Assembly: GCF_014323725.1 (NCBI RefSeq)
Contig: NZ_JABVED010000006.1
Span: 186,001-250,000, forward strand
Length of the DNA: 64,000 nt
Reading direction: 5' to 3'
From: Actinokineospora xionganensis
GTDB taxonomy: Bacteria; Actinomycetota; Actinomycetes; Mycobacteriales; Pseudonocardiaceae
Numbering within the stretch: the first letter of the stretch is position 1; each line of letters begins with the position of its first letter. A program made the translations under genes and the position numbers. The notes below the pieces were generated by a model that was given only the letters and a program-made list of their open reading frames with translations, did no database searches and had not been told where the DNA came from. Shown here piece by piece: positions 1 to 64,000 of this stretch.

Positions 1-695
1 TACTCGAAGTCGACCTGCACCCGAAGCACCGCAAGATCTACCAAACCCACCTGCAACGCGAGCGCAGGCGGGTGCTCGGCCTGGTCGACGACATGAACAA
101 GAACCGGTTCACGATCCTGCGCTCGCTCACCCTGCTCCGCCAGCTGAGCCTGCACGCGGGACTTGTCGACGACGCCAACCAGGACCTCCCCTCCGCCAAG
201 ATCGACGCCCTGCTCGAACACCTGCGAGAGGTCGTCGACGGCGGCCACCGAGCGCTCGTATTCAGCCAGTTCACCGGGTTCCTCGACAAAGTGCGCGACA
301 GCCTGGACGCGGCCGGAGTCGAGTACTGCTACCTCGACGGCAAGACCCGCAACCGAGCCACCGTGCTGAAACGGTTCAAGGCCGGCTCGGTTCCGGTGTT
401 CCTGATCAGTCTCAAGGCAGGCGGATTCGGCCTGAACCTGACCGAGGCCGACTACTGCTTCCTACTGGACCCGTGGTGGAACCCGGCAACCGAAGCACAG
501 GCCGTCGACCGGACCCATCGCATCGGCCAGACCCGAAATGTCATGGTGTACCGGCTCATCGCGAAGGACACCATCGAAGAGAAGGTGATGGCCCTCAAGG
601 CCCGCAAGGCCGACCTGTTCACCAGCGTCATGGACGACGGCAACATGTTCGGCACTGGCTTGGACGTTGAGGACATCCGGGAACTCTTCGCATAG
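1..695 (+). CDS. SNF2-family DNA helicase/translocase, C-terminal part (5' end outside window)
   Basis: The reading frame is open from the window edge (codon phase starts at base 3), so only the last ~230 residues are present. They form the second RecA-like lobe of a SNF2/Rad54-type ATPase: an ALVFSQFTGFLD stretch (motif IV), a GLNLTEAD segment (motif V) and the QAVDRTHRIGQT arginine-finger motif VI, ending in the usual VMALKARKADLF tail. Such proteins translocate on double-stranded DNA using ATP. The stop is followed by 138 nt before the next gene, so it is the last gene of an upstream unit. Its neighbours are all defence genes, so a role in a phage-defence system is plausible, but the missing N-terminal part is needed to say which one. 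Confidence 0.85.
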   Translation, partial: LEVDLHPKHRKIYQTHLQRERRRVLGLVDDMNKNRFTILRSLTLLRQLSLHAGLVDDANQDLPSAKIDALLEHLREVVDGGHRALVFSQFTGFLDKVRDSLDAAGVEYCYLDGKTRNRATVLKRFKAGSVPVFLISLKAGGFGLNLTEADYCFLLDPWWNPATEAQAVDRTHRIGQTRNVMVYRLIAKDTIEEKVMALKARKADLFTSVMDDGNMFGTGLDVEDIRELFA

Positions 696-833
696 CCGGG
701 TCGCCGAGGAGTGAGATCGCCCTGCTGTGACACGCGCCCATTGGCGCCACGAGTGCGGAGAAAGGTAGATTGTCGTACGTATGTGACGAAATCGCGGTCG
801 TGGCAGCGGCCTCAGCGCCAGGAGGGACACGCG

Positions 834-2126
834 GTGCTGATCCGATTCGAAGTATCGAACTTCCGTTCAGTGCTCGAGCCCGTCGAGCTGTCGATGGTCG
901 CCGTGGACCGAGACCGGCCGGAGGCACGCCCGGCGCCCAACTTGGGGGAGAGCCTCCTGCCGGTGGCCGCCATCTTCGGCCCCAACGCGTCCGGCAAGTC
1001 CAACGTCATCGCCGCCATGAGCTGGCTGCAAACGGCGGTCCATGAATCGTTGCGTTTCTGGGACGACGAGATTCCGCTCGAGCCGTTCGCCTTCACCGAC
1101 GGCCCAAGCCTGCCCTCGGAATTCACCATCGAATCCATGGTGTCGAACGTGAGATTCGAGTACGTACTCCAACTTGATCGGCACGCGATCCACTACGAAG
1201 GATTGTTTCACTACCCGGAGAAGAAGCGGCGACGAGTCTTCGAACGCGAGGGCCGAGATTTTATCCTGCAACGGGGCCTCGGCAGCCTATCCGGCACCCG
1301 CGAACTCCTGACGCCACGCACCTTGGCGCTGTCCATCGCAAGACGATTCAACGAACCGGTGGTCTCGGATTTCGCCCGCACCCTTTTGTCCACTCAGACG
1401 CTCGGACAGAAGCCGCGCACACGCCGTTTCACGGGCCTTACAAACGTGAGTTCGACCCGTCGCTGGTTCGACGATTCCCCCGGCGGCGATCAGTCAGCAC
1501 TGTGGGAGCTGGAAGACCCACTCAGCCCTACCCGAGAAGATCGAGTCCAGGCACTGGCCTTGCTACGCATGGCCGATCTCGGAATTGATGATGTCGTATT
1601 CGACGAATATGAGGTCTCTTCGCCCGGAAGCGGCAGTGAGTCGGGGCGAACGCGTACACGGCGCAGAGTGCGCCTGGTCCACCGTACCGGCAGCGAGCGA
1701 GTGCCTTTCGATCTCGCTGCCGAATCGGAAGGCACCCGCACATGGTACGCACTCATCGGCCCTGTCCTGGCCGCACTCAAAGCTGGGTCGCTCGTGTTGT
1801 TCGACGAACTCGACGCAAGTCTGCATCCCACCTTGTCGATGCACTTGATTCGACTATTCCATGATCCGGCGACAAATCCCAAGAACGCACAGCTGATCTT
1901 CACGTCGCACGACACCAGCTTGCTCAACCATCTCAATCGCGACGAAGTCTGGCTGACCGAGAAAACCGAAAGTGGCGCCACTCGACTCGGCGCTTTGGCG
2001 GAATTCGCTGGTGAACGGGTCAGGAAATCACAAAACCTGGAGAAGGCATATTTGCATGGCCGATTCGGCGCGTTGCCGGAGATCGATCGCACTGAAATGC
2101 TCCGTGCTCTCGGTTTGATCGGCTGA
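834..2126 (+). CDS. RloA-like AAA/ABC-type ATPase (partner of RloB-like protein)
   Basis: This is a 430-aa ATPase of the OLD/AAA_21 type. Walker A is G49PNASGKS56. Walker B is LVLFDELD with D324-E325, followed by an IFTSHDTSLL H-loop. There is a long insert between the halves, as in single-chain OLD-like or Abi ATPases. The start chosen is GTG at 834, because AGGAGG lies at 820-825 with 8 nt spacing and the protein then begins MLIRFEVSNFRS, the usual family N-terminus; an in-frame upstream extension to 711 is not convincing. The stop is 4 nt before the RloB-like gene, so the two are translationally coupled. In the RloA/RloB and related AbiL-type pairs the ATPase is thought to sense infection and license a toprim/nuclease-like partner; that role is inferred here. 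The gene is visibly AT-richer than the backbone, consistent with transfer. Confidence 0.82.
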   Translation: MLIRFEVSNFRSVLEPVELSMVAVDRDRPEARPAPNLGESLLPVAAIFGPNASGKSNVIAAMSWLQTAVHESLRFWDDEIPLEPFAFTDGPSLPSEFTIESMVSNVRFEYVLQLDRHAIHYEGLFHYPEKKRRRVFEREGRDFILQRGLGSLSGTRELLTPRTLALSIARRFNEPVVSDFARTLLSTQTLGQKPRTRRFTGLTNVSSTRRWFDDSPGGDQSALWELEDPLSPTREDRVQALALLRMADLGIDDVVFDEYEVSSPGSGSESGRTRTRRRVRLVHRTGSERVPFDLAAESEGTRTWYALIGPVLAALKAGSLVLFDELDASLHPTLSMHLIRLFHDPATNPKNAQLIFTSHDTSLLNHLNRDEVWLTEKTESGATRLGALAEFAGERVRKSQNLEKAYLHGRFGALPEIDRTEMLRALGLIG

Positions 2127-2130
2127 CCGG

Positions 2131-2739
2131 ATGTCGCCGAGAAGGACACGAGCAAAAGATCTCAGGCGAAAGACCGCCAATCGGCAGGAACTGAAGACCA
2201 TCCTCGTCTTCTGCGAGGGCGAAGCGTCTGAGCCCGACTACATCAACGCGCTGAAACGGCTCCCCAACGTCCACGGCAGAACGTCGATCAACATCGAGAT
2301 CGACCCGAAGCAGGGAGTCCCGCTGACCCTCGTGCGGCGAGCGATCGAGCGCGCCGGCGACGACGAGATCGACGAGTGCTGGTGTGTGTTCGACGTCGAG
2401 TGGCCCAAGAACCACCCCAACCTCGACGAAGCGATACGGCTGGCCGACAAGCACGGCATCCGTCTCGCCATCTCCAACCCTTGCTTCGAGCTGTGGTTGA
2501 TCCTTCACTTCGAAGACCAAAGCGCTTTCATGAACACCCACGACGCCGAGCGGAGAAGCCGCAAACTGGATGGGCGCGCGGGCAAGCGGGTCGACGCGGA
2601 ACGGTACATGCGTCTTCGACAGGCGGCATCGCTGCGCGCGTCCGGACTATCTCAACGTCACCAGCGGGACCGGACTGACTTTCCCCACGACAACCCCTCC
2701 TCGACGATGTGCGACTTCCTCGCAGCGATCGAGCGCTGA
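2131..2739 (+). CDS. RloB-like putative nuclease (TOPRIM-like)
   Basis: A 202-aa protein matching the RloB-like family in its signature segments. They are C28EGE31 followed by E34PDY near the N-terminus, D88VE90 in a VFDVEWP strand, and a SNPCFELWLILHF block at about residues 115-127. The spaced Glu and D-x-E residues resemble a TOPRIM metal site, which is the basis for suggesting nuclease activity; this is family inference and not shown by the sequence alone. The ATG lies 4 nt after the upstream ATPase stop, with no strong Shine-Dalgarno of its own, which points to coupled translation and a two-protein module. Length is normal for the family. RloA/RloB pairs are often found beside restriction-modification genes, as here. 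Confidence 0.85.
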   Translation: MSPRRTRAKDLRRKTANRQELKTILVFCEGEASEPDYINALKRLPNVHGRTSINIEIDPKQGVPLTLVRRAIERAGDDEIDECWCVFDVEWPKNHPNLDEAIRLADKHGIRLAISNPCFELWLILHFEDQSAFMNTHDAERRSRKLDGRAGKRVDAERYMRLRQAASLRASGLSQRHQRDRTDFPHDNPSSTMCDFLAAIER

Positions 2740-2924
2740 GCACAGGCACAGAGCAGCTTTCCTTTCTGGAATATGAGCCCAGCTCGTACCAGTCGTTTAT
2801 GGCGGAAATCAGCCGAATCGCCCGGACGGTTACGGGCACGGTCACCGAGTGGAGCTACGCGCTGGTACTGCGGACCGTTACCGGTAGCCTGACGCGTAGT
2901 GATGATGACCGGGAGTGGGTTGCG

Positions 2925-5900
2925 ATGGACGTCTTCAAGCTGCACGAGCAGCTCATCGCCGACTATCAGGCGTTCACCTCGGGCTTCACCGAAATTCACG
3001 ACACTCGAATCCGAGATCATGTCAGCCGACGCCAGGACGCAGGCGATCAATGGCCCGATCCGTATCTGTCGCTGAACCCGAACTTCGCTTCGGGCGGAAC
3101 GATCACTGAGCTGGTCGACCACGGCGTTCTACACTCAGAGTGCGAGCGAATCTTCCGCATCGGCAAAGACGAGCCGGGTTCTGCGGGGTATCCGCTCACA
3201 CTGCATCAGCACCAACGAGACGCGATCGACGTCGCCCGCGGCGGACAGAGCTATGTCCTCACCACCGGCACCGGTTCCGGCAAGAGCCTGAGCTACATCG
3301 TTCCGATCGTCGACCACGTGGTCCGTCTCCGCGCGAGCGGCGCCTACCAGCCGGGCGTCAAGGCGATCATCGTGTATCCGATGAACGCCCTCGCCAACAG
3401 CCAGCGCAACGAGCTGGAAAAGTTCCTGGCGCATGGATTTCCGGACGGCCGCGGCCCAGTCACTTTCCGCCGCTACACCGGCCAGGACCGCGACGCCGAA
3501 CGCGCCGAGATCCTCAGCGACCCGCCCGACATCCTGCTGACCAACTACGTGATGCTCGAACTGGTTCTGACGCGCCCAAAGGAGCGAGAACGTCTGATCA
3601 CCGCTGCCCACGGGCTACGTTTCCTGGTTCTTGACGAGTTGCACACCTATCGTGGTCGCGCAGGCGCGGACGTCGGGATGTTGGTGCGCAGGCTCCGCGA
3701 CGCCTGTGCCGCCGACCAACTGCAATGTGTCGGCACCTCGGCGACGATGACCACCGAGGGATCGGACGCGGACCGCCGCCGAGTGGTCGCCGACGTCGCG
3801 ACGCGCCTGTTCGGTGTGCCGGTTTCCAGGGGCGCAGTCATCGGTGAGACCCTGCGCCGGGCGACTACGGGCGACCCAAACGACCGTGCCGCGATCTCCG
3901 CCCGGGTGCCGGGCGGGCCGCGGGCAGCCACCTACGATGACTTCACCGCCGACCCACTCGCGGCGTGGGTCGAGGCGACATTCGGTGTGACCGAGGAATC
4001 CGGGAAGCTTGTCCGCCCCCGGCAACCAACCACGTTGCCCATGGCCGCGGAACGACTCGCCGACCACACCGGTAGAAGCGCCGACGAGTGCCGTCTCGCC
4101 GTCGAGCAGACACTGCAGCTTGGCGCAAGCCTGACCGACCCGCAGACTCGCAGACCAGCCTTCGCCTTCCGTCTGCACCAGTTCCTGTCCAAAGGGGACA
4201 ATGCTTACCTGAGCGTCGAGACACCCGAGACCCGGTACATCACAACGCGATACCAGACTATCGTTCCGGATTCCGCCGCCGAGGGGCGGATTCTTCTGCC
4301 TGCCGCCTTCTGCCGCGAGTGTGGCCAGGAATACCTTGTCGTGCAGCGCACGGAGCAGGGCGGGGTCGCACGCTTCACCTCGCGGAGAGACGCCGACGCG
4401 GCCGGTGGCAGCGCCTCAACCGGCTATCTGTTCATCAGCTCGGACATCCCCTGGCCTGACGGAGTGGATGTCGCTATCAGCGAGCAGCGGCTTCCCGAGT
4501 CCTGGCTCGCAACGTCCGACGACGGATACGTCTCGATCGCGCCGCGCCGGGTTAAGAGCCTTCCTACGGTGATCTACCTCGATCCGACCGGCACACAGGT
4601 GGAACGCGGTGCCGGTGTACGAGCGGCGTTCATCCCCAGTCCGTTCACCTTCTGCCTGCGCTGCCGGGTGTCCTACGAGCAGATCCGCAGCAGTGATTTC
4701 GCCAAACTGGCGTCGCTGGCCGTCGAGGGTCGTAGCTCCGCGACATCGGTCCTCAGCGCGAGCATCGTCCGCAGCCTGCGCGATCAAGCAGAGGTGAGCC
4801 CAGAAGCACGCAAACTCCTGTCCTTCGCCGACAACCGTCAGGACGCGAGCCTGCAAGCCGGTCATTTCAACGACTTCATCCAGGTGACCCAGTTGCGGGG
4901 CGCGCTCTATCAGGCGATCAAGAATGAACCGTCCGGCGTGAGTCACGAGGTAATCGAGCAACGGGTAACCGATGCGCTCGGCCTGACGCTGGTGGACTTC
5001 GCCAAGAACCCAGAGGCTCGGTTCACCGCCGAGAAAAGGGCTTGGGAAGCGCTGCGCAGACTGGTCGGGTTTCGCCTCTACCAGGACCTCGAACGCGGCT
5101 GGCGCATCACGATGCCGAACCTTGAGCAAACCGGTCTGCTCAAAATCGACTACATCGATCTGCCGGAGATCGCAGCCGACGAAGACCTATGGGGCGACCG
5201 GCATTTCGCACTCCGCGACGACGTCGCCGAGCACCGGCTGGAACTCATGCGGATTCTACTCGACGAACTGCGTCGAGTGCTGGCGATCGACGTCGACTGC
5301 TTCACCGATCTGGGCTTTGAGCAACTGCAGAAACTTTCCGACCAGCACCTCAACGAGCCATGGGCACTGGCCGACCGGGAGACTCGGCCACAGACAGGCG
5401 TGGCGTTCGCCCGGACCGGCGGCAAAGGCGGTAAACGCGAACACCTCTATCTCAGCGGATACGGCGCCTATGGTCGCTACCTGTTGCGCCCGAATCAGTT
5501 CTCCCGCACAACTGACGCCCTGACCCGCGATGACGCTCAGAAGATAATCAGCGATCTGCTTCGGATCCTGGAGCGGTGCGGGCTTCTCACCATCGACCGC
5601 TTTCCCGACTCCGACGCCCCCGGCTACCAACTCAAGGCCTCGTCAATCGTGTGGCGTCCCGGCGACGGCAGCTCCGGAGCGGAGGACCGCTTGCGCCGGG
5701 AGGTCGCCGCGGAAACCGGCCCTCGGGTCAACCCGTTCTTCCTGCGGCTGTACTCCGATGTCGCCGCGACACTGTCCGGCCTGCGCGCCAAGGAGCACAC
5801 CGCCCAGGTCAACAGCGACGAGCGGATGAAACGTGAAGACGCCTTCCGCGCCGGTGACCTTCCGGTCCTGTTCTGCTCCCCGACGATGGAACTTGGCATC

Positions 5901-8093
5901 GACATCGCCAGCTTGAACGCCGTAGGGCTGCGCAATGTGCCACCCACGCCCGCGAACTACGCCCAGCGCGCGGGCCGGGCAGGTCGGTCGGGGCAGCCCG
6001 CCCTGGTGACGACGTATTGCGCCACCGGTAACGCGCATGACCAGTACTACTTCCGGCATCGCGATCAGATGGTCGGCGGCTCAGTCGCACCTCCCAAGCT
6101 CGACCTGGTCAACGAGGATCTCCTGCGGTCACATGTGCATGCGATGTGGCTTGCCGAGACGGAATTGGTGATGGACAAGTCCATTGCCAATGTCGTCGAC
6201 ACTGGCCGGGAGGGCTATCCGATCCACGATTCGGTGCGAAGTCACATCGACAATGTGATCGCCCGCGAGCGTGCGGAGCGGCGAGCGCGCCTGGTGTTGG
6301 CCGAGCTATCCGACGAGCTCGCCGAAACATCGTGGTGGCACGACGAGTGGGTGCGTCGAGTCGTCACGAGCGCACCCCATGTCTTCGACCAGGCCCTTGA
6401 GCGATGGCGGGAGCTGTACCGCGTCGCGCTGTCCGAGCAGCGTGAGCAGAACAGCATCGTCCTGGACCACTCGAGCGGCCACGACGCCCGCAACAAGGCA
6501 TCGCTGCGGCGACGGGAAGCGGAGAACCAGCTCAGGCTGCTGCGCAACGACGATACCGACTTCCAGACCGACTTCTATTCCTACCGGTATTTCGCTGCCG
6601 AGGGCTTCCTGCCCGGCTACTCCTTCCCACGGCTTCCGTTGCGCGCGTACGTGCCGGGGCGCCGGGGTGTTCCGCGTGATGCCGAATTCATCCACCGTCC
6701 CCGGTTCATCGCGATCAGTGAGTTCGGCCCTGGCGCTCTGATCTACCACGAGGGTTCGCGATACCAGGTCAACCAGGTGCAGTTGGGTCCGACCGAGGAT
6801 GGGCAAACCGGGTTGGACACCCGCGCTGCCCGTCGCTGTGAAGCGTGCGGCTATCTGCACGAGAATGAAATGGGCACGGACGTCTGTGAGTCCTGTGGGG
6901 CCCTGCTCCACCACACGATGTACCGACTGCTGCGCTTGCAGACGGTCAAGGCGGTGCGGCGCGAGCGGATCTCCTCCGACGAGGAGGAGCGCAGGCGCGG
7001 CGGGTTCGAACTGGTCACCTCCTACCGGTTCAACGATCATGGCTCTCGTCCTGGCAGGCTCGACGCCACGGCGACGGTCGATGGCACGCCGGTGTTGAGC
7101 GTCCGCTACGGCGATACCGCCACCGTGCGGGTCACGAACATGGGTCGTCGCAGACGCAAGCCCGGGGAAGACAACAACGGGTACTGGATCGACACCCAGA
7201 GCGGACACTGGCTTTCCGAGAGCAATGCCAGGGAGAACGCCCCGGATACCGACGAGCTAGGCGACGCGGCGAAGGTCTCCCGCAAGCAGAAGGTCATCCC
7301 CTATGTCGAGGACCGCCGCAACATCCTGATCACCCGTTTCGTCGACGGGCCGGTGGACGACGCGACCGCGCTGTCGTTCATGTATGCGTTGGAGCGCGGC
7401 ATCGAGGCCGAATTCCAACTGGAGGACAGCGAACTCGCCAGCGAACTACTGCCGGACGCCGACGACCTGGGCCGGACGCTGTTCGTGGAGAGCGCCGAAG
7501 GCGGCGCCGGCGTGCTCCGTCGGCTGGTGGAGGAGCCCGACGCGCTCGCCCGGGCAGCTCGGCGGGCGCTGCTCATCTGCCATTTCGACGAGCACGGCGT
7601 CGACCTGGGCGGCGTGATGGACGACACCGGCGAGCGCTGCGCCCGCGCCTGCTACGACTGTTTGCTCTCCTACGGCAACCAGGCCGCCCATCTGGAGATC
7701 GACCGGCACCGCACCCGTGATTTGCTACTGGCCTGCGCCGGGTCCAAGACTGACAAGTCGGGTGAGCGGAGGGACCCAGCCGAGCTGTGGGAGTCCGCCG
7801 TCGCCGCCGAGCCGCGCAAACCCGTCGCCGACCTGCTGGATTGGCTCCGAAACAACGACTATCGGTGCCCCGACGAGGTCTCCGGCTCCACGTCCGAGTC
7901 CGAACCCGACTTCGTCTATCGCACCGTGACGGGCCCCGTGGCCGTGTTCGTCCACAGCCAGGACGATGACATCGTAGATGATCTTCGGGATGCTGGCTGG
8001 GGTGTAATAGCAGTGCCGCGCGAGGCGACGTACTCACAGATCGTGACGAAGTATCCGAGTGTGTTCGGCGTGAGCCGGAAGGGAGACCGGTGA
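2925..8093 (+). CDS. Large DEAD/DEAH helicase with C-terminal DUF1998/MZB zinc domain (DruE-like, or fused DrmA-DrmB-like)
   Basis: A 1722-aa superfamily 2 helicase. Lobe 1 has Walker A G115TGSGKS121, D237ELH240 and a VGTSATM motif III. Lobe 2 carries ELGIDIASLNAVG and motif VI Q1014RAGRAGR. A zinc-ribbon-like C1305EAC...C1321ESC1324 follows. The C-terminus has C1572, C1576 and C1579 in an ARACYDCLLSYGN block typical of DUF1998 (MrfA zinc-binding) domains. Proteins of this layout include Druantia DruE and MrfA; in DISARM the same two parts are separate proteins, DrmA and DrmB. The start is ATG 2925, after GGGAG at 2911-2915; an upstream in-frame extension to 2709 overlaps the previous gene and looks non-coding. 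The stop overlaps the next start (GTGA), so it is the first gene of a five-gene operon. The 185 nt before it is the likely promoter region. Confidence 0.85.
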   Translation: MDVFKLHEQLIADYQAFTSGFTEIHDTRIRDHVSRRQDAGDQWPDPYLSLNPNFASGGTITELVDHGVLHSECERIFRIGKDEPGSAGYPLTLHQHQRDAIDVARGGQSYVLTTGTGSGKSLSYIVPIVDHVVRLRASGAYQPGVKAIIVYPMNALANSQRNELEKFLAHGFPDGRGPVTFRRYTGQDRDAERAEILSDPPDILLTNYVMLELVLTRPKERERLITAAHGLRFLVLDELHTYRGRAGADVGMLVRRLRDACAADQLQCVGTSATMTTEGSDADRRRVVADVATRLFGVPVSRGAVIGETLRRATTGDPNDRAAISARVPGGPRAATYDDFTADPLAAWVEATFGVTEESGKLVRPRQPTTLPMAAERLADHTGRSADECRLAVEQTLQLGASLTDPQTRRPAFAFRLHQFLSKGDNAYLSVETPETRYITTRYQTIVPDSAAEGRILLPAAFCRECGQEYLVVQRTEQGGVARFTSRRDADAAGGSASTGYLFISSDIPWPDGVDVAISEQRLPESWLATSDDGYVSIAPRRVKSLPTVIYLDPTGTQVERGAGVRAAFIPSPFTFCLRCRVSYEQIRSSDFAKLASLAVEGRSSATSVLSASIVRSLRDQAEVSPEARKLLSFADNRQDASLQAGHFNDFIQVTQLRGALYQAIKNEPSGVSHEVIEQRVTDALGLTLVDFAKNPEARFTAEKRAWEALRRLVGFRLYQDLERGWRITMPNLEQTGLLKIDYIDLPEIAADEDLWGDRHFALRDDVAEHRLELMRILLDELRRVLAIDVDCFTDLGFEQLQKLSDQHLNEPWALADRETRPQTGVAFARTGGKGGKREHLYLSGYGAYGRYLLRPNQFSRTTDALTRDDAQKIISDLLRILERCGLLTIDRFPDSDAPGYQLKASSIVWRPGDGSSGAEDRLRREVAAETGPRVNPFFLRLYSDVAATLSGLRAKEHTAQVNSDERMKREDAFRAGDLPVLFCSPTMELGIDIASLNAVGLRNVPPTPANYAQRAGRAGRSGQPALVTTYCATGNAHDQYYFRHRDQMVGGSVAPPKLDLVNEDLLRSHVHAMWLAETELVMDKSIANVVDTGREGYPIHDSVRSHIDNVIARERAERRARLVLAELSDELAETSWWHDEWVRRVVTSAPHVFDQALERWRELYRVALSEQREQNSIVLDHSSGHDARNKASLRRREAENQLRLLRNDDTDFQTDFYSYRYFAAEGFLPGYSFPRLPLRAYVPGRRGVPRDAEFIHRPRFIAISEFGPGALIYHEGSRYQVNQVQLGPTEDGQTGLDTRAARRCEACGYLHENEMGTDVCESCGALLHHTMYRLLRLQTVKAVRRERISSDEEERRRGGFELVTSYRFNDHGSRPGRLDATATVDGTPVLSVRYGDTATVRVTNMGRRRRKPGEDNNGYWIDTQSGHWLSESNARENAPDTDELGDAAKVSRKQKVIPYVEDRRNILITRFVDGPVDDATALSFMYALERGIEAEFQLEDSELASELLPDADDLGRTLFVESAEGGAGVLRRLVEEPDALARAARRALLICHFDEHGVDLGGVMDDTGERCARACYDCLLSYGNQAAHLEIDRHRTRDLLLACAGSKTDKSGERRDPAELWESAVAAEPRKPVADLLDWLRNNDYRCPDEVSGSTSESEPDFVYRTVTGPVAVFVHSQDDDIVDDLRDAGWGVIAVPREATYSQIVTKYPSVFGVSRKGDR

Positions 8094-10906
8094 GCGCGTT
8101 CGCCGTCGGATCGTTGGTTCGAGCTCGAGGACGGGACTGGGTCGTTCTGCCTGATTCGGACCCGGACCTGCTGGTAGTCCGCCCGCTCGGGGGCACCGAC
8201 GATGAGATCGCGGGGATCCTCACCGCAGTGGAGCCGGTCGCGCACGCGACCTTCCCAGCACCCGATCCGGCTGACGCGGGCAACGCGGTGAGCGCCGGTC
8301 TGCTGCGCACCGCCTTGCAGGTTGGGTTTCGCTCCACAGCGGGCCCGTTCCGCTCGGTCGCGGGCATCGCGGTGGAGCCACGCCCCTATCAGCTGGTGCC
8401 ACTGCTGATGGCCTTGCGTCAGGACGTCGTGCGGCTGTTGATCGCCGATGACGTGGGCATCGGCAAGACCATCGAGGCGTCCCTCATCGCCGCCGAGCTG
8501 ATGGCCCAGGGCAGCGCGCGCGGGTTGACCGTGCTCTGCAGTCCGGCGCTGGCCGAACAATGGCAGGCGGAGCTGAGCGCGAAGTTCCGTATCGACGCCG
8601 AACTGGTGCTGTCCAGCACGGTCAAGCGGCTGGAGCGCGGCCTGTTCGACGACCAATCGATCTTCGACCGCTACCCGTACACGGTGGTGTCCACCGATTT
8701 CATCAAGTCCACGAAATACCGCGACCGCTTCGCCCAGACCTGCCCTGACCTGGTCATCGTGGATGAGGCCCACACATGCGTGGCGGACGGATCGACCAGC
8801 AGCGGCCGGACGCTGCGTTATGACCTATTGCGCAAGCTGGCGGCCGACCCGCAGCGGCACATGCTCCTGGTCACCGCGACCCCGCACAGCGGTAAGGACG
8901 AGGGGTTCCGCAACCTGATCGGCTTGCTGGACTCTGGTCTGGCCACTGTCGACCTGGGCACCAGTGCGGGTCGGGAGCGTCTGGCCAAGCACATGGTCCA
9001 GCGCCGTCGCGCCCACATCCGCAAGTTCTTGGAAGACACCCCGTTTCCCTCTGATCGCCTGACCCAGGAGCACAAGTACTACCTGGGCGAGGACTACGCG
9101 AAGCTGTTCCAGTCCGTGCTCGCCTACGCTCGCGAGACCGTCAAAGACTCCACAGGTGGGCAAGTACGGCAGCGTGTCCGCTACTGGTCGGCCCTGGCCC
9201 TGCTCCGCGCGTTGGCTTCATCTCCGAAGGCCGCGGCGGCGACGTTGGAGACGCGGGCGCGGGCCATGGGCGCGGAGACTCCTGAGGAAGCCGACCGGTT
9301 GGGTAGGGCGTCGGTCCTTGACCTCGCCGAGGACGAAGCCGCGGAGTCGCTCGACAGCGTCGCGGGCGCGGACGACGCCCCCGAGGGCCGCAATCCCGAA
9401 CGGGAGCGGCTGCTTCGCTTCGCCAGGGCAGCCAAAAGCCTTGATCCTGCGGCGGATGCGAAGCTCACGAAGCTCGCCGAGGTTGTGCAGAGCCTCCTGG
9501 GTGATGGTTACGACCCGGTGGTGTTCTGCCGGTTCATCGACACCGCCGAGTATGTCGCCGAGAACCTACGTGGCTTACTGGGCAAGACCGCGGCGGTCGG
9601 CTGCGTGACTGGCACTCTGCCGCCATCGGACCGTGAGGCTCGCATCTCAGAGTTGACCTCGACTCCACGCAGGCATGTGCTTGTCGCGACCGACTGCCTG
9701 TCCGAGGGCGTGAACCTCCAGGAGCATTTCCAGGCGGTCGTGCACTACGACCTGGCATGGAACCCGACGCGGCACGAGCAGCGGGAGGGCCGGGTCGACC
9801 GATTCGGCCAGCCCTACGACCACGTGCGGGCCGTGACGATCAGCGGTGGCGACAATCAGATCGACGAGATCGTGATGAAGGTGCTGATCCGCAAGCACAA
9901 CGAGATCCGCAAGCAGCTCGGCATCAGTGTCCCGGTGCCGGACTCGGCCAACAACGTGGTCGAGGCGGTCTTGGAGGAACTGTTGGTCGCGCAGCCGGCG
10001 GCGGAGCAGGGTGCGCTGTTCGCGTTGAGGAAGCAGACCGACCTGCACGCGGAGTGGGACAGCTACGCGAGCAAGGAGAACGCGGCGCTGACGAAGTTCG
10101 CACAATCGGGGATCAAGCCAGACGATGTGGCTCGCGAGTTGGCTGAGGTGCGCGCCAGCATGGGGTCGGCAGCTGATGTGGAGGGGTTCACCCGGGAGTC
10201 GCTGGAGATCCTGGGTGCCTCCCCGACTGAGCGGCCCTACGGCTTCGACGCGATCACCGCCACGCTGCCCGCCGGTCTCCGCGACGCCCTGCCACCGGGG
10301 CGACCGAGCGCGCTTCCGTTCCATCGCGATCTTCCAGTGCCCCGCAAGCACGCCCACCTGGACCGGACCGACCCGAGCGTGGCCGCCGTCGCTCGATACG
10401 TTCTGGACAGCGCGCTCGACCAGAAGATGCCCGGTCCCCGTCCGGCCCGGCGATGTGGGGTGTTGCGCACCGATGCGGTGACCAAGCGGACGACCCTGCT
10501 GCTGGTCCGTTTCCGCCTGCACCTGACGTTGCCCGCGCGTGACGGCAAACGACCTCTGGTGGCCGAGGAGGCCAGGGTGCTCGCGTTCCGAGGGAGACCG
10601 ACCGAACCGGACTGGCTGACCCCGGAAGAAGTTGATCTCGTGCTGACCGGGACACCGTCCGGGAACGTCTCACCGGACCTCGCCCGCGACGACGTCGAGC
10701 GGGCGGTCACCCAACTCGAGCCCCTCATGCCGCACCTCGACGCGGCGGCCGAAGCGATGGCGGCTCAATTGCACGAGTCGCATGTGCGGGTCCGGCAGGC
10801 GACCAGACAGGCAGGCACTTCCAAGATCGATGTGCGGGCGAACACCCCGGTCGATGTGCTGGGCGTCTACATCTATCTTCCCGCCGTGGCCGGGGGTGCC
10901 CGATGA
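8090..10906 (+). CDS. SNF2/HepA-like helicase (DrmD-like)
   Basis: A 938-aa two-lobe SNF2-type ATPase. Motif I lies around G123-K126 in ADDVGIGKTIEA, DEAH is at 225-228, TATPHSG is motif III, and lobe 2 ends in QREGRVDRFGQ (motif VI). About 350 C-terminal residues beyond the motor show no motif I recognise. The arrangement and its position next to a DUF1998 helicase and an adenine methyltransferase match DrmD of class 1 DISARM, although HepA/RapA-like proteins share the motor. It starts with GTG overlapping the previous stop (GTGA) and ends in an ATGA overlap with the methyltransferase gene. It is expected to move along DNA and work with the neighbouring proteins in recognising unmodified phage DNA; this is inferred from context. 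Confidence 0.82.
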   Translation: MSAFAVGSLVRARGRDWVVLPDSDPDLLVVRPLGGTDDEIAGILTAVEPVAHATFPAPDPADAGNAVSAGLLRTALQVGFRSTAGPFRSVAGIAVEPRPYQLVPLLMALRQDVVRLLIADDVGIGKTIEASLIAAELMAQGSARGLTVLCSPALAEQWQAELSAKFRIDAELVLSSTVKRLERGLFDDQSIFDRYPYTVVSTDFIKSTKYRDRFAQTCPDLVIVDEAHTCVADGSTSSGRTLRYDLLRKLAADPQRHMLLVTATPHSGKDEGFRNLIGLLDSGLATVDLGTSAGRERLAKHMVQRRRAHIRKFLEDTPFPSDRLTQEHKYYLGEDYAKLFQSVLAYARETVKDSTGGQVRQRVRYWSALALLRALASSPKAAAATLETRARAMGAETPEEADRLGRASVLDLAEDEAAESLDSVAGADDAPEGRNPERERLLRFARAAKSLDPAADAKLTKLAEVVQSLLGDGYDPVVFCRFIDTAEYVAENLRGLLGKTAAVGCVTGTLPPSDREARISELTSTPRRHVLVATDCLSEGVNLQEHFQAVVHYDLAWNPTRHEQREGRVDRFGQPYDHVRAVTISGGDNQIDEIVMKVLIRKHNEIRKQLGISVPVPDSANNVVEAVLEELLVAQPAAEQGALFALRKQTDLHAEWDSYASKENAALTKFAQSGIKPDDVARELAEVRASMGSAADVEGFTRESLEILGASPTERPYGFDAITATLPAGLRDALPPGRPSALPFHRDLPVPRKHAHLDRTDPSVAAVARYVLDSALDQKMPGPRPARRCGVLRTDAVTKRTTLLLVRFRLHLTLPARDGKRPLVAEEARVLAFRGRPTEPDWLTPEEVDLVLTGTPSGNVSPDLARDDVERAVTQLEPLMPHLDAAAEAMAAQLHESHVRVRQATRQAGTSKIDVRANTPVDVLGVYIYLPAVAGGAR

Positions 10907-13900
10907 GCCGGTCGCCGTTTCCGTCCGTACGGGTCTCGGGCTCGTTGCTCCCTGCCGAGTTGTTCAGCCGAGTGTTGGACGACGCCACACTCGCGGGCCG
11001 AGATCCTGAGGACTACAGCTTCGGCGCGCGCAAGACGGTCCGCGAGGCGGCGGCCCGCGCCTTCGACGATCTGGGCACCGAGTGGCAGGCGTTCACTCGT
11101 AACCGCGAGCGCGGCAAGGGAAGCGCCCGCGACTGGCTTCGGGCGCTGTTCGGGGAACTTGGCTACGGGATCCTGGAGACGAGCAGCGGGATCACCATCG
11201 CGGACAAGACCTACAAGGTCACCCATCTGTGGCACCACGTGCCGATGCATCTGCTGCCGTGGGCAACGGATCTGGACCACAAGACCAAGGGCGTGGCGGG
11301 TGCCGCCGACGCGGCGCCACAGTCGATGGTCCAAGAGTTGTTGAATAACTCCGACGCGCACCTGTGGGCCATCGTCTCAAATGGACAGACGCTGCGGCTG
11401 CTGCGGGATTCGCGGGCGCTGGCCGGGTCGGCGTATGTCGAGTTCGACCTGGATCTGATCTTCACCGAACGTCTCTACAGCGACTTCATGGTGCTGTTCC
11501 GGCTGGTCCACGCGTCGCGGTTCGTCGTGGACGGCGAGTCCTTGCCCAAGGACTGTTGGCTCGAGAAGTGGCGCGACACGGCCGTCAAGCAGGGTGAACG
11601 TGCCCGGGAACGCCTCCGTGTGGGCGTCAGGGACGCGATCACTACTCTCGGCACCGGTTTCCTGCGCCATCCCGCGAACAGTGAGCTGCGCGCCGCCCTG
11701 GCGTCCGGCGCACTCGGGCGGTTCGACTACAAGAGATCCGTGCTGCGGCTGGTGTACCGGCTGCTGTTCTGGTTCGTGGCCGAGGATCGGGATGTGCTGC
11801 TCGACCCGGAGGCCCCACTGGCCGCGCGCGAGCGATATGCCCGGTACTTCTCGGCGCGCAAGCTGCGGGAACGCGCACGGCGCGGCGGTGCGGACCACCA
11901 CGAGGATCTGTGGGACGCCGTACGACTCGTGTTCGACGCGCTCGGCACCGAACAAGGACAGGCCGCGCTGGCTCTTCCGGGCATCGGTGGCCTGTTCGAA
12001 CGCATCACCCGCGACGCCGCCGGTGAGCTGATCGACCCATCTCTGCCGGACGAACTCGACGCGCCGCTGGAAGGACTGCGGTTGTCGAACGCGGCCGTGA
12101 TCGAGGCACTGCGATCGCTGGCCGTTATCGAGTCGGACGGGAACCGGCGGCCCGTGGACTTCCAGAACCTGGACTCGGAGGAATTGGGCAGCGTCTACGA
12201 GTCGCTGCTGGAGTTGGACCCGGTGTACGACCTGTCCGAGCAGACCTTCGCGTTGCAAGCCGCGGCGGGCAACGAACGCAAGACGACGGGGTCGTACTAC
12301 ACGCCGTCGTCGCTCACGGAAGCGTTGCTGGACAGCGCTTTGGACCCGATGCTGGACGAGGCCGCGACGAGCGCCACGGACGACGCGGGCCGGATCGAGG
12401 CGCTGCTGCGAGTGACGGTGTGCGACCCGGCTTGTGGATCCGGGCACTTCCTCGTCGCGGCGGCCCGACGGATCGCGCGACGGGTCGCGCAGTTGCGCAG
12501 CGGCGAGAACGAGCCGTCGCCCACCATCGTGCGGCACGCGATGCGGGAGGTCGTATCGCGATGCATCTACGGCGTGGACATCAACGAGACGGCGGCCGAG
12601 CTGGCGAAGGTGTCACTGTGGCTGGAGTCGGTGGAGCCGGGCAAGCCGCTGCCGTTCCTGGACGCGAACATCCGCGTCGGGAACTCCCTGCTGGGCACGA
12701 CTCCCGCGCTGATCGAGAAGGGCATCCCAAAGGAGGCATTCAAGCCCCTGACGGGCGACGACAAGGACGCGGCCAAGGCGATCGTCAAGCTCAACGCGAA
12801 GGAACTCGGCGGCCAGGTCGACATGTTCACCTTCGGTGGCGCGGAGATGACCAACGAGGCAATCGCCCAGCACACAGCGGAGTTGGTGGCGGCCCTGCCG
12901 GGCGAACTGGTCGACGTCTATGCGCAGCGGCGACGGCTTCGCCAGATCGACGAGGAACGCCTTGGCGCCAAGCGGAAGGCGGACGCTTGGTGCGCGGCGT
13001 TCGTGCAGCCGATGGACGACGATCACAAACTGCACCCGATCACCGAGGGCACCCTGCTCTGGATTGGGGAGGGCGCGGAGAACCTGGTCCAGAGCCAGAC
13101 GCTGGTGACTGTGGAGCAGTTGACACGGGACTACCGGTTCTTCCACTGGCATGTGGAGTTCCCCCATATCTTCGAGGTCCCCGAAGGTGGCGTGGACAGC
13201 GACACCGGTTGGCGAGGCGGGTTCACCTGCGTGCTCGGCAACCCGCCGTGGGAGCGGGTGAAGCTGCAGGAACAGGAGTTTTTCGCCGCTCGGCACCCGA
13301 AGATCGCCCAAGCCAAGAACGCCGCTGCCCGGAAGAAGGCAATCGCCGCGCTGGAACACAGCGACGACGAGCTGGACAAGAAGCTGTTCAAAGATTTCCG
13401 GACCGAGTTGCGGGTCGCCGATGGGTGGAGCCACCTGCTGCGGGAGACCGGCAGGTATCCGCTGACCGGGCGCGGGGACATCAACACCTATGCCGTGTTC
13501 GCCGAAACGGGCCGCACGATCCTGGCCCCACGCGCGCGGGTCGGGATGGTCCTGCCGACTGGTATCGCCACCGACGCGACGACCCAGTACTTCTTCAAGG
13601 ACCTCGTCACCACCCGCACGCTGGCCTCGATCTACGACTTCGAGAACGAGGAAAAGCTCTTCGTCGATGTCGATCATCGCGTCCGGTTCTGCCTGTGGAC
13701 CAGTGCTGGTAAACGATCCCGGCAGGACCGGATCAACCTGGCCTTCCGCCTTCGCCGGCCGATACAGATCCAGGAGCGGCGGTTCACCCTCACCCCGGAC
13801 GACATCACGCTGCTCAACCCGAACACCGGCACCTGTCCGGTGTTCGACTACAAGCGCAATGCCGAGATCACCTTGGCGATCTACCGCCACGTCGGCCGAG

Positions 13901-14928
13901 TCTTGTGGCGCGAGGAGCCCGACGACAATCCTTGGCAAGTGACTTTCCTGCGGATGCTCGATATGGCCAACGACTCTGGCCTGTTCCGCGACAAGGACAG
14001 CCTCGAAGCGGACGACTGGTCGCTGGACGGCAACGTGTTCGTCCGAGGCGGCGAGCGAATGCTGCCGCTCTACGAAGCGAAAATGGTGCACCACTTCGAT
14101 CACCGACTCGGCACCTACGACGGCCAGACCGAGGCCCAGTCCAAGATGGGCACCCTCCCACGCCTCACCGCCGAGCAGAAGGATGACCCGTCGTTCGCTG
14201 TGCTCCCGCGCTACTGGGTACCAGAGAAGGAAGTTACCGATCGCCTAGCCCGAAAGTCCTGGGACAAGGACTGGCTACTCGGCTGGCGCGACATCTGCCG
14301 CAGCTCCGACACTCGAACTCTCATCGCCAGCGCCTTCCCGGTCGCCGCCATCGGGCACACCTTCCCCTTGATAACGTCAATCTCTTCACGCCCGATCTGC
14401 CTGTATGCGAACCTGTCGTCCATCGTCGCCGACTACGTCGCCCGGCAGAAGATGGCTGGCACGCACCTCACATATGGCTACATGAACCAACTGCCCGTCC
14501 TCCCTCCAGTGAGCTACAGCGCAACTTGCGGATGGGACCAGAGCACGATTCGCGAGCAGTGGGTCGCTGATCGTGTGATCGAACTGTCGTACACCACCTA
14601 CGACATGGCGGGATTCGCGCGGGATCACGGGGACGAAGGCGGGCCGTTTCGGTGGAATGAGGGGCGGCGGTTCTGGTTGCGGGCCGAGCTCGACGCGGCC
14701 TATTTCCACCTCCACGGCGTGCCGCGCGACGACGTGGACTACATCATGGACACGTTCCGCGCGTTCAAGAACAACGACCCCGACCGCTTCACCCGCACCA
14801 AGACCGCCATCCTCGACATCTACGACGCCATGGCCAAGGCGATCGAGTCCGGTGAGCCCTACCGGACCATGCTCGATCCGCCGCCCGGTCAGGGCGACCG
14901 CCACCCGGCCAAGACCGAGAAGGGCTGA
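10903..14928 (+). CDS. Eco57I/PglX-type N6-adenine DNA methyltransferase (DrmMI-like)
   Basis: A 1341-aa protein with a class I SAM site D508PACGSGHFL and the catalytic N780PPW783 of gamma-type N6-adenine methyltransferases. The N-terminal ~480 residues and the C-terminal target-recognition region are long, as in BREX PglX, DISARM DrmMI and Eco57I-like single-chain enzymes. I see no convincing PD-(D/E)XK nuclease motif in it, so I call it a modification enzyme only. Host protection by adenine methylation would let the associated helicases and McrBC spare self DNA. It overlaps the helicase upstream (ATGA) and is followed 2 nt later by the McrB-like gene. The subfamily (DrmMI versus PglX-like) cannot be decided by eye. 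Confidence 0.85.
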   Translation: MSRSPFPSVRVSGSLLPAELFSRVLDDATLAGRDPEDYSFGARKTVREAAARAFDDLGTEWQAFTRNRERGKGSARDWLRALFGELGYGILETSSGITIADKTYKVTHLWHHVPMHLLPWATDLDHKTKGVAGAADAAPQSMVQELLNNSDAHLWAIVSNGQTLRLLRDSRALAGSAYVEFDLDLIFTERLYSDFMVLFRLVHASRFVVDGESLPKDCWLEKWRDTAVKQGERARERLRVGVRDAITTLGTGFLRHPANSELRAALASGALGRFDYKRSVLRLVYRLLFWFVAEDRDVLLDPEAPLAARERYARYFSARKLRERARRGGADHHEDLWDAVRLVFDALGTEQGQAALALPGIGGLFERITRDAAGELIDPSLPDELDAPLEGLRLSNAAVIEALRSLAVIESDGNRRPVDFQNLDSEELGSVYESLLELDPVYDLSEQTFALQAAAGNERKTTGSYYTPSSLTEALLDSALDPMLDEAATSATDDAGRIEALLRVTVCDPACGSGHFLVAAARRIARRVAQLRSGENEPSPTIVRHAMREVVSRCIYGVDINETAAELAKVSLWLESVEPGKPLPFLDANIRVGNSLLGTTPALIEKGIPKEAFKPLTGDDKDAAKAIVKLNAKELGGQVDMFTFGGAEMTNEAIAQHTAELVAALPGELVDVYAQRRRLRQIDEERLGAKRKADAWCAAFVQPMDDDHKLHPITEGTLLWIGEGAENLVQSQTLVTVEQLTRDYRFFHWHVEFPHIFEVPEGGVDSDTGWRGGFTCVLGNPPWERVKLQEQEFFAARHPKIAQAKNAAARKKAIAALEHSDDELDKKLFKDFRTELRVADGWSHLLRETGRYPLTGRGDINTYAVFAETGRTILAPRARVGMVLPTGIATDATTQYFFKDLVTTRTLASIYDFENEEKLFVDVDHRVRFCLWTSAGKRSRQDRINLAFRLRRPIQIQERRFTLTPDDITLLNPNTGTCPVFDYKRNAEITLAIYRHVGRVLWREEPDDNPWQVTFLRMLDMANDSGLFRDKDSLEADDWSLDGNVFVRGGERMLPLYEAKMVHHFDHRLGTYDGQTEAQSKMGTLPRLTAEQKDDPSFAVLPRYWVPEKEVTDRLARKSWDKDWLLGWRDICRSSDTRTLIASAFPVAAIGHTFPLITSISSRPICLYANLSSIVADYVARQKMAGTHLTYGYMNQLPVLPPVSYSATCGWDQSTIREQWVADRVIELSYTTYDMAGFARDHGDEGGPFRWNEGRRFWLRAELDAAYFHLHGVPRDDVDYIMDTFRAFKNNDPDRFTRTKTAILDIYDAMAKAIESGEPYRTMLDPPPGQGDRHPAKTEKG

Positions 14929-14930
14929 GC

Positions 14931-17072
14931 ATGTCGGACACCGTGCGCACACCGCTGCTGCTGCGAGCATGCATGGAGGTGCTGCGCGAGGCCGACGAGC
15001 CGATCCAGGCCAAGGAGGTCGCGGATCGGATCGCGCAGCGTGTGTCGTTGACACCGCACGAACTGGCGGTGATCAACGACACCGGGATGAGGCGGTGGAT
15101 CAATCACCTCCGGTGGCGCACAAGCAAGGCGGCCTCGGCGGGCTGGCTGACCAAACGGGACGGTCTCTGGAGTATCACCCCTGCGGGCGAAGCCGCCATG
15201 GACACCTACGACGCGGACCAGTTCGTTGCCGAGATGGAGCGTCGGTACCAGGAGATCCGCAAACACCGCAAGGCTGCTGTAAAACAACTCAGCGGGGATG
15301 AGCGCAACATCGCCAGGGCACTGTCCGCGGTCGAGGAGGGGGCGTGGACGTCCTTCACGGCACTGGCGTCCCAAGCGAATGTTCCCGTCAAGCATGTGCC
15401 GCACTTTCTGGCGCAGGCCAACCCTGCCCTGCCCGGATCACACCGGGTCCTCAACGAGGACGGCACGCTACTTCCCGACCGCCTGCTGAGCGCGACCTAT
15501 CGCGGCGGAGATATGCGGCGCAAGCTGATGTCGGAGGGCGTCGAGTTCGATGAGGACGGCCATGCCTCACCCACTCAGCGGCTCACCGCCGACGACCTCG
15601 CCGAACGGCTCGCGGAACTCGGGGAGGACGCCGAGCCCACCCCGTCGGCGCGAGCCTGGTTGGTGCGCGGGTCATCGGTGGAAGGCCGTGACCTGGTGCC
15701 GGGTTGGCAGACCGGAGGCTACGTCTCGCTCGCCGGGACAAAGCTCCCCACCATTACCCCGCCAGTCCCCCGCGACGAACTGAAAGCGATCGTCGAGGAC
15801 TCCTACCAGCACATGTCCCACGCGGCTCGCGTGGCTAAGACCGCTGAGTACGACGCCTTCCTCAACCGCATGCGCTCCGGCGACTACCTGCTAACCACCT
15901 CCCAGGGCAAGGCATTCCTCGGGCGTATCACGTCCGACGCGACCTTCGTCCAGTCCGATGACCAACGCTCGAACCTTCGGCGCACGGCGACCTGGTTCAA
16001 CGCCGACCGGCCGATCCCGTACCCAAAACTGGAAGACCCCCTTCCCGCGCGGCTGGCCAGCACAGCCGATGTAGTCGACCTGACAGAGGACATCGCGACG
16101 ATCGAGCAGTTGCTCGCCAAACTCCACGTCGAGATCGAGGAGCCCGCTCCCGCGCCGGAGCGACCACTGGCGTTCCGCGAGGTCGATGACGATCTAGCGA
16201 ATCGCCTGATGATCGGCCGTGGCTGGCTATCGAAGCAGGCCGAGGTGCTGTGGGACCGCCACCAGCTCATCCTCTACGGTCCTCCGGGCACGGGAAAGAC
16301 TTATCTGGCCCAAGAATTGGCCTATCACCTGGCCGGTGACCCGAGCCAAGTGAAGCTGGTCCAGTTCCACCCGTCGTACACCTACGAGGACTTCTTCGAA
16401 GGGTTCCGCCCCGTTCAAGGCAAGGACGGCAAGCTGGCGTTCGACCTGCACCGCGGTCCGTTCCGCAGGCTTGTGGACGCAGCCAGGGAACATTCGTCCG
16501 ACCCATACTTCCTGATCATCGACGAGATCAACCGGGCGAATCTGGCCAAGGTGTTCGGCGAGCTGTATTTCCTGCTGGAGTACCGCAATCGCGCCATCAG
16601 CCTGCTGTACTCCGCCAACGACGAGGACACCTTCCGGCTGCCGAAGAACGTCTTCATCATCGGCACCATGAACACCACCGACCGCTCGATCGCCCTGGTC
16701 GACGCGGCTATGCGGCGCCGGTTCGCCTTCGTGGAACTGCACCCCGCGCAGTCACCCACCGACGTTCTCCTGCGGACCTGGCTCGCCCGGCTCGACGCGG
16801 AAGGACACCTGCACCACAACAAGAACGCCGCTGACCTCCTCGACGCCCTCAACGCGCGGATTGAGGACCGGGACCTGGCCATCGGCCCGTCGTTCCTGAT
16901 GCGCGAGTCGATCTACCGATCCGAGGACGGCCTGAACCGGGTATGGGAGTCGGACATCCTGCCGCTGCTGGCCGAACACCACTACGGCAGCCCGCCCGAA
17001 ATCCTTGACCGCTACCGCCTCGACGCACTGCACAAGGCACCCGCCAACCCACGGCCTGACCCACAGCCATGA
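14931..17072 (+). CDS. mcrB: McrB-like AAA+ GTPase with N-terminal Mrr_N-like winged helix
   Basis: A 713-aa protein. Residues ~1-95 form a winged-helix region resembling Mrr_N, with IQAKEVADRIAQR and NHLRWRTSKAASAGWL segments. Residues ~285-360 hold a short RSGDYLLTTSQGKAFLGRI block that resembles the PUA/EVE-like modified-base readers found in McrB proteins; this second assignment is tentative. The C-terminal AAA+ module has G450PPGTGKT457, LIIDEINRANLAKVFGE and the McrB signature M580NTTDRS with an MRRRF arginine finger. McrB hexamers hydrolyse GTP and drive McrC to cleave DNA. The gene overlaps mcrC (ATGA). It differs from classical E. coli McrB (~459 aa) by the large N-terminal extension, and it sits in an operon with an adenine methyltransferase instead of standing alone. 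Confidence 0.88.
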   Translation: MSDTVRTPLLLRACMEVLREADEPIQAKEVADRIAQRVSLTPHELAVINDTGMRRWINHLRWRTSKAASAGWLTKRDGLWSITPAGEAAMDTYDADQFVAEMERRYQEIRKHRKAAVKQLSGDERNIARALSAVEEGAWTSFTALASQANVPVKHVPHFLAQANPALPGSHRVLNEDGTLLPDRLLSATYRGGDMRRKLMSEGVEFDEDGHASPTQRLTADDLAERLAELGEDAEPTPSARAWLVRGSSVEGRDLVPGWQTGGYVSLAGTKLPTITPPVPRDELKAIVEDSYQHMSHAARVAKTAEYDAFLNRMRSGDYLLTTSQGKAFLGRITSDATFVQSDDQRSNLRRTATWFNADRPIPYPKLEDPLPARLASTADVVDLTEDIATIEQLLAKLHVEIEEPAPAPERPLAFREVDDDLANRLMIGRGWLSKQAEVLWDRHQLILYGPPGTGKTYLAQELAYHLAGDPSQVKLVQFHPSYTYEDFFEGFRPVQGKDGKLAFDLHRGPFRRLVDAAREHSSDPYFLIIDEINRANLAKVFGELYFLLEYRNRAISLLYSANDEDTFRLPKNVFIIGTMNTTDRSIALVDAAMRRRFAFVELHPAQSPTDVLLRTWLARLDAEGHLHHNKNAADLLDALNARIEDRDLAIGPSFLMRESIYRSEDGLNRVWESDILPLLAEHHYGSPPEILDRYRLDALHKAPANPRPDPQP

Positions 17073-18241
17073 TCCTGATCGAGATCGTCGAACTCGGCCG
17101 GACACAGCACCCGCTGACCCCGGAGCAGGGACGCGCGCTCGCGGCTTCCAAGATTGTCTCGGCGGCGCCGTCCGCGCTCGACCCCGGCCTGTGGGACATC
17201 ACGGCCAACGGGAAAGTCGGGGTCGCCCGAGTCGCGGACCTCGAGCTGTGGATCACGCCCAAGCTCCCGATCGACCGGTTGCTGTTCCTGGTGGGCTATG
17301 TGGCCGACCCGAAGGGATGGCAGGACGAGACCGTCAACCTCGACGCCCGCGACGGTCTGATCCCGGCGATCGCCCAAGCCCTGTGGCGACAAACCGAACG
17401 GGCGATCCGGCAGGGCCTGCTCCAGGGGTACAAGACGATCGAGGAAACCTCGTACGTGATGCGCGGGCGGCTGCGTGAGGCCGACCAACTGCGCCGCCAC
17501 CACGGTCGGGTGATCCCGATGGAGTTGCGCCACGATGATTTCACCGTCGATATCCCGGAGAACCAGATCCTGCTGGCCGCTCTCACCCGCATCCTCACCG
17601 TCGCGCGGATCGACCCTGACTCCCGCAGACGCATCGGCCGCCTGCGTGCCCGGTTGGCCGACGTGACCAGCCTGGTTCGCGGGTCTCAGCTACCCACCTG
17701 GCAACCGAGCAGGCTCAACCAGCGCTATGTGCCCGCGCTGCGCCTGGCCGAGTTGGTGTGGCGGGCCACCTCACCGGAGCACACGCCCGGCAGCATCGCC
17801 GCGACCGGCTTCCTGTTCGACCTGCCAAAGATCTTCGAGGACTTCGTCACCGTCGCCGTCTCGGAACGCCTGCACGCGGCCCACGGCGGCTTGGCCCGAC
17901 CCCAGTTCCCGTGCCACCTCGACGACGCCCGGGCCGTGACCATGTACCCGGACCTGGTGTGGATGACCGACAACCGCCCAGCAGCCGTGCTCGACGCGAA
18001 ATACAAGCAGGAGAAGCCGTCGGGCTACCCGAACGCCGACCTCTATCAACTCCTCGCCTACTGCACGACGCTCGGACTGCGTCGTGGACACCTCGTCTAC
18101 GCCAAGGGCAACGCCGACGCGACGACCCATGTCGTCGCGGGGGCGGACGTGAAGATCGTCTGCCACGCGCTCGACCTGAAGCTTCCGCCAGCCGACCTGC
18201 TCGATCAGGTCAACCAGCTCACCGATGCCATCGCCTCATGA
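17069..18241 (+). CDS. mcrC: McrC, PD-(D/E)XK nuclease subunit of the McrBC complex
   Basis: A 390-aa protein of normal McrC length. The N-terminal half contains the beta-rich region that contacts McrB. The C-terminal half holds the nuclease site: D295 in MYPDLVW, then D309-A-K311 in VLDAKYK, which fits PD-Xn-(D/E)-X-K. With McrB it cleaves DNA carrying particular modified bases or, in restriction-linked variants, DNA recognised by partner proteins. It starts inside the mcrB stop codon (ATGA), is the last gene of the five-gene operon and is followed by 319 nt of apparently non-coding DNA. It faces the minus-strand 618-aa gene tail to tail. Confidence 0.9.
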   Translation: MILIEIVELGRTQHPLTPEQGRALAASKIVSAAPSALDPGLWDITANGKVGVARVADLELWITPKLPIDRLLFLVGYVADPKGWQDETVNLDARDGLIPAIAQALWRQTERAIRQGLLQGYKTIEETSYVMRGRLREADQLRRHHGRVIPMELRHDDFTVDIPENQILLAALTRILTVARIDPDSRRRIGRLRARLADVTSLVRGSQLPTWQPSRLNQRYVPALRLAELVWRATSPEHTPGSIAATGFLFDLPKIFEDFVTVAVSERLHAAHGGLARPQFPCHLDDARAVTMYPDLVWMTDNRPAAVLDAKYKQEKPSGYPNADLYQLLAYCTTLGLRRGHLVYAKGNADATTHVVAGADVKIVCHALDLKLPPADLLDQVNQLTDAIAS

Positions 18242-18560
18242 CCAAAAGCTGAGGCGGTCCACCAGGAACCCGGTAGGCCCTGGTGATCAAGCGGACCTTG
18301 GTGGCGTCCACCAATCCAGCACGCCGACGAACTGCTCTACCGCTGTACGTCGCCGGTCGACCCACTTTCGCCTGCAACTCCATCGGCCTTCCCTCACTAT
18401 CGAGGTGCCCATCACACGCCCCCACTCGACGATGAGCCGATCAACACGCAACCTCCGTCGTCGGCGCCGAAGTCATCACGCTACCTAGCGAGTTTGGCGA
18501 ACCAGAGTGTTGCTCCACGTAGCCCTCGCAATCACATTCGCGAGCACACCGCCACCACCA
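18242..18560. other. Intergenic region between convergent mcrC and the 618-aa gene
   Basis: 319 nt of noticeably lower GC than the flanks. Short open frames occur on both strands (for example 18219-18425, minus), but none has a ribosome-binding site or a recognisable motif. It may be decayed insertion-sequence or plasmid DNA. I see no clear terminator hairpin. Confidence 0.4.
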
Positions 18561-20417
18561 TCACACGCTCGCGATGACCTCCAGGTCCGAGCCGATGCCG
18601 ACGGCGGACGATCGGGCGGAGTTGAGCAAAGTCTCCAGCAGGGCGAGCCTCATGCGTTCGGCACTCTGTGGCGCTTCGACTCCCTCCCGCCGGAGATCAC
18701 GGTAATGTGACTCACGCATGTGCGGCTGCACAACAACTACCCGGTATCCGTCGGTCGCGTCCCGAATGTCGAATGAATCAAGGAAGTCCCCACGCCCGGT
18801 GACCCGCACTCCGTAAGTCCAACATGCAGGCCCGGCGAGAGCCGGAGCAGCGAGCCGCTCCCGGAGCCGGTTGGCGTCGGCAAAGGGAAGGTTCTTGACC
18901 GCCTGCCCCACCACGACCTCGTATGCCGCCGCACTCACCCGCCGGTTGGAACTAGCGTTTCGTGCACCCTTCACGTGGATCGCGCTCACTGTGCCATCCG
19001 GCGAGATGTGCAGGAAGTCTGCGACCTCACCTGAACCGTCGTCACAGATGAGCCATCCGTCGGTGTAGCGCGCGACCACCCACGAGAACAGCGACCGATC
19101 ATCGGGTGCGCCGATCGCGTCATGGATGGCCTGAGGCGCCTTGAACTTGGGCTTCTCCTGATCCACCCGGTATCCGGCGAAGTCCGCGAACGTCCATTGC
19201 GGAAACCCCGCCACGGACGTCCGGGCCTCCCAGAACTGGCCTCCGGTGAACGCGTGGCCTGACCGGTAGTGCACTGTCAGCAATTCACCGTTGCCAAGCG
19301 CGTCGAGGATGCCCCGGACCGGGCGGAGATTCGTCGGCTCACCTCGAAACCCGATGTCAAGCCGGTACCCACCGCCAACGGGCACCGGACGAACCCCAAG
19401 GCAACCACTGATCGATCCGTCCAGCCCCACATCCATCGTGAACGCCTGCGACGCGGTGCCATGCACCTCAAGAAGCGCGTCCTCCAACATCACCGCGGCG
19501 TCTCGGAGATCGTCGTTCCCCGCGACTTCCGGCGTCAGGTGATCAGGCGGGTCGACCAGGACTTCGTAGGCACCCCACACCGGTGAGATGTCGTCGATCT
19601 GCCTCGCGAGGATCGAGAACTGGGACTCAGCCGGTCCGTCGACCATGGTCTTGTCAAGAAGGACGAGCAGTTCCACGACCGCGGTCACGAACGTCGCGAA
19701 GTCGGTCGTGGCCTTGAACCACACCGTGGACTTCTCGGGTGTGGTCCCGACCTTTCCTGTGAGGACAGTCCGGTCCGGCGAGGCACCAAGCTCGGAGCAG
19801 CCTGCCGACAAGGCAAAGGACCTGTCCGCGTGCGGATCGAGCGAATCCTGCAGGCCCCTGCCACTGAGTGTTTTCGTGTCGGGCTTAGTCCTTCGCCTGC
19901 GATGCGTTCCCCTCAACCACAGACCGTTCGCTTCGCCTTGGAGCAACGCACCCTCCAATGCCCACGGTGGGACACGGCGAAATGGGGGTCGCGGTTCCTT
20001 GTAAAGCCAGCGAAGTATCCCAGCCTGGATGGAATGCTCGGCATGGACCGCGACGAGCCGACCACGACGCAGCGCGACTGTCAGCAGGTGCTCGGTATCC
20101 ACGAAGATCGAATCCCGCCCCGACCAACTGGGCGCTCGCTGGTGCCGACGCACGGAACCCCAGACCTGATCGATCCCGAGATCAGCGAGCGACCCGGCTC
20201 CGTCGATGGTCTGGTTCCGGCCCTCGGACTGGCCGAGTGCGACCAGAGCCTGACTCCCGAGCGCGACTCCGCGGCGCGGTTGGAGCAACTGTCCCGTCAG
20301 GCGGGAAAAACCAGCCGCAAGGTCGTCCGCCGTACATTCGAGCACCACGACGGACACGAACGGACGCAGTGAACGCCACGGCAGCGCCTCCACGCCCGCA
20401 CTGTCCTCCGACGTCAT
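18561..20417 (-). CDS. Uncharacterised 618-aa protein with a nuclease-like motif (defence-associated)
   Basis: I do not recognise the family. The ATG at 20417 has GAGGG 7 nt upstream. The N-terminal ~200 residues show alternating hydrophobic strands (FVSVVVLEC, LVAVHAEHS, NGLWLRGTH). The middle region has long helices (FATFVTAVVELLVLLDK). The most informative segment is C-terminal: D459-D460-G-S-G-E464-V-A-D467-F, then 13 residues later I-H481-V-K483-G-A. This spacing resembles a PD-(D/E)XK core in which His replaces the acidic residue before X-K, a variant known in some nucleases. Nuclease activity is therefore a hypothesis. The gene lies between McrBC and Wadjet, on the Wadjet strand and 149 nt beyond jetD, so it may be a separate defence effector. 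Confidence 0.6.
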   Translation of the reverse strand: MTSEDSAGVEALPWRSLRPFVSVVVLECTADDLAAGFSRLTGQLLQPRRGVALGSQALVALGQSEGRNQTIDGAGSLADLGIDQVWGSVRRHQRAPSWSGRDSIFVDTEHLLTVALRRGRLVAVHAEHSIQAGILRWLYKEPRPPFRRVPPWALEGALLQGEANGLWLRGTHRRRRTKPDTKTLSGRGLQDSLDPHADRSFALSAGCSELGASPDRTVLTGKVGTTPEKSTVWFKATTDFATFVTAVVELLVLLDKTMVDGPAESQFSILARQIDDISPVWGAYEVLVDPPDHLTPEVAGNDDLRDAAVMLEDALLEVHGTASQAFTMDVGLDGSISGCLGVRPVPVGGGYRLDIGFRGEPTNLRPVRGILDALGNGELLTVHYRSGHAFTGGQFWEARTSVAGFPQWTFADFAGYRVDQEKPKFKAPQAIHDAIGAPDDRSLFSWVVARYTDGWLICDDGSGEVADFLHISPDGTVSAIHVKGARNASSNRRVSAAAYEVVVGQAVKNLPFADANRLRERLAAPALAGPACWTYGVRVTGRGDFLDSFDIRDATDGYRVVVVQPHMRESHYRDLRREGVEAPQSAERMRLALLETLLNSARSSAVGIGSDLEVIASV

Positions 20418-20566
20418 GAGCGAACCCTCACGCCTCAGTAAATGTGGCCCCGATCACACAAAATGTCGCCGGTGTGGCGCTGCGCGTTATGCCATGCGCG
20501 CGGAGTCACCCGAATGGCGTCGTCGCTTTCGGTGACAACCGTCGGCCTGCGGACGCGTGGCGACCG

Positions 20567-21859
20567 CTATCCGCCGACGGTGTCTCCGGCACCGCCTTGA
20601 CGAGGCCCGCAGGCCGAACGGACCTCAGCCAAGTCGTTGATCAGATCCGGCAGTAGGAGTTCTTCCTGGACTTGCCACCCCGCTTCGGCCATGCGCGGGG
20701 AAAGCTCCTCGTCCCACACGGCGACCGCCTGACGACCCGACAAAGCCTTGCCCACCGATCGTCCGAGCGCGTCGTTGTAGGCCGGGGTGTCGAAGCGCCA
20801 AGGGAGCCAAGGGATGTGCTGGGCCAGGCGGTTGGCGATGCGGACGCCGCCCCAGTCGAAGTCGCCGTGGTAGGTGAAGTCGGCGCCGCCTGCGGCCAGC
20901 AGTTCCAGGAGTCTGATCACCGCGGTTGACGGTTGGCCGTTGAGGCAGACCAGGGGCGGGCAGTCGGCGCCGAGTTCGTCGGCGGCGGTGGCGACGACAA
21001 TGGGGTTCTCGCAGATCCAGACCCGCCGGGCGCCGACGCCGAGGATCGGGTCACGCCCGAGTTGGCGCAGGGTGAGGACGCACGGTTCCCCCGCCTCGCG
21101 CGCCAGGCCGAGCACACGTGCCACGTGGGAGTCGGTGCCGCCGGGTAGGCCGAGACAGAGCACGGTCGAGGACAGTTCGTCGCGGTGGACGCCGACGGCG
21201 GCCCAGGCGGCGCGGCGGTCGGCTGCCTGGCCGGTGCCAGTGGGTGGTTTGCCGTCGAGCACACGAGCGGCGGCGAGGACGAGGGTGGCCAGTGGGGTGC
21301 CGTCGTCGAGGGCGTGGGCGTCGTTGGTGTGGCGGGCGGCGAGGACGCCCAGTGCGATGCCGGGCGACGGGAGGTCAGCGATCACGCGCACGGCGTGGGC
21401 GACGAGGGTAGTCGCGTCCTCCGGGACAGGTTTGAGTCTGCGGACGATGCCGGTCGATGCCAACCAGTCTCGCCACGGGCGTAGCAGAGCGCGGCGTTCG
21501 ACCAGGTCGTCAGCGGGTACGAAAGCGGCGGCCCAGGCCGTTCGGTCGGCTGCCTCCTGGCCCGCGCGGTCCGGGATGTCACCTACCACCGCTCGCACGG
21601 CGTCCGCGAGGCTTCGTGCGGCGCCGTTCGTGCGGAGCATCACATCCAGGTCATCCAGGGAGACCGAGACCGAGGTTCCCCCGCCCGCTCGGCGACCCAG
21701 GAGCAGTTCCACCGCCCTGCGCTCGTCCGGGGTCGCCTTCGGCAGCGTCACGACCCCGGTCAGAGGCCTGCCGGATTCCAGGCGCTTGCGCAGGCGGGTG
21801 AGCAGCCAGGCGAGTCCTGGCTTGCCCATGAGCCTGCGCAGGCGGTCGATGTCGGTCAT
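20567..21859 (-). CDS. jetD: Wadjet JetD, TOPRIM-domain nuclease subunit (DUF3323/DUF2399)
   Basis: A 430-aa protein. The start is ATG at 21859, in an ATGA overlap with the jetC stop; longer in-frame openings run into jetC and are not used. The C-terminal TOPRIM-like domain shows an RRVWICENP strand carrying the conserved Glu, an LVCLNGQPS segment and YHGDFDWGGVRIANRL with the D-x-D pair. In Wadjet systems JetD is the subunit that cuts circular plasmid DNA once JetABC has extruded a loop. Family features (TIGR02679-like) place it with the DUF2397/2398/2399 type, which I believe is type II. It is the last gene of the operon. Confidence 0.9.
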   Translation of the reverse strand: MTDIDRLRRLMGKPGLAWLLTRLRKRLESGRPLTGVVTLPKATPDERRAVELLLGRRAGGGTSVSVSLDDLDVMLRTNGAARSLADAVRAVVGDIPDRAGQEAADRTAWAAAFVPADDLVERRALLRPWRDWLASTGIVRRLKPVPEDATTLVAHAVRVIADLPSPGIALGVLAARHTNDAHALDDGTPLATLVLAAARVLDGKPPTGTGQAADRRAAWAAVGVHRDELSSTVLCLGLPGGTDSHVARVLGLAREAGEPCVLTLRQLGRDPILGVGARRVWICENPIVVATAADELGADCPPLVCLNGQPSTAVIRLLELLAAGGADFTYHGDFDWGGVRIANRLAQHIPWLPWRFDTPAYNDALGRSVGKALSGRQAVAVWDEELSPRMAEAGWQVQEELLLPDLINDLAEVRSACGPRQGGAGDTVGG

Positions 21860-24800
21860 TCGAAGAGGGTTCCGCTCACCGAACCGGTGTCCGGGCTCGG
21901 CACGTACGGCACCGGGCGTTTGACTTCCACCCGGTCGCGGCCGTCCCAGCGCCACGGGGTGACCAGGACCGCGTCGATGCCGTCGCGGCGGGCGAGTTGG
22001 GCGATGGCCAGGCCTGGGACCTGCGGGTAGCAGCCCCATTCACGTTCACTTGTCATCACCACGTCCAGGTCGAAGGACGCGAGCAGGCCCAGGCACTTGG
22101 CGCGTGAGTCGTCGTCGACGCCGGCGAAAGCCTCGTCCAGGGCTATCAGGCGGGGTGCGTGTGGGTTGCCCGCGGAGCTGTAGAACGACGACGCGGCGGC
22201 GAACAGGGGAACCGACGCCGCCAGCACCCGTTCGCCACCGGAGGCTGGGCCCGCGGCGGGACGCCACTGGCCATCTTGGTATCGCTGGATCGCGAACTCG
22301 TGCCACGACCGGTAATCCAGTGCCCTCGTGAGCTGGTCGACCCAGCCGCCGCCGTCATCCGTGGTGTGTTCGCGGTTGATCTGCTCCTGCAGGAACGCGC
22401 CGACGAGTGCTCGGTCTTCCTGGCCCCAGGCGTCGGCGGTCTGGCGTAGCAGCCGATCGCGCACGCGGTCGAGACCCTCGGGTGCGCCTTTGGCTGTGCG
22501 CCACTGCAAGCGCAGCCGCATGCCGGTGGATGTGGGGCGGGCCTCCAGGTCGGCGTTGATGGCGCGAACTTGGTCCTCGGCGCCGGTGATGAGTTCCTGG
22601 AGGGTGCCCGCGACCTCGTTGACGAGGTGGTTCTCCAGGATCTCCCGTTCCTTGGCGGACAACAGGTTCGTGCGTTGATCTGTCTCGGCGGTAAGTGCGT
22701 CGACCAGGGTCGGGATGTCCTGGTCGCGGCCCTGGAACCGCACATCGACGAGCATGACGCCACTGTGGACAGTCAGGCCGACCGAGTGGCCGTGGCGCGA
22801 GAGCGCGTCGGTGAGGAGCTTGTGCTCGGTGGACACCCGCTGCTGGATGAGTTCCCACGGCCGGTCCGCGTCGTCGACGCCCTCCAGCGCGGTGTTGATC
22901 GCCCGCGCCAGCACCACGGCGGGCGTCGGCGCCCACTCGGTCCGCGGGTCGGGTACATCAAGGTCGGGCAACGCGGTGGCGAGCAGGCCGGTCGCGGCAA
23001 ACTCACGCAACTCGGCGACCGCGCGGTCGCGGTCATCGACCACGGCACCGATGTTCTCGCGCAACGTTTCACGCCGCCCGTCGGCCTTGCCTCGGTCATC
23101 GGCTGCCTGCTTCTCTTTCGCCCGCAGGGCTGCCGCCTCCGTCTCACACCCGACCAAAGCTCGTTTCACGGCGGCGAGCTCGGCGAACAGGCGCTCGACT
23201 CCCGCACCCGCCGACTCTCGCAGGACGGCCAGGTGTTCGGCGGCCGCGACCGCCCGTTCCCGCGCTTCGGTGGCCTCCTCGGCGGCGGCGAGCTGCCTCT
23301 CAACGGCCAGTGCGAGCTCAGTCTCCGCCTCGACGACGGCCGACGCGGCCCGGTGGGCTGCCCGCGCGGCGGGCCACAGCTCGGCGAGCCCGACCCGGTA
23401 GTCACCCACCGCCACGCGAACAGCGTGCAGCGCGTCCCGGTCGGCGGGGAGTCCGACGTCACCGGCGAACTCCTCCGCGCGCTCCCGCTCCGCTTGTGCC
23501 CGCTCGGCCTTCTCGGAAACGACCACGAGCGCCGACGCCAGGTTCTCGTCGATGCCCCGCTTGACCTGGTGTGCGCCCGCGAGCCGAGTGTGGGCCTCCC
23601 GCAGACCCTCATCGCCGGGAAGCGCCTTGTGCTCGGCGATGAGCACGTCCATCATCCGGACCAACTCGGCCGCCGACTCGGCCAGTTCGGCCCGCACGAG
23701 GAGTAGTCGATCCAGTTCGGTCCGCAGGTGGGCGAGCCGGGCGCGGCGGGACGCCTCGCGGGCGCCCTCGCCGATGTAGACGGCCGAATCCTTGTGCCAC
23801 GAGCCGGAAAGCACGCCGATGGCGTAGCGGCCGTCAACGTCCACCCAGGTCGATCCGTGCGGCCCGAGTCCGATGGCGCGCAGCACGGCGGTGATTCCCG
23901 CGTCGGTGAGAGTGGCCGCGCGGTCGTCGGCCTGGTCGATCGCCGGGATCATCACCGATGCCAAGGCCGTGCTGGCGACCGCGCCCTGGGCGACGACGGT
24001 CGTGTCGTCGTCGTCCAACAGTCTGCCGTCGGGAGTCACCCAGGCGTCGAGAATCCCCGCGGCCTCCAGCGCCGCCTCGATGCCCGCCCGGTCGGCGCCG
24101 CCCACGCCCGGGGCGAAGTCCACGACCCTCCATAGTGGAGCGCCCGGTCGTCCTTGCCTGCTGTTCACCGCACGGGTGTGGGGCGAGGGTGGTGCGTCGT
24201 GGCCGCCGGACTCAAGCCGGTCGATCTCGTCGGTGACCGCCTTGATCTCGGCGTCGACCGACTTCGCCCGAGCGGTCGTCTCGGCCTGGCGCCTGCCCAG
24301 CTCCGCGGTCGCCTGGGAGACGGCGTGATCGACAGCGGCGGTGACGGGGTTGGCGCCGTCGAGACTGTCCGTCCACGCTTCCAGTTCCCCGAGCACCGCG
24401 TCCACATCGGACAGAGTGAACCCGGTCACCCCGGCAAGGTAAGCCGTACATGACTCGACCAGTCGCCTACCGGCATCGGCGAGACGGACTTCCGCTTCGC
24501 CGATCAGTTCCACGGCCCGCTGTTGCTCGCCGGTGATCCGGTCGACCGCTTCCCGCGCACGGCGCAACTCAGCATCTGCCGCGAACACCAGGGACAGCAG
24601 CCGGTCCAGTTCCGCCACGGCGCGAATCTGCTTGTCCACGACGGCGTCCCCCGCCCGCCCCGCGTCGGCGTATGGCGGCTCGTCGCGGGCGAACTCGGCC
24701 ATGACGTCGGCGTGGGCGATTGCCACCATCGCGCGCTCCGCGCGCTGCTCGGCGGTGGCGCGTGCGGTGTCCAGAGTGCGCTGATCGGTCTCGGCAGCCT

Positions 24801-25944
24801 GCCGCTCGCGTTCGACCTTGCCTTTCCTGACCCGCACGGTGTTCGCCGCGTCGACCCGGTCGTCCTCACGTCTCCCGGCGGTGCGTTCGAGGTTTTCGGC
24901 CTCAAGGCGGGCCGTGTCGAGCCGCTTGGCGTCGGCCATTTCCGGACTGTCGTTGAGTGCTTCCTGTCGGGCGGCGAGACGTCCGCGTTCCGCCGTGAGA
25001 CCGGCAAGCGCTTCCTCAACGGCGCGCAGCGCCACCTCAGCGGTATGGAAGTCGGCGTCGGCCCTGGTGAGCTCGGTGTTCAGCGCCTCGTAGCGGCTCT
25101 GCGCTTGGCGGGGCGGGAGACTGCGGCGGCGGGCGGCGATCCTGGCGTAGCGGCGGTAGTGCGTCAGGAACGCCTCAGCGGCCGTCTTGGCCTCGCCGAG
25201 CCCGCGCAGCGCTTCGCGTTCCTCGTCGAGGCCACGGAAGGCGTCGGCGACCGTCGTCACCAGCGACGGGTCCAGCGGCGGCAGGGCCTCGGTCAGTGCT
25301 CGGGAGAGCAGTTTCTCGTCGGGTCGCTTCGACAGCTGCGGTTGGCGCAGTTGAATCAGCAGGTTGACCAGCGCCTCATACCGGTGCGCGCCGAGGCTGA
25401 ACAGCGCTTCGTCCACCGCGCGCCGGTAGTCCGTGGCGGTGTCGTAGACCGTTCCGTGCCCGTCGACGGCGTCCTTGAGCCGTTCCCTGGTCAACGCCAC
25501 TCGCGTTGGGCTGAGCAGCGATAGTTGTTCGCCGATGCGTTGGGATGTCACGAAGTACCAGTGCCGCGCGATCCCGCGGCCCGCGACCGCTTTCAGTCCG
25601 CAGCCGATCGTGCGGTATTCGGGCGTGCCGTCGGGCAGGAGCCTGCCGAACTCGAGCCATGTGTAGCCGAGCCGCTCGTTGTTCGGGTGTTTGCCGCCGA
25701 GCAGGAGGTTCCACTCCATGCGCTTGTTGCGGTCGCCGTCCGGTTCGACCCGGTGCGGCGACAGTTCACCGTCGAGCAGGAACGGCAAGGTGAGCGCGAG
25801 AACCTTCGACTTGCCGGTGCCGTTGTTGCCGCGCAACAGAAGTCGGCCATCGTGGAAGTGGAACTCCTCGATGTCGTAATAGAACAGATCGACCAGCCCG
25901 GTGCGCAGGGGCTGCCACCGCGCTATCTGGGGAGTCGGATTCAT
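21856..25944 (-). CDS. jetC: Wadjet JetC, SMC/MukB-like condensin ATPase
   Basis: A 1362-aa SMC-like ATPase (TIGR02680-like). The N-terminal head has G39NNGTGKS46. A long Ala/Glu/Arg-rich coiled coil follows, interrupted by a hinge-like globular part around residues 590-720. The C-terminal head has the PASGGERVLAASV signature and LIALDEAFAGVDDDS with Walker B and D-loop. The head closes onto DNA with JetA and JetB and extrudes loops until a small circle is recognised. ATGA overlaps join it to jetB upstream and jetD downstream, giving stoichiometric coupled translation. No frameshift or missing motif is seen, so the system appears intact. Confidence 0.93.
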   Translation of the reverse strand: MNPTPQIARWQPLRTGLVDLFYYDIEEFHFHDGRLLLRGNNGTGKSKVLALTLPFLLDGELSPHRVEPDGDRNKRMEWNLLLGGKHPNNERLGYTWLEFGRLLPDGTPEYRTIGCGLKAVAGRGIARHWYFVTSQRIGEQLSLLSPTRVALTRERLKDAVDGHGTVYDTATDYRRAVDEALFSLGAHRYEALVNLLIQLRQPQLSKRPDEKLLSRALTEALPPLDPSLVTTVADAFRGLDEEREALRGLGEAKTAAEAFLTHYRRYARIAARRRSLPPRQAQSRYEALNTELTRADADFHTAEVALRAVEEALAGLTAERGRLAARQEALNDSPEMADAKRLDTARLEAENLERTAGRREDDRVDAANTVRVRKGKVERERQAAETDQRTLDTARATAEQRAERAMVAIAHADVMAEFARDEPPYADAGRAGDAVVDKQIRAVAELDRLLSLVFAADAELRRAREAVDRITGEQQRAVELIGEAEVRLADAGRRLVESCTAYLAGVTGFTLSDVDAVLGELEAWTDSLDGANPVTAAVDHAVSQATAELGRRQAETTARAKSVDAEIKAVTDEIDRLESGGHDAPPSPHTRAVNSRQGRPGAPLWRVVDFAPGVGGADRAGIEAALEAAGILDAWVTPDGRLLDDDDTTVVAQGAVASTALASVMIPAIDQADDRAATLTDAGITAVLRAIGLGPHGSTWVDVDGRYAIGVLSGSWHKDSAVYIGEGAREASRRARLAHLRTELDRLLLVRAELAESAAELVRMMDVLIAEHKALPGDEGLREAHTRLAGAHQVKRGIDENLASALVVVSEKAERAQAERERAEEFAGDVGLPADRDALHAVRVAVGDYRVGLAELWPAARAAHRAASAVVEAETELALAVERQLAAAEEATEARERAVAAAEHLAVLRESAGAGVERLFAELAAVKRALVGCETEAAALRAKEKQAADDRGKADGRRETLRENIGAVVDDRDRAVAELREFAATGLLATALPDLDVPDPRTEWAPTPAVVLARAINTALEGVDDADRPWELIQQRVSTEHKLLTDALSRHGHSVGLTVHSGVMLVDVRFQGRDQDIPTLVDALTAETDQRTNLLSAKEREILENHLVNEVAGTLQELITGAEDQVRAINADLEARPTSTGMRLRLQWRTAKGAPEGLDRVRDRLLRQTADAWGQEDRALVGAFLQEQINREHTTDDGGGWVDQLTRALDYRSWHEFAIQRYQDGQWRPAAGPASGGERVLAASVPLFAAASSFYSSAGNPHAPRLIALDEAFAGVDDDSRAKCLGLLASFDLDVVMTSEREWGCYPQVPGLAIAQLARRDGIDAVLVTPWRWDGRDRVEVKRPVPYVPSPDTGSVSGTLFE

Positions 25945-27131
25945 TTCTTGTCTCCCTTGGCGGAACGAATCGTGGGCTCGTCGACGGCGTACCGGCTGAT
26001 CGCGGGAAGCGGGACCACCACACCTGGGAGGTCCTTCACCAGCCGCAGCGCGCGCAGTTTGCCCAGGGCGATGTCGAGCAGCTCGTCCTCGGCACCGGGT
26101 TCAGTGACGCCCTTGCGCCAGAAGCTCATGTGCTTGGCTGCGAGTTTCCGCACGTATGCGCGCAATTCGTCGAGCGGGACCGGGGTGTCCCTGTTCGCGA
26201 GATGTTCGGCGACCAAGAGCGTGACGTGGCCATCGGTCCGCTGCTCGGGCATCCGCACGTCGGTCAGCTCGTCGTCTCCGTCGACCATGGCGATGCCTTC
26301 GGCGCGCATCTCGGCGACCAGTCCGGTGGCCTCGGTGATGCGGCGGGTGATCGCGTGTCGCTGGCTCACGAGATAGACGCGCTCTTCGGTGGCGAGATCC
26401 TCGTAGTACACGACAGGGTCATCGAGCAGCTTGCGGGTCAGCCGATGGCGCATTGCCCGGTTTCGGAGTTCGTCGGTGTCAGGCACCAGTTCGTGGATCA
26501 GGTCCGCGATCCGCTGGTCCACGCTCGTCGCCGTGACAGTCGACGGCCCGCGCTGCCCGGTGAGCATCGCGGCCAGCACCCGGCGGCGGACGTCGTAGAG
26601 CACGTCGCCATTGGCCGAGAGGTAGGCGTCCTCCTCGCCCGCGACCCGGTCGAGCACACCCCAGTTCAGCAGCAGCCGCACCACGGCGACCAGGTCTGAG
26701 CGCTCGTCACGGCGGCTGAGGGTGAACGTGATCCCGGTGTCGACCAGGTCCGGCTCGGCGGCAGCCGTGAGCACACCCTCGGCCAGTCGACCGAGCGTGA
26801 TCTGGGCATCCGCGCGTTCCAGCACCGACAGAGCCAGGCACAGCAGCACGTACCGGCGGCGACCGAACGCGGGCTTGGTGGCGCCGTCGCGGGCTGGGTG
26901 CGTTCCGTCGGCGTCGGCGGGGGCGGTCTTGAACAGGCGCACCGAGTCGCTGTCGACTTGGAGACGCCAACCGGTCTCCTGCGAGAGCCAGTGCCGCAAC
27001 TCGGTCGCGTGCCTGCGAACCAGGCGGATCGTGTCGTCGTCCTTCCCCGAGACCAGCAGGGGCCGGATCAGCAGTGCACGCATGGCTTTGCGGCGCTGCA
27101 CCGCCTGCTCGTCGGTGAAAGCCGCCGTCAT
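25941..27131 (-). CDS. jetB: Wadjet JetB, MukE-like kite subunit (DUF2398/TIGR02678)
   Basis: A 396-aa protein with the JetB/TIGR02678 pattern. The N-terminus reads EQAVQRRKAMRALLIRPLL, then RHATELRHWLSQETGWRLQVD, RRRYVLLCLALSVLERAD and a C-terminal winged-helix region ending ISRYAVDEPTIRS. JetB acts like MukE, binding the JetA kleisin and JetC heads. Both ends overlap the neighbouring genes by ATGA, so the four genes form one transcript. The length is normal for the family. Confidence 0.9.
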   Translation of the reverse strand: MTAAFTDEQAVQRRKAMRALLIRPLLVSGKDDDTIRLVRRHATELRHWLSQETGWRLQVDSDSVRLFKTAPADADGTHPARDGATKPAFGRRRYVLLCLALSVLERADAQITLGRLAEGVLTAAAEPDLVDTGITFTLSRRDERSDLVAVVRLLLNWGVLDRVAGEEDAYLSANGDVLYDVRRRVLAAMLTGQRGPSTVTATSVDQRIADLIHELVPDTDELRNRAMRHRLTRKLLDDPVVYYEDLATEERVYLVSQRHAITRRITEATGLVAEMRAEGIAMVDGDDELTDVRMPEQRTDGHVTLLVAEHLANRDTPVPLDELRAYVRKLAAKHMSFWRKGVTEPGAEDELLDIALGKLRALRLVKDLPGVVVPLPAISRYAVDEPTIRSAKGDKK

Positions 27132-28672
27132 GCGAGTGCTCTCGACCGAGTCAGGTCGACGATGTCGATGAGGTGTTCCGGGCCGCGCAGCACACCGTCC
27201 TCCGTCTCGATGTCGACCACCCCGCCGTCGGGAACCAACGACAGGCGGATCTCCATCGTGCCGTCACTGGTCGTGGTCTTGACCTCGGTGTCACCGGGCA
27301 GCCGGGCGGAAAGGGCGTCGCCGAGCAGGCCGAGGAACAGCCGGAACGAACGGGCGTCGAGCACATCGAGCTCGGACAGGCGGACCGGGCCGTGCGTGGT
27401 CAGCCTCCGTCGCGCCTCAGCGGTCTCCTCGGCCTCCCGCGCGGCCAATGCCTCAAGCGCCCGACGCTGCTCACCACGGTCTGCGACCTGGGACGGCCTG
27501 CCACGTCGCTCATAGTTGCCGGTGCGACGCAGTTGCGGACTGATGTGCACGGCGGGCGCGTCCGCCCACGGCGTGCTCGGTGTCGGCTCGGTCTCCTGCC
27601 AGTCGGCGAGGGTGGCAGGGGTGACCGTCATGTGTCGGGTGGAGTTGAGGCCGAACGCCGCCCGCCACAGTCGGTGCGCCGAGTCGTCGTCCGGCACCTC
27701 GGCGAACCAGCGCGCCAACGTCCGGAAGTCGGCGGAGCGGTCGGAGCGGCCCGACCGCCTCTCGTTGAGCGCCGCCACGGTGTCGATGAGCTGGGTGATC
27801 GCGCTGACCGCCGCGCCTCGCAGCAGCCGGGCCTGCGACGGGTGGTCCGAGCCTGCCGAGACGAACCAGTCGCGCAGGCCTCGCCACCGGTTGCGCCAGC
27901 CGTCCAAGGCGCGGGTGTAATCCTCCGTCGCCAGTTCGTGGTCGGGTGCCGCGTCGACCGCTTCCCGCTGCGCGGCGACGCCGAGCAGGCGGTCGACATC
28001 GCCGCCATCGATCTGCCCGAGGAGGGTGGCGATCTCCGCGCCACGGTTGGCCAGGTCGGCGATGAACCGGTTGATGTAGTCGATCAGGCGCTGCTTGTAG
28101 GCGACGAACGCCTCCACGTCGCCGTCGGCGAAGTCAATCACCCGCCGCAAGGAGGCCATGAACGCCTGAGCGTTGTCTGCCAGGCCGCTGAACCGCTCGG
28201 CGAGACCGAGCAGGAGGAAGTGCACCTTGGCCGGGTCCAGGGCGGCGGGATCCGTGGCCGCCAACTCGGCGAACGCCCGCAACTGGACGGCGATGTCGGC
28301 CAAGGCAACGGATTGCAGCGCACCACGCTTGCCGATCGCTTCCTCGTAGACGGCGATGGCGTTCTCGGCCGCCTGCCCGCGCGGGGTCAGTTGGTAGAGG
28401 TAGCGAGCGCGGTGGAAATCGGCGACCGTGGTGACCCGGCCGGTGTCCGGGTCCGAACGCAGGTTTCCCCACCCGACGAGCTGGTCCAGCGCCGATCCGA
28501 CCTGGTCAGGGTCCCCGTTGCCGAGTTCGGCGGCGACGTCCTCAGGACGCAGGTGAACGATGAACCGGTCACGGGCACGGGCGAAGGTCCGCAGCACGGC
28601 GCGGTAGGTCTCGGCGTTGGGTGCGCTCAGGTGCGCGAACGGCTGACTCGTGTCTGCGCCTTGCGCTGTCAT
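27128..28672 (-). CDS. jetA: Wadjet JetA, MukF-like kleisin subunit (DUF2397/TIGR02677)
   Basis: The first gene of the Wadjet operon, 514 aa from ATG 28672 (MTAQGADTSQPF). An in-frame ATG three codons upstream (28681) is equally possible because neither has a strong Shine-Dalgarno. The N-terminal part has winged-helix character (YRAVLRTFARARDRFIVHLRPEDVAAELG). The middle is helical (FADGDVEAFVAYKQRLIDYI) and the C-terminal domain ends in a DUF2397-type region. JetA is the kleisin-like bridge between JetC heads. The gene overlaps jetB by ATGA. A palindrome (28687-28698) and a 14-bp hairpin (28713-28744) lie directly upstream and may control the operon. Confidence 0.9.
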   Translation of the reverse strand: MTAQGADTSQPFAHLSAPNAETYRAVLRTFARARDRFIVHLRPEDVAAELGNGDPDQVGSALDQLVGWGNLRSDPDTGRVTTVADFHRARYLYQLTPRGQAAENAIAVYEEAIGKRGALQSVALADIAVQLRAFAELAATDPAALDPAKVHFLLLGLAERFSGLADNAQAFMASLRRVIDFADGDVEAFVAYKQRLIDYINRFIADLANRGAEIATLLGQIDGGDVDRLLGVAAQREAVDAAPDHELATEDYTRALDGWRNRWRGLRDWFVSAGSDHPSQARLLRGAAVSAITQLIDTVAALNERRSGRSDRSADFRTLARWFAEVPDDDSAHRLWRAAFGLNSTRHMTVTPATLADWQETEPTPSTPWADAPAVHISPQLRRTGNYERRGRPSQVADRGEQRRALEALAAREAEETAEARRRLTTHGPVRLSELDVLDARSFRLFLGLLGDALSARLPGDTEVKTTTSDGTMEIRLSLVPDGGVVDIETEDGVLRGPEHLIDIVDLTRSRALA

Positions 28673-28686
28673 GGCACCCATTGTGA

Positions 28687-28698
28687 CGGTATGTACCG
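28687..28698. promoter_or_regulatory. CGGTA-TG-TACCG palindrome just upstream of jetA
   Basis: Perfect 5-bp arms around a 2-nt centre, 6 nt from the outer possible jetA start (28681). Its position fits an operator overlapping the jetA transcription or translation start. No regulator gene adjoins it, so function is inferred from position only. Confidence 0.35.
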
Positions 28699-28712
28699 AC
28701 GGTCTTTCCCGG

Positions 28713-28744
28713 TGTCCGGCCGTTCGACGCCGAACGGCTGGACA
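28713..28744. terminator. 14-bp hairpin between tfoX and jetA (terminator or 5'-leader structure)
   Basis: Arms 28713-28726 and 28731-28744 pair over 14 bp with one G-U pair and an ACGC tetraloop. The structure lies 32-41 nt upstream of the jetA start and 174 nt after the tfoX stop, both on the minus strand. There is no U-tract, which is common for actinobacterial terminators. It may end the arsR-SRPBCC-tfoX transcript, or it may be a leader structure of the Wadjet mRNA. Confidence 0.55.
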
Positions 28745-28917
28745 CAGCGCGGCTGGGCGGCGCACGTGGGCAGCGCACCTGCCAGGCAGCGTGATCTTTG
28801 CGCGCGTCGGGTTCGGCAACCTCCTTTCTCGGACGTGCGCGCCCCAAAGCTGGCGCCTGCGGACAACACGGTCTCAGCGCTGCCGCTGAGTCGTTGTGGA
28901 GCTTCAGCGAGACACGA

Positions 28918-29247
28918 TCACTTCGCGGGCAGACCTCGGGCGTGCAAGACACCCCGCTGGATCCAGTCGTCCAGGGTGTCGTCGTCGGCGAGGTGGTCGG
29001 GGTCGACCATGATCCAGTTCTTCATCGGGCGGCTGCCCATCTCCGGCACCCGCACGCCAGGCTCGGCCAAGGCCGCCGCGGAAGCGTCCGGCGACAGCCG
29101 CACGATCAGGCCGTCGCCGTAGACGCCGCACGACATGTTGCCTTGGAAGAGGAAGACGAGGGTGCCGAACATCTTCTTCTCGGTCACTCCCGGCATCTCG
29201 CCGACCAGCGCCCTGACTCTCGTGGCGAGGGATTCGTCGTATGCCAT
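28918..29247 (-). CDS. TfoX/Sxy N-terminal-domain protein
   Basis: A 109-aa protein consisting only of the TfoX_N domain: MAYDESLATRVRALVGE, then EKKMFGTLVFLFQGNM, GLIVRLSPD and RPMKNWIMVDP. Single-domain TfoX-like proteins are common in actinobacteria and are not known to control competence there; the function is unknown. The ATG at 29247 follows the SRPBCC gene by 9 nt with a GGAG-like site, so it is the third gene of the arsR operon. A close paralogue lies at 33429-33758. Confidence 0.85.
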   Translation of the reverse strand: MAYDESLATRVRALVGEMPGVTEKKMFGTLVFLFQGNMSCGVYGDGLIVRLSPDASAAALAEPGVRVPEMGSRPMKNWIMVDPDHLADDDTLDDWIQRGVLHARGLPAK

Positions 29248-29256
29248 TCCGGGCTC

Positions 29257-29661
29257 CTATTCGGCGTCGCTGAGGTTGTGGAGGTAGGTGGTCCAGCCCC
29301 GGTCGTGGGAGGCCAGCGACGGGTGGGGCAGACCGGTGTGGACGAGTCGCAGGTGGGTGCCGGTGTCGTCAGGGGTCAGGGTGACCGTGACGGTGCTGCT
29401 GCCCGGTGGGACGTCCTTGTTACCCTCGAAGCCCCAGGTGAACACGACCTTGTGGGGCGGTTCGACCAGCACGTATTCGCCGAGCACCGTCGCCTTGTCG
29501 TGCACCACGCAGCGGTACACGCCGCCGGGGCGGGGGTCCAGGGTCGCTTCGACGCCCATCCAGCGCGGATGGCGTTCGGGGTCGGTGAAGTAGGCGAACA
29601 CGGTCTCGGGTGGGGCCTTGATGTGGATCTCGTGTTCGACCCGGTCGGAAACGATCGTCAC
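29257..29661 (-). CDS. SRPBCC (AHSA1-like) ligand-binding domain protein
   Basis: A 134-aa single START/Bet v1-like domain: VEHEIHIKAPPETVFAYFTDPERHPRWMG at the N-terminus, PGGVYRC, VVFTWGFEGN and a closing helix with LVHTGLP...GWTTYLHNL. These cavities bind hydrophobic ligands; the substrate is unknown. The gene overlaps the upstream arsR stop by ATGA. An ArsR-type repressor paired with an AHSA1-type protein is a common bacterial arrangement and suggests co-regulated function. Confidence 0.87.
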   Translation of the reverse strand: MTIVSDRVEHEIHIKAPPETVFAYFTDPERHPRWMGVEATLDPRPGGVYRCVVHDKATVLGEYVLVEPPHKVVFTWGFEGNKDVPPGSSTVTVTLTPDDTGTHLRLVHTGLPHPSLASHDRGWTTYLHNLSDAE

Positions 29662-29981
29662 GCTTGGTCCTTCCGCTCGCCGCGGGCGGCCTCAGTCTCG
29701 GCTTCCAGCTTGAGTCGTTCAAGGCCGGTCATCCAGAAGCGGTCGACGAAGCGCTTGAGCCCGAGCAGGCCTGCCGGGTCTGCCCGATACAGGCGCTTTG
29801 TGCCCTCTCGGCGCTCGATCAGCAGGCCGGCTTCGCGCAGGACAGTGAGGTGTTGGGAGATGGCGGGCCGGGTGACGGCGAACCGCCGGGCGATCTCGCC
29901 CGCGGGAAGTTCCTGGTCGCGGACCAGTTCGAGGATCTTGCGCCTGCGAGGTTCGGCAAGCGCCTTGAGCTGAGCGTCCAC
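29658..29981 (-). CDS. ArsR-family winged-helix transcriptional regulator
   Basis: A 107-aa repressor-type protein: DAQLKALAEPRRRKILELV, the helix-turn-helix GEIARRFAVTRPAISQHLTVLREAGLL, and the wing ERREGTKRLYRAD. It lacks the ELCVCDL metal site of ArsR/SmtB, so it is probably not a metal sensor. I chose GTG at 29981. The longer frame, which would start at TTG 30017, uses what looks like the -35 box of the gene's own promoter, and the -10 box would lie inside the coding region. With GTG 29981 the mRNA would be leaderless or nearly so. The stop overlaps the SRPBCC start by ATGA. Autorepression through the operator at 29991-30006 is likely. Confidence 0.85.
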   Translation of the reverse strand: MDAQLKALAEPRRRKILELVRDQELPAGEIARRFAVTRPAISQHLTVLREAGLLIERREGTKRLYRADPAGLLGLKRFVDRFWMTGLERLKLEAETEAARGERKDQA

Positions 29982-29988
29982 GGGGCTT

Positions 29989-30017
29989 ATGTTAGATGTC
30001 GCTAACGTAAGCGTCAA
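29989..30017 (-). promoter_or_regulatory. Sigma-70-type promoter of the arsR operon
   Basis: On the minus strand, TTGACG (30017-30012) is followed by exactly 17 nt and TAACAT (29994-29989). The predicted transcription start, about 7 nt further on, falls at the GTG start codon 29981, implying a leaderless transcript. Confidence 0.6.
29991..30006. promoter_or_regulatory. Probable ArsR operator, GTTAG-N6-CTAAC
   Basis: Perfect 5-bp inverted repeat lying between and overlapping the -35/-10 boxes of the arsR promoter. Its size and place fit an autoregulatory operator of an ArsR-type dimer. Confidence 0.6.
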
Positions 30018-30197
30018 CTAACCCTCGGAATCCCCGCAGACGACCGGATGGCGCTGGAGTTCGCGGTCGCGCGGTTCGAGTTGCGGGTCGAGCCCGTTCC
30101 CGAGTTCGGCGCCGACCTGGGCGCCGCTGATGTGCACCCTCGAGGACCACACCGAGACTGGCGCGTCCACGTCTTTGTTCCGTCGCGGCAACTGATT

Positions 30198-30920
30198 TCA
30201 GGGGCGCGGCGGGGGTGCGTACTCGATGTAGAGGGGACTGGCGATCACGTAGCGGGTGGTTCCGACGACGAAGTTCGCCGTGACGCGGGCATAGCCTGCC
30301 ATCCAGGCCGCTGTCTCCGGATGTGTCCGGCCGTCGATGGTGCGCAGCAGGTCGATGGTGGCGCCCGGTAGGTGTCGGCCCGCGTAGTGGTTCGGCGCCA
30401 CCACGTGGCCGTCGGAGGCGGACGGCTGTGCGCTCAGGAGGCCGATCAGCAAGTCGATGTTGTTGGTGATCGCGCCCGCGCCGCTTCCCCCGGAATCCGC
30501 CGTCTCCACGGTGTGTCCGGCGGGCGGGGCCACCGCTTGGGCTCTGCCCTCGATCCGCAGGTGGTTGCTGGAGCAGTGCAGGATCAGGCGGGTCGAGCCC
30601 GGTTGGGTCGCGCGGTCGACGAACAGGGTCATGCCCGGGACGGGGCCGCCGTCGAGGACCAGGTAGTTCAGTGGGGCCTCGAAATGGACCCAGTGGCCCG
30701 CCACCGCCGCCGGGTCGTCGTACCAGCGGGCGGTGCGCTCGATGTGGGCGATGACCCTGGCCAACTGCTTGAGCCTGCTCCGCTCCGCGTCCGGCGTGGG
30801 CTCGACGCCGATCTCCAGGACCGGGGTCTTGAGGTTCACCTTCGGCCGCGGCCAGAGCGACCGCAGTGCTGGCAGGAACTGCTCCAGCTTGCGGTCCGAC
30901 AAGTACACAAGTTCGCGCAT
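30198..30920 (-). CDS. Uncharacterised actinobacterial protein (SAVMC3_10250-like)
   Basis: A 240-aa soluble protein beginning MRELVYLSDRKLEQFLPAL. The N-terminus resembles a protein family found in actinomycetes that I remember as SAVMC3_10250-like; function unknown. There is a YLVLDGG...MTLFVDR...TRLILHCSSNHLRIEG segment of alternating strands. The ATG at 30920 has GGAGG a few bases upstream. It is transcribed divergently from the kinase gene across only 55 nt, so the two promoters share that spacer. The 180 nt between its stop and the arsR promoter holds no gene I can support. Confidence 0.6.
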   Translation of the reverse strand: MRELVYLSDRKLEQFLPALRSLWPRPKVNLKTPVLEIGVEPTPDAERSRLKQLARVIAHIERTARWYDDPAAVAGHWVHFEAPLNYLVLDGGPVPGMTLFVDRATQPGSTRLILHCSSNHLRIEGRAQAVAPPAGHTVETADSGGSGAGAITNNIDLLIGLLSAQPSASDGHVVAPNHYAGRHLPGATIDLLRTIDGRTHPETAAWMAGYARVTANFVVGTTRYVIASPLYIEYAPPPRP

Positions 30921-30975
30921 CGCCCCTCCTCACCGTATTGATCACGCTACCCTGAGTCGACCACGGGAGGCTTGC

Positions 30976-32499
30976 GTGACCCCTGACGGACCAACCGATG
31001 CGGTGCCGACACAGCCCCGCTGGGCTGAGATCGCCGCGCACCGGCCCTTGGGGGCCGACGAGCCGCGTGAGGTCGGTGGTTATCGGCTGCGGGCCGCACT
31101 CGGCGAGGGCGGGATGGGCCGGGTCTACCTGTCCAACACCCCTGGCGGGCGACCGATCGCGCTCAAGGTCATCCGGGCCGAGTTCGCTGCCGACCCGTCT
31201 TTCCGGCGCCGCTTCGAACAGGAAGTCAGCACAGCGCAACGGGTTCAGGGGCTCTACACCGCTCCGGTGATCGATGCCAATCCGCGCGCCGAGCAGCCTT
31301 GGCTCGCTACCGCGTACGTCGCGGGTCCCTCACTGCAGCAGGCGGTCGGCGCGTACGGCCCGCTGCCGGTGGAGAGTGTGCTCATCCTGGTGGCCGGAGT
31401 GGCCGAGGCGTTGCAGTCCATCCACTCCGCGAACATCGTGCATCGGGATTTGAAGCCCTCCAACGTGATCCTTGCCGCCGACGGTCCCCGTGTGATCGAT
31501 TTCGGCATCGCCAGGGCGGTCGACACGACGTCGGTCACCCAGGCAGGCATCCGGGTCGGCACCCCCGCTTTCATGGCACCGGAACAGGTTCGTGGCCAAC
31601 CGGTCACGCCCGCGCTCGACATCTTCGCGCTGGGCTCGCTCGCCGTGTACGCGGCGACCGGGGAACTGCCGTTCGGCGGCGGACTCGACCCGGCTGTGCC
31701 GTACCGAATCCTCGAGGAGGAACCCGACCTGGCCGCCTGCCCGACACAGCTGCGGGAGCTGGTGACCCGGTGCCTGGCCAAGGATCCCCGGCAGCGCCCG
31801 TCGCCGGTCCAGGTGATCGAGATGTGCAGGCAGGCCTCCACCGGGACCCAGCTGCACATGGGCGAAGGGTGGTTGCCGCCCGCGGTCGCGGCCGCGGTGA
31901 GCCGGATCGCGGTGACGCCGGTCCCCCCGGTTCCGCGAGCGCCCAAACGTTCTCGCTTCCGAGTCGCCGCCGCGGTCGGGTTCGCGGTGCTCGCGATCGG
32001 ATCGGGCATCGGCGCCGCCGCGATCGCGGGCGCCTTCGACGCGAAGACACCGGAGAACACAGCGGAGAAGAGCGCCGACCAGTCCACTCCAGGCACCTCG
32101 TCGACAGCCACCGGGAGCAAGCCCGGCGGCGGCGAGCCGGAGATCCTCACCCAGGTCGACGCTGTGGACCTGGCCCTCGGCAATGGCGTCTACCTGGCTG
32201 AACCCACCACGATGGTCCGCTGGGAGGGATTCCCCGACATAGCCCACGTCTATGACAAGGGGATCTCCTTCAACAACGCCCAAGTAGTGCTGTTGGACGA
32301 CGACCAGGCAGGCGATCACCGCACCTGCACCACGGACACCCGCTACGCACTCACCACCAAGTTCAACGACGTCACCGTGGGCACCAAGTTCTGCGTCCTG
32401 ACCGACCAGCGGGTCGCCATGGTCGAAGTCAGGAAAGCGCCCGACCCGGACGAATCCAGCCAGTACTACCGGCTCGCGATCACCATCTGGCGCGCCTAG
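30976..32499 (+). CDS. Transmembrane Ser/Thr protein kinase (Pkn2/Hanks type)
   Basis: A 507-aa membrane kinase. GTG 30976 follows GGGAGG (30965-30970). The kinase domain spans ~37-300: LGEGGMGRVYL glycine loop, ALKVI lysine, H156-R-D158-LKPSN catalytic loop, D175-FG, GTPAFMAPEQV activation segment. A Pro/Arg-rich juxtamembrane stretch precedes one transmembrane helix at ~330-355 (VAAAVGFAVLAIGSGIGAAA). The remaining ~150 residues lie outside the membrane, with a Thr/Ser/Gly-rich linker and a small Cys-containing domain (HRTCTTDTRY...KFCVLTD). There are no PASTA repeats, so it is not PknB itself. It presumably phosphorylates cytoplasmic targets in response to an external signal. Confidence 0.9.
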   Translation: MTPDGPTDAVPTQPRWAEIAAHRPLGADEPREVGGYRLRAALGEGGMGRVYLSNTPGGRPIALKVIRAEFAADPSFRRRFEQEVSTAQRVQGLYTAPVIDANPRAEQPWLATAYVAGPSLQQAVGAYGPLPVESVLILVAGVAEALQSIHSANIVHRDLKPSNVILAADGPRVIDFGIARAVDTTSVTQAGIRVGTPAFMAPEQVRGQPVTPALDIFALGSLAVYAATGELPFGGGLDPAVPYRILEEEPDLAACPTQLRELVTRCLAKDPRQRPSPVQVIEMCRQASTGTQLHMGEGWLPPAVAAAVSRIAVTPVPPVPRAPKRSRFRVAAAVGFAVLAIGSGIGAAAIAGAFDAKTPENTAEKSADQSTPGTSSTATGSKPGGGEPEILTQVDAVDLALGNGVYLAEPTTMVRWEGFPDIAHVYDKGISFNNAQVVLLDDDQAGDHRTCTTDTRYALTTKFNDVTVGTKFCVLTDQRVAMVEVRKAPDPDESSQYYRLAITIWRA

Positions 32500-32521
32500 C
32501 GACCGTGGGTAGGGTCGGCGC

Positions 32522-33427
32522 ATGTGCCTGACGTGCGTGCTGCCGCTGATGGTGTCCGGCCCCGCGCCGGTGTTTCCCACCAGCGCGCCCGAGCCGGGTT
32601 GGCTCAAGGACAAGCTGGGCGGATCGATCACCTGGACGGGCTGCGCCGGTTTCGTGCTCGAAGTCGGCGGTGAGCGGATCTGCTTCGACCCGTACGCCAG
32701 CAACCCCGGCCTGCGCGACACTCTGTTCCGCCCGGCCCGCCCCGATCACGCGCTGGTCGAGCGGACCTTCGGCAAGGTGTCCGGGATCTTCGTCGGACAC
32801 ACCCACTTCGACCACGCCATGGACGTCGCGCCGCTGGCCAAGGCCAACCCCGGGTGCGTGGTGCACGCAAGCCCGACGACCACGGAGATCTGCCGCAGGC
32901 AGGGCGTCCCCGACGACCAGCTCCACCCGGTCGAGGACGGCGAACGAGTCACCATCGGCCCGTTCACCGTGGAGGCCATCGCCTCCCGACACGGGACGGT
33001 GCCGATCGCGAGCCGGATCGACGTCATCGAGCTACGCGGCGAAGGGATGCCGAAGACAGTGTTCCGGTGGCCGCGCGGGCAGGTGTTCGCCTACCGGGTC
33101 GAGGTCGGCGGCCTGTCGCTGCACCTGCAGACCAGCGCCGGGATCGAGGACTCCCCACTCGCCCGCCAAGCACCGGTCGACGTGCTGATCGCGTGCCTGG
33201 CGGCCCGGCAGGGCACCGAGGGATACTTCCGCCGGTTGGGCGAACGGCTGTGCCCCAAGGTGATCATCCCTTGCCACCACGACAACTTCTTCCGCCCGCT
33301 GAGCGAGCCGCCGCGGCCGGTGGCGCGCCTGGACTGGCCGGGCTTCCTCGACGACGTGGCCCGACTGGCCGACGCCTACGGCACGCGGCTGGTCCAACTG
33401 CCCCGGGGTGCCGCCGTCGCGATCTGA
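32522..33427 (+). CDS. MBL-fold metallo-hydrolase (UlaG-like)
   Basis: A 301-aa metallo-beta-lactamase-fold protein. The zinc-binding motif is H93-T-H95-F-D97-H98 in FVGHTHFDHAMD. Later ligands are in IASRHGTVP and IIPCHHDNF. The sequence ITWTGCAGFVLEVGGERICFDP is the usual UlaG/YycJ-like N-terminal strand pair. The substrate cannot be read from the sequence. It starts 22 nt after the kinase stop and could be co-transcribed with it. An alternative start at the second Met (MVSGPAP) is possible because the first ten residues are Cys/Leu-rich and unusual. Confidence 0.82.
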   Translation: MCLTCVLPLMVSGPAPVFPTSAPEPGWLKDKLGGSITWTGCAGFVLEVGGERICFDPYASNPGLRDTLFRPARPDHALVERTFGKVSGIFVGHTHFDHAMDVAPLAKANPGCVVHASPTTTEICRRQGVPDDQLHPVEDGERVTIGPFTVEAIASRHGTVPIASRIDVIELRGEGMPKTVFRWPRGQVFAYRVEVGGLSLHLQTSAGIEDSPLARQAPVDVLIACLAARQGTEGYFRRLGERLCPKVIIPCHHDNFFRPLSEPPRPVARLDWPGFLDDVARLADAYGTRLVQLPRGAAVAI

Positions 33428-33428
33428 G

Positions 33429-33758
33429 TCATTTCGGCGGCAGCGAGCAGGCGTAGTCGACCCCGGTGTCGACCCAACGCCGCAGGTCGTCGTCCTCGGC
33501 GTGGGCTTCAGGGCCGACGAGCACCCAGCCCTTCATCGGCCTGCCGGTGAAGTCGAAGACCCGCACACCCGGTTCGGCGAGCGCCGCCTGGGCGTCCTCC
33601 GGGTCGAGCCGGACGATCAGGGCCTCCCCGAGGACGCCGACCGACATGTTGCCCTGGAACAAAAACGCCAGACCGCCGAACATCTTCTTCTCCACCATGC
33701 CGGGCAGTTCCGCGACCAGGTCCCGGACGCGGGTGGCGAGTCCTTCGTCGTAAGCCAT
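33429..33758 (-). CDS. TfoX/Sxy N-terminal-domain protein, paralogue of the one at 28918-29247
   Basis: A 109-aa single TfoX_N domain. The ATG at 33758 is chosen because the protein then begins MAYDEGLATRVRDLV, matching its paralogue; the longer frame adds unrelated Arg/Gly-rich sequence. Shared blocks include EKKMFGGLAFLFQGNMS, LIVRLDPED and GRPMKGWVLVGPE. It ends 1 nt from the MBL gene stop, tail to tail. Function unknown. Confidence 0.83.
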   Translation of the reverse strand: MAYDEGLATRVRDLVAELPGMVEKKMFGGLAFLFQGNMSVGVLGEALIVRLDPEDAQAALAEPGVRVFDFTGRPMKGWVLVGPEAHAEDDDLRRWVDTGVDYACSLPPK

Positions 33759-33901
33759 GGGTCGAATGGTCCACCCGCGCCCACGCTGCCGCCAAGTGGA
33801 CGCAGCACCGTGGACACTAGGCGGATACAACCGCCGCCCCCTCGCGCCCGACAACCCCTATTCCCTGAACCCCCTACGGCCATTCGGGTGAGATTTCAAG
33901 G

Positions 33902-33916
33902 TACTACCGGTCGGTA
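33902..33916. promoter_or_regulatory. TetR-type operator-like sequence
   Basis: TACTACCGGTCGGTA shares its right half (ACCGGTCGGTA) with the common actinobacterial TetR operator TACCGACCGGTCGGTA; the left half is imperfect. No TetR gene is in the window. This is suggestive only. Confidence 0.3.
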
Positions 33917-33924
33917 ATTCGCGA

Positions 33925-34296
33925 ATGGACGCATGCCGCCGATCAGGGATTGCTTTACACAGTCTTGTTCGAGAATTCGAAGGGACGACACTCCGCGTCG
34001 GAGTCATGACGGACCGCCACTGGGTTGCCACATTCAGCCCTAGGGTGAACTGGGGCTATACGGCCAAAAGGGGGAAATGGCGGCGGTCGGTGTACGTGGC
34101 CGAACCGTCGATGCTCTTCTTTCCCGAGCACGCGCCGGCGGGCGCTACGCCGAAAAGAGGAACGCGGATTCGATTCCTCGGACTAATGCGGATGTCTGTC
34201 CTTCGTGGATACTTCACCGGCAACCCCGGCCCCCGTACGGACGTCTGTTTCATTGGCGAAGCGAGGCGGGAATCCTTGTTCGAAAGGGAGTCGTAG
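33925..34296 (+). CDS. Doubtful 123-aa hypothetical protein at the head of the NRPS operon
   Basis: The frame is open and its TAG stop abuts the GTG start of the flavoprotein gene, which would fit a coupled leader gene. Against it: no Shine-Dalgarno ahead of the ATG, third-position GC clearly lower than in neighbouring genes, an in-frame TTA near the start and no recognisable domain. Part of this stretch may be 5' leader RNA instead. Confidence 0.28.
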   Translation: MDACRRSGIALHSLVREFEGTTLRVGVMTDRHWVATFSPRVNWGYTAKRGKWRRSVYVAEPSMLFFPEHAPAGATPKRGTRIRFLGLMRMSVLRGYFTGNPGPRTDVCFIGEARRESLFERES

Positions 34297-35658
34297 GTGA
34301 GTGGTCTGTCCGACCGGGACGTAGTCATCGTGGGCGCGGGCCTGTCGGGGTGTCTCATGGCGGTGCTGCTGGCCCGCCGCGGCTGCCGCGTCCGGGTGTT
34401 CGAGCGGCGGTCGGACCCTCGATCCCGGGCGGCCGACCACGGGCGGTCCATCAACCTCGGTCTTTCCCGGCGCGGCATGACGGCGCTGCGTGCGGCCGGG
34501 CTGCTCGACGAGGTGCTCGCGCACGCGGCGCCGATGCGGGGGCGGGTCGTGCACCTGCCGGACGGGGGCCTCGGCTTCCAGCCCTACGGCACCAGTGACG
34601 ACCAGATCCTGCGTTCGGTGCTGCGCAACGACTTGAACACGGTGCTGCTCGACGCCGCCGAGGCGATGCCCGGCGTCCGGTTCGAGTTCGACGCCAAGCT
34701 CACCGCGATGGACAAGAGCAAGGCCACCGTCGAGTGCCTCTTCCAGACCGCGGGCGGGGTGCGACGGGTCCTGTCCGAGACGGTGATCGGCTCCGACGGC
34801 GCCTTCTCCACCGTGCGCGCCCAGATGCACCGCGGCGAGCCCGCCGACTACCACCAGGAGTTCCTCCCCTGGGGCTACAAGGAACTGTCGATCGAGGCGG
34901 GCCCGCCGGATGAGCGGCGCACCGACCCGGAGGCGTTGCACGTGTGGCCCGCCGACGGCGGCCTCATCGTCGCGCATCCCAACGCCGACCGGTCGCTGAC
35001 CGGCACCATCTTCCTGCCGCTGGCCGGGCCGGACAGCTTCGAGACGCTGCGCACCACCGAAGCGGTCTCATCGCTGCTGGCCGACCGGTTCCCGGATCTG
35101 CACAGGCTCGTGCCCGACGTCGTCGAGCAGTTCCTGAGCCAGCCGGTGGGCCACCTGGTGACCGTGCGGACCGCGCCGTGGCACCACGACGACCGCGTGG
35201 TGCTGCTGGGCGACGCCTGCCACGCGGTGTACCCGTTCTACGGGCAGGGTATGAACTCCGCGTTCGAGGACTGCGTGACCCTCGACGGCTGCCTCGACCG
35301 CAATCCCGACGACTGGGCCGCCGCTTTCGCCGAATACCAGGCGATCCGCAAGCCCAACACCGATGTCCTCGCGGACCTTTCGGCCGAGAACTTCATCGAG
35401 CTGCGCGACCGGCTGGCCTCGCCGCTGTTCCTCGCCCGCAAGAACGCCGACCTCGCGTTGAACCGGATCCTCGGCAACCGCTGGGTCCCGCTGTACACGA
35501 TGATCTCGCACACCACCACGCCGTACGCGGACGCGCTTCGCCGCTCCCGCAGGCAGAACACCACGCTCGCCTGGCTGGCCGGGGCAGCCGCCACCGGGAC
35601 CGCGGCCGCTGGCGCGGTCTTGCTCCGCAACCTCGCACGTCGCGTCAAGGGGAAGTAA
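34297..35658 (+). CDS. Kynurenine 3-monooxygenase-like FAD-dependent aromatic hydroxylase
   Basis: A 453-aa class A flavoprotein. G13AGLSG18 is the FAD dinucleotide fold. It is followed by RRSDPR and the block [21 protein letters not shown], characteristic of kynurenine 3-monooxygenase. Later come a YKELSIEAG segment, LHVWPADGG and G305-D306[20 protein letters not shown]. A hydrophobic C-terminal helix (~424-446) resembles the membrane anchor of KMO enzymes. KMO turns L-kynurenine into 3-hydroxykynurenine with NADPH and oxygen. No other kynurenine-pathway gene is nearby, so it may supply 3-hydroxykynurenine to the NRPS or hydroxylate another aromatic residue. GTG 34297 follows GAAAGGGAG. The stop abuts the next ATG with no gap. 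Confidence 0.85.
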
Positions 35659-36345
35659 ATGCTGACCAGTCCTGGAGAACCCGCGAGAGTCCTGCTCGAG
35701 GTCGACGACATCGAGCAGAACCTGCTGCCCACGCGAATGGTCCCTTACGCCCCGCAGCTGCGCCTGATCCTCGACTGGGCGCGCCAATACCTGACCAGGC
35801 CGCACGAGAGCCTGGGCCGCAAGGGAAGCGTGTGCCCGTTCGTCCAGGCGTCGATCGACCGGCGCAAGTTCTACCTCACGGTCTTCCCCGGGCGTCCGGC
35901 CGACCCGTCGGACGTCGCGGCGGCGATGCTGCCGTACCGGGACTGGTTCCTGGAACTGGCGCCGCGCGGCCAGGGGACGGCTCAGCTGACCACGATCCTG
36001 GTGCTGTTCCCCGACCTCCGATCCGAGGACGTCGACGAGGTGATCGACGGTTCCCAGGAGACACTCAAGTCCGACTACGTGGACCGGGGTCTGATGATCG
36101 GCGAATTCCACGACGGGCCGCCGGACAAGGGCGGCCTGTGGAACCCGGACTTCCGACCGCTGCGCAGTCCCGTCCCGCTGCTGGCGATCCGGCACATGGT
36201 GCCCACGGACTTCGCCTTCCTGCGGGAAAGCCGCGGCCACGCACTCGCGTACCTGCGGCAGTTCGCCAGCCAGGTGCCCGCGACCGTCCGCGAGGCGATG
36301 GTGCACGCGCTGGTGCGCGACGAGCTGGAAGTGGGGACCCGGTGA
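35659..36345 (+). CDS. DUF6875-like protein of unknown function in the NRPS operon
   Basis: A 228-aa soluble protein. It contains [12 protein letters not shown] with a single conserved-looking Cys, then KFYLTVFPG, an acidic [14 protein letters not shown] segment and a [27 protein letters not shown] block. I remember this pattern as DUF6875, a family seen beside biosynthetic genes, but its reaction is unknown to me. The gene sits between the KMO-like gene (zero gap) and the first NRPS (GTGA overlap), so it is very likely made in step with the assembly line. A tailoring or precursor role is inferred from context only. Confidence 0.6.
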
Positions 36346-39300
36346 CGACGCACCCGCCGTCCTTCGGACAGCAGCGGCTGTGGTTCCTCGACCGGCTGCA
36401 CCCGGCCTCCGCGCTGTACAACGTGCCCGCCGTGCTGCGGCTGACCGGTCCGCTCGACGTCGGCGCGCTGCGGCGTGGTCTCGACGAGGTCGTGCACAGG
36501 CACGGCGCGCTGCGCACGGTGTTCGCGGAGCGCGACGGCGGGCCGGTTCAGGTTGTGCTGCCCGATGCCCGGGCGGCGTTGACCGTGCTCGACGTGAGCG
36601 GTGAAAGCGAGGCTGAGAGCCGGATCCAGGCCGAGGCCCGGCGGCCGTTCGACCTGTCCACCGGACCTCTCATGCGGGTCCTTCTCCTGCGGCTGGCCGA
36701 CGACGACCACTTCCTGATGTTCACCCTGCACCACATCATCTCCGACGGCTGGTCCCTGGCGGTCCTGCTCGACGAACTGGGCAGCGCCTACCGCGCGTTC
36801 CGTGTCGGCGAAGACCCCGCGCTGCCCGAACTGTCGTTGGAGTACGCGGAGTTCGCCGCCTGGCAGCGCGAGGAAGCCGCCGGACCGATGGGAGCCATGG
36901 CCCTGGACTACTGGGTCGAGCACCTGAGGGACGCGCCCCCGCTGCTGACCCTGCCCACCGACCGTCCCCGTCCGGCCGCCCAGGAATACCGCGGGCGGGT
37001 GCACGGCTTCGACCTGCCACCGACGCTCGCCGCCGGTCTGCGCAGCGCCACGCTCGCGCTGGGCGGAACGCTGTTCATGACGCTGCTCGCCGCCTACCAG
37101 GCCCTGCTTTCCCACTACAGCGGCCAAGACGACGTCGTCGTCGGCACCGCGGTCGGCGGCCGGTCCAGAGTGGACGCCGAACCGCTGATCGGCCTGTTCG
37201 TGAACACCGTGCCGCTGCGGACCTCCCTCGCGGGCAACCCCACGTTCCGGGAGCTGGTGTCCCGGGTCCGCGACGTGACGCTGGACGGCCTGAGCTACGC
37301 GGACCTGCCGCTGGAGCGGATCGTCGAGGCCCTGCACCCGGAGCGCGGCCTTGGCTACTCACCGGTGTTCCAGGTCCAGCTGACCTTGCAGAGCACCCGT
37401 CCCCCCACGCTGGATCTCGACGGCGTCGCCGTGTCCGAGCCGCGGTTCGTCACCGCCGACGTCGCCAAGTTCGACCTGACCCTGGCCGCCGCCGAGCGCG
37501 GCGACGACCTGCACGTCGACCTCGAGTACGACACGGCGCTGTTCGACGCCGCGACAGTCGAGCGGTTCGGCGAGCACTATGTGCGGTTCCTGTCCACTGT
37601 GGTCGCCGACCCGGACACCCGGATCCTCGACGTGCCGCTGCTCGACGCCGAGGAACAGCGGCGGGCCGTCGTCGACTGGAACGACACCGAACTGCCGCTC
37701 CCCGCGGGGACGGTGCTCGATTTGATCGCGGCCCAGGTCGCCCTGCGGCCCGACGCCGTGGCGGTGGAGGACAGCCGCCACTGCCTCACCTACGCCGAAC
37801 TCGACGCGCGGGCGAACCGGGTCGGGCACGCGCTGTGCGCCGCCGGCGTCGGGCCGGAGGTTCCGGTCGCGCTGTGCGTCAGCCGTGGTGTCGACCTGCT
37901 TGTGGCCCTGCTTGGCGTGTGGAAGGCCGGTGGCGCCTACGTTCCGCTCGATCCGTCCTGGCCCGCCGACCGGCTGCGCTACATGCTGGCCAACGCGGCG
38001 GCCACGGTGGCCCTCGTCGACGAGTCCACCGCCGGGCTCGGGTTTCTCGACGGCATGACCACCGTCCGGATCGACGGCACCGGACAGGACACCGCGCCGG
38101 ACGTGGACGTCGACGCCGACACTCTCGCCTACCTCATCTACACCTCCGGCTCGACCGGCAGGCCCAAGGGCATCGGGGTCCCGCACGCGGGCGTCCTCAA
38201 CCACCTGGTCGCGTTCGACACGTTGCTGCGCCTGGACTCCGACGACGTGTGGGCCGCGGTGACCACCCTGTCGTTCGACCCGTCGGTGCTGGAACTGTTA
38301 CTGCCGCTGTTGTGCGGCGCCAAGGTGGCGATGTTCGACACGATCGAGGCGGGCGAGCCCGCTTTGCTTCGGTCCCGGCTGGTCGAATCCGGCGCCACGG
38401 TGCTGCAGTCGACCCCATCGCGGTGGCGGCTGCTCCTCACCGCGGGCGACGTCCCGGCGTCGGTGCGGACGCGGCTGTGCGGCGGCGAGGAGCTGACCCC
38501 GGACCTCGCCCGGACGCTCGCCGCGGACGGCGCGACCCTGTGGAACGTCTACGGGCCGACGGAGGCCACGATCTGGGCGACCGCCACCAGGGTCACGGGC
38601 ACTCCCCTGGAGATCGGTCCGCCGGTCGGCAATCTGCGCGTGTATGTGCTCGACAAGTCGCTGCGGCCGGTTCCGGTCGGTGTGGTCGGCGAGATCCACA
38701 TCGGCGGTGTCGGTGTGGCGCGCGGCTATCACGGCCGCGGCGACCTGACCGCCGCCCAGTTCGTCCCCGACCCGTTCGGCGTGGGCTCGCGGCTCTACGC
38801 GACGGGCGACCTGGCACGCTACCGTCCCAACGGGACACTGGAGTTCCTCGGACGAGCCGACAACCAGGTCAAGATCCGGGGCTTCCGCATCGAGCTCGGC
38901 GAGATCGAGGCCGCCCTGCGGGCGTGTCCCCGCGTCGGCGAGGCGGTGGTCAAGGCGTGGGCGGGTGAACGCCTGGCCGCGTATGTGGAGTCCGATGACG
39001 ACCCGGTGGCGCTGTGGGCGTCGATTCGCTCGCTGCTGGCCGAATCACTGCCGGACTACATGATCCCGGCAGCCCTGGTGGTGGTGGACGCTCTGCCGCT
39101 CACCCCGAACGAGAAAGTCGACCGGGGCAGGCTGGCGGAGCCCTCGTGGGACGAGTTGCGCACCGCCGACCGGGTGGCCCCACGCGACGCTGTCGAGCGC
39201 GCGCTCGCGGAGATCTGGCAAGACCTGCTGGAGGTGTCGGAAGTCGGCACGAACGACGACTTCTTCATCCTCGGCGGTCACTCGCTGCTCGCGGCCAAGA

Positions 39301-39505
39301 TGCTCGCGGCCGTTCGGGAGCAGCTCTTGGTCGACGTGCCGATGCGGGTGGCGTTCGAGACGCGGACGATCGCGGGCTTCGCGGAAGCGTTGCGGCGGTA
39401 CGAGAGCACGCCGGGCGCCGTCGATGAGGTGGCCGTGCTGCGCGCGGAGATCGCCGCGCTGCCGGACGACGAGGTGGCCGCCATGCTGGAGAACGGCGGT
39501 GTCCG

Positions 39506-39509
<4 letters not shown>
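36342..39509 (+). CDS. Nonribosomal peptide synthetase, C-A-T module (Gly-like adenylation code)
   Basis: A 1055-aa single module; GTG 36342 overlaps the previous stop (GTGA) and gives a start two residues before the C-domain motif [15 protein letters not shown]. The condensation domain (~1-430) has an intact H130HIISDG136. The adenylation domain (~450-950) has A3 TSGSTG at 601, A5 [10 protein letters not shown]7 YATGDLARY and A10 PNEKVDR. The thiolation domain has FILGGHS981LLA. Eye alignment to GrsA gives the ten-residue code D-P-L-Q-C-G-V-I-W-K, close to the glycine code D-I-L-Q-L-G-L-I-W-K; this is tentative. Codon 653 is a TTA at 38298, rare in such genomes. The GTGA overlap with the next NRPS suggests these two modules act in sequence. 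Confidence 0.93.
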
Positions 39510-43842
<4,333 letters not shown>

Positions 43843-43846
<4 letters not shown>

Positions 43847-45180
43847 CCACCACCACCGAGGGGCTAGGTCGCTTCGTCGCGATCTGGGTCGGGCAGTTGG
43901 TGTCGCTGGCGGGCACCGCCGTCACCGGGTTCGTGCTGGGTGTGTGGGTGTACCAGCTCACCGGCTCAGCCACCCAGTTCAGCCTGATCATGCTGGTCGA
44001 AGCCATCGCGGCGATCTCCGTCGCGCCACTGGCGGGCGCGGTCGCGGACCGGGTCGACCGGCGCTGGACACTGGTCGCGAGTGACGTGGTCGCCGCGGCG
44101 GTGACGGCCGTGCTGCTCACGCTCGTCACGGCGGGCGGCCTTCAGGTGTGGCAGGTCTACCCGATCTCCGCGGTCGCGGCGATGTGCGCGACGTTCCGCA
44201 TGGTCACCTTCACCACGATGCTGCCGCTGCTGGTGCCCGAACAGCACCTGAGCCGCGCCAACGGGCTCGCCCAGGCGGGAATGGCGGTGCAGATCTCCGC
44301 TCCGCTCGCCGCGGGGGTGCTGCTGGCCACGGTCGGCCTCCGCGGCGTGGTGCTCATCGACCTGTTCACCTACGGCGTCGCCCTCGCGATCACCGTCTCG
44401 CTCGCCCTGCCCGAGCGGGCCGTGCGACCACAGCCGCGAGAGCACGCCGAGCGCGACGGGGCGATGGCCGAGTTGCGCGGCGGCTGGACCGAGCTGCGGA
44501 GGCGGTCCGGTCTGGGCACGCTGCTCCTTGTCCTGGGCGCGTTCGACTTCGCGTTCGGGCTGGCGGGGGTCCTGGTGCAGCCGCTTATCCTGACCTTCGC
44601 CGGACCGTCCACCCTGGGCGTGCTGATGTTCGCGGGCGGTGGCGGCATGCTGCTCGGCAGCGCGGTGATGAGCGTGTGGGGCGGACCGAAACGCCGGATC
44701 ACCGGTGTCTCGGCGTTCCTGGCGATCGGCGGCGTGGCCCTCGCGCTGCACTCGCTGGCCCCCTCGGCGCTGCTCATCGGCATTCTGGCGCCCGCCTTCC
44801 TGTTCACCCTGCCGGTGATCACCGGCTGCACGATGTCGCTGCTACAGACCAAAGTGGACCCGAGCACGCTGGGCCGGGTCATGGCGAGCGTGCGGATGGT
44901 GTCGCAGGGCGCGACCGCGATCGCCTACGCCGTGGCCGGTCCCCTGGCTGACCAGGTCTTCGAACCGATGCTCGCCCCGGGCGGCGCCTTGGCCGACAGC
45001 GTCGGCGGGGTGATCGGCACCGGGCCCGGGCGCGGCATCGCGCTCATCTTCGTGATCACCGGCGCGGTCCTGCTAGTGCTGGCCGCCGCCATGGCCTCGC
45101 CGCGGCTGCGCGCCGTCGACGGCCTTCCCGATCTGCTGCACACCAAAGGGGAATCCGATGTTGAACTTGCCGCGGGCTGA
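43843..45180 (+). CDS. MFS transporter, probable product exporter
   Basis: A 445-aa major facilitator protein with about 12 hydrophobic segments. The loop 2-3 motif is [11 protein letters not shown], and there is a central hydrophilic loop ([11 protein letters not shown]). It resembles the MFS_3/enterobactin-exporter-like group that exports siderophores and macrolides. Its ATG overlaps the reductase-NRPS stop (ATGA), and its 3' end overlaps the next NRPS gene by 23 nt, so it belongs to the biosynthetic operon. It likely exports the peptide and may give self-resistance. The cargo is inferred. Confidence 0.88.
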
Positions 45181-48100
45181 GCACCGCGCCTTCGCGGAGA
45201 ACGACGCGCCCGGGCCGCACCTCGACGTCCTGCACGCGTTGTCCTACCGGGTGGCGGGAACCGCGCTTCGTCTCGGGATCTTCGAGCACCTGACCGACGA
45301 GCCGCGTGCCGCCGAGGATCTGGCGGCGGCGATCGGCGGCGACCCGCGTGGGACACGGGTGCTGCTCGACGCGCTGGTCGGTTTCGAGTACGCGGTGCGC
45401 GACGACTCCGGCTACCGCGCCGCCCCCGGCGCGAAGTGGCTGGGCACGGGATACCGCACTGTGTTCTCCTTCTGGCACCGCGTCCTGTTCGACCAGTGGC
45501 GCGACCTTGAACGGTCCATTGTGGAGGGCAAGCCCGCGGTCGACTTCTACGGCTGGCTCGACGCCGATCCCGAGGCTCTCGGCGAGTTCCAGTCGATGCT
45601 GGGTGAACTGGCCGACGCCGTCATCCCCGGCCTCCCCCTGTCGCTGCCCACCGCCCGTCGCCTGCTCGACGTCGGCGGCGGCCACGCGCGCTACGCCACC
45701 GCGTTCTGCCAGGCCAACCCCGACCTGTGGGCGACCGTGCTGGACCTGCCCGGCACGCTGGACGCCGGCCGCGCCCACGCCGCCGCGCTGGGCGGCCGAG
45801 TCGAGTTCCGCGAGGGTGACTGGCTGACCGACGACCTCGGCGCGGACCATGACGTCGTGCTGCTGTTCAACGTCCTGCACTGCCTGGCCCCCGACCGCGC
45901 CCGCGACCTGATCCGCCGCGTCGGCGAAGCGGCTGCCGCGGGTGCGACCGTGCTGATCCTTGAGGAGACGCCGGAGATCTCCCCGGAGGCGGGCGGCACC
46001 GGGGCGGCCTGGGTGCCGATGTTCAGCCTCAACCTGTTCCACACCCAGGGTGGCCAGATCCACACCGAAGCCCAGCTCACCGAGTGGCTGACCGAGGCCG
46101 GGTTCGGCGACGTCTCGGTCGCACCCGTCCCGGCGGCGCCGACGTTCCGGCTGTACTCGGCCACCAGGGGCGCACGACGGTGGCAGCCGACGGCCGCGCA
46201 GCGACAGATGCTCGCGTTCCACGAGCTCTTCCCGAGTTCCACCTGGCACAACGTCCCGCTCTACGCGCGGATCACCGGCCCTCTCGACACCCACGCGCTG
46301 CGCGAGTCGCTGCGGCGCTGCGTCTCCCGCCACGATTCGCTGCGCACCAGGTACGCGCCGGACGGCACCGCGGAGGTCACCGAGGTCGCCCCGGTCCTGA
46401 CCGAAGTGGACCTCACCGGGCAGGGTGAGGCGGCGGTCGCGGCGCTGCGCGACCGAGAACTGCGCACCCCGTTCGACCTCGCCCAGGGCCCGCCGATGCG
46501 CGCGACCCTGGCCCGGCTCTCCGCCGAGGAACACGAGCTGATCCTGGTCACCCACCACATCGCCATCGACGGCTACTCACTTCCGCTGCTGCAGCGCGAC
46601 CTCCTGGCCGGCTACGGCGACCCCGGCAGCGAGACCGATGGACCGCGGTATTCGGAGTTCGCCCTGCGGCACAACGACTCCGCGATCGACGACGAGCAAC
46701 TCTCCTTCTGGCTCAGCGAACTGGCGAACCCGCCGGACCGGATGGTGCTGCCGTTCGCGGCGAGCACCGCCGACCCGGGCCTGGCCGCGGACCTGGTGGC
46801 CTTCGCCGTGCCAGACGAGGTGTCGACCGCCGTCCGGGAGCTGGCCAGGCAGCAGCGGTCCAGCCCGTTCATGGTGCTGCTGAGCGCTTTCGGAGTCCTG
46901 CTGAGCCGCTACAGCGGGGCGACGGACCTGGTGATCGGCACGCCCGTCGCCGGACGCGACCACGCCGGAACCGAGGACCTGGTCGGCTGCCTGGTGAACA
47001 TGGTTCCGCTACGGATGCGGCTGGCCGACGCGGCCACATGGTCGGACGTGCTGACCGTGGTCCGGTCGGCCGCGTTGGACGCCTTCGACCATGTCGACGT
47101 GCCGTTCGCCCATGTGGTCGACCAACTCGCCCCCGTGCGGTCGGCGAACATCCACCCGGTTTTCCAGGTCGCCTTCGCCGCGCCGCCCGCACTGGCCGCA
47201 CCATCCACAGTGGATGGTGTGCGGTTCGCGTTCGCCGACGGAACAAGCACCGAGTCGCTCTTCGACATCGAGGTCCAGGTCATCGACGAGGGCGACGCGA
47301 TGCGCGGCTACCTCAAGTACCGCGGCGCACTGTTCTCGCGTGCGCACATGACCGGCCTCGTCGACCACTTCCTGCACCTGGCAGGCCAACTCGCCGAGGC
47401 GCCCGAGGCGGCGCTCGCCGACGTGTCGCTGCTGCGGCCCGAGCAGTGGCGCCGGGCGGTCGTCGAGTGGAACGACACCCACACGGACTACCCGCGCGAG
47501 GCCGGCCTGGTCGCGCTGGTGGAAGCACAGGTCGACGCCACGCCGGACGCCGTCGCCGCGGTCTACGGCGACGAGACACTCACGTACCGCGAACTGGACG
47601 AGCGCGCCAACCGGTTGGCACATCACCTGCGGGACAAGGGGATCAGTGCGGAGAGCAAGGTCGGCCTCTGCCTGGAGTTCCGGGCGGACTGGGTGGTCGC
47701 CGCGCTCGCCGTGCTGAAGGCGGGTGGTGCCTACGTGCCGCTCGACCCCGCCTACCCGGCGTCGCGGCTGGACCTCATGTGCGCGGACAGCGGGGTCGAG
47801 GTCGTGCTGGCGCACGAGAGTCTGCGCGACCGGGTCACCGGCCCGGTGATCATCCTCGACGGCGGCCTGACCGGGCCGACCACGCGCCTGGACATCGCGG
47901 TGGGCGCCGACAACCTGGCGTACGTCATGTACACGTCCGGCTCGACCGGCAGGCCGAAGGGTGTCGCCGTCACCCACCGCAACATCGTTCGGCTCGTCCG
48001 TGACACCGACTATGTCCACTTCGGACCTGATGACGCCGTTGCGCAGGCGTCGAACCTGTCGTTCGACGCGGCCACCTTCGAACTGTGGGGCCCGCTGTGC

Positions 48101-49231
48101 GCGGGCGCGCGAATCGTCGGCGTGCCGAAGGACGACCTGCTCTCGGCCCCGGCGCTGGGCAAGGCGCTGCGGGACAACGGGATCACCATCATGTTCCTGA
48201 CCACGACGTTGGCCAGGCAACTCGCGGCCGAGGCCCCGGAGACGTTCGCGTCGCTGCGTCTGCTGCTCGTCGGCGGCGAGCAGGCCGACACCACCATGAT
48301 CCACCGGCTGGTCGGGATCGACGGGCCGCGGGTGCGCAACATCTACGGGCCGACGGAGACGACCACGTTCGCCCTGTCCTGGCCCGCACTCATCGAGAAC
48401 GCCGCGGACGCCGACGTGGTGCCCATCGGCAGGCCGATCGCGAACAGCACCGCCTACGTCCTCGACGACCACCTGCGGCCGGTCGCGCCCGGTCTGGTCG
48501 GCGAGATCTTCCTCGGCGGCGACGGCGTGGCCCGCGGCTACGTCGGCCGGGCCGACCTCACCGCCGAGCGCTTCGTGCCCGACCCGTTCGGCGCCGCGGG
48601 GTCGCGGCTCTACCGCACCGGCGACCTGGGCCGATACCGGGCAGACGGCCTGATCGAGTGCCTCGGGCGAATCGACCGGCAGGTGAAGATCCGGGGCTTC
48701 CGGATCGAGCCGGGCGAGGTCGAGGACTGCGTGCGCGAGACCGGGCGGGCCAAGCACGTCACCGTCCAAGTGCGACAGACCGACGACGGGGACGCCATGC
48801 TGGTGGGCTATGTCGTGCCCGCCGACCCGGCCGCGTCGATGGCCGACCTGCGCGAGGAACTGCGGCGGCGGCTGCCCGAGTACCTCGTCCCCACCACCCT
48901 GATCGCGATGGAAGCCCTGCCGGTCAACGCGAACGGCAAACTCGACATCGCCGCTCTGCCTGACCCACTGGCCCAGGCGACCGCGGCACACGCGGAACCG
49001 ACCAGTGAGACCGAGCGGGTCGTGCGCGCCATCTGGCGTGAGGTGCTGGGCAACCCGGACATCGGCGTGCACGACGACTTCTTCGTCCTCGGCGGCCACT
49101 CCATCAAGGCGGGCCAGGTCGTGACCCGCCTCCGCGCCGAACTCAGGGTCCCCGTGTCCCTTCGGCTGCTGTTCGACAACCCGACGGTGGCGTCTCTGGC
49201 CGCCGCCCTTCCGCACCCCGTCTCACACTGA
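45158..49231 (+). CDS. NRPS with N-terminal O-methyltransferase: MT-C-A-T (Ile/Val-like adenylation code)
   Basis: A 1357-aa fusion. Residues ~1-335 are a complete small-molecule O-methyltransferase of the COMT/acetylserotonin type: helical dimerisation region ([24 protein letters not shown]), SAM motif L170DVGGG175, and [12 protein letters not shown] with the His expected of the catalytic helix. Residues ~340-765 are a condensation domain with H466HIAIDG472. The adenylation domain has A3 TSGSTG at 926, [10 protein letters not shown] and NANGKLD. The thiolation domain has VLGGHS1315IKA. The eye-read code D-A-F-F-L-G-I-T-F-K is near the Ile code D-A-F-F-Y-G-I-T-F-K. The methyltransferase is at the extreme N-terminus, not inserted in the A domain, so it is not an ordinary N-methylation domain. 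ATG 45158 has AAAGGGGA upstream and lies inside the MFS gene. Confidence 0.92.
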
Positions 49232-49241
49232 GGAAGAGCGA

Positions 49242-49430
49242 ATGGATACCGACTACAAGGTCGTCGTCAACGACGAGGAGCAGTACTCGATCTGGCCCGC
49301 GGCCAAGGAGAACGCGGCGGGTTGGCGCGACGAAGGAACCCAGGGGAGCAAGGAGGTCTGCCTGGCCCACATCCAGGAAGTGTGGACCGATCTGCGCCCC
49401 CGCAGCCTCCGGGAACGCATGTCGCGGTGA
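49242..49430 (+). CDS. MbtH-like protein, adenylation-domain chaperone
   Basis: A 62-aa MbtH protein: YKVVVNDEEQYSIWP, then GW, GSKEVCLAHIQEVWTDLRP and SLRER. The three invariant Trp residues are present. The usual Pro before GW is replaced by Ala (ENAAGW). MbtH proteins bind the small subdomain of A domains and are often needed for their solubility and activity. It begins 10 nt after the NRPS stop with GAGGAAG as ribosome-binding site and closes the operon. It ends 1 nt from the convergent GH3 gene. Confidence 0.93.
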   Translation: MDTDYKVVVNDEEQYSIWPAAKENAAGWRDEGTQGSKEVCLAHIQEVWTDLRPRSLRERMSR

Positions 49431-49431
49431 G

Positions 49432-50583
49432 TCAGCACGCGGACTTGGCGGCCAGCACCCGTTCGAGGGCTTCGGTGACCCGGCTCTCGGCGAGTTCGCC
49501 GTCGCGCAGGGCCGCTTCGAGCCGGTCGAGCACCTCGGTCAGTCGCACGCCGGAGGACCAGAAGGGGATGTCCACGCCCGCCTGGAGCGCGAGCAGCACG
49601 GCTTCCGGCAGGTCGTAGCGGTCCGAGACGGCGCGCATCCCGCCGAGGTCGTCGGTGACCGTCAGGCCGCCGAACCGCAGGTCGTCGCGCAACAGTCGGT
49701 AGGCGGACGGGTGCAGCGACGCGGGGACACCGTCGGTGAGCCCGGGGACGTCGAGGTGGCCGAACATGACCGCCACCGGCCCGGCCTTGGGCAACTCGCG
49801 GTACGGGTGCAGGTCGCCGCCCAGGTCGGCCAGGGCCGGGGTGCGCACGGCCGCCTTGTGGGAGTCGCCGGATCCATGGCCATGACCGGGAAAGTGCTTG
49901 AGGACCGGCAGCAGCCCGCCGTCGCGCAGTCCGTCGGCGAACGCGCCCGCGTAGCGGGTGGCCGTGGCCGGGTCGTCGCTGAACGACCGGTCGCCGATCA
50001 CCGTCGGCCCCGGCGCCGCGCTGAGGTCGACCACCGGGGCGAAGTCGAGGGTGATCCCCCTGGCGCGCATCCGGCCCGCCCGGTCGCGGGCCAGCACGCG
50101 GACCTGCCCCTCGGTCATCGTCCGCGCCATGTCCCGGGCGCTGGGCAGGTCGCCGTCGAGCCGGTCGAGGCGCTGCACCCGACCGCCCTCGTCGTCCACG
50201 GCCACCGTCAGCGGCAGCACGGCCGCCGAAGTCACCTCGGCCAGTCGCCCGCCGACCAGCATCTCGGTGGCCTCACCACCGAGGAAGATCCCCCCGACCT
50301 GCGCGTCGCGCACCGCGGCGAGCGCCTGACCCGGCCCGGACGGGTCCACCCCGATGATCAGCAACTGCGCGAGCCGCGCCCGTGGCGCCATCTCGGCGAT
50401 CCGCCACAGACACGGCCTTGGCTCCGCCCCGGCCGGAACGAGCCGGGCGGCGGTCGACACCTGGGCCACCGGTGTGCCCGGCACCTGGTCCGGCCCAGGC
50501 AGGAGCGTGGCGACGATCCCGCCGAGGGCGATCGCCACCAGGATCCGGCGCAGCCCGCGCCTGCCCAGCCCGCTTGAAGCCAC
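49432..50583 (-). CDS. Glycoside hydrolase family 3, NagZ-like beta-N-acetylhexosaminidase, secreted or anchored
   Basis: A 383-aa enzyme. GTG 50583 gives an N-terminal signal/anchor: RRGLRRIL followed by the hydrophobic VAIALGGIVATLL. The catalytic barrel has the NagZ general acid/base loop K229HFPGHGHGSGDSH with H230 and H234. The predicted nucleophile is in the TVTDDLGGM loop (D311/D312). A conserved AVDDEGGRVQRL segment comes earlier. Family members remove N-acetylglucosamine from muropeptides or glycans; export suggests cell-wall turnover. It is convergent with mbtH and is not part of the NRPS operon. Confidence 0.88.
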   Translation of the reverse strand: MASSGLGRRGLRRILVAIALGGIVATLLPGPDQVPGTPVAQVSTAARLVPAGAEPRPCLWRIAEMAPRARLAQLLIIGVDPSGPGQALAAVRDAQVGGIFLGGEATEMLVGGRLAEVTSAAVLPLTVAVDDEGGRVQRLDRLDGDLPSARDMARTMTEGQVRVLARDRAGRMRARGITLDFAPVVDLSAAPGPTVIGDRSFSDDPATATRYAGAFADGLRDGGLLPVLKHFPGHGHGSGDSHKAAVRTPALADLGGDLHPYRELPKAGPVAVMFGHLDVPGLTDGVPASLHPSAYRLLRDDLRFGGLTVTDDLGGMRAVSDRYDLPEAVLLALQAGVDIPFWSSGVRLTEVLDRLEAALRDGELAESRVTEALERVLAAKSAC

Positions 50584-50679
50584 CCGGCATTGTCACCCGC
50601 GCCACCCCCTCACACCAGCGCGGTCACCCGAGGGGTGAAAGGATCGCGGGGCCGCCACCACCCGCCAGAGGAGCCCACC

Positions 50680-50880
50680 TTGGACGAGGACGACGAGGAC
50701 GACGACCTGGAAGTCCCCGCCGAGGTGCACACGGTGTGCCAGTACTGCGGTGGCGGCGGCATGGTCGCCGACCCGAAACTCGCGATGATCGGCGGCAGTC
50801 CCCGCAACGTGGACAACGGCAGGCCGTGCCCGCACTGCGAAACCGTGGGCCACTTCCCGGGAATCATCCCGCCGGTCTGA
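50680..50880 (+). CDS. Small acidic protein with two CxxC motifs
   Basis: A 66-aa protein from TTG 50680, chosen because AGAGGAG (50667-50673) lies 6 nt upstream. An in-frame ATG further up (50590) has no such site and would add 30 low-complexity residues. The N-terminus is highly acidic (LDEDDEDDDLEVPAEV). Then come CQYCGGGG and CPHCETVGHFPG, spaced like a zinc ribbon or half of a DnaJ-type Cys-rich repeat. Zinc binding is likely. I do not recognise the family, and no neighbour suggests a role. Confidence 0.6.
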   Translation: MDEDDEDDDLEVPAEVHTVCQYCGGGGMVADPKLAMIGGSPRNVDNGRPCPHCETVGHFPGIIPPV

Positions 50881-51153
50881 CTCCGGCCGTCTCCAGGCAA
50901 CGGTCCCCCAAGAGCGCTGCCGCTCCCCCGAATCCTCGGCTTTTCGGCGGCCCGCAACGAAAGGCGGTGGCCTGGCCCCGCGGACACACGACCGCGCCCA
51001 CTCTCGCGGAGTGGTCTTGGCCGCCAGGCAGACAATCGCTCACCCGAAGCCGAGCTGCCTTTCCGGCAGCCTCGCGGGATCTTCGGTAGAACGCGGGTGA
51101 ACGCACACGGGATCCCCACTCCGTCTCCACAACCGCCCGCCACGATCGGGGCC

Positions 51154-51861
51154 ATGCCTTTCACACTCGCCCATCCCGCCGCGGTTCTGCCGCTGTTTCG
51201 CTATGGCACACCGTCGGCGATGGTCGCGGGCGCGCTGGCCCCCGATTTGCCCTATTTCCTCGCGCTGCGACCGGTCAACGGCGACTTCACCCATTCTCTG
51301 GCCGGCATCGCCCTGACCCTGCCCATCGCTATCGCCTTGCTCATTCTGTGGCACGCCGCGATGGAACCGGCCGTGGCGGCGCTGTCCCCGCGGAGATTCA
51401 TCCCGCGCCCGCCCAAACCGGGCATCTCTCTTGTCGTGTCGGCGGTGGTCGGCATTCTCACGCACCTGATCTGGGACAATTTCACCCACGGCCACGGCTA
51501 TTTCGTAGAGCGCGTCCCGTTGCTCCGGTTGCACATCTGGCCGGAGATGCCGATCTTCTTCTTCCTCCAGGTGGCGTGCAGCTTCGTCGGCCTGTCGGTG
51601 ATCGCAGCGGCGCTCGCCGGGAAATACCGAAAGGCTCCGCGAAAGGCGCGGGAGAAAGGGATCGGCTGGGTTCTCGCGGCAGCCGCGGTCACCGCCGCCT
51701 ACGCCGCGATCACCGGCATGGCCGAGGTCGAAGAGGCGGTGAAAAACGAAGTCGGCATCGTCCGCGCGGCGGTCGGCGCCACCAGCGGACTCGTCGCCGC
51801 CCTGGTCGTCCACGGCTTCGCTCGCCGCAACCCCTTCCGCCGGGCGGACGCCGCCCCTTAG
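51154..51861 (+). CDS. DUF4184 family membrane protein
   Basis: A 235-aa protein from ATG 51154 (MPFTLAHPAAVLPL), the typical DUF4184 N-terminus. Six or so hydrophobic segments follow. The family's conserved charged residues appear in GALAPDLPYFL, FTHSLAG and THLIWDNFTHGHGYF, giving His/Asp clusters like those of membrane metal-dependent hydrolases. The biochemical role is unknown. The 273 nt upstream hold no gene I can support. The LysR gene follows after 9 nt on the same strand, so the two may share a transcript. Confidence 0.85.
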   Translation: MPFTLAHPAAVLPLFRYGTPSAMVAGALAPDLPYFLALRPVNGDFTHSLAGIALTLPIAIALLILWHAAMEPAVAALSPRRFIPRPPKPGISLVVSAVVGILTHLIWDNFTHGHGYFVERVPLLRLHIWPEMPIFFFLQVACSFVGLSVIAAALAGKYRKAPRKAREKGIGWVLAAAAVTAAYAAITGMAEVEEAVKNEVGIVRAAVGATSGLVAALVVHGFARRNPFRRADAAP

Positions 51862-51870
51862 CGTGGGCGC

Positions 51871-52842
51871 ATGGAGTTGGAGCTGCGCCATTTCCGGATC
51901 ATCTGTGCGATCGCCGACGCCGGAAGCATCACCAAGGCCGCCGCCGCACTGGGACTCGCCCAACCCGCGCTGACCGCGCAACTCCACCGTGTCGAACGTG
52001 CCCTGGGTGGTGCGCTGTTCGAACGGGACCGGCGCGGCGCCCGGGTCACACCGTTGGGCGAACTGGTTCTCGCGCGAGCCAGGCTGCTGCTGCCCGCCGT
52101 GTCGGACCTGCGCGAGGAAGCCGCCCGCTTCGCCAGCGCGGACACCATGGGCGACACCCCGACCCGGCTGCGGCTCGCCTCGGCGAACGGGCCGGTGCTC
52201 GGCGCCCTCGTGCACCAGGTGAGCGCGACCTACCCGGACCTGCTGGTCACCACGCACGCGTCGTGGTCATCAGAGGAGTTGGCCGGGATGGTCGCCGACG
52301 GCCGCATCGACTACACCCTGGTCGGGGTGTGCGGTGACGCGCCGCCGCCGTCGCGGCCCGGCCTGCTGTGGCGGACCCTGGCGACCGACCCGGTGTTCGT
52401 GATGCTGGCCGAGGACCACCCGCTCGCCGACCGGCCCATCGTGGACCTGGCCGACCTCGCGGGCACCCACTGGGGCGCCACCCCCGGCGACGGCTGCTTC
52501 GCCGACTGCTTCGCCGCCGCGTGTGCCCGCGCCGGTTTCACACCCAAGACCCTTTACGAGACCGACAGCGCCAGCTGCGTCGACCTGGTCGAGGCCGGTG
52601 ACGCGGTCGTGCTGTGCCAGCCGACGTTCCGGCAGACACCCGGCATCGTCACGCGGCCCATCGCGGGCAACCCGCTGCGGTGGCGCAGCCTCATCGGCTG
52701 GCATCCGGCAGGCACCGCGGCCGCGTTCGCCGATCAGGTGGTGAAACTCGCGGGCGCCGCTTATCTGGATGTGGTCGCGCGAAGTCCCCGGTACAGCGAA
52801 TTCCTTCGATCCCATCCGACTTTCGGTGTCGAACGGGTTTAA
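51871..52842 (+). CDS. LysR-family transcriptional regulator
   Basis: A 323-aa protein. The N-terminal winged helix-turn-helix reads ELRHFRIICAIADAGSITKAAAALGLAQPALTAQLHRVE, the standard LysR signature, then GALFERDRRGARVT. The C-terminal effector domain (~95-300) has the usual two alternating subdomains, including RLRLASANGPVLGAL and VFVMLAEDHPLA. The effector is unknown. Only 9 nt separates it from the DUF4184 gene, so its targets are not obvious from position. It converges on the GGDEF gene. Confidence 0.9.
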   Translation: MELELRHFRIICAIADAGSITKAAAALGLAQPALTAQLHRVERALGGALFERDRRGARVTPLGELVLARARLLLPAVSDLREEAARFASADTMGDTPTRLRLASANGPVLGALVHQVSATYPDLLVTTHASWSSEELAGMVADGRIDYTLVGVCGDAPPPSRPGLLWRTLATDPVFVMLAEDHPLADRPIVDLADLAGTHWGATPGDGCFADCFAAACARAGFTPKTLYETDSASCVDLVEAGDAVVLCQPTFRQTPGIVTRPIAGNPLRWRSLIGWHPAGTAAAFADQVVKLAGAAYLDVVARSPRYSEFLRSHPTFGVERV

Positions 52843-52846
52843 TCCA

Positions 52847-52882
52847 GCCGAATTCCGGGTATAGGCGCGCGGTCTATTCGGC
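52847..52882. terminator. Inverted repeat between convergent lysR and GGDEF genes
   Basis: GCCGAAT (52847-52853) and ATTCGGC (52876-52882) are perfect complements separated by 22 nt. The element overlaps the last codons of the minus-strand GGDEF gene. It is a plausible bidirectional terminator but has only a 7-bp stem. Confidence 0.35.
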
Positions 52883-54175
52883 GTGGTGCGGGATTGACGA
52901 TTCGGCTGAGCGGACCTGGTTGCGGCCGCCGTGCTTGGCCTCGTAGACCGCCGCGTCCGCGGAGCGCAGGAGCTCGTCGAGATCGGCGGTCGCGCCGGGG
53001 CCCGACGCGATGCCGATCGACGCCGTGCGGTTCGAGATGAGCACCGGCTGGCCGCGCTTGTCGGTGGCCGCGACGTGCATCTCGGCCACCCCCTGGCGCA
53101 CGCGCTCGGCCACCCGCACGGCCTGTTCGGCGTCGGTGTCGGGCAGCATCAGGACGAATTCCTCGCCGCCGAAGCGACCCACGACGTCGCCTTGGCGGGT
53201 CGTCTCCCGCAGGACCGCGCCGACCGCGCGGAGCACGGCGTCGCCCGCCGGGTGTCCCCACGTGTCGTTGACCTGCTTGAAATGGTCCAGGTCGATCACC
53301 GCGACGGACAGCGTCGAGTGCTGACGGCGGGCGCGGGCGAACTCGCGGCCGGTCTGCTCGTGCCAGCCGCGGCTGTTGAGCAGCTGGGTCTTGTGGTCGG
53401 TGCGGGCGTCGCCCTTGAGGTTCTCGATCTGCAGCGCGCCCCAGTCGAGGACGGCCAGCAGCGGCACCACGAACAGCGGCGCCAGCCAGGCGTGGGCGAC
53501 CGCGAGCGCCGCCATCGAGCCCAGGCACACCGTCATCGCGGCCATCGCGTTGTCCCGGCCGGAGCCGATGACCGTCAGCCAGGTCGGCTGCGGGGTCGAC
53601 AGGGCGATGACCCCGCCGATAGCGATAGCGTTCACGACGAAGAAGACAAGGCCCGCACCCGCCAGCACCAAAACCTCGCGAGCGCCGAACGCGCTGGCCA
53701 CGTCGATGCCCGAATAGCGGACGATGGCCAGCTCGATAAGTGCGGCGAACATGGCGGCCATGGTGCCGAAGGTGTATCGGTATAGCGGTCGACGCGCGAC
53801 CGGATAGAGCTGCGCCCGGAGCAACACCAAGGAGATGATCGCCATCCACGCGGGCAGCAGCACCATCGCGGGCAGGACCCAGACAGTGGTGGTGTCCATG
53901 TGGGGACCGGTGCCGCTGTCGCGGCGCGTCTCCTCGGTTCGGCGGGAGATCCACAGGTGCAGCGAGGTCGCTCCGACCAGTGCCCCGAGCACCCGCCAGT
54001 CCATCGAGGTCGCGGGCGCGTCGGTGAGGATCAGGGCGACGGCGGCGAGAACGGTCAGCGCTTCGATGGCGAGGATGTACCGCAGAACGGGTCGCGGAAG
54101 CGTCCAAAGGCCCCAGCGTCGCGGTGAAAGCAACGAGCGGAGCGAAGGGTGTTCACTGCGCAGCGATTCAGTCAC
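52874..54175 (-). CDS. Membrane diguanylate cyclase (GGDEF domain)
   Basis: A 433-aa protein from GTG 54175 (VTESLRSEHPSLRS). About seven hydrophobic segments (ILAIEALTVLAAVALIL to HAWLAPLFVVPLLAVL) are followed by a C-terminal GGDEF domain. The active site is G336GEEF340 and the inhibitory RxxD I-site (RQGD) is five residues before it. DLDHFKQVNDTWGH is the metal-binding helix. It should make cyclic di-GMP and be feedback-inhibited. The frame stays open upstream to 54937, but that extension has codon use unlike the gene and covers the 60-nt repeat array, so I exclude it. The start is uncertain because no good Shine-Dalgarno is visible. Confidence 0.85.
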   Translation of the reverse strand: MTESLRSEHPSLRSLLSPRRWGLWTLPRPVLRYILAIEALTVLAAVALILTDAPATSMDWRVLGALVGATSLHLWISRRTEETRRDSGTGPHMDTTTVWVLPAMVLLPAWMAIISLVLLRAQLYPVARRPLYRYTFGTMAAMFAALIELAIVRYSGIDVASAFGAREVLVLAGAGLVFFVVNAIAIGGVIALSTPQPTWLTVIGSGRDNAMAAMTVCLGSMAALAVAHAWLAPLFVVPLLAVLDWGALQIENLKGDARTDHKTQLLNSRGWHEQTGREFARARRQHSTLSVAVIDLDHFKQVNDTWGHPAGDAVLRAVGAVLRETTRQGDVVGRFGGEEFVLMLPDTDAEQAVRVAERVRQGVAEMHVAATDKRGQPVLISNRTASIGIASGPGATADLDELLRSADAAVYEAKHGGRNQVRSAESSIPHHAE

Positions 54176-54330
54176 ACTTAGCCGTGGACGGAGCAATCCC
54201 AGGATCCGGCCGCGATGAACCGTACCGTTCGGCCCGGCCTGCCCGCCTTGTGGGTGATCGCCGTCGCGAGGAGGTGGAGTCGGTGCGTGATCGTTGCCGT
54301 TCAGGCTCGTTAGACCGGGCGAATCCTCGG

Positions 54331-54720
54331 AAGGAGTCCCCGATGATCCGCGATTGGTGATCTTCGAGTCCCCCGCCTCTTCGAGAACAGGAGCTTCCGA
54401 TGTGCATCCGCGACTGGTAATCCCCGAATGCGTCCCGGCCTCAGCGACGACAGGAGCCTCGAATGATCCGCGACTGGTGAACCCGGAATCCATCCCCACC
54501 TCAGCGACAACAGGAGTCTCGAATGATCCGCGACTGGTGATCTCCGAATCCGACCCCACCCCAGCAACTACAGGAGCCCCACTTGATCCGCGACTGGTAA
54601 CCCCGGAAACCGTCCCCGCCCCGCCAACCACAGGAGCCCCAGATGATCCGCGACTGGTAACCCCGGAAACCGTCCCCGCCCCAGCAACCACAGGAGCCCC
54701 AGATGATCCGCGACTGGTGA
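54331..54720 (+). repeat. Seven tandem 60-nt units, each with a Shine-Dalgarno box and a MIRDW mini-ORF
   Basis: Units end at 54360, 54420, 54480, 54540, 54600, 54660 and 54720, exactly 60 nt apart. Each has AGGAG (54332-54336, 54389-54393, 54452-54456, 54512-54516, 54572-54576, 54632-54636, 54692-54696). A start codon follows 6 nt later (54343, 54400, 54463, 54523, 54583, 54643, 54703), then ATC CGC GAC TGG and a stop. Unit 1 has GAT for GAC (synonymous). Unit 2 has an inserted codon (MCIRDW) balanced by a shorter leader. Unit 5 starts with TTG, a valid start. Stops alternate between TGA and TAA. The linkers differ much more than the mini-ORFs. This indicates selection on translation of the pentapeptide or on the initiation-termination signals. 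The array lies in the divergent space between the GGDEF gene and the MFS gene and points towards the latter. Confidence 0.85.
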
Positions 54721-55470
54721 CCCGTGACCGTGCCGCGTCAGTGTTCGCCGACGAGACCCGCACCTCCACGGCAGCGGGAGGCGTCTTCCGCCTGTTCCCG
54801 TGTTCAGTGGATTCCAACGGTGCGACCTCCCCTTCTGCTCGCTGTTCATCCTCCGGTTTCCGCAGGACTTCGGCCTTACCGAGAAGCGTATGCCTTCCGA
54901 CCGACACAGTGTTCTGTTCGGCCGACCCATCGCCCATAACATCGTCTACCTGCGGTTCGGCGTATCACCCGTCCCCGATCGCGGGACGCCACTCGCGGAC
55001 TCCACGGTACGGCTAACGCCGACAGTAGTGAGTCCGCTACAGCAAGCAGCGCCCGAATGGAGCAAACGCGCAAGCCGAGCGTGGACGACCTCTCACCACA
55101 TAAGACGCTGTTTCGCCTCGTACGTGACGCCGCGCAACGTTGTTGATCACTCTTTCGTACTATCGCGCCCCACTTGCCCGCTGTGACGCAGTTCACCCAG
55201 CTTTCGGCCCGGCTATCCAGTGCGTGGGCCATTCAGCGGGGGCACGGTTGGAAACTGACGGACAACGCTGCGCCGGACGGACGCATCCTCCGATTCCGGG
55301 CCTTGGACTCTACCAATGACGCCCGGGACGACCCGTCGGTGCCGGTACTCTGAGCGACGCAGCGGTGACCGAATGACAAGATCACGCCATACCCGCCCGC
55401 GCCACACACCTGGTGCTGGAGGAGTGCCATCGGCCCGTCTGGGTAAACCCCGGGCGGACAGGGAGAAAAC
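54721..55470. other. Non-coding region between the mini-ORF array and the MFS gene
   Basis: About 750 nt of lower GC than the genes around it. Several open frames cross it, but none has a ribosome-binding site or coding-type codon use. It could be the continuation of the transcript carrying the mini-ORF array, plus the promoter of the MFS gene. I see no further copies of the 60-nt unit in it. On the other side of the array, 54176-54330 likewise holds no supported gene. Confidence 0.45.
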
Positions 55471-56742
55471 ATGAGCCGACAGGGACCGAGTATGTTCGCG
55501 CCCCTCGCGAACCTGGAGTTCCGCGCGCTCTGGCTGACCGAAGCCCTCTCCGTCGCCGGGGACCAGCTCACCCGCGTGGCGCTCGCGATCCTCGTCTACG
55601 ACCGCACCGGCAACGCGATGTACGCGGCGGGCATCTACGCCCTGACGTTTCTTCCCGCGCTCGCGGGCGGCCTCGGTCTCTCCCACCTCGCCGACCGCTA
55701 CCGCAGGCGCACCCTCATGGTGTGGTGCTCGGCGGGCCAGGCGCTGCTGGTCGGTCTGATGGCGATCCCGAACATGCCGTTGATCGCACTGTTCGTGCTG
55801 GTCATCGGGGTCCCGCTCTTACAGTCCCCCGCGGTGGCGGCGCAGAACGCCACTACGCGGGAGATCCTGCCCGACGACGACCTCTACCTCCGCAGCCAGG
55901 ACCTGCGCGGCATCACCACGAACACCACGATGCTGGTCGGTCTCGGCGGCGGCGGTCTGCTGGTCGGGTGGCTCGGCACGTCCACGGCACTGGCCATCGA
56001 CGCCGCCACCTTCGTCGTCGCGACGCTGCTCGTCCACCGCTACGTCGAGGACCGTCCGCCCGCCAGCACCGAGAAGACCAGTTGGCTCGACGGCGCGCGT
56101 TGGGTCTTCGGCGACCGCAAGGTGCGCATCCTGGTGACACTGTCCTGGCTGGTCGGGCTGGCCGTGATCCCGGAGGGACTCGCGGCTCCGCTGGCCAAGG
56201 AGATCGGTGCGCCGTCGGGGGCGGTGGGCCTGCTGCTGGCGGCCGACCCGCTCGGGTTCATCGTCGGCACCTTCGCGATCTCCCACTTCGTTCCGGCCGC
56301 GCTCCGCGCCCGCCTCATCGGTGTGCTCGCGACCTCGGCGCTGGGTGTGCTGACCCTGTTCATCCTGAAGCCGACCCTGGTGCTCGCGCTGGTGCTGCTG
56401 TTCGTCGCCGGTTTCGTCGGCGCGTACCAGGTGACGGTCATGGGCATCTTCAACACGCTCGTGCCCAACGAGATCCGCGGCGGCGCGTTCGGCGCGGCGC
56501 GCACCGGGCTGCGGGTCGCGCAGGCTCTGGGCATCGCCGCGGGCGGCGCCCTGGCGCAGGGAATCGGCTCGTCCGCCACGACGATCGCGATCGGCGGAGC
56601 CTTGGGCGTGCTGATCGCGGTCCCCGCGACGGTCGCCTGGTCCCACGCGCGCCGCGAGGGCGAAGACACGGCCGCGGCTTCTGCTTCGGCACAGGAAGCT
56701 CCCGCCGCGAAGCGTGAGTCCGCGGCGAAGCAGGCGAGCTAG
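55471..56742 (+). CDS. MFS transporter
   Basis: A 423-aa major facilitator protein; ATG 55471 has AGGGAG at 55460-55465. About 11-12 transmembrane segments are visible, with the loop 2-3 motif LSHLADRYRRRT and a charged C-terminal tail rich in Ala/Glu/Lys. It belongs to the same broad group as the NRPS-operon exporter but is not a close copy. The substrate is unknown. Codon 117 is TTA (55819). Upstream lies the mini-ORF array, in the same orientation. Confidence 0.88.
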   Translation: MSRQGPSMFAPLANLEFRALWLTEALSVAGDQLTRVALAILVYDRTGNAMYAAGIYALTFLPALAGGLGLSHLADRYRRRTLMVWCSAGQALLVGLMAIPNMPLIALFVLVIGVPLLQSPAVAAQNATTREILPDDDLYLRSQDLRGITTNTTMLVGLGGGGLLVGWLGTSTALAIDAATFVVATLLVHRYVEDRPPASTEKTSWLDGARWVFGDRKVRILVTLSWLVGLAVIPEGLAAPLAKEIGAPSGAVGLLLAADPLGFIVGTFAISHFVPAALRARLIGVLATSALGVLTLFILKPTLVLALVLLFVAGFVGAYQVTVMGIFNTLVPNEIRGGAFGAARTGLRVAQALGIAAGGALAQGIGSSATTIAIGGALGVLIAVPATVAWSHARREGEDTAAASASAQEAPAAKRESAAKQAS

Positions 56743-56847
56743 AGCTTTCCGCGGCACTGAGCACACAGGTCTGACACCTTCCGCTCGCGGCGCCCGGCAG
56801 TCCACAGCGCGCGAGGCACCGTCCACAGCCGGTCGGCTTCCCCTGCC

Positions 56848-56875
56848 ACCACGCCCGTTTCCGCGGGAACGTGGT
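56848..56875. terminator. Hairpin between convergent MFS and AfsR-like genes
   Basis: ACCACG/CGTGGT plus inner CCCG/CGGG arms, with an AA bulge and a 6-nt loop. It lies between two converging genes and has no T-tract, as is common in high-GC genomes. Likely a bidirectional terminator. Confidence 0.4.
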
Positions 56876-56921
56876 CGAGGCGGCAACGACGGAAGGACGG
56901 CCTGTGATCGAACCAGGCGAG

Positions 56922-59900
56922 CTAACGAGCCCAGGCGGACAGCAGCGCGCGAACGTGCGCGGCGTCCGGCACCGCCAACTCCTCGAACACAGTCAACGCC
57001 TTCTGCCAATCCGATCGCGCACCGTCCATATCGGCCTCACCCTGCCGCACCAGTGCCCGCACATGCAGCGCCCGCGCGTGCGCCAGCCGCTGGCCCGCCC
57101 TGGCAGTCACGGTGATCGCGCGGTCGGCGTACTCGAGGGCGGCGGCGGTGTCGCTCGCGTCCAGATAGGACTGCGCGACCTCGGTCAGCGCGCGGGCCTC
57201 GAGCAGGCGCATGCCGGTCTCGTCGATCATGGCCAGCGCCCGCAGGCCGTGATCGATCGCGCCCGCCCGGTCGCCCGTGCGCCTGCACAGGGCGCCCATG
57301 CCGGTGAGCACCGACGCCTCGCCGTAGCTGTAGCGGATCTCCTCGGCGAGTCCGCGGGCTTCGGCGTAGTTGTCGGCGGCGGCGGACCATTCGCCGGTGC
57401 GGAGTTGGATGGTCGCGAGGATGTCGAGCCCGCTGACCTCGTGCCTGCGCACCCCGAGTTGCCGCGCCTGGTCGATGGCCTGGCGGACGAGGACGGCCGC
57501 CTCGGTCAGGGTGCCGCGGTCGCAGCCGGTCTCGGCCAGGCACACCAGCATCGCGACCTCGCCATGCCGGTAGCCGTAGCGCCTGCACACCGCCAGCGCG
57601 TCCTGATAGCACTGCTCGGCCTTGCCCAGATCGCCCACCGCCCAGTGGGTGAGTCCCAGTCCCTGCGCCGCCGCGGCCTGGACCTGTCGGTGGCCGATGC
57701 GGGTGCTCAGCTCCAGCGCCTCGGCGTGCCGGTCGAGCGCGGTGCGCGGCCTGCCCAGCAGCAGCGCGGCGATGCCCAGGTAGTTCAGCGCCGCCGCTTC
57801 CCCACGCCGGTTCCCGATGGCCCGGTAGATGTGCAGCGACTCCTCGCAGAACGCCGACGCCTGGGCGGGCTGTCCGATCTGCGAGTACGCGCGCCCGAGG
57901 TTGTGCAGGGCGGCGGCCTCCACGACGCGGTTCCCGGTGCCGCGGCTGAGTTCCTGCGCCCAGCGCAGGTGCTCGATGGCGTTGTCGTAGTCGCTGAGGT
58001 TGCCGTAGATCTGCCCGAGCAACTCGTGCACGGACGCCTCGGCGTCGACATCACCGGCGTTGCGGGCGGCGGTCAGCGCCGCCGTGCACACCGCGATGCC
58101 GTCGTCGCCGTGGCCGCGGTTGGAGAAGTAGCTGCGCAGCGCTTCGGCGAAGCGCCACGCGTAGCTGTGCAGCCCGAGGCCGCCCGCTGCGAGGGTGGCG
58201 TCCACCAGGTTCGCGCGTTCGGCGTCGAGCCAGCTGATCGCCGCCTGCTCACCGCCGCCGGACTCCGCGGGCTCGACCTGCCAGAGCACGGCGCTGTGCG
58301 CGCGCACAGCTTTGAGGTAGTGATCAAAGAGCCGGACTACGGCGTCGTGACGGTCGTCGTCTTCGTCGTCGAAGCCCGCGCGGTCGGCCGCGTACTCGCG
58401 CAGCAGGTCGTGGAAGGTGTAGCGGCCGGGTGTGTGCTCGCGGATGAGATTGCCGTGGTCGAGCACGCGCAGCAGCCGCGCGGCCTCCTCGGTCGTGGCG
58501 CTCACCAGGGCCGCCGCGCCAGGCGCGTCGATGTCGGTGCCGGGCACCAGGCCGAGCAGCCGGAACAGGCGCCGGGCCGCGGGGGTGAGCTTGGTGTAGG
58601 AGAGGTCGAACGCGACGCGGACCGCGGCGGACTCGTCCCCCGCGACGGCCAGGCCTGCCATCCGGCCCCGGTCACGCAGTTCCCGGGTGTAGTCCGCGAC
58701 CGTGGTCAGCGGCCGGATGGCGAGGTTCGCGCCCGCGATCCGCAGCGCCAGCGGCAGGTGCGCGCAGGTGTCGGCCATCTCGGCGGCGGCGGTGGCCTCA
58801 CGGCGGGTGCGGGCGACACCGACCAGCCTGCCGAGCAGGTCGACCGACTCCTCCGGCGCCAACACGTCCAGTGGGAGCTGGTGCGCGCCGTCGCGGGCGG
58901 TCAGGCCGGTGAGCCGGTCGCGGCTGGTCACCAGCACCAGACACCCCGGCGATCCCGGCAGCAGCGGGCGCACCTGCTCGGCGGTGGCCGCGTTGTCCAG
59001 CAGGATCAGCACCTTCTTGCCGGTCAGCATCGTGCGGTAGAGGCCCGCCGCTTCCTCGATGTCGGCGGGCACCCGTTCGGGCGCGACGCCGAGCGCGCGC
59101 ACGAAGCGCACCAGCACCTCGTACACGGTCGGCGGGTGGCCGGCGGCGTAGCCCTGCAGGTTGACGCTGAGTTGACCGTCCGGGAACCGGGGCCGGACCC
59201 GGTGCGCCCACCGCACGGCGAGCGCGGTCTTGCCGACCCCCGCGCTGCCCGAGACCGCGATGACCACCGAGTGGCCGTCGAGGTCGGCGAGGTGCGAGTC
59301 GAGGCGGGCCATGGCGTCGGCGCGGCCCACGAAGCCGGGGGTCTCGGCGGGGAGTTGCGCGGGCGCGCGCTGCGGCGCTGGTTCCGGCTTGCCGCGCAAC
59401 ACCCGCAGGTGCGCCTGACGGATCTCGGCGCCGGGCTCGATGCCGAGTTCCTCGTCGAGCCGGGCCCGGATGTCGGCGAACACACCCAGCGCGGCCGCCT
59501 GTTCGCCGGTGCCCGCGAGGCCGAGGATCAGCCGGGCGTGCAGGCCTTCGTGCAGCGGTTCGTCGTGGACCAGGCCGCGGGTGTTGAGCACGACCTCGTC
59601 GAAGCGGCCGAGCTCGATCGCGAGGTCGGCGTGGGCGAGGACGGCGTCGCGCCTGCGCACGTTCAGCGCGATCACCGCCGGGTGCTCGCGCAACGCGGGG
59701 AGGTCCGAGAGCGCGGGCCCGCGCCAGGAGGCGAGGGCGCGGTCGTAGAGGTCGGCTGCCCGGTCCGGTTCGCTGAGCCGGGCCGACTGCGCCTTGGCGA
59801 CGAGGTCGTCGAACCGGGCCATGTCGAGCTGGTCGGTCCGCAGGTCGAGCCGGTAGCCGCCGGGGGTGGACGCGATCACGTCGGCGTTGCGCCTGCTCGC

Positions 59901-60377
59901 GGCGGTCAGCGCGCGCCGCAGCCGGGATATGTAGGTGTGCACCAGCCCGAGGCAGCTCTCCGGCGGGTCCTCGCCCCAGAGCACGTCCACGATCTCGTCG
60001 TGTCGGACCGTGGTGCCGACCCGCAGCGCGAGCAGGGCCAGCAGGGTCCGCTGCTTGAGCGCGCCGACCCCGATCGCCCGGTCGCCGTGGTCGACCGACA
60101 GCGGCCCGAGGATGCCGACGCGCACGCGCGGGGCGGGGGTCTGCTGCACGGCGGCGGCAGCGGCGAGGAAGGTGGCGTCGTCGGCGGGCACCCCGACCGC
60201 GGCGGCGAGCCTACGCACCGTGTCGAGCCGGGGCCGATCGACGCCGCCACGCTCGATGTAGCGCAGCGCGCGAACGCTCAGGCCGGAGCGCTCCGCGAGC
60301 TCCTGCTGGGTGAGCCGGGCCCGCAGCCGATGCGACCGGAGGACTTCGCCGAACGGGATCGGCGACTCCTCGGTCAT
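56922..60377 (-). CDS. AfsR/SARP-type regulator: XRE HTH, winged helix, BTAD, NB-ARC ATPase, TPR
   Basis: A 1151-aa multidomain regulator from ATG 60377 (MTEESPIPFGEVL), with an AGAGAGGG sequence about 10 nt upstream. Domain order: XRE-type HTH (~8-65, RARLTQQELAERSGLSVRALRYIERG), OmpR-like winged helix (~75-150), BTAD (~165-310), NB-ARC with P-loop G377SAGVGKT384 and VLILLDNAA Walker B, then tetratricopeptide repeats to the C-terminus (~740-1140). Such proteins activate secondary-metabolite or differentiation genes after ATP binding. The extra N-terminal XRE domain distinguishes it from classical AfsR. It lies 7.5 kb from the NRPS operon, so a regulatory link is possible but unproven. The gene diverges from the phospholipase fusion gene. 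Confidence 0.9.
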   Translation of the reverse strand: MTEESPIPFGEVLRSHRLRARLTQQELAERSGLSVRALRYIERGGVDRPRLDTVRRLAAAVGVPADDATFLAAAAAVQQTPAPRVRVGILGPLSVDHGDRAIGVGALKQRTLLALLALRVGTTVRHDEIVDVLWGEDPPESCLGLVHTYISRLRRALTAASRRNADVIASTPGGYRLDLRTDQLDMARFDDLVAKAQSARLSEPDRAADLYDRALASWRGPALSDLPALREHPAVIALNVRRRDAVLAHADLAIELGRFDEVVLNTRGLVHDEPLHEGLHARLILGLAGTGEQAAALGVFADIRARLDEELGIEPGAEIRQAHLRVLRGKPEPAPQRAPAQLPAETPGFVGRADAMARLDSHLADLDGHSVVIAVSGSAGVGKTALAVRWAHRVRPRFPDGQLSVNLQGYAAGHPPTVYEVLVRFVRALGVAPERVPADIEEAAGLYRTMLTGKKVLILLDNAATAEQVRPLLPGSPGCLVLVTSRDRLTGLTARDGAHQLPLDVLAPEESVDLLGRLVGVARTRREATAAAEMADTCAHLPLALRIAGANLAIRPLTTVADYTRELRDRGRMAGLAVAGDESAAVRVAFDLSYTKLTPAARRLFRLLGLVPGTDIDAPGAAALVSATTEEAARLLRVLDHGNLIREHTPGRYTFHDLLREYAADRAGFDDEDDDRHDAVVRLFDHYLKAVRAHSAVLWQVEPAESGGGEQAAISWLDAERANLVDATLAAGGLGLHSYAWRFAEALRSYFSNRGHGDDGIAVCTAALTAARNAGDVDAEASVHELLGQIYGNLSDYDNAIEHLRWAQELSRGTGNRVVEAAALHNLGRAYSQIGQPAQASAFCEESLHIYRAIGNRRGEAAALNYLGIAALLLGRPRTALDRHAEALELSTRIGHRQVQAAAAQGLGLTHWAVGDLGKAEQCYQDALAVCRRYGYRHGEVAMLVCLAETGCDRGTLTEAAVLVRQAIDQARQLGVRRHEVSGLDILATIQLRTGEWSAAADNYAEARGLAEEIRYSYGEASVLTGMGALCRRTGDRAGAIDHGLRALAMIDETGMRLLEARALTEVAQSYLDASDTAAALEYADRAITVTARAGQRLAHARALHVRALVRQGEADMDGARSDWQKALTVFEELAVPDAAHVRALLSAWAR

Positions 60378-60552
60378 TTCGACGGTGCCCTCTCTTGCCG
60401 CGTTCAATTTGCCGGTCAGCTCATCGTAGTCCAACCGGGTGAGCGATTCACGCAGGTAGCGGGCTTCATCAGGCAGCCCGGCCCGCTGTCCAGGCAGTAC
60501 AGACCGGCTGCCAGGACAGGTCCGTACCGTGTCATCCGGGGGAAGGGGGGAA

Positions 60553-60585
60553 GTGGCATGGCGCCCTGGGGGTGCGCCGTGCCAC
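60553..60585. promoter_or_regulatory. 12-bp hairpin in the divergent afsR-like/phospholipase intergenic region
   Basis: Arms 60553-60564 and 60574-60585 pair over 12 bp with one G-U pair and a 9-nt loop. It lies 176 nt upstream of the AfsR-like start. The whole gap, 60378-60845 (468 nt), holds no gene I can support. The hairpin may be a leader structure or operator. Confidence 0.4.
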
Positions 60586-60744
60586 CCACCCCACCACACC
60601 TCCCGCGCCGACGGCGCCGACATCACAGCCCGGTAACCTGCCCGGGTGGGGGTTGCCAGCCGTTCGAGGTTCTGTGTCCGGGCGTGTGGCGCGGTGAAGA
60701 CCAAACCGCGCCCGGCCGAGCGGACATCTCACTCCGACCACTGC

Positions 60745-60780
60745 GGAATCAGCGGAATCAGCGGAATCAGCGGAATCAGC
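60745..60780. repeat. Four perfect tandem copies of GGAATCAGC
   Basis: A 9-nt microsatellite repeated four times without error, 66-101 nt upstream of the phospholipase-fusion start. A length-variable tract here could alter promoter spacing. Its 9-nt unit would also keep frame if it were translated. Confidence 0.85.
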
Positions 60781-60845
60781 CTGGATCGCGAGCTCGCCGC
60801 ACTCGTCGGCAAGGCGACAACTCACCCGACGTGGCTTCCCGTTTC

Positions 60846-63071
60846 GTGAACGTCACAACCGCGGACGACGTGACAACGCCAGCCGTCCGGCACTCGCCAG
60901 GCGATCCGAAGCCGCCCCCGCGGGTCGGACCGGCACTGGGTGGGCGGCTCGGCTGGTTCCTCCTCGTCGTGGTCGTCACCGCCGGTTTCGGTGTGGTGGC
61001 CTCGCGCTCACCCGATCCCGCCACCGGCCCGCCGACCGGCGACGCCGCGGTGGCCGCCGCCGCCATCGACACCCTGCTGGACCCCAGGTTCGCCGGGGAT
61101 CCTCTTGCCGTGCTGCCCAGGGACTTCACCAAGGTCACCGACGTCGTCCCGGGCCGGGCCACCGACCCCGCAGGACGCGCCCGGGCCGTGCACGTCGGCG
61201 GGGGCTGCTCGACGCCGTGGGGTGACGACGACACCCGCTGGGACTATTCGGTCGGCTGCAAGGCCCACGACCTCGGCTACGACCTGCTGCGCTACGCCGA
61301 GGAGAAGGGCGAACCGCTGGGGCCGGACGCCCGCAGGCGGCTCGACCGGCAACTCGCCGAGGACATGCACGGGCAGTGCGCGCGCGATCCGCAGGGCTCG
61401 CCGGGCACCTGCCGGATCGTGGCGACGCTGTACTCGGCGGGCCTTGTGGCGAACTCGTGGCACCAGCGGTGGGGGCCGCCCCGGGCCGAGCCGATCGGGC
61501 TGTGGACCGCCGGGCTGCTCGTCGTCATCGCACTGCTCGTGGTCCGGGTCCCGGTGCTGCGCCGGACCCGGCGGGCCCGGCCGCGCCAGCCCCAGCCTGC
61601 GCTGTCGCCGGAGGAGGGCGACCGCGCGTCCTATCTCGGGTTCCTGCGGATGGTGAGCCTGGGCGGGTTCATCCTCGCCGAGTCGGTGCTCGCGCTGGCG
61701 CCGCTGCTCGACCTGTCCGGCGCGGCCCTGTGGCCGATGACCTGGCTGCTGCAGCTGGTGCCGCTGTTCTTCTTCGCGGGCGGGAACTCGAACCTGCTGG
61801 CCTGGCAGGCCACGACCACCGGCTACGGCGGCTACCTGGCCCGGCGGGTGTGCTGGCTGATCCGGCCGGTGCTCGCCTTCGTCACGGCCTGGCTGGTGCT
61901 GCCGCTCTCGCTCGACCTGGTGAACGCGCCACCCGAGGCCGTCCGCACCGTCGGCAGGCTCGTGGTGCAGCCCCTCTGGCTGCTCGGCCTGTACCTGCTC
62001 GTCGTCGCGATGACCCCGGCGATGCTGTGGCTGCACCGCCGCGCCCCGGTGCTCACGCCGCTGGCGCAGGCGGCGGTCGTGGTCGGGATCGGGGCGTTCG
62101 GGTCCGGGGTGTTCGCCGCGCACCTCGGTGGCGTGGTCCTCGCGGCCCTGTTCGGCCAGCTCGCGTTCCACTACGCCGACGGCACGCTGTGGCGGCTGCC
62201 CCGAGCGGTGCTCGCGGGGGTCGGGCTGGCCGCGGTCGCCGCCCTGGCCGTGCTGACGACCGTCGGCCCGCTGTCGCCGCTGGTGATGGCCGAGCCGACC
62301 GGGTCGGCGAGCTTCGTGCCGTCGGCGCCCGCCGTTCTGCTCATCGGCCTTGCCCAGGTCTGCCTGGTCGCGCTGCCCCGGCGCGCGGGCGCGCGGGCCG
62401 TCGCGCGCAGCGCCCTGGCCCAGGCGGCGCGGTTCGTCCACTCCGCGCCGATGACCGTGTATCTGGCCTACCTGTGCGGGATGCTGGTCATCGCCGGGGT
62501 CATCAGCGCCGCCCGCACCGCCGGGCTGCCCACGACCGCGGTCGACTGGCTGGTCCAGCCGCGCCCGCTGCTCGCCCTCGCGCTGCTCGGGGTGCCGACG
62601 GCGCTGGCGTTCCTGCTGTTCGAATGGCGTTCCACCATGGACCCGGACACGGGCGCGGCGCCGCACCGGGCGGGTTCCCGCTGGGACTCGGTGGCCGCGA
62701 CGCTGGGCACCGGATACGGCGCGATCGGCACCCTCGGCTTCGCGGTGACCGGGCTGACCGGCACGCACGCGACCCCGGTGCTGCTCGGCGTCCCCCTGGA
62801 CCCGATGTCGAGCATCATCCATCTGCTGCTGGGCTGGTATCTGCTGCACTCGGTCCGCACCGGCGCCACGGCGACGCCCTGGCCATGGCTGCTGACCGCC
62901 GTCGCCTGTGTCCCGCCGATCGCCGGATCGACCGGGATCACCGTCCACTGGGTCACGCTGGTCTTGGCGCTCGGCCTCGCGACCAGCCGATTCCTGACCG
63001 ATCGTCGCAGGTCAGAGCCTTCGGCGCGGGCGCGGCATGAGGCGCTCGCCACGGCGGAGAGTGTGCCGTGA
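60846..63071 (+). CDS. Secreted-type phospholipase A2 domain fused to a multi-span acyltransferase-3-like membrane protein
   Basis: A 741-aa protein. GTG 60846 is tentative because there is no strong ribosome-binding site; the frame is open far upstream, but that part is antisense to the AfsR-like gene. A first transmembrane helix (~32-50) is followed by a prokaryotic PLA2 domain with GGCSTPWGDDD and C138KAH141D142LGY145. The His-Asp dyad and neighbouring Tyr match the streptomycete PLA2 site. About ten membrane segments follow, with an OafA/acyltransferase-3-like look (FFFAGGNSNLLAW, RRVCWLIRPVL). The C-terminal ~100 residues resemble DUF4383 (DPMSSIIHLLLGWYLLHS). It may cleave phospholipids outside the membrane and use or move the acyl chain; this coupling is inferred. 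Confidence 0.8.
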   Translation: MNVTTADDVTTPAVRHSPGDPKPPPRVGPALGGRLGWFLLVVVVTAGFGVVASRSPDPATGPPTGDAAVAAAAIDTLLDPRFAGDPLAVLPRDFTKVTDVVPGRATDPAGRARAVHVGGGCSTPWGDDDTRWDYSVGCKAHDLGYDLLRYAEEKGEPLGPDARRRLDRQLAEDMHGQCARDPQGSPGTCRIVATLYSAGLVANSWHQRWGPPRAEPIGLWTAGLLVVIALLVVRVPVLRRTRRARPRQPQPALSPEEGDRASYLGFLRMVSLGGFILAESVLALAPLLDLSGAALWPMTWLLQLVPLFFFAGGNSNLLAWQATTTGYGGYLARRVCWLIRPVLAFVTAWLVLPLSLDLVNAPPEAVRTVGRLVVQPLWLLGLYLLVVAMTPAMLWLHRRAPVLTPLAQAAVVVGIGAFGSGVFAAHLGGVVLAALFGQLAFHYADGTLWRLPRAVLAGVGLAAVAALAVLTTVGPLSPLVMAEPTGSASFVPSAPAVLLIGLAQVCLVALPRRAGARAVARSALAQAARFVHSAPMTVYLAYLCGMLVIAGVISAARTAGLPTTAVDWLVQPRPLLALALLGVPTALAFLLFEWRSTMDPDTGAAPHRAGSRWDSVAATLGTGYGAIGTLGFAVTGLTGTHATPVLLGVPLDPMSSIIHLLLGWYLLHSVRTGATATPWPWLLTAVACVPPIAGSTGITVHWVTLVLALGLATSRFLTDRRRSEPSARARHEALATAESVP

Positions 63072-63199
63072 CCAGTGACTCACATCCGTGTGACACGCTA
63101 CGGCCCAACCTGGGGAGCTCCTTCGGCGTCTTACCAGGTGTCCGCGGTTCCGGGTCGTCATGAGCGGCCCCATGCCTGAAGAGACGGAAGGGAGTAGGC

Positions 63200-64000
63200 G
63201 TGGAGTACCGGCCGCCGCCTGAGTCAGCGAGCCGAGCGGGCCAAGGCAGGCCCGCCGCGCGGCGCTCGTCGACCGGCACCGGGCGACCCACCGCCACTCC
63301 CCGCATCACCGGCAGACCGCACCACTCGGCGCCGACCGAGCGGATGGCCGAGCGGGCCACCCCGCCGCCCCGGTCGCGCCCGCCGCGGCCCTCGGCGCGC
63401 CGCCCGCCGCCCCCGCCGAAGCGGAATATGACCGGCGGCAAGGTGTTCGTGACCATGCTGTCCGCGCTGGTGCTGGTCGCCACGGGCTACTACTCGCAGC
63501 TCGCGGACAGCTTCACCGACGGGCTGTCGACGGCCGACGTCATCTCCGGCTCCGGTGAGAAGCCCGCGGACGGCGCGGTCGACATCCTCATGGTCGGCAT
63601 GGACAGCCGCACCGACGCGCAGGGCAACCCGCTGTCGAAGGAGCAGCTCGCGATGCTCAACGCGGGCAAGTTCGACGGCGAGATCAACACCGACACGCTG
63701 ATCATGATCAGGATCCCGAACGACGGCGGGAAGGCGGTCGGTATCTCGCTGCCCCGCGACTCCTACGTCGACATCCCGAACTACGGCAAGCACAAAATCA
63801 ACTCCGCGTACGGCCGGGCCAAGCTCGAAGCGCGCGCCAGGCTGCAGAAGCAGGGCGTGCAGGGCCGCGACCTCGAGGTCAAGTCGAACCTCGACGGCGC
63901 GAAGAGCCTCATCGCCACGGTGGAGAAGCTGACCGGCGCCAAGATCGACCACTACGCCGAGGTCAACCTGCTCGGCTTCTACGACATCACCAACGCCATC
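63200..64000 (+). CDS. LCP (LytR-CpsA-Psr) family protein, N-terminal part (3' end outside window)
   Basis: 267 residues of a larger protein. GTG 63200 has AAGGGAG at 63188-63194. The first ~80 residues are Pro/Arg-rich and cytoplasmic. One transmembrane helix (VFVTMLSALVLVATGYY) is followed by the LCP domain: VDILMVGMDSRTD, NTDTLIMIRI and SLPRDSYVDIPNYGKHKINSAYG, carrying the conserved Arg/Asp residues that bind polyprenyl phosphate. LCP enzymes attach arabinogalactan or teichoic-acid-like polymers to peptidoglycan. The 128 nt upstream should contain its promoter. Confidence 0.9.
   Translation, partial: MEYRPPPESASRAGQGRPAARRSSTGTGRPTATPRITGRPHHSAPTERMAERATPPPRSRPPRPSARRPPPPPKRNMTGGKVFVTMLSALVLVATGYYSQLADSFTDGLSTADVISGSGEKPADGAVDILMVGMDSRTDAQGNPLSKEQLAMLNAGKFDGEINTDTLIMIRIPNDGGKAVGISLPRDSYVDIPNYGKHKINSAYGRAKLEARARLQKQGVQGRDLEVKSNLDGAKSLIATVEKLTGAKIDHYAEVNLLGFYDITNAI

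Follow-up and report, generated by a model that had tools for sequence, protein, structure and literature searches.

Tandem arrays of very short, probably translated reading frames beside a diguanylate cyclase gene in Pseudonocardiaceae

Introduction

A row of seven minute open reading frames (mini-ORFs), each preceded by its own Shine-Dalgarno (SD) sequence, lies within the 64,000-nucleotide stretch of Actinokineospora DNA analyzed here, which we call the window. Are such mini-ORFs genes and, if so, is it their peptide or the act of translating them that matters? The original prediction, made from the window, recognized the row and considered among other roles a multi-copy pentapeptide gene and a leader for the downstream MFS gene. 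We compared the locus with those of relatives in the genus and in the family Pseudonocardiaceae. A search of the open-licence literature in PMC gave nothing on such arrays.

Results

Seven units in the window

The pattern ATCCGCGAYTGGTRA matched the plus strand of the window seven times at 54346-54720, in exact 60-nt steps. It matched nowhere else in the 64 kb, and 100 shuffles gave no match. All seven units had AGGAG and an in-frame start upstream of Arg-Asp-Trp-stop (Table 1), and the predicted row of seven, with its 60-nt period and an SD, start and stop in each unit, was borne out at 54332-54720 of the plus strand. The peptides are MIRDW in six units, one of them read from TTG, and MCIRDW in one, with TGA or TAA as stops. 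A more general rule (SD, start, three to eight codons and R-[D/E]-x-stop at the end) found the seven units plus one other mini-ORF (MFERES, at 34276) on the plus strand of the window and none on the minus strand. By exact search the SD-bearing unit was present at a single locus of its own genome; allowing up to three mismatches gave five more matches elsewhere, all with three mismatches. The exact unit was found in 1 of 297 family genomes, its own.

Table 1. Positions in the window of the mini-ORF array and of the two genes that accompany it.
Feature	Positions	Strand	Remarks
GGDEF (diguanylate cyclase) gene, longest ORF	52874..54937	-	Pfam GGDEF E 1.5e-43; conserved core 52874-54190
Unit 1	54332..54360	+	AGGAG 54332-54336; ORF 54343-54360 MIRDW-stop, Asp = GAT, TGA
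Unit 2	54389..54420	+	AGGAG; ORF 54400-54420 MCIRDW-stop, one codon extra, TAA
Unit 3	54452..54480	+	AGGAG; ORF 54463-54480 MIRDW-stop, TGA
Unit 4	54512..54540	+	AGGAG; ORF 54523-54540 MIRDW-stop, TGA
Unit 5	54572..54600	+	AGGAG; ORF 54583-54600 MIRDW-stop, TTG start, TAA
Unit 6	54632..54660	+	AGGAG; ORF 54643-54660 MIRDW-stop, TAA
Unit 7	54692..54720	+	AGGAG; ORF 54703-54720 MIRDW-stop, TGA
MFS transporter gene (MFS_1/MFS_3, EntS-like)	55471..56742	+	third member of the recurring trio

The mini-ORFs are maintained throughout Actinokineospora

Close homologues of the overlapping minus-strand GGDEF gene were present in all 16 Actinokineospora genomes searched and, with this gene as the query, the DNA upstream of the homologues yielded further arrays having other residues before RDW. 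Fifteen of the 16 loci contained 162 RDW units, from 1 to 23 per locus. An in-frame, SD-spaced start was present in 159 of these, all 159 with a stop, and was missing in three; the sixteenth locus (L049) contained only a diverged MRSRDR-stop. The peptides of the 159 were MSRDW (77), MRSRDW (63), MIRDW (6), MTVRDW (4), MSVRDW (3) and others (6). Their starts were ATG (144), GTG (12, or 14 if every start in the spacing range is counted) and TTG (3), and their stops TGA (145), TAA (10) and TAG (4). Only R-D-W was constant among the relatives, so that of the I-R-D-W constancy originally read from the window this part held and the residue before it did not, the preceding residues being variable.

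The variation is of the kind expected if translation matters. In the R and D codons the search pattern left only the third base free, and this base varied between C and T. The AGGAG-start distance (six bases in 116 units) was kept when an ORF was one codon longer, and starts at SD distance fell 159 times in the frame of RDW-stop versus 5 and 1 times in the other two frames. When the array zones of the 16 loci were scanned without requiring RDW, 159 SD mini-ORFs ended in RDW and 13 otherwise, and the opposite strand gave one. Five of the 13 look like diverged units (MRSRAW, MRSRDQ, MRPGDR, MSRDR and MRSRDR), most at an array edge. A relaxed search through the minus-strand motif gave 177 unit-like segments, of which 162 conformed and 15 did not; about half of the 15 were the outermost N-terminal copy, where no SD mini-ORF was found. 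The proposal that the units vary as translation would tolerate (GAT for GAC, TTG, TAA and an extra codon with the SD moved along) agrees with what the relatives show: start, stop and SD are kept and the linkers vary. To judge from these patterns, the mini-ORFs are almost certainly translated.

Translation of so many short ORFs might itself be the purpose, in line with the ribosome sink of the original prediction, with peptidyl-tRNA drop-off from the many copies trapping ribosomes or tRNAs and lowering translation under some condition. Short ORFs with a strong SD are capable of this according to the excerpted account of minigenes (PMC8708949), and the copies are numerous. The same excerpt gives TGA as less toxic than UAA, however, and TGA is the stop in 145 of 159 units; trapping also leaves the conserved R-D and the tie to GGDEF and MFS genes unaccounted for. 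We consider it very unlikely.

Two apparently coding strands over one array

The longest form of the GGDEF ORF runs through the array in the window, where its minus frame would encode the N-terminal part of the protein. Hydropathy gives the protein six hydrophobic 19-residue segments before the GGDEF domain, and at E 1e-30 no second GGDEF gene was found in the same genome. In the 12 loci having at least five units the minus frame continuous with GGDEF had no stop in 3352 array codons, where mononucleotide shuffles of the linkers alone give an expectation of 38.8, and in Actinokineospora 147 of 147 unit spacings were multiples of three. Both strands seem to code over the array in this genus. 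Given the open minus frame and the spacings in threes, the GGDEF protein therefore very probably includes, or included until a short time ago, [VILF]-T-[S/N]-[R/H]-G repeats. The linkers, previously described as diverging freely, do vary, but the frame through them stays open and their lengths go in threes.

The open frame and the spacing in threes raise the alternative that the mini-ORFs are accidents, by-products either of repeats in the minus-strand protein (TSRG..AP, at the GGDEF N terminus) or of a repeated DNA-binding site. The codons argue otherwise. At the unit the minus strand has Thr ACC in 162 of 162 cases, Ser AGT in 143 or Asn AAT in 19, and Arg CGC in 135 or His CAC in 27. These codons are frozen against local usage: in the GGDEF core AGT accounts for 4 of 220 Ser codons, and AGC or TCN is never used at the unit. 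The changes that do occur, AGT/AAT and CGC/CAC, alter minus-strand residues and are silent on the plus strand (GAC/GAT and CGC/CGT). A DNA-binding site would need no start, frame or stop. With the evidence from other genera given below, we hold an accidental origin to be extremely unlikely. In our reading it is probably the plus-strand mini-ORFs that constrain the unit, and the minus frame that constrains length.

Arrays in other genera of the family

A search of 200 family genomes from 46 genera gave GGDEF homologues with E values of 1e-70 or lower in 114 genomes, from 27 genera. From the 114 we chose 40 loci in 23 genera, some with weaker homologues that may be paralogues, and took 1.6 kb around the GGDEF 5' end. 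SD-bearing R-[D/E]-x-stop mini-ORFs were present on the strand opposite to GGDEF in 34 of the 40 loci, 83 units in all. On GGDEF's own strand the 40 loci had none, and mononucleotide shuffles expect 0.1 per 40 loci. In fifteen loci taken at 9 kb all 44 units lay within the array zone and none outside. It is these strand, shuffle and off-array controls that carry the weight because the detection rules were drawn up after the first arrays had been seen. Homologous arrays do exist elsewhere, in the genus and in the family, and multi-copy penta- or hexapeptide ORFs, as first proposed, are seen across the genus and in the 34 sampled family loci.

The commonest family peptides were MSDRDF (17), MSSRDF (11) and MTDRDF (7); the remaining ones have W, L, M, Y or A as their last residue. 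The Arg codons were CGT (48), CGC (34) and CGA (1), and five Ser codons were in use at residue -5. Spacings outside Actinokineospora were distributed 12/17/20 over the three classes modulo 3, and thus not in threes, which speaks against a by-product of minus-strand protein repeats. The arrays of two Amycolatopsis species contradict it as well and also speak against a repeated DNA site: these have five MSSRDW units each at spacings of 76, 69, 75 and 72 versus 77, 67, 73 and 70, with indels in the linkers and the SD and ORFs kept, and lie outside the GGDEF ORF. The two species are also near-identical over much of the interval from GGDEF to array (L091, 3480-3700, and its equivalent in L097), which possibly contains divergent promoters. 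At L165 (G003; oriented 3314-3518) four MSDRAW-stop units have spacings of 66, 66 and 72 nt and the GGDEF ORF enters the array, a possible second case of two-strand coding.

The R-[D/E]-x unit was absent from 6 of the 40 loci. Two of these contain looser relatives of the unit (four MSDRAW in L146 and MRDKIW in L157), and nothing unit-like lay upstream of GGDEF in L156, L159 and L160. Of 36 loci scanned, 10 have the block GGTAYCATYYCA at 72-135 nt upstream of the first start codon and an eleventh has a looser version; the TATCAT within the block could be a -10 box for the array.

A pattern scan of contigs returned 19 stretches, 11 of which were inspected; 14 belonged to Actinokineospora (9), Crossiella (2), Amycolatopsis (2) and Herbihabitans (1). 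The other five (Bacteroidales, Prevotella, Betaproteobacteria, Desulfohalobiaceae and Acidimicrobiia) were taken as chance, no ORF with a GGDEF motif being flagged there. The pattern search of the family matched in 16 of 150 genomes; single matches in G097, G080, G102, G019 and G128, inspected in part, were treated as chance. The GGDEF subfamily was not found outside the family: at E 1e-55 only 1 of 346 phylum genomes matched, the window's own. That genome was also the sole match among the 346 for the REY-type paralogue described below (1e-38); remoter relatives could escape both searches.

One last residue per array

In all 23 multi-unit family loci the last residue was uniform within the locus. 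Across loci it was F, W, L, M, Y or A. Information was 0.01-1.35 bits in the 24 bases downstream of the stop, compared with 2.0 in codon positions 1 and 2 of R and D, which the pattern fixes; because these downstream bases carry so little, the uniformity is not wholly a matter of recent duplication. At L039 units have been copied recently as a block, and there such copies weaken uniformity as evidence. A uniform last residue fits a peptide that would have a specific partner. Taken together, the comparisons among loci establish, at the level of sequence, that selection acts on the translation of the mini-ORFs and on R-[D/E]-last residue, and that the copies of an array share a single last residue.

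A recurring trio with GGDEF and MFS genes

The SDR, MFS and GGDEF genes next to the arrays were named from Pfam matches for one representative each. Among 19 loci from other genera (the fifteen 9-kb loci, two of Amycolatopsis, and those of Herbihabitans and Crossiella) a homologue of the MFS gene of the window stood on the GGDEF strand at the far side of the array in 16. In 14 of these 16 the last unit and the end of the MFS gene were no more than about 120 nt apart; the distance was about 260 nt in G111 and more than 1 kb in G088. The 9 kb examined contained no MFS gene in the remaining three (G033, G030 and G006). In Actinokineospora a minus-strand SDR gene followed the array in 14 of 16 loci, and MFS was then on the plus strand in 10 of the 14; no MFS gene was found within about 4 kb in 4 of the 16. 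The window and L037 are without the SDR gene.

That absence is why the array seems to lead into the MFS gene in these two loci, and a leader of the MFS gene was indeed one of the original proposals. The MFS gene lies 750 nt further on the same strand in the window and similarly in L037, but the synteny goes against a leader, given the minus-strand SDR gene that adjoins the array in 14 of 16 genus loci and the minus-strand MFS gene in 16 of 19 elsewhere. This role is highly improbable. A convergent SDR or MFS gene follows the array in 30 of 35 loci, the exceptions being the window, L037, G033, G030 (convergent SDR, no MFS) and G006 (none of the queried genes); G033 has a plus-strand SDR gene about 280 nt past its single unit. 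No same-strand ORF lies close after the array in most of the 35, and the conserved same-strand downstream gene that would mark a leader or attenuator was not found.

The trio also exists in a second version. Of 14 GGDEF paralogue loci fetched in the genus, seven had two MRNREY-stop units upstream and seven (L023-L028 and L031) had no such pair. In five of the seven REY loci an MFS paralogue, 41-43% identical to the MFS protein of the window, occupied the matching place; in the other two none was found in the 1.5 kb examined. Since MFS paralogue, REY units and GGDEF paralogue stand together, the trio was probably duplicated as a whole and the peptide changed afterwards, the paralogues also differing in last residue (RDW versus REY). 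Such synteny establishes that the trio of MFS gene, array and GGDEF gene recurs, paralogous set included. A single SD-bearing MSQGDRDM-stop mini-ORF was seen about 300 nt upstream of the GGDEF paralogue in L026.

Other neighbors were recorded. In 14 of the 19 loci GGDEF was followed by a gene for a phospholipase A2 domain, identified as Pfam PF09056 in L162. In the window an AfsR/SARP-like regulator gene (56922-60704, minus strand; HTH, BTAD, NB-ARC and TPR) is situated beside the cassette, as in several Actinokineospora; TPR proteins are able to bind short peptides. At 60743-60780, shortly before a phospholipase-type gene, is a perfect 9-bp tandem repeat of 4.2 copies, GCGGAATCA, and at 45158-49231 of the plus strand is a long NRPS-like ORF in which a methyltransferase-like start and condensation- and adenylation-like parts were discerned by eye.

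The array RNA

The RNA of the window array is 38% C and less structured than 100 of 100 shuffles (z +4.15, compared with +1.85 for the minus strand and +1.94 for the plus strand of an Amycolatopsis array). In the loci of ten relatives, a set apart from the window, Rfam 15 gave no match at gathering score and two sub-threshold matches that lay outside the arrays. Weak structure fits easy access of ribosomes and equally fits an RNA that acts in cis. In the latter case translation itself would matter, with ribosomes every 60-75 nt shielding the RNA from Rho or nucleases, or stalling at R-D-x-stop under some condition, and the RNA or its transcription would control the divergent GGDEF gene through antisense or promoter interference. 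Consistent with this, the RNA is C-rich, side and strand of the array with respect to GGDEF do not change among the loci with units, and in Actinokineospora the RNA would be antisense to the GGDEF-continuous frame; known minigenes also work in cis in the excerpt of PMC8708949. Several observations point the other way. In most of the 35 loci a convergent gene stands before the next same-strand gene or there is no such gene. R and D/E are conserved as amino acids, and the last residue may be any of F, W, L, M, Y and A, a range that a single tRNA or stop sensor would not need. We consider a cis-acting RNA rather unlikely.

Discussion

The explanation that we tentatively favor takes the array for a stand-alone gene in multiple copies that encodes a very short peptide; this peptide would act with the diguanylate cyclase and would perhaps be exported by the MFS protein. 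Each copy would be an independent gene of 18-21 bp with its own ribosome-binding site, all on one poorly structured RNA, and copy number would set the dose of a peptide of the form M-(x)-x-Arg-Asp/Glu-(Trp/Phe/Tyr/Leu/Met/Ala). The array, the divergent membrane-anchored GGDEF gene and the MFS gene would form a cassette. In this scheme the function would lie in the peptide that is released, which the MFS protein would export and which, as such or after processing, would act on the membrane portion of the GGDEF protein and so set c-di-GMP. The last residue, which is specific to lineage and paralogue, would set specificity. Counted against this explanation are the single-unit loci, the six family loci lacking an R-[D/E]-x unit, the diverged and startless units of the genus, the loci in which no MFS gene was seen, and that no maturation enzyme was found. 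The array stands at a fixed place beside GGDEF, so that the comparisons do not tell a trans-acting peptide from a cis effect of translating the mini-ORFs, and for this reason we put the full statement at a little below an even chance. A bolder form, in which a bare penta- or hexapeptide made without a precursor is exported by MFS and sensed by GGDEF, with RDW and REY cassettes as separate channels kept specific by the last residue, is possible although on the unlikely side.

Our comparisons suggest an undescribed short-peptide system whose genes would be among the smallest known. Genes of the 18-bp class would then stand in conserved tandem rows through much of a bacterial family, tied to second-messenger signaling and, in Actinokineospora, in what looks like two-strand coding over the same repeats. 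Ordinary gene callers are expected to miss such mini-ORFs. Most membrane diguanylate cyclases have no known stimulus; should the peptide prove to be the ligand here, it would provide a directly testable one.

Several known systems bear comparison. Mycobacterial MIRUs are tandem intergenic repeats with small ORFs that are dispersed over the genome. The likeness to MIRUs raised by the original prediction fails on this point, the unit being at one locus in its own genome, and the array is not a dispersed repeat. Tandem type I toxin loci (Ldr/Rdl, Ibs/Sib) likewise combine tandem repeats, a small ORF in each and antisense overlap, but their peptides are hydrophobic and, at roughly 18-35 residues, longer.

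Regulatory minigenes, of which lambda bar is one, are closer in size. Those of axe-txe, LEE4 and ycbK are, in the excerpt of PMC8708949, SD-bearing ORFs of two to six codons. The array units fall in this range, apart from a few of 7-8 codons. The minigenes of that excerpt are few and lie upstream of the same-strand ORF that they regulate (PMC8708949), whereas the units here form a multi-copy row with a conserved peptide end that usually faces a convergent gene.

Biarylitide precursors, whose 18-bp genes are given as the smallest known in the partial text of PMC13417212, encode five residues with an aromatic last residue and are mainly actinobacterial. The 18-bp unit has the same size, and its last residue is aromatic in most loci, so that the arrays might be precursors of ribosomally made, modified peptides (RiPPs). 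However, the biarylitide finder in that text wants aromatic residues at positions 3 and 5 of peptides of 5-8 residues (PMC13417212), and position 3 is Arg in MIRDW and not aromatic in MSRDW, MRSRDW or MSDRDF. Ala, Leu or Met can also be the last residue. The arrays stand in tandem, up to 23 units per locus, with GGDEF and MFS genes as partners and no P450 gene nearby: the only PF00067 match on the contig is at C56:169094-169666, about 71 kb from the array at C56:240332. A RiPP precursor array is improbable on these grounds.

The favored peptide gene can also be compared with the RRNPP systems of Gram-positive bacteria (Phr, PapR and the arbitrium peptide AimP), in which signals of 5-8 residues are cut from longer exported precursors and bound by cytosolic TPR receptors. 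Mature size, specificity given by a few residues and a linked partner gene would be shared. The arrays differ in that the counted ORFs, of 5-8 residues, leave no room for a longer precursor with a secretion signal, so the peptide would be made without a precursor, and in that its partner would be a membrane diguanylate cyclase.
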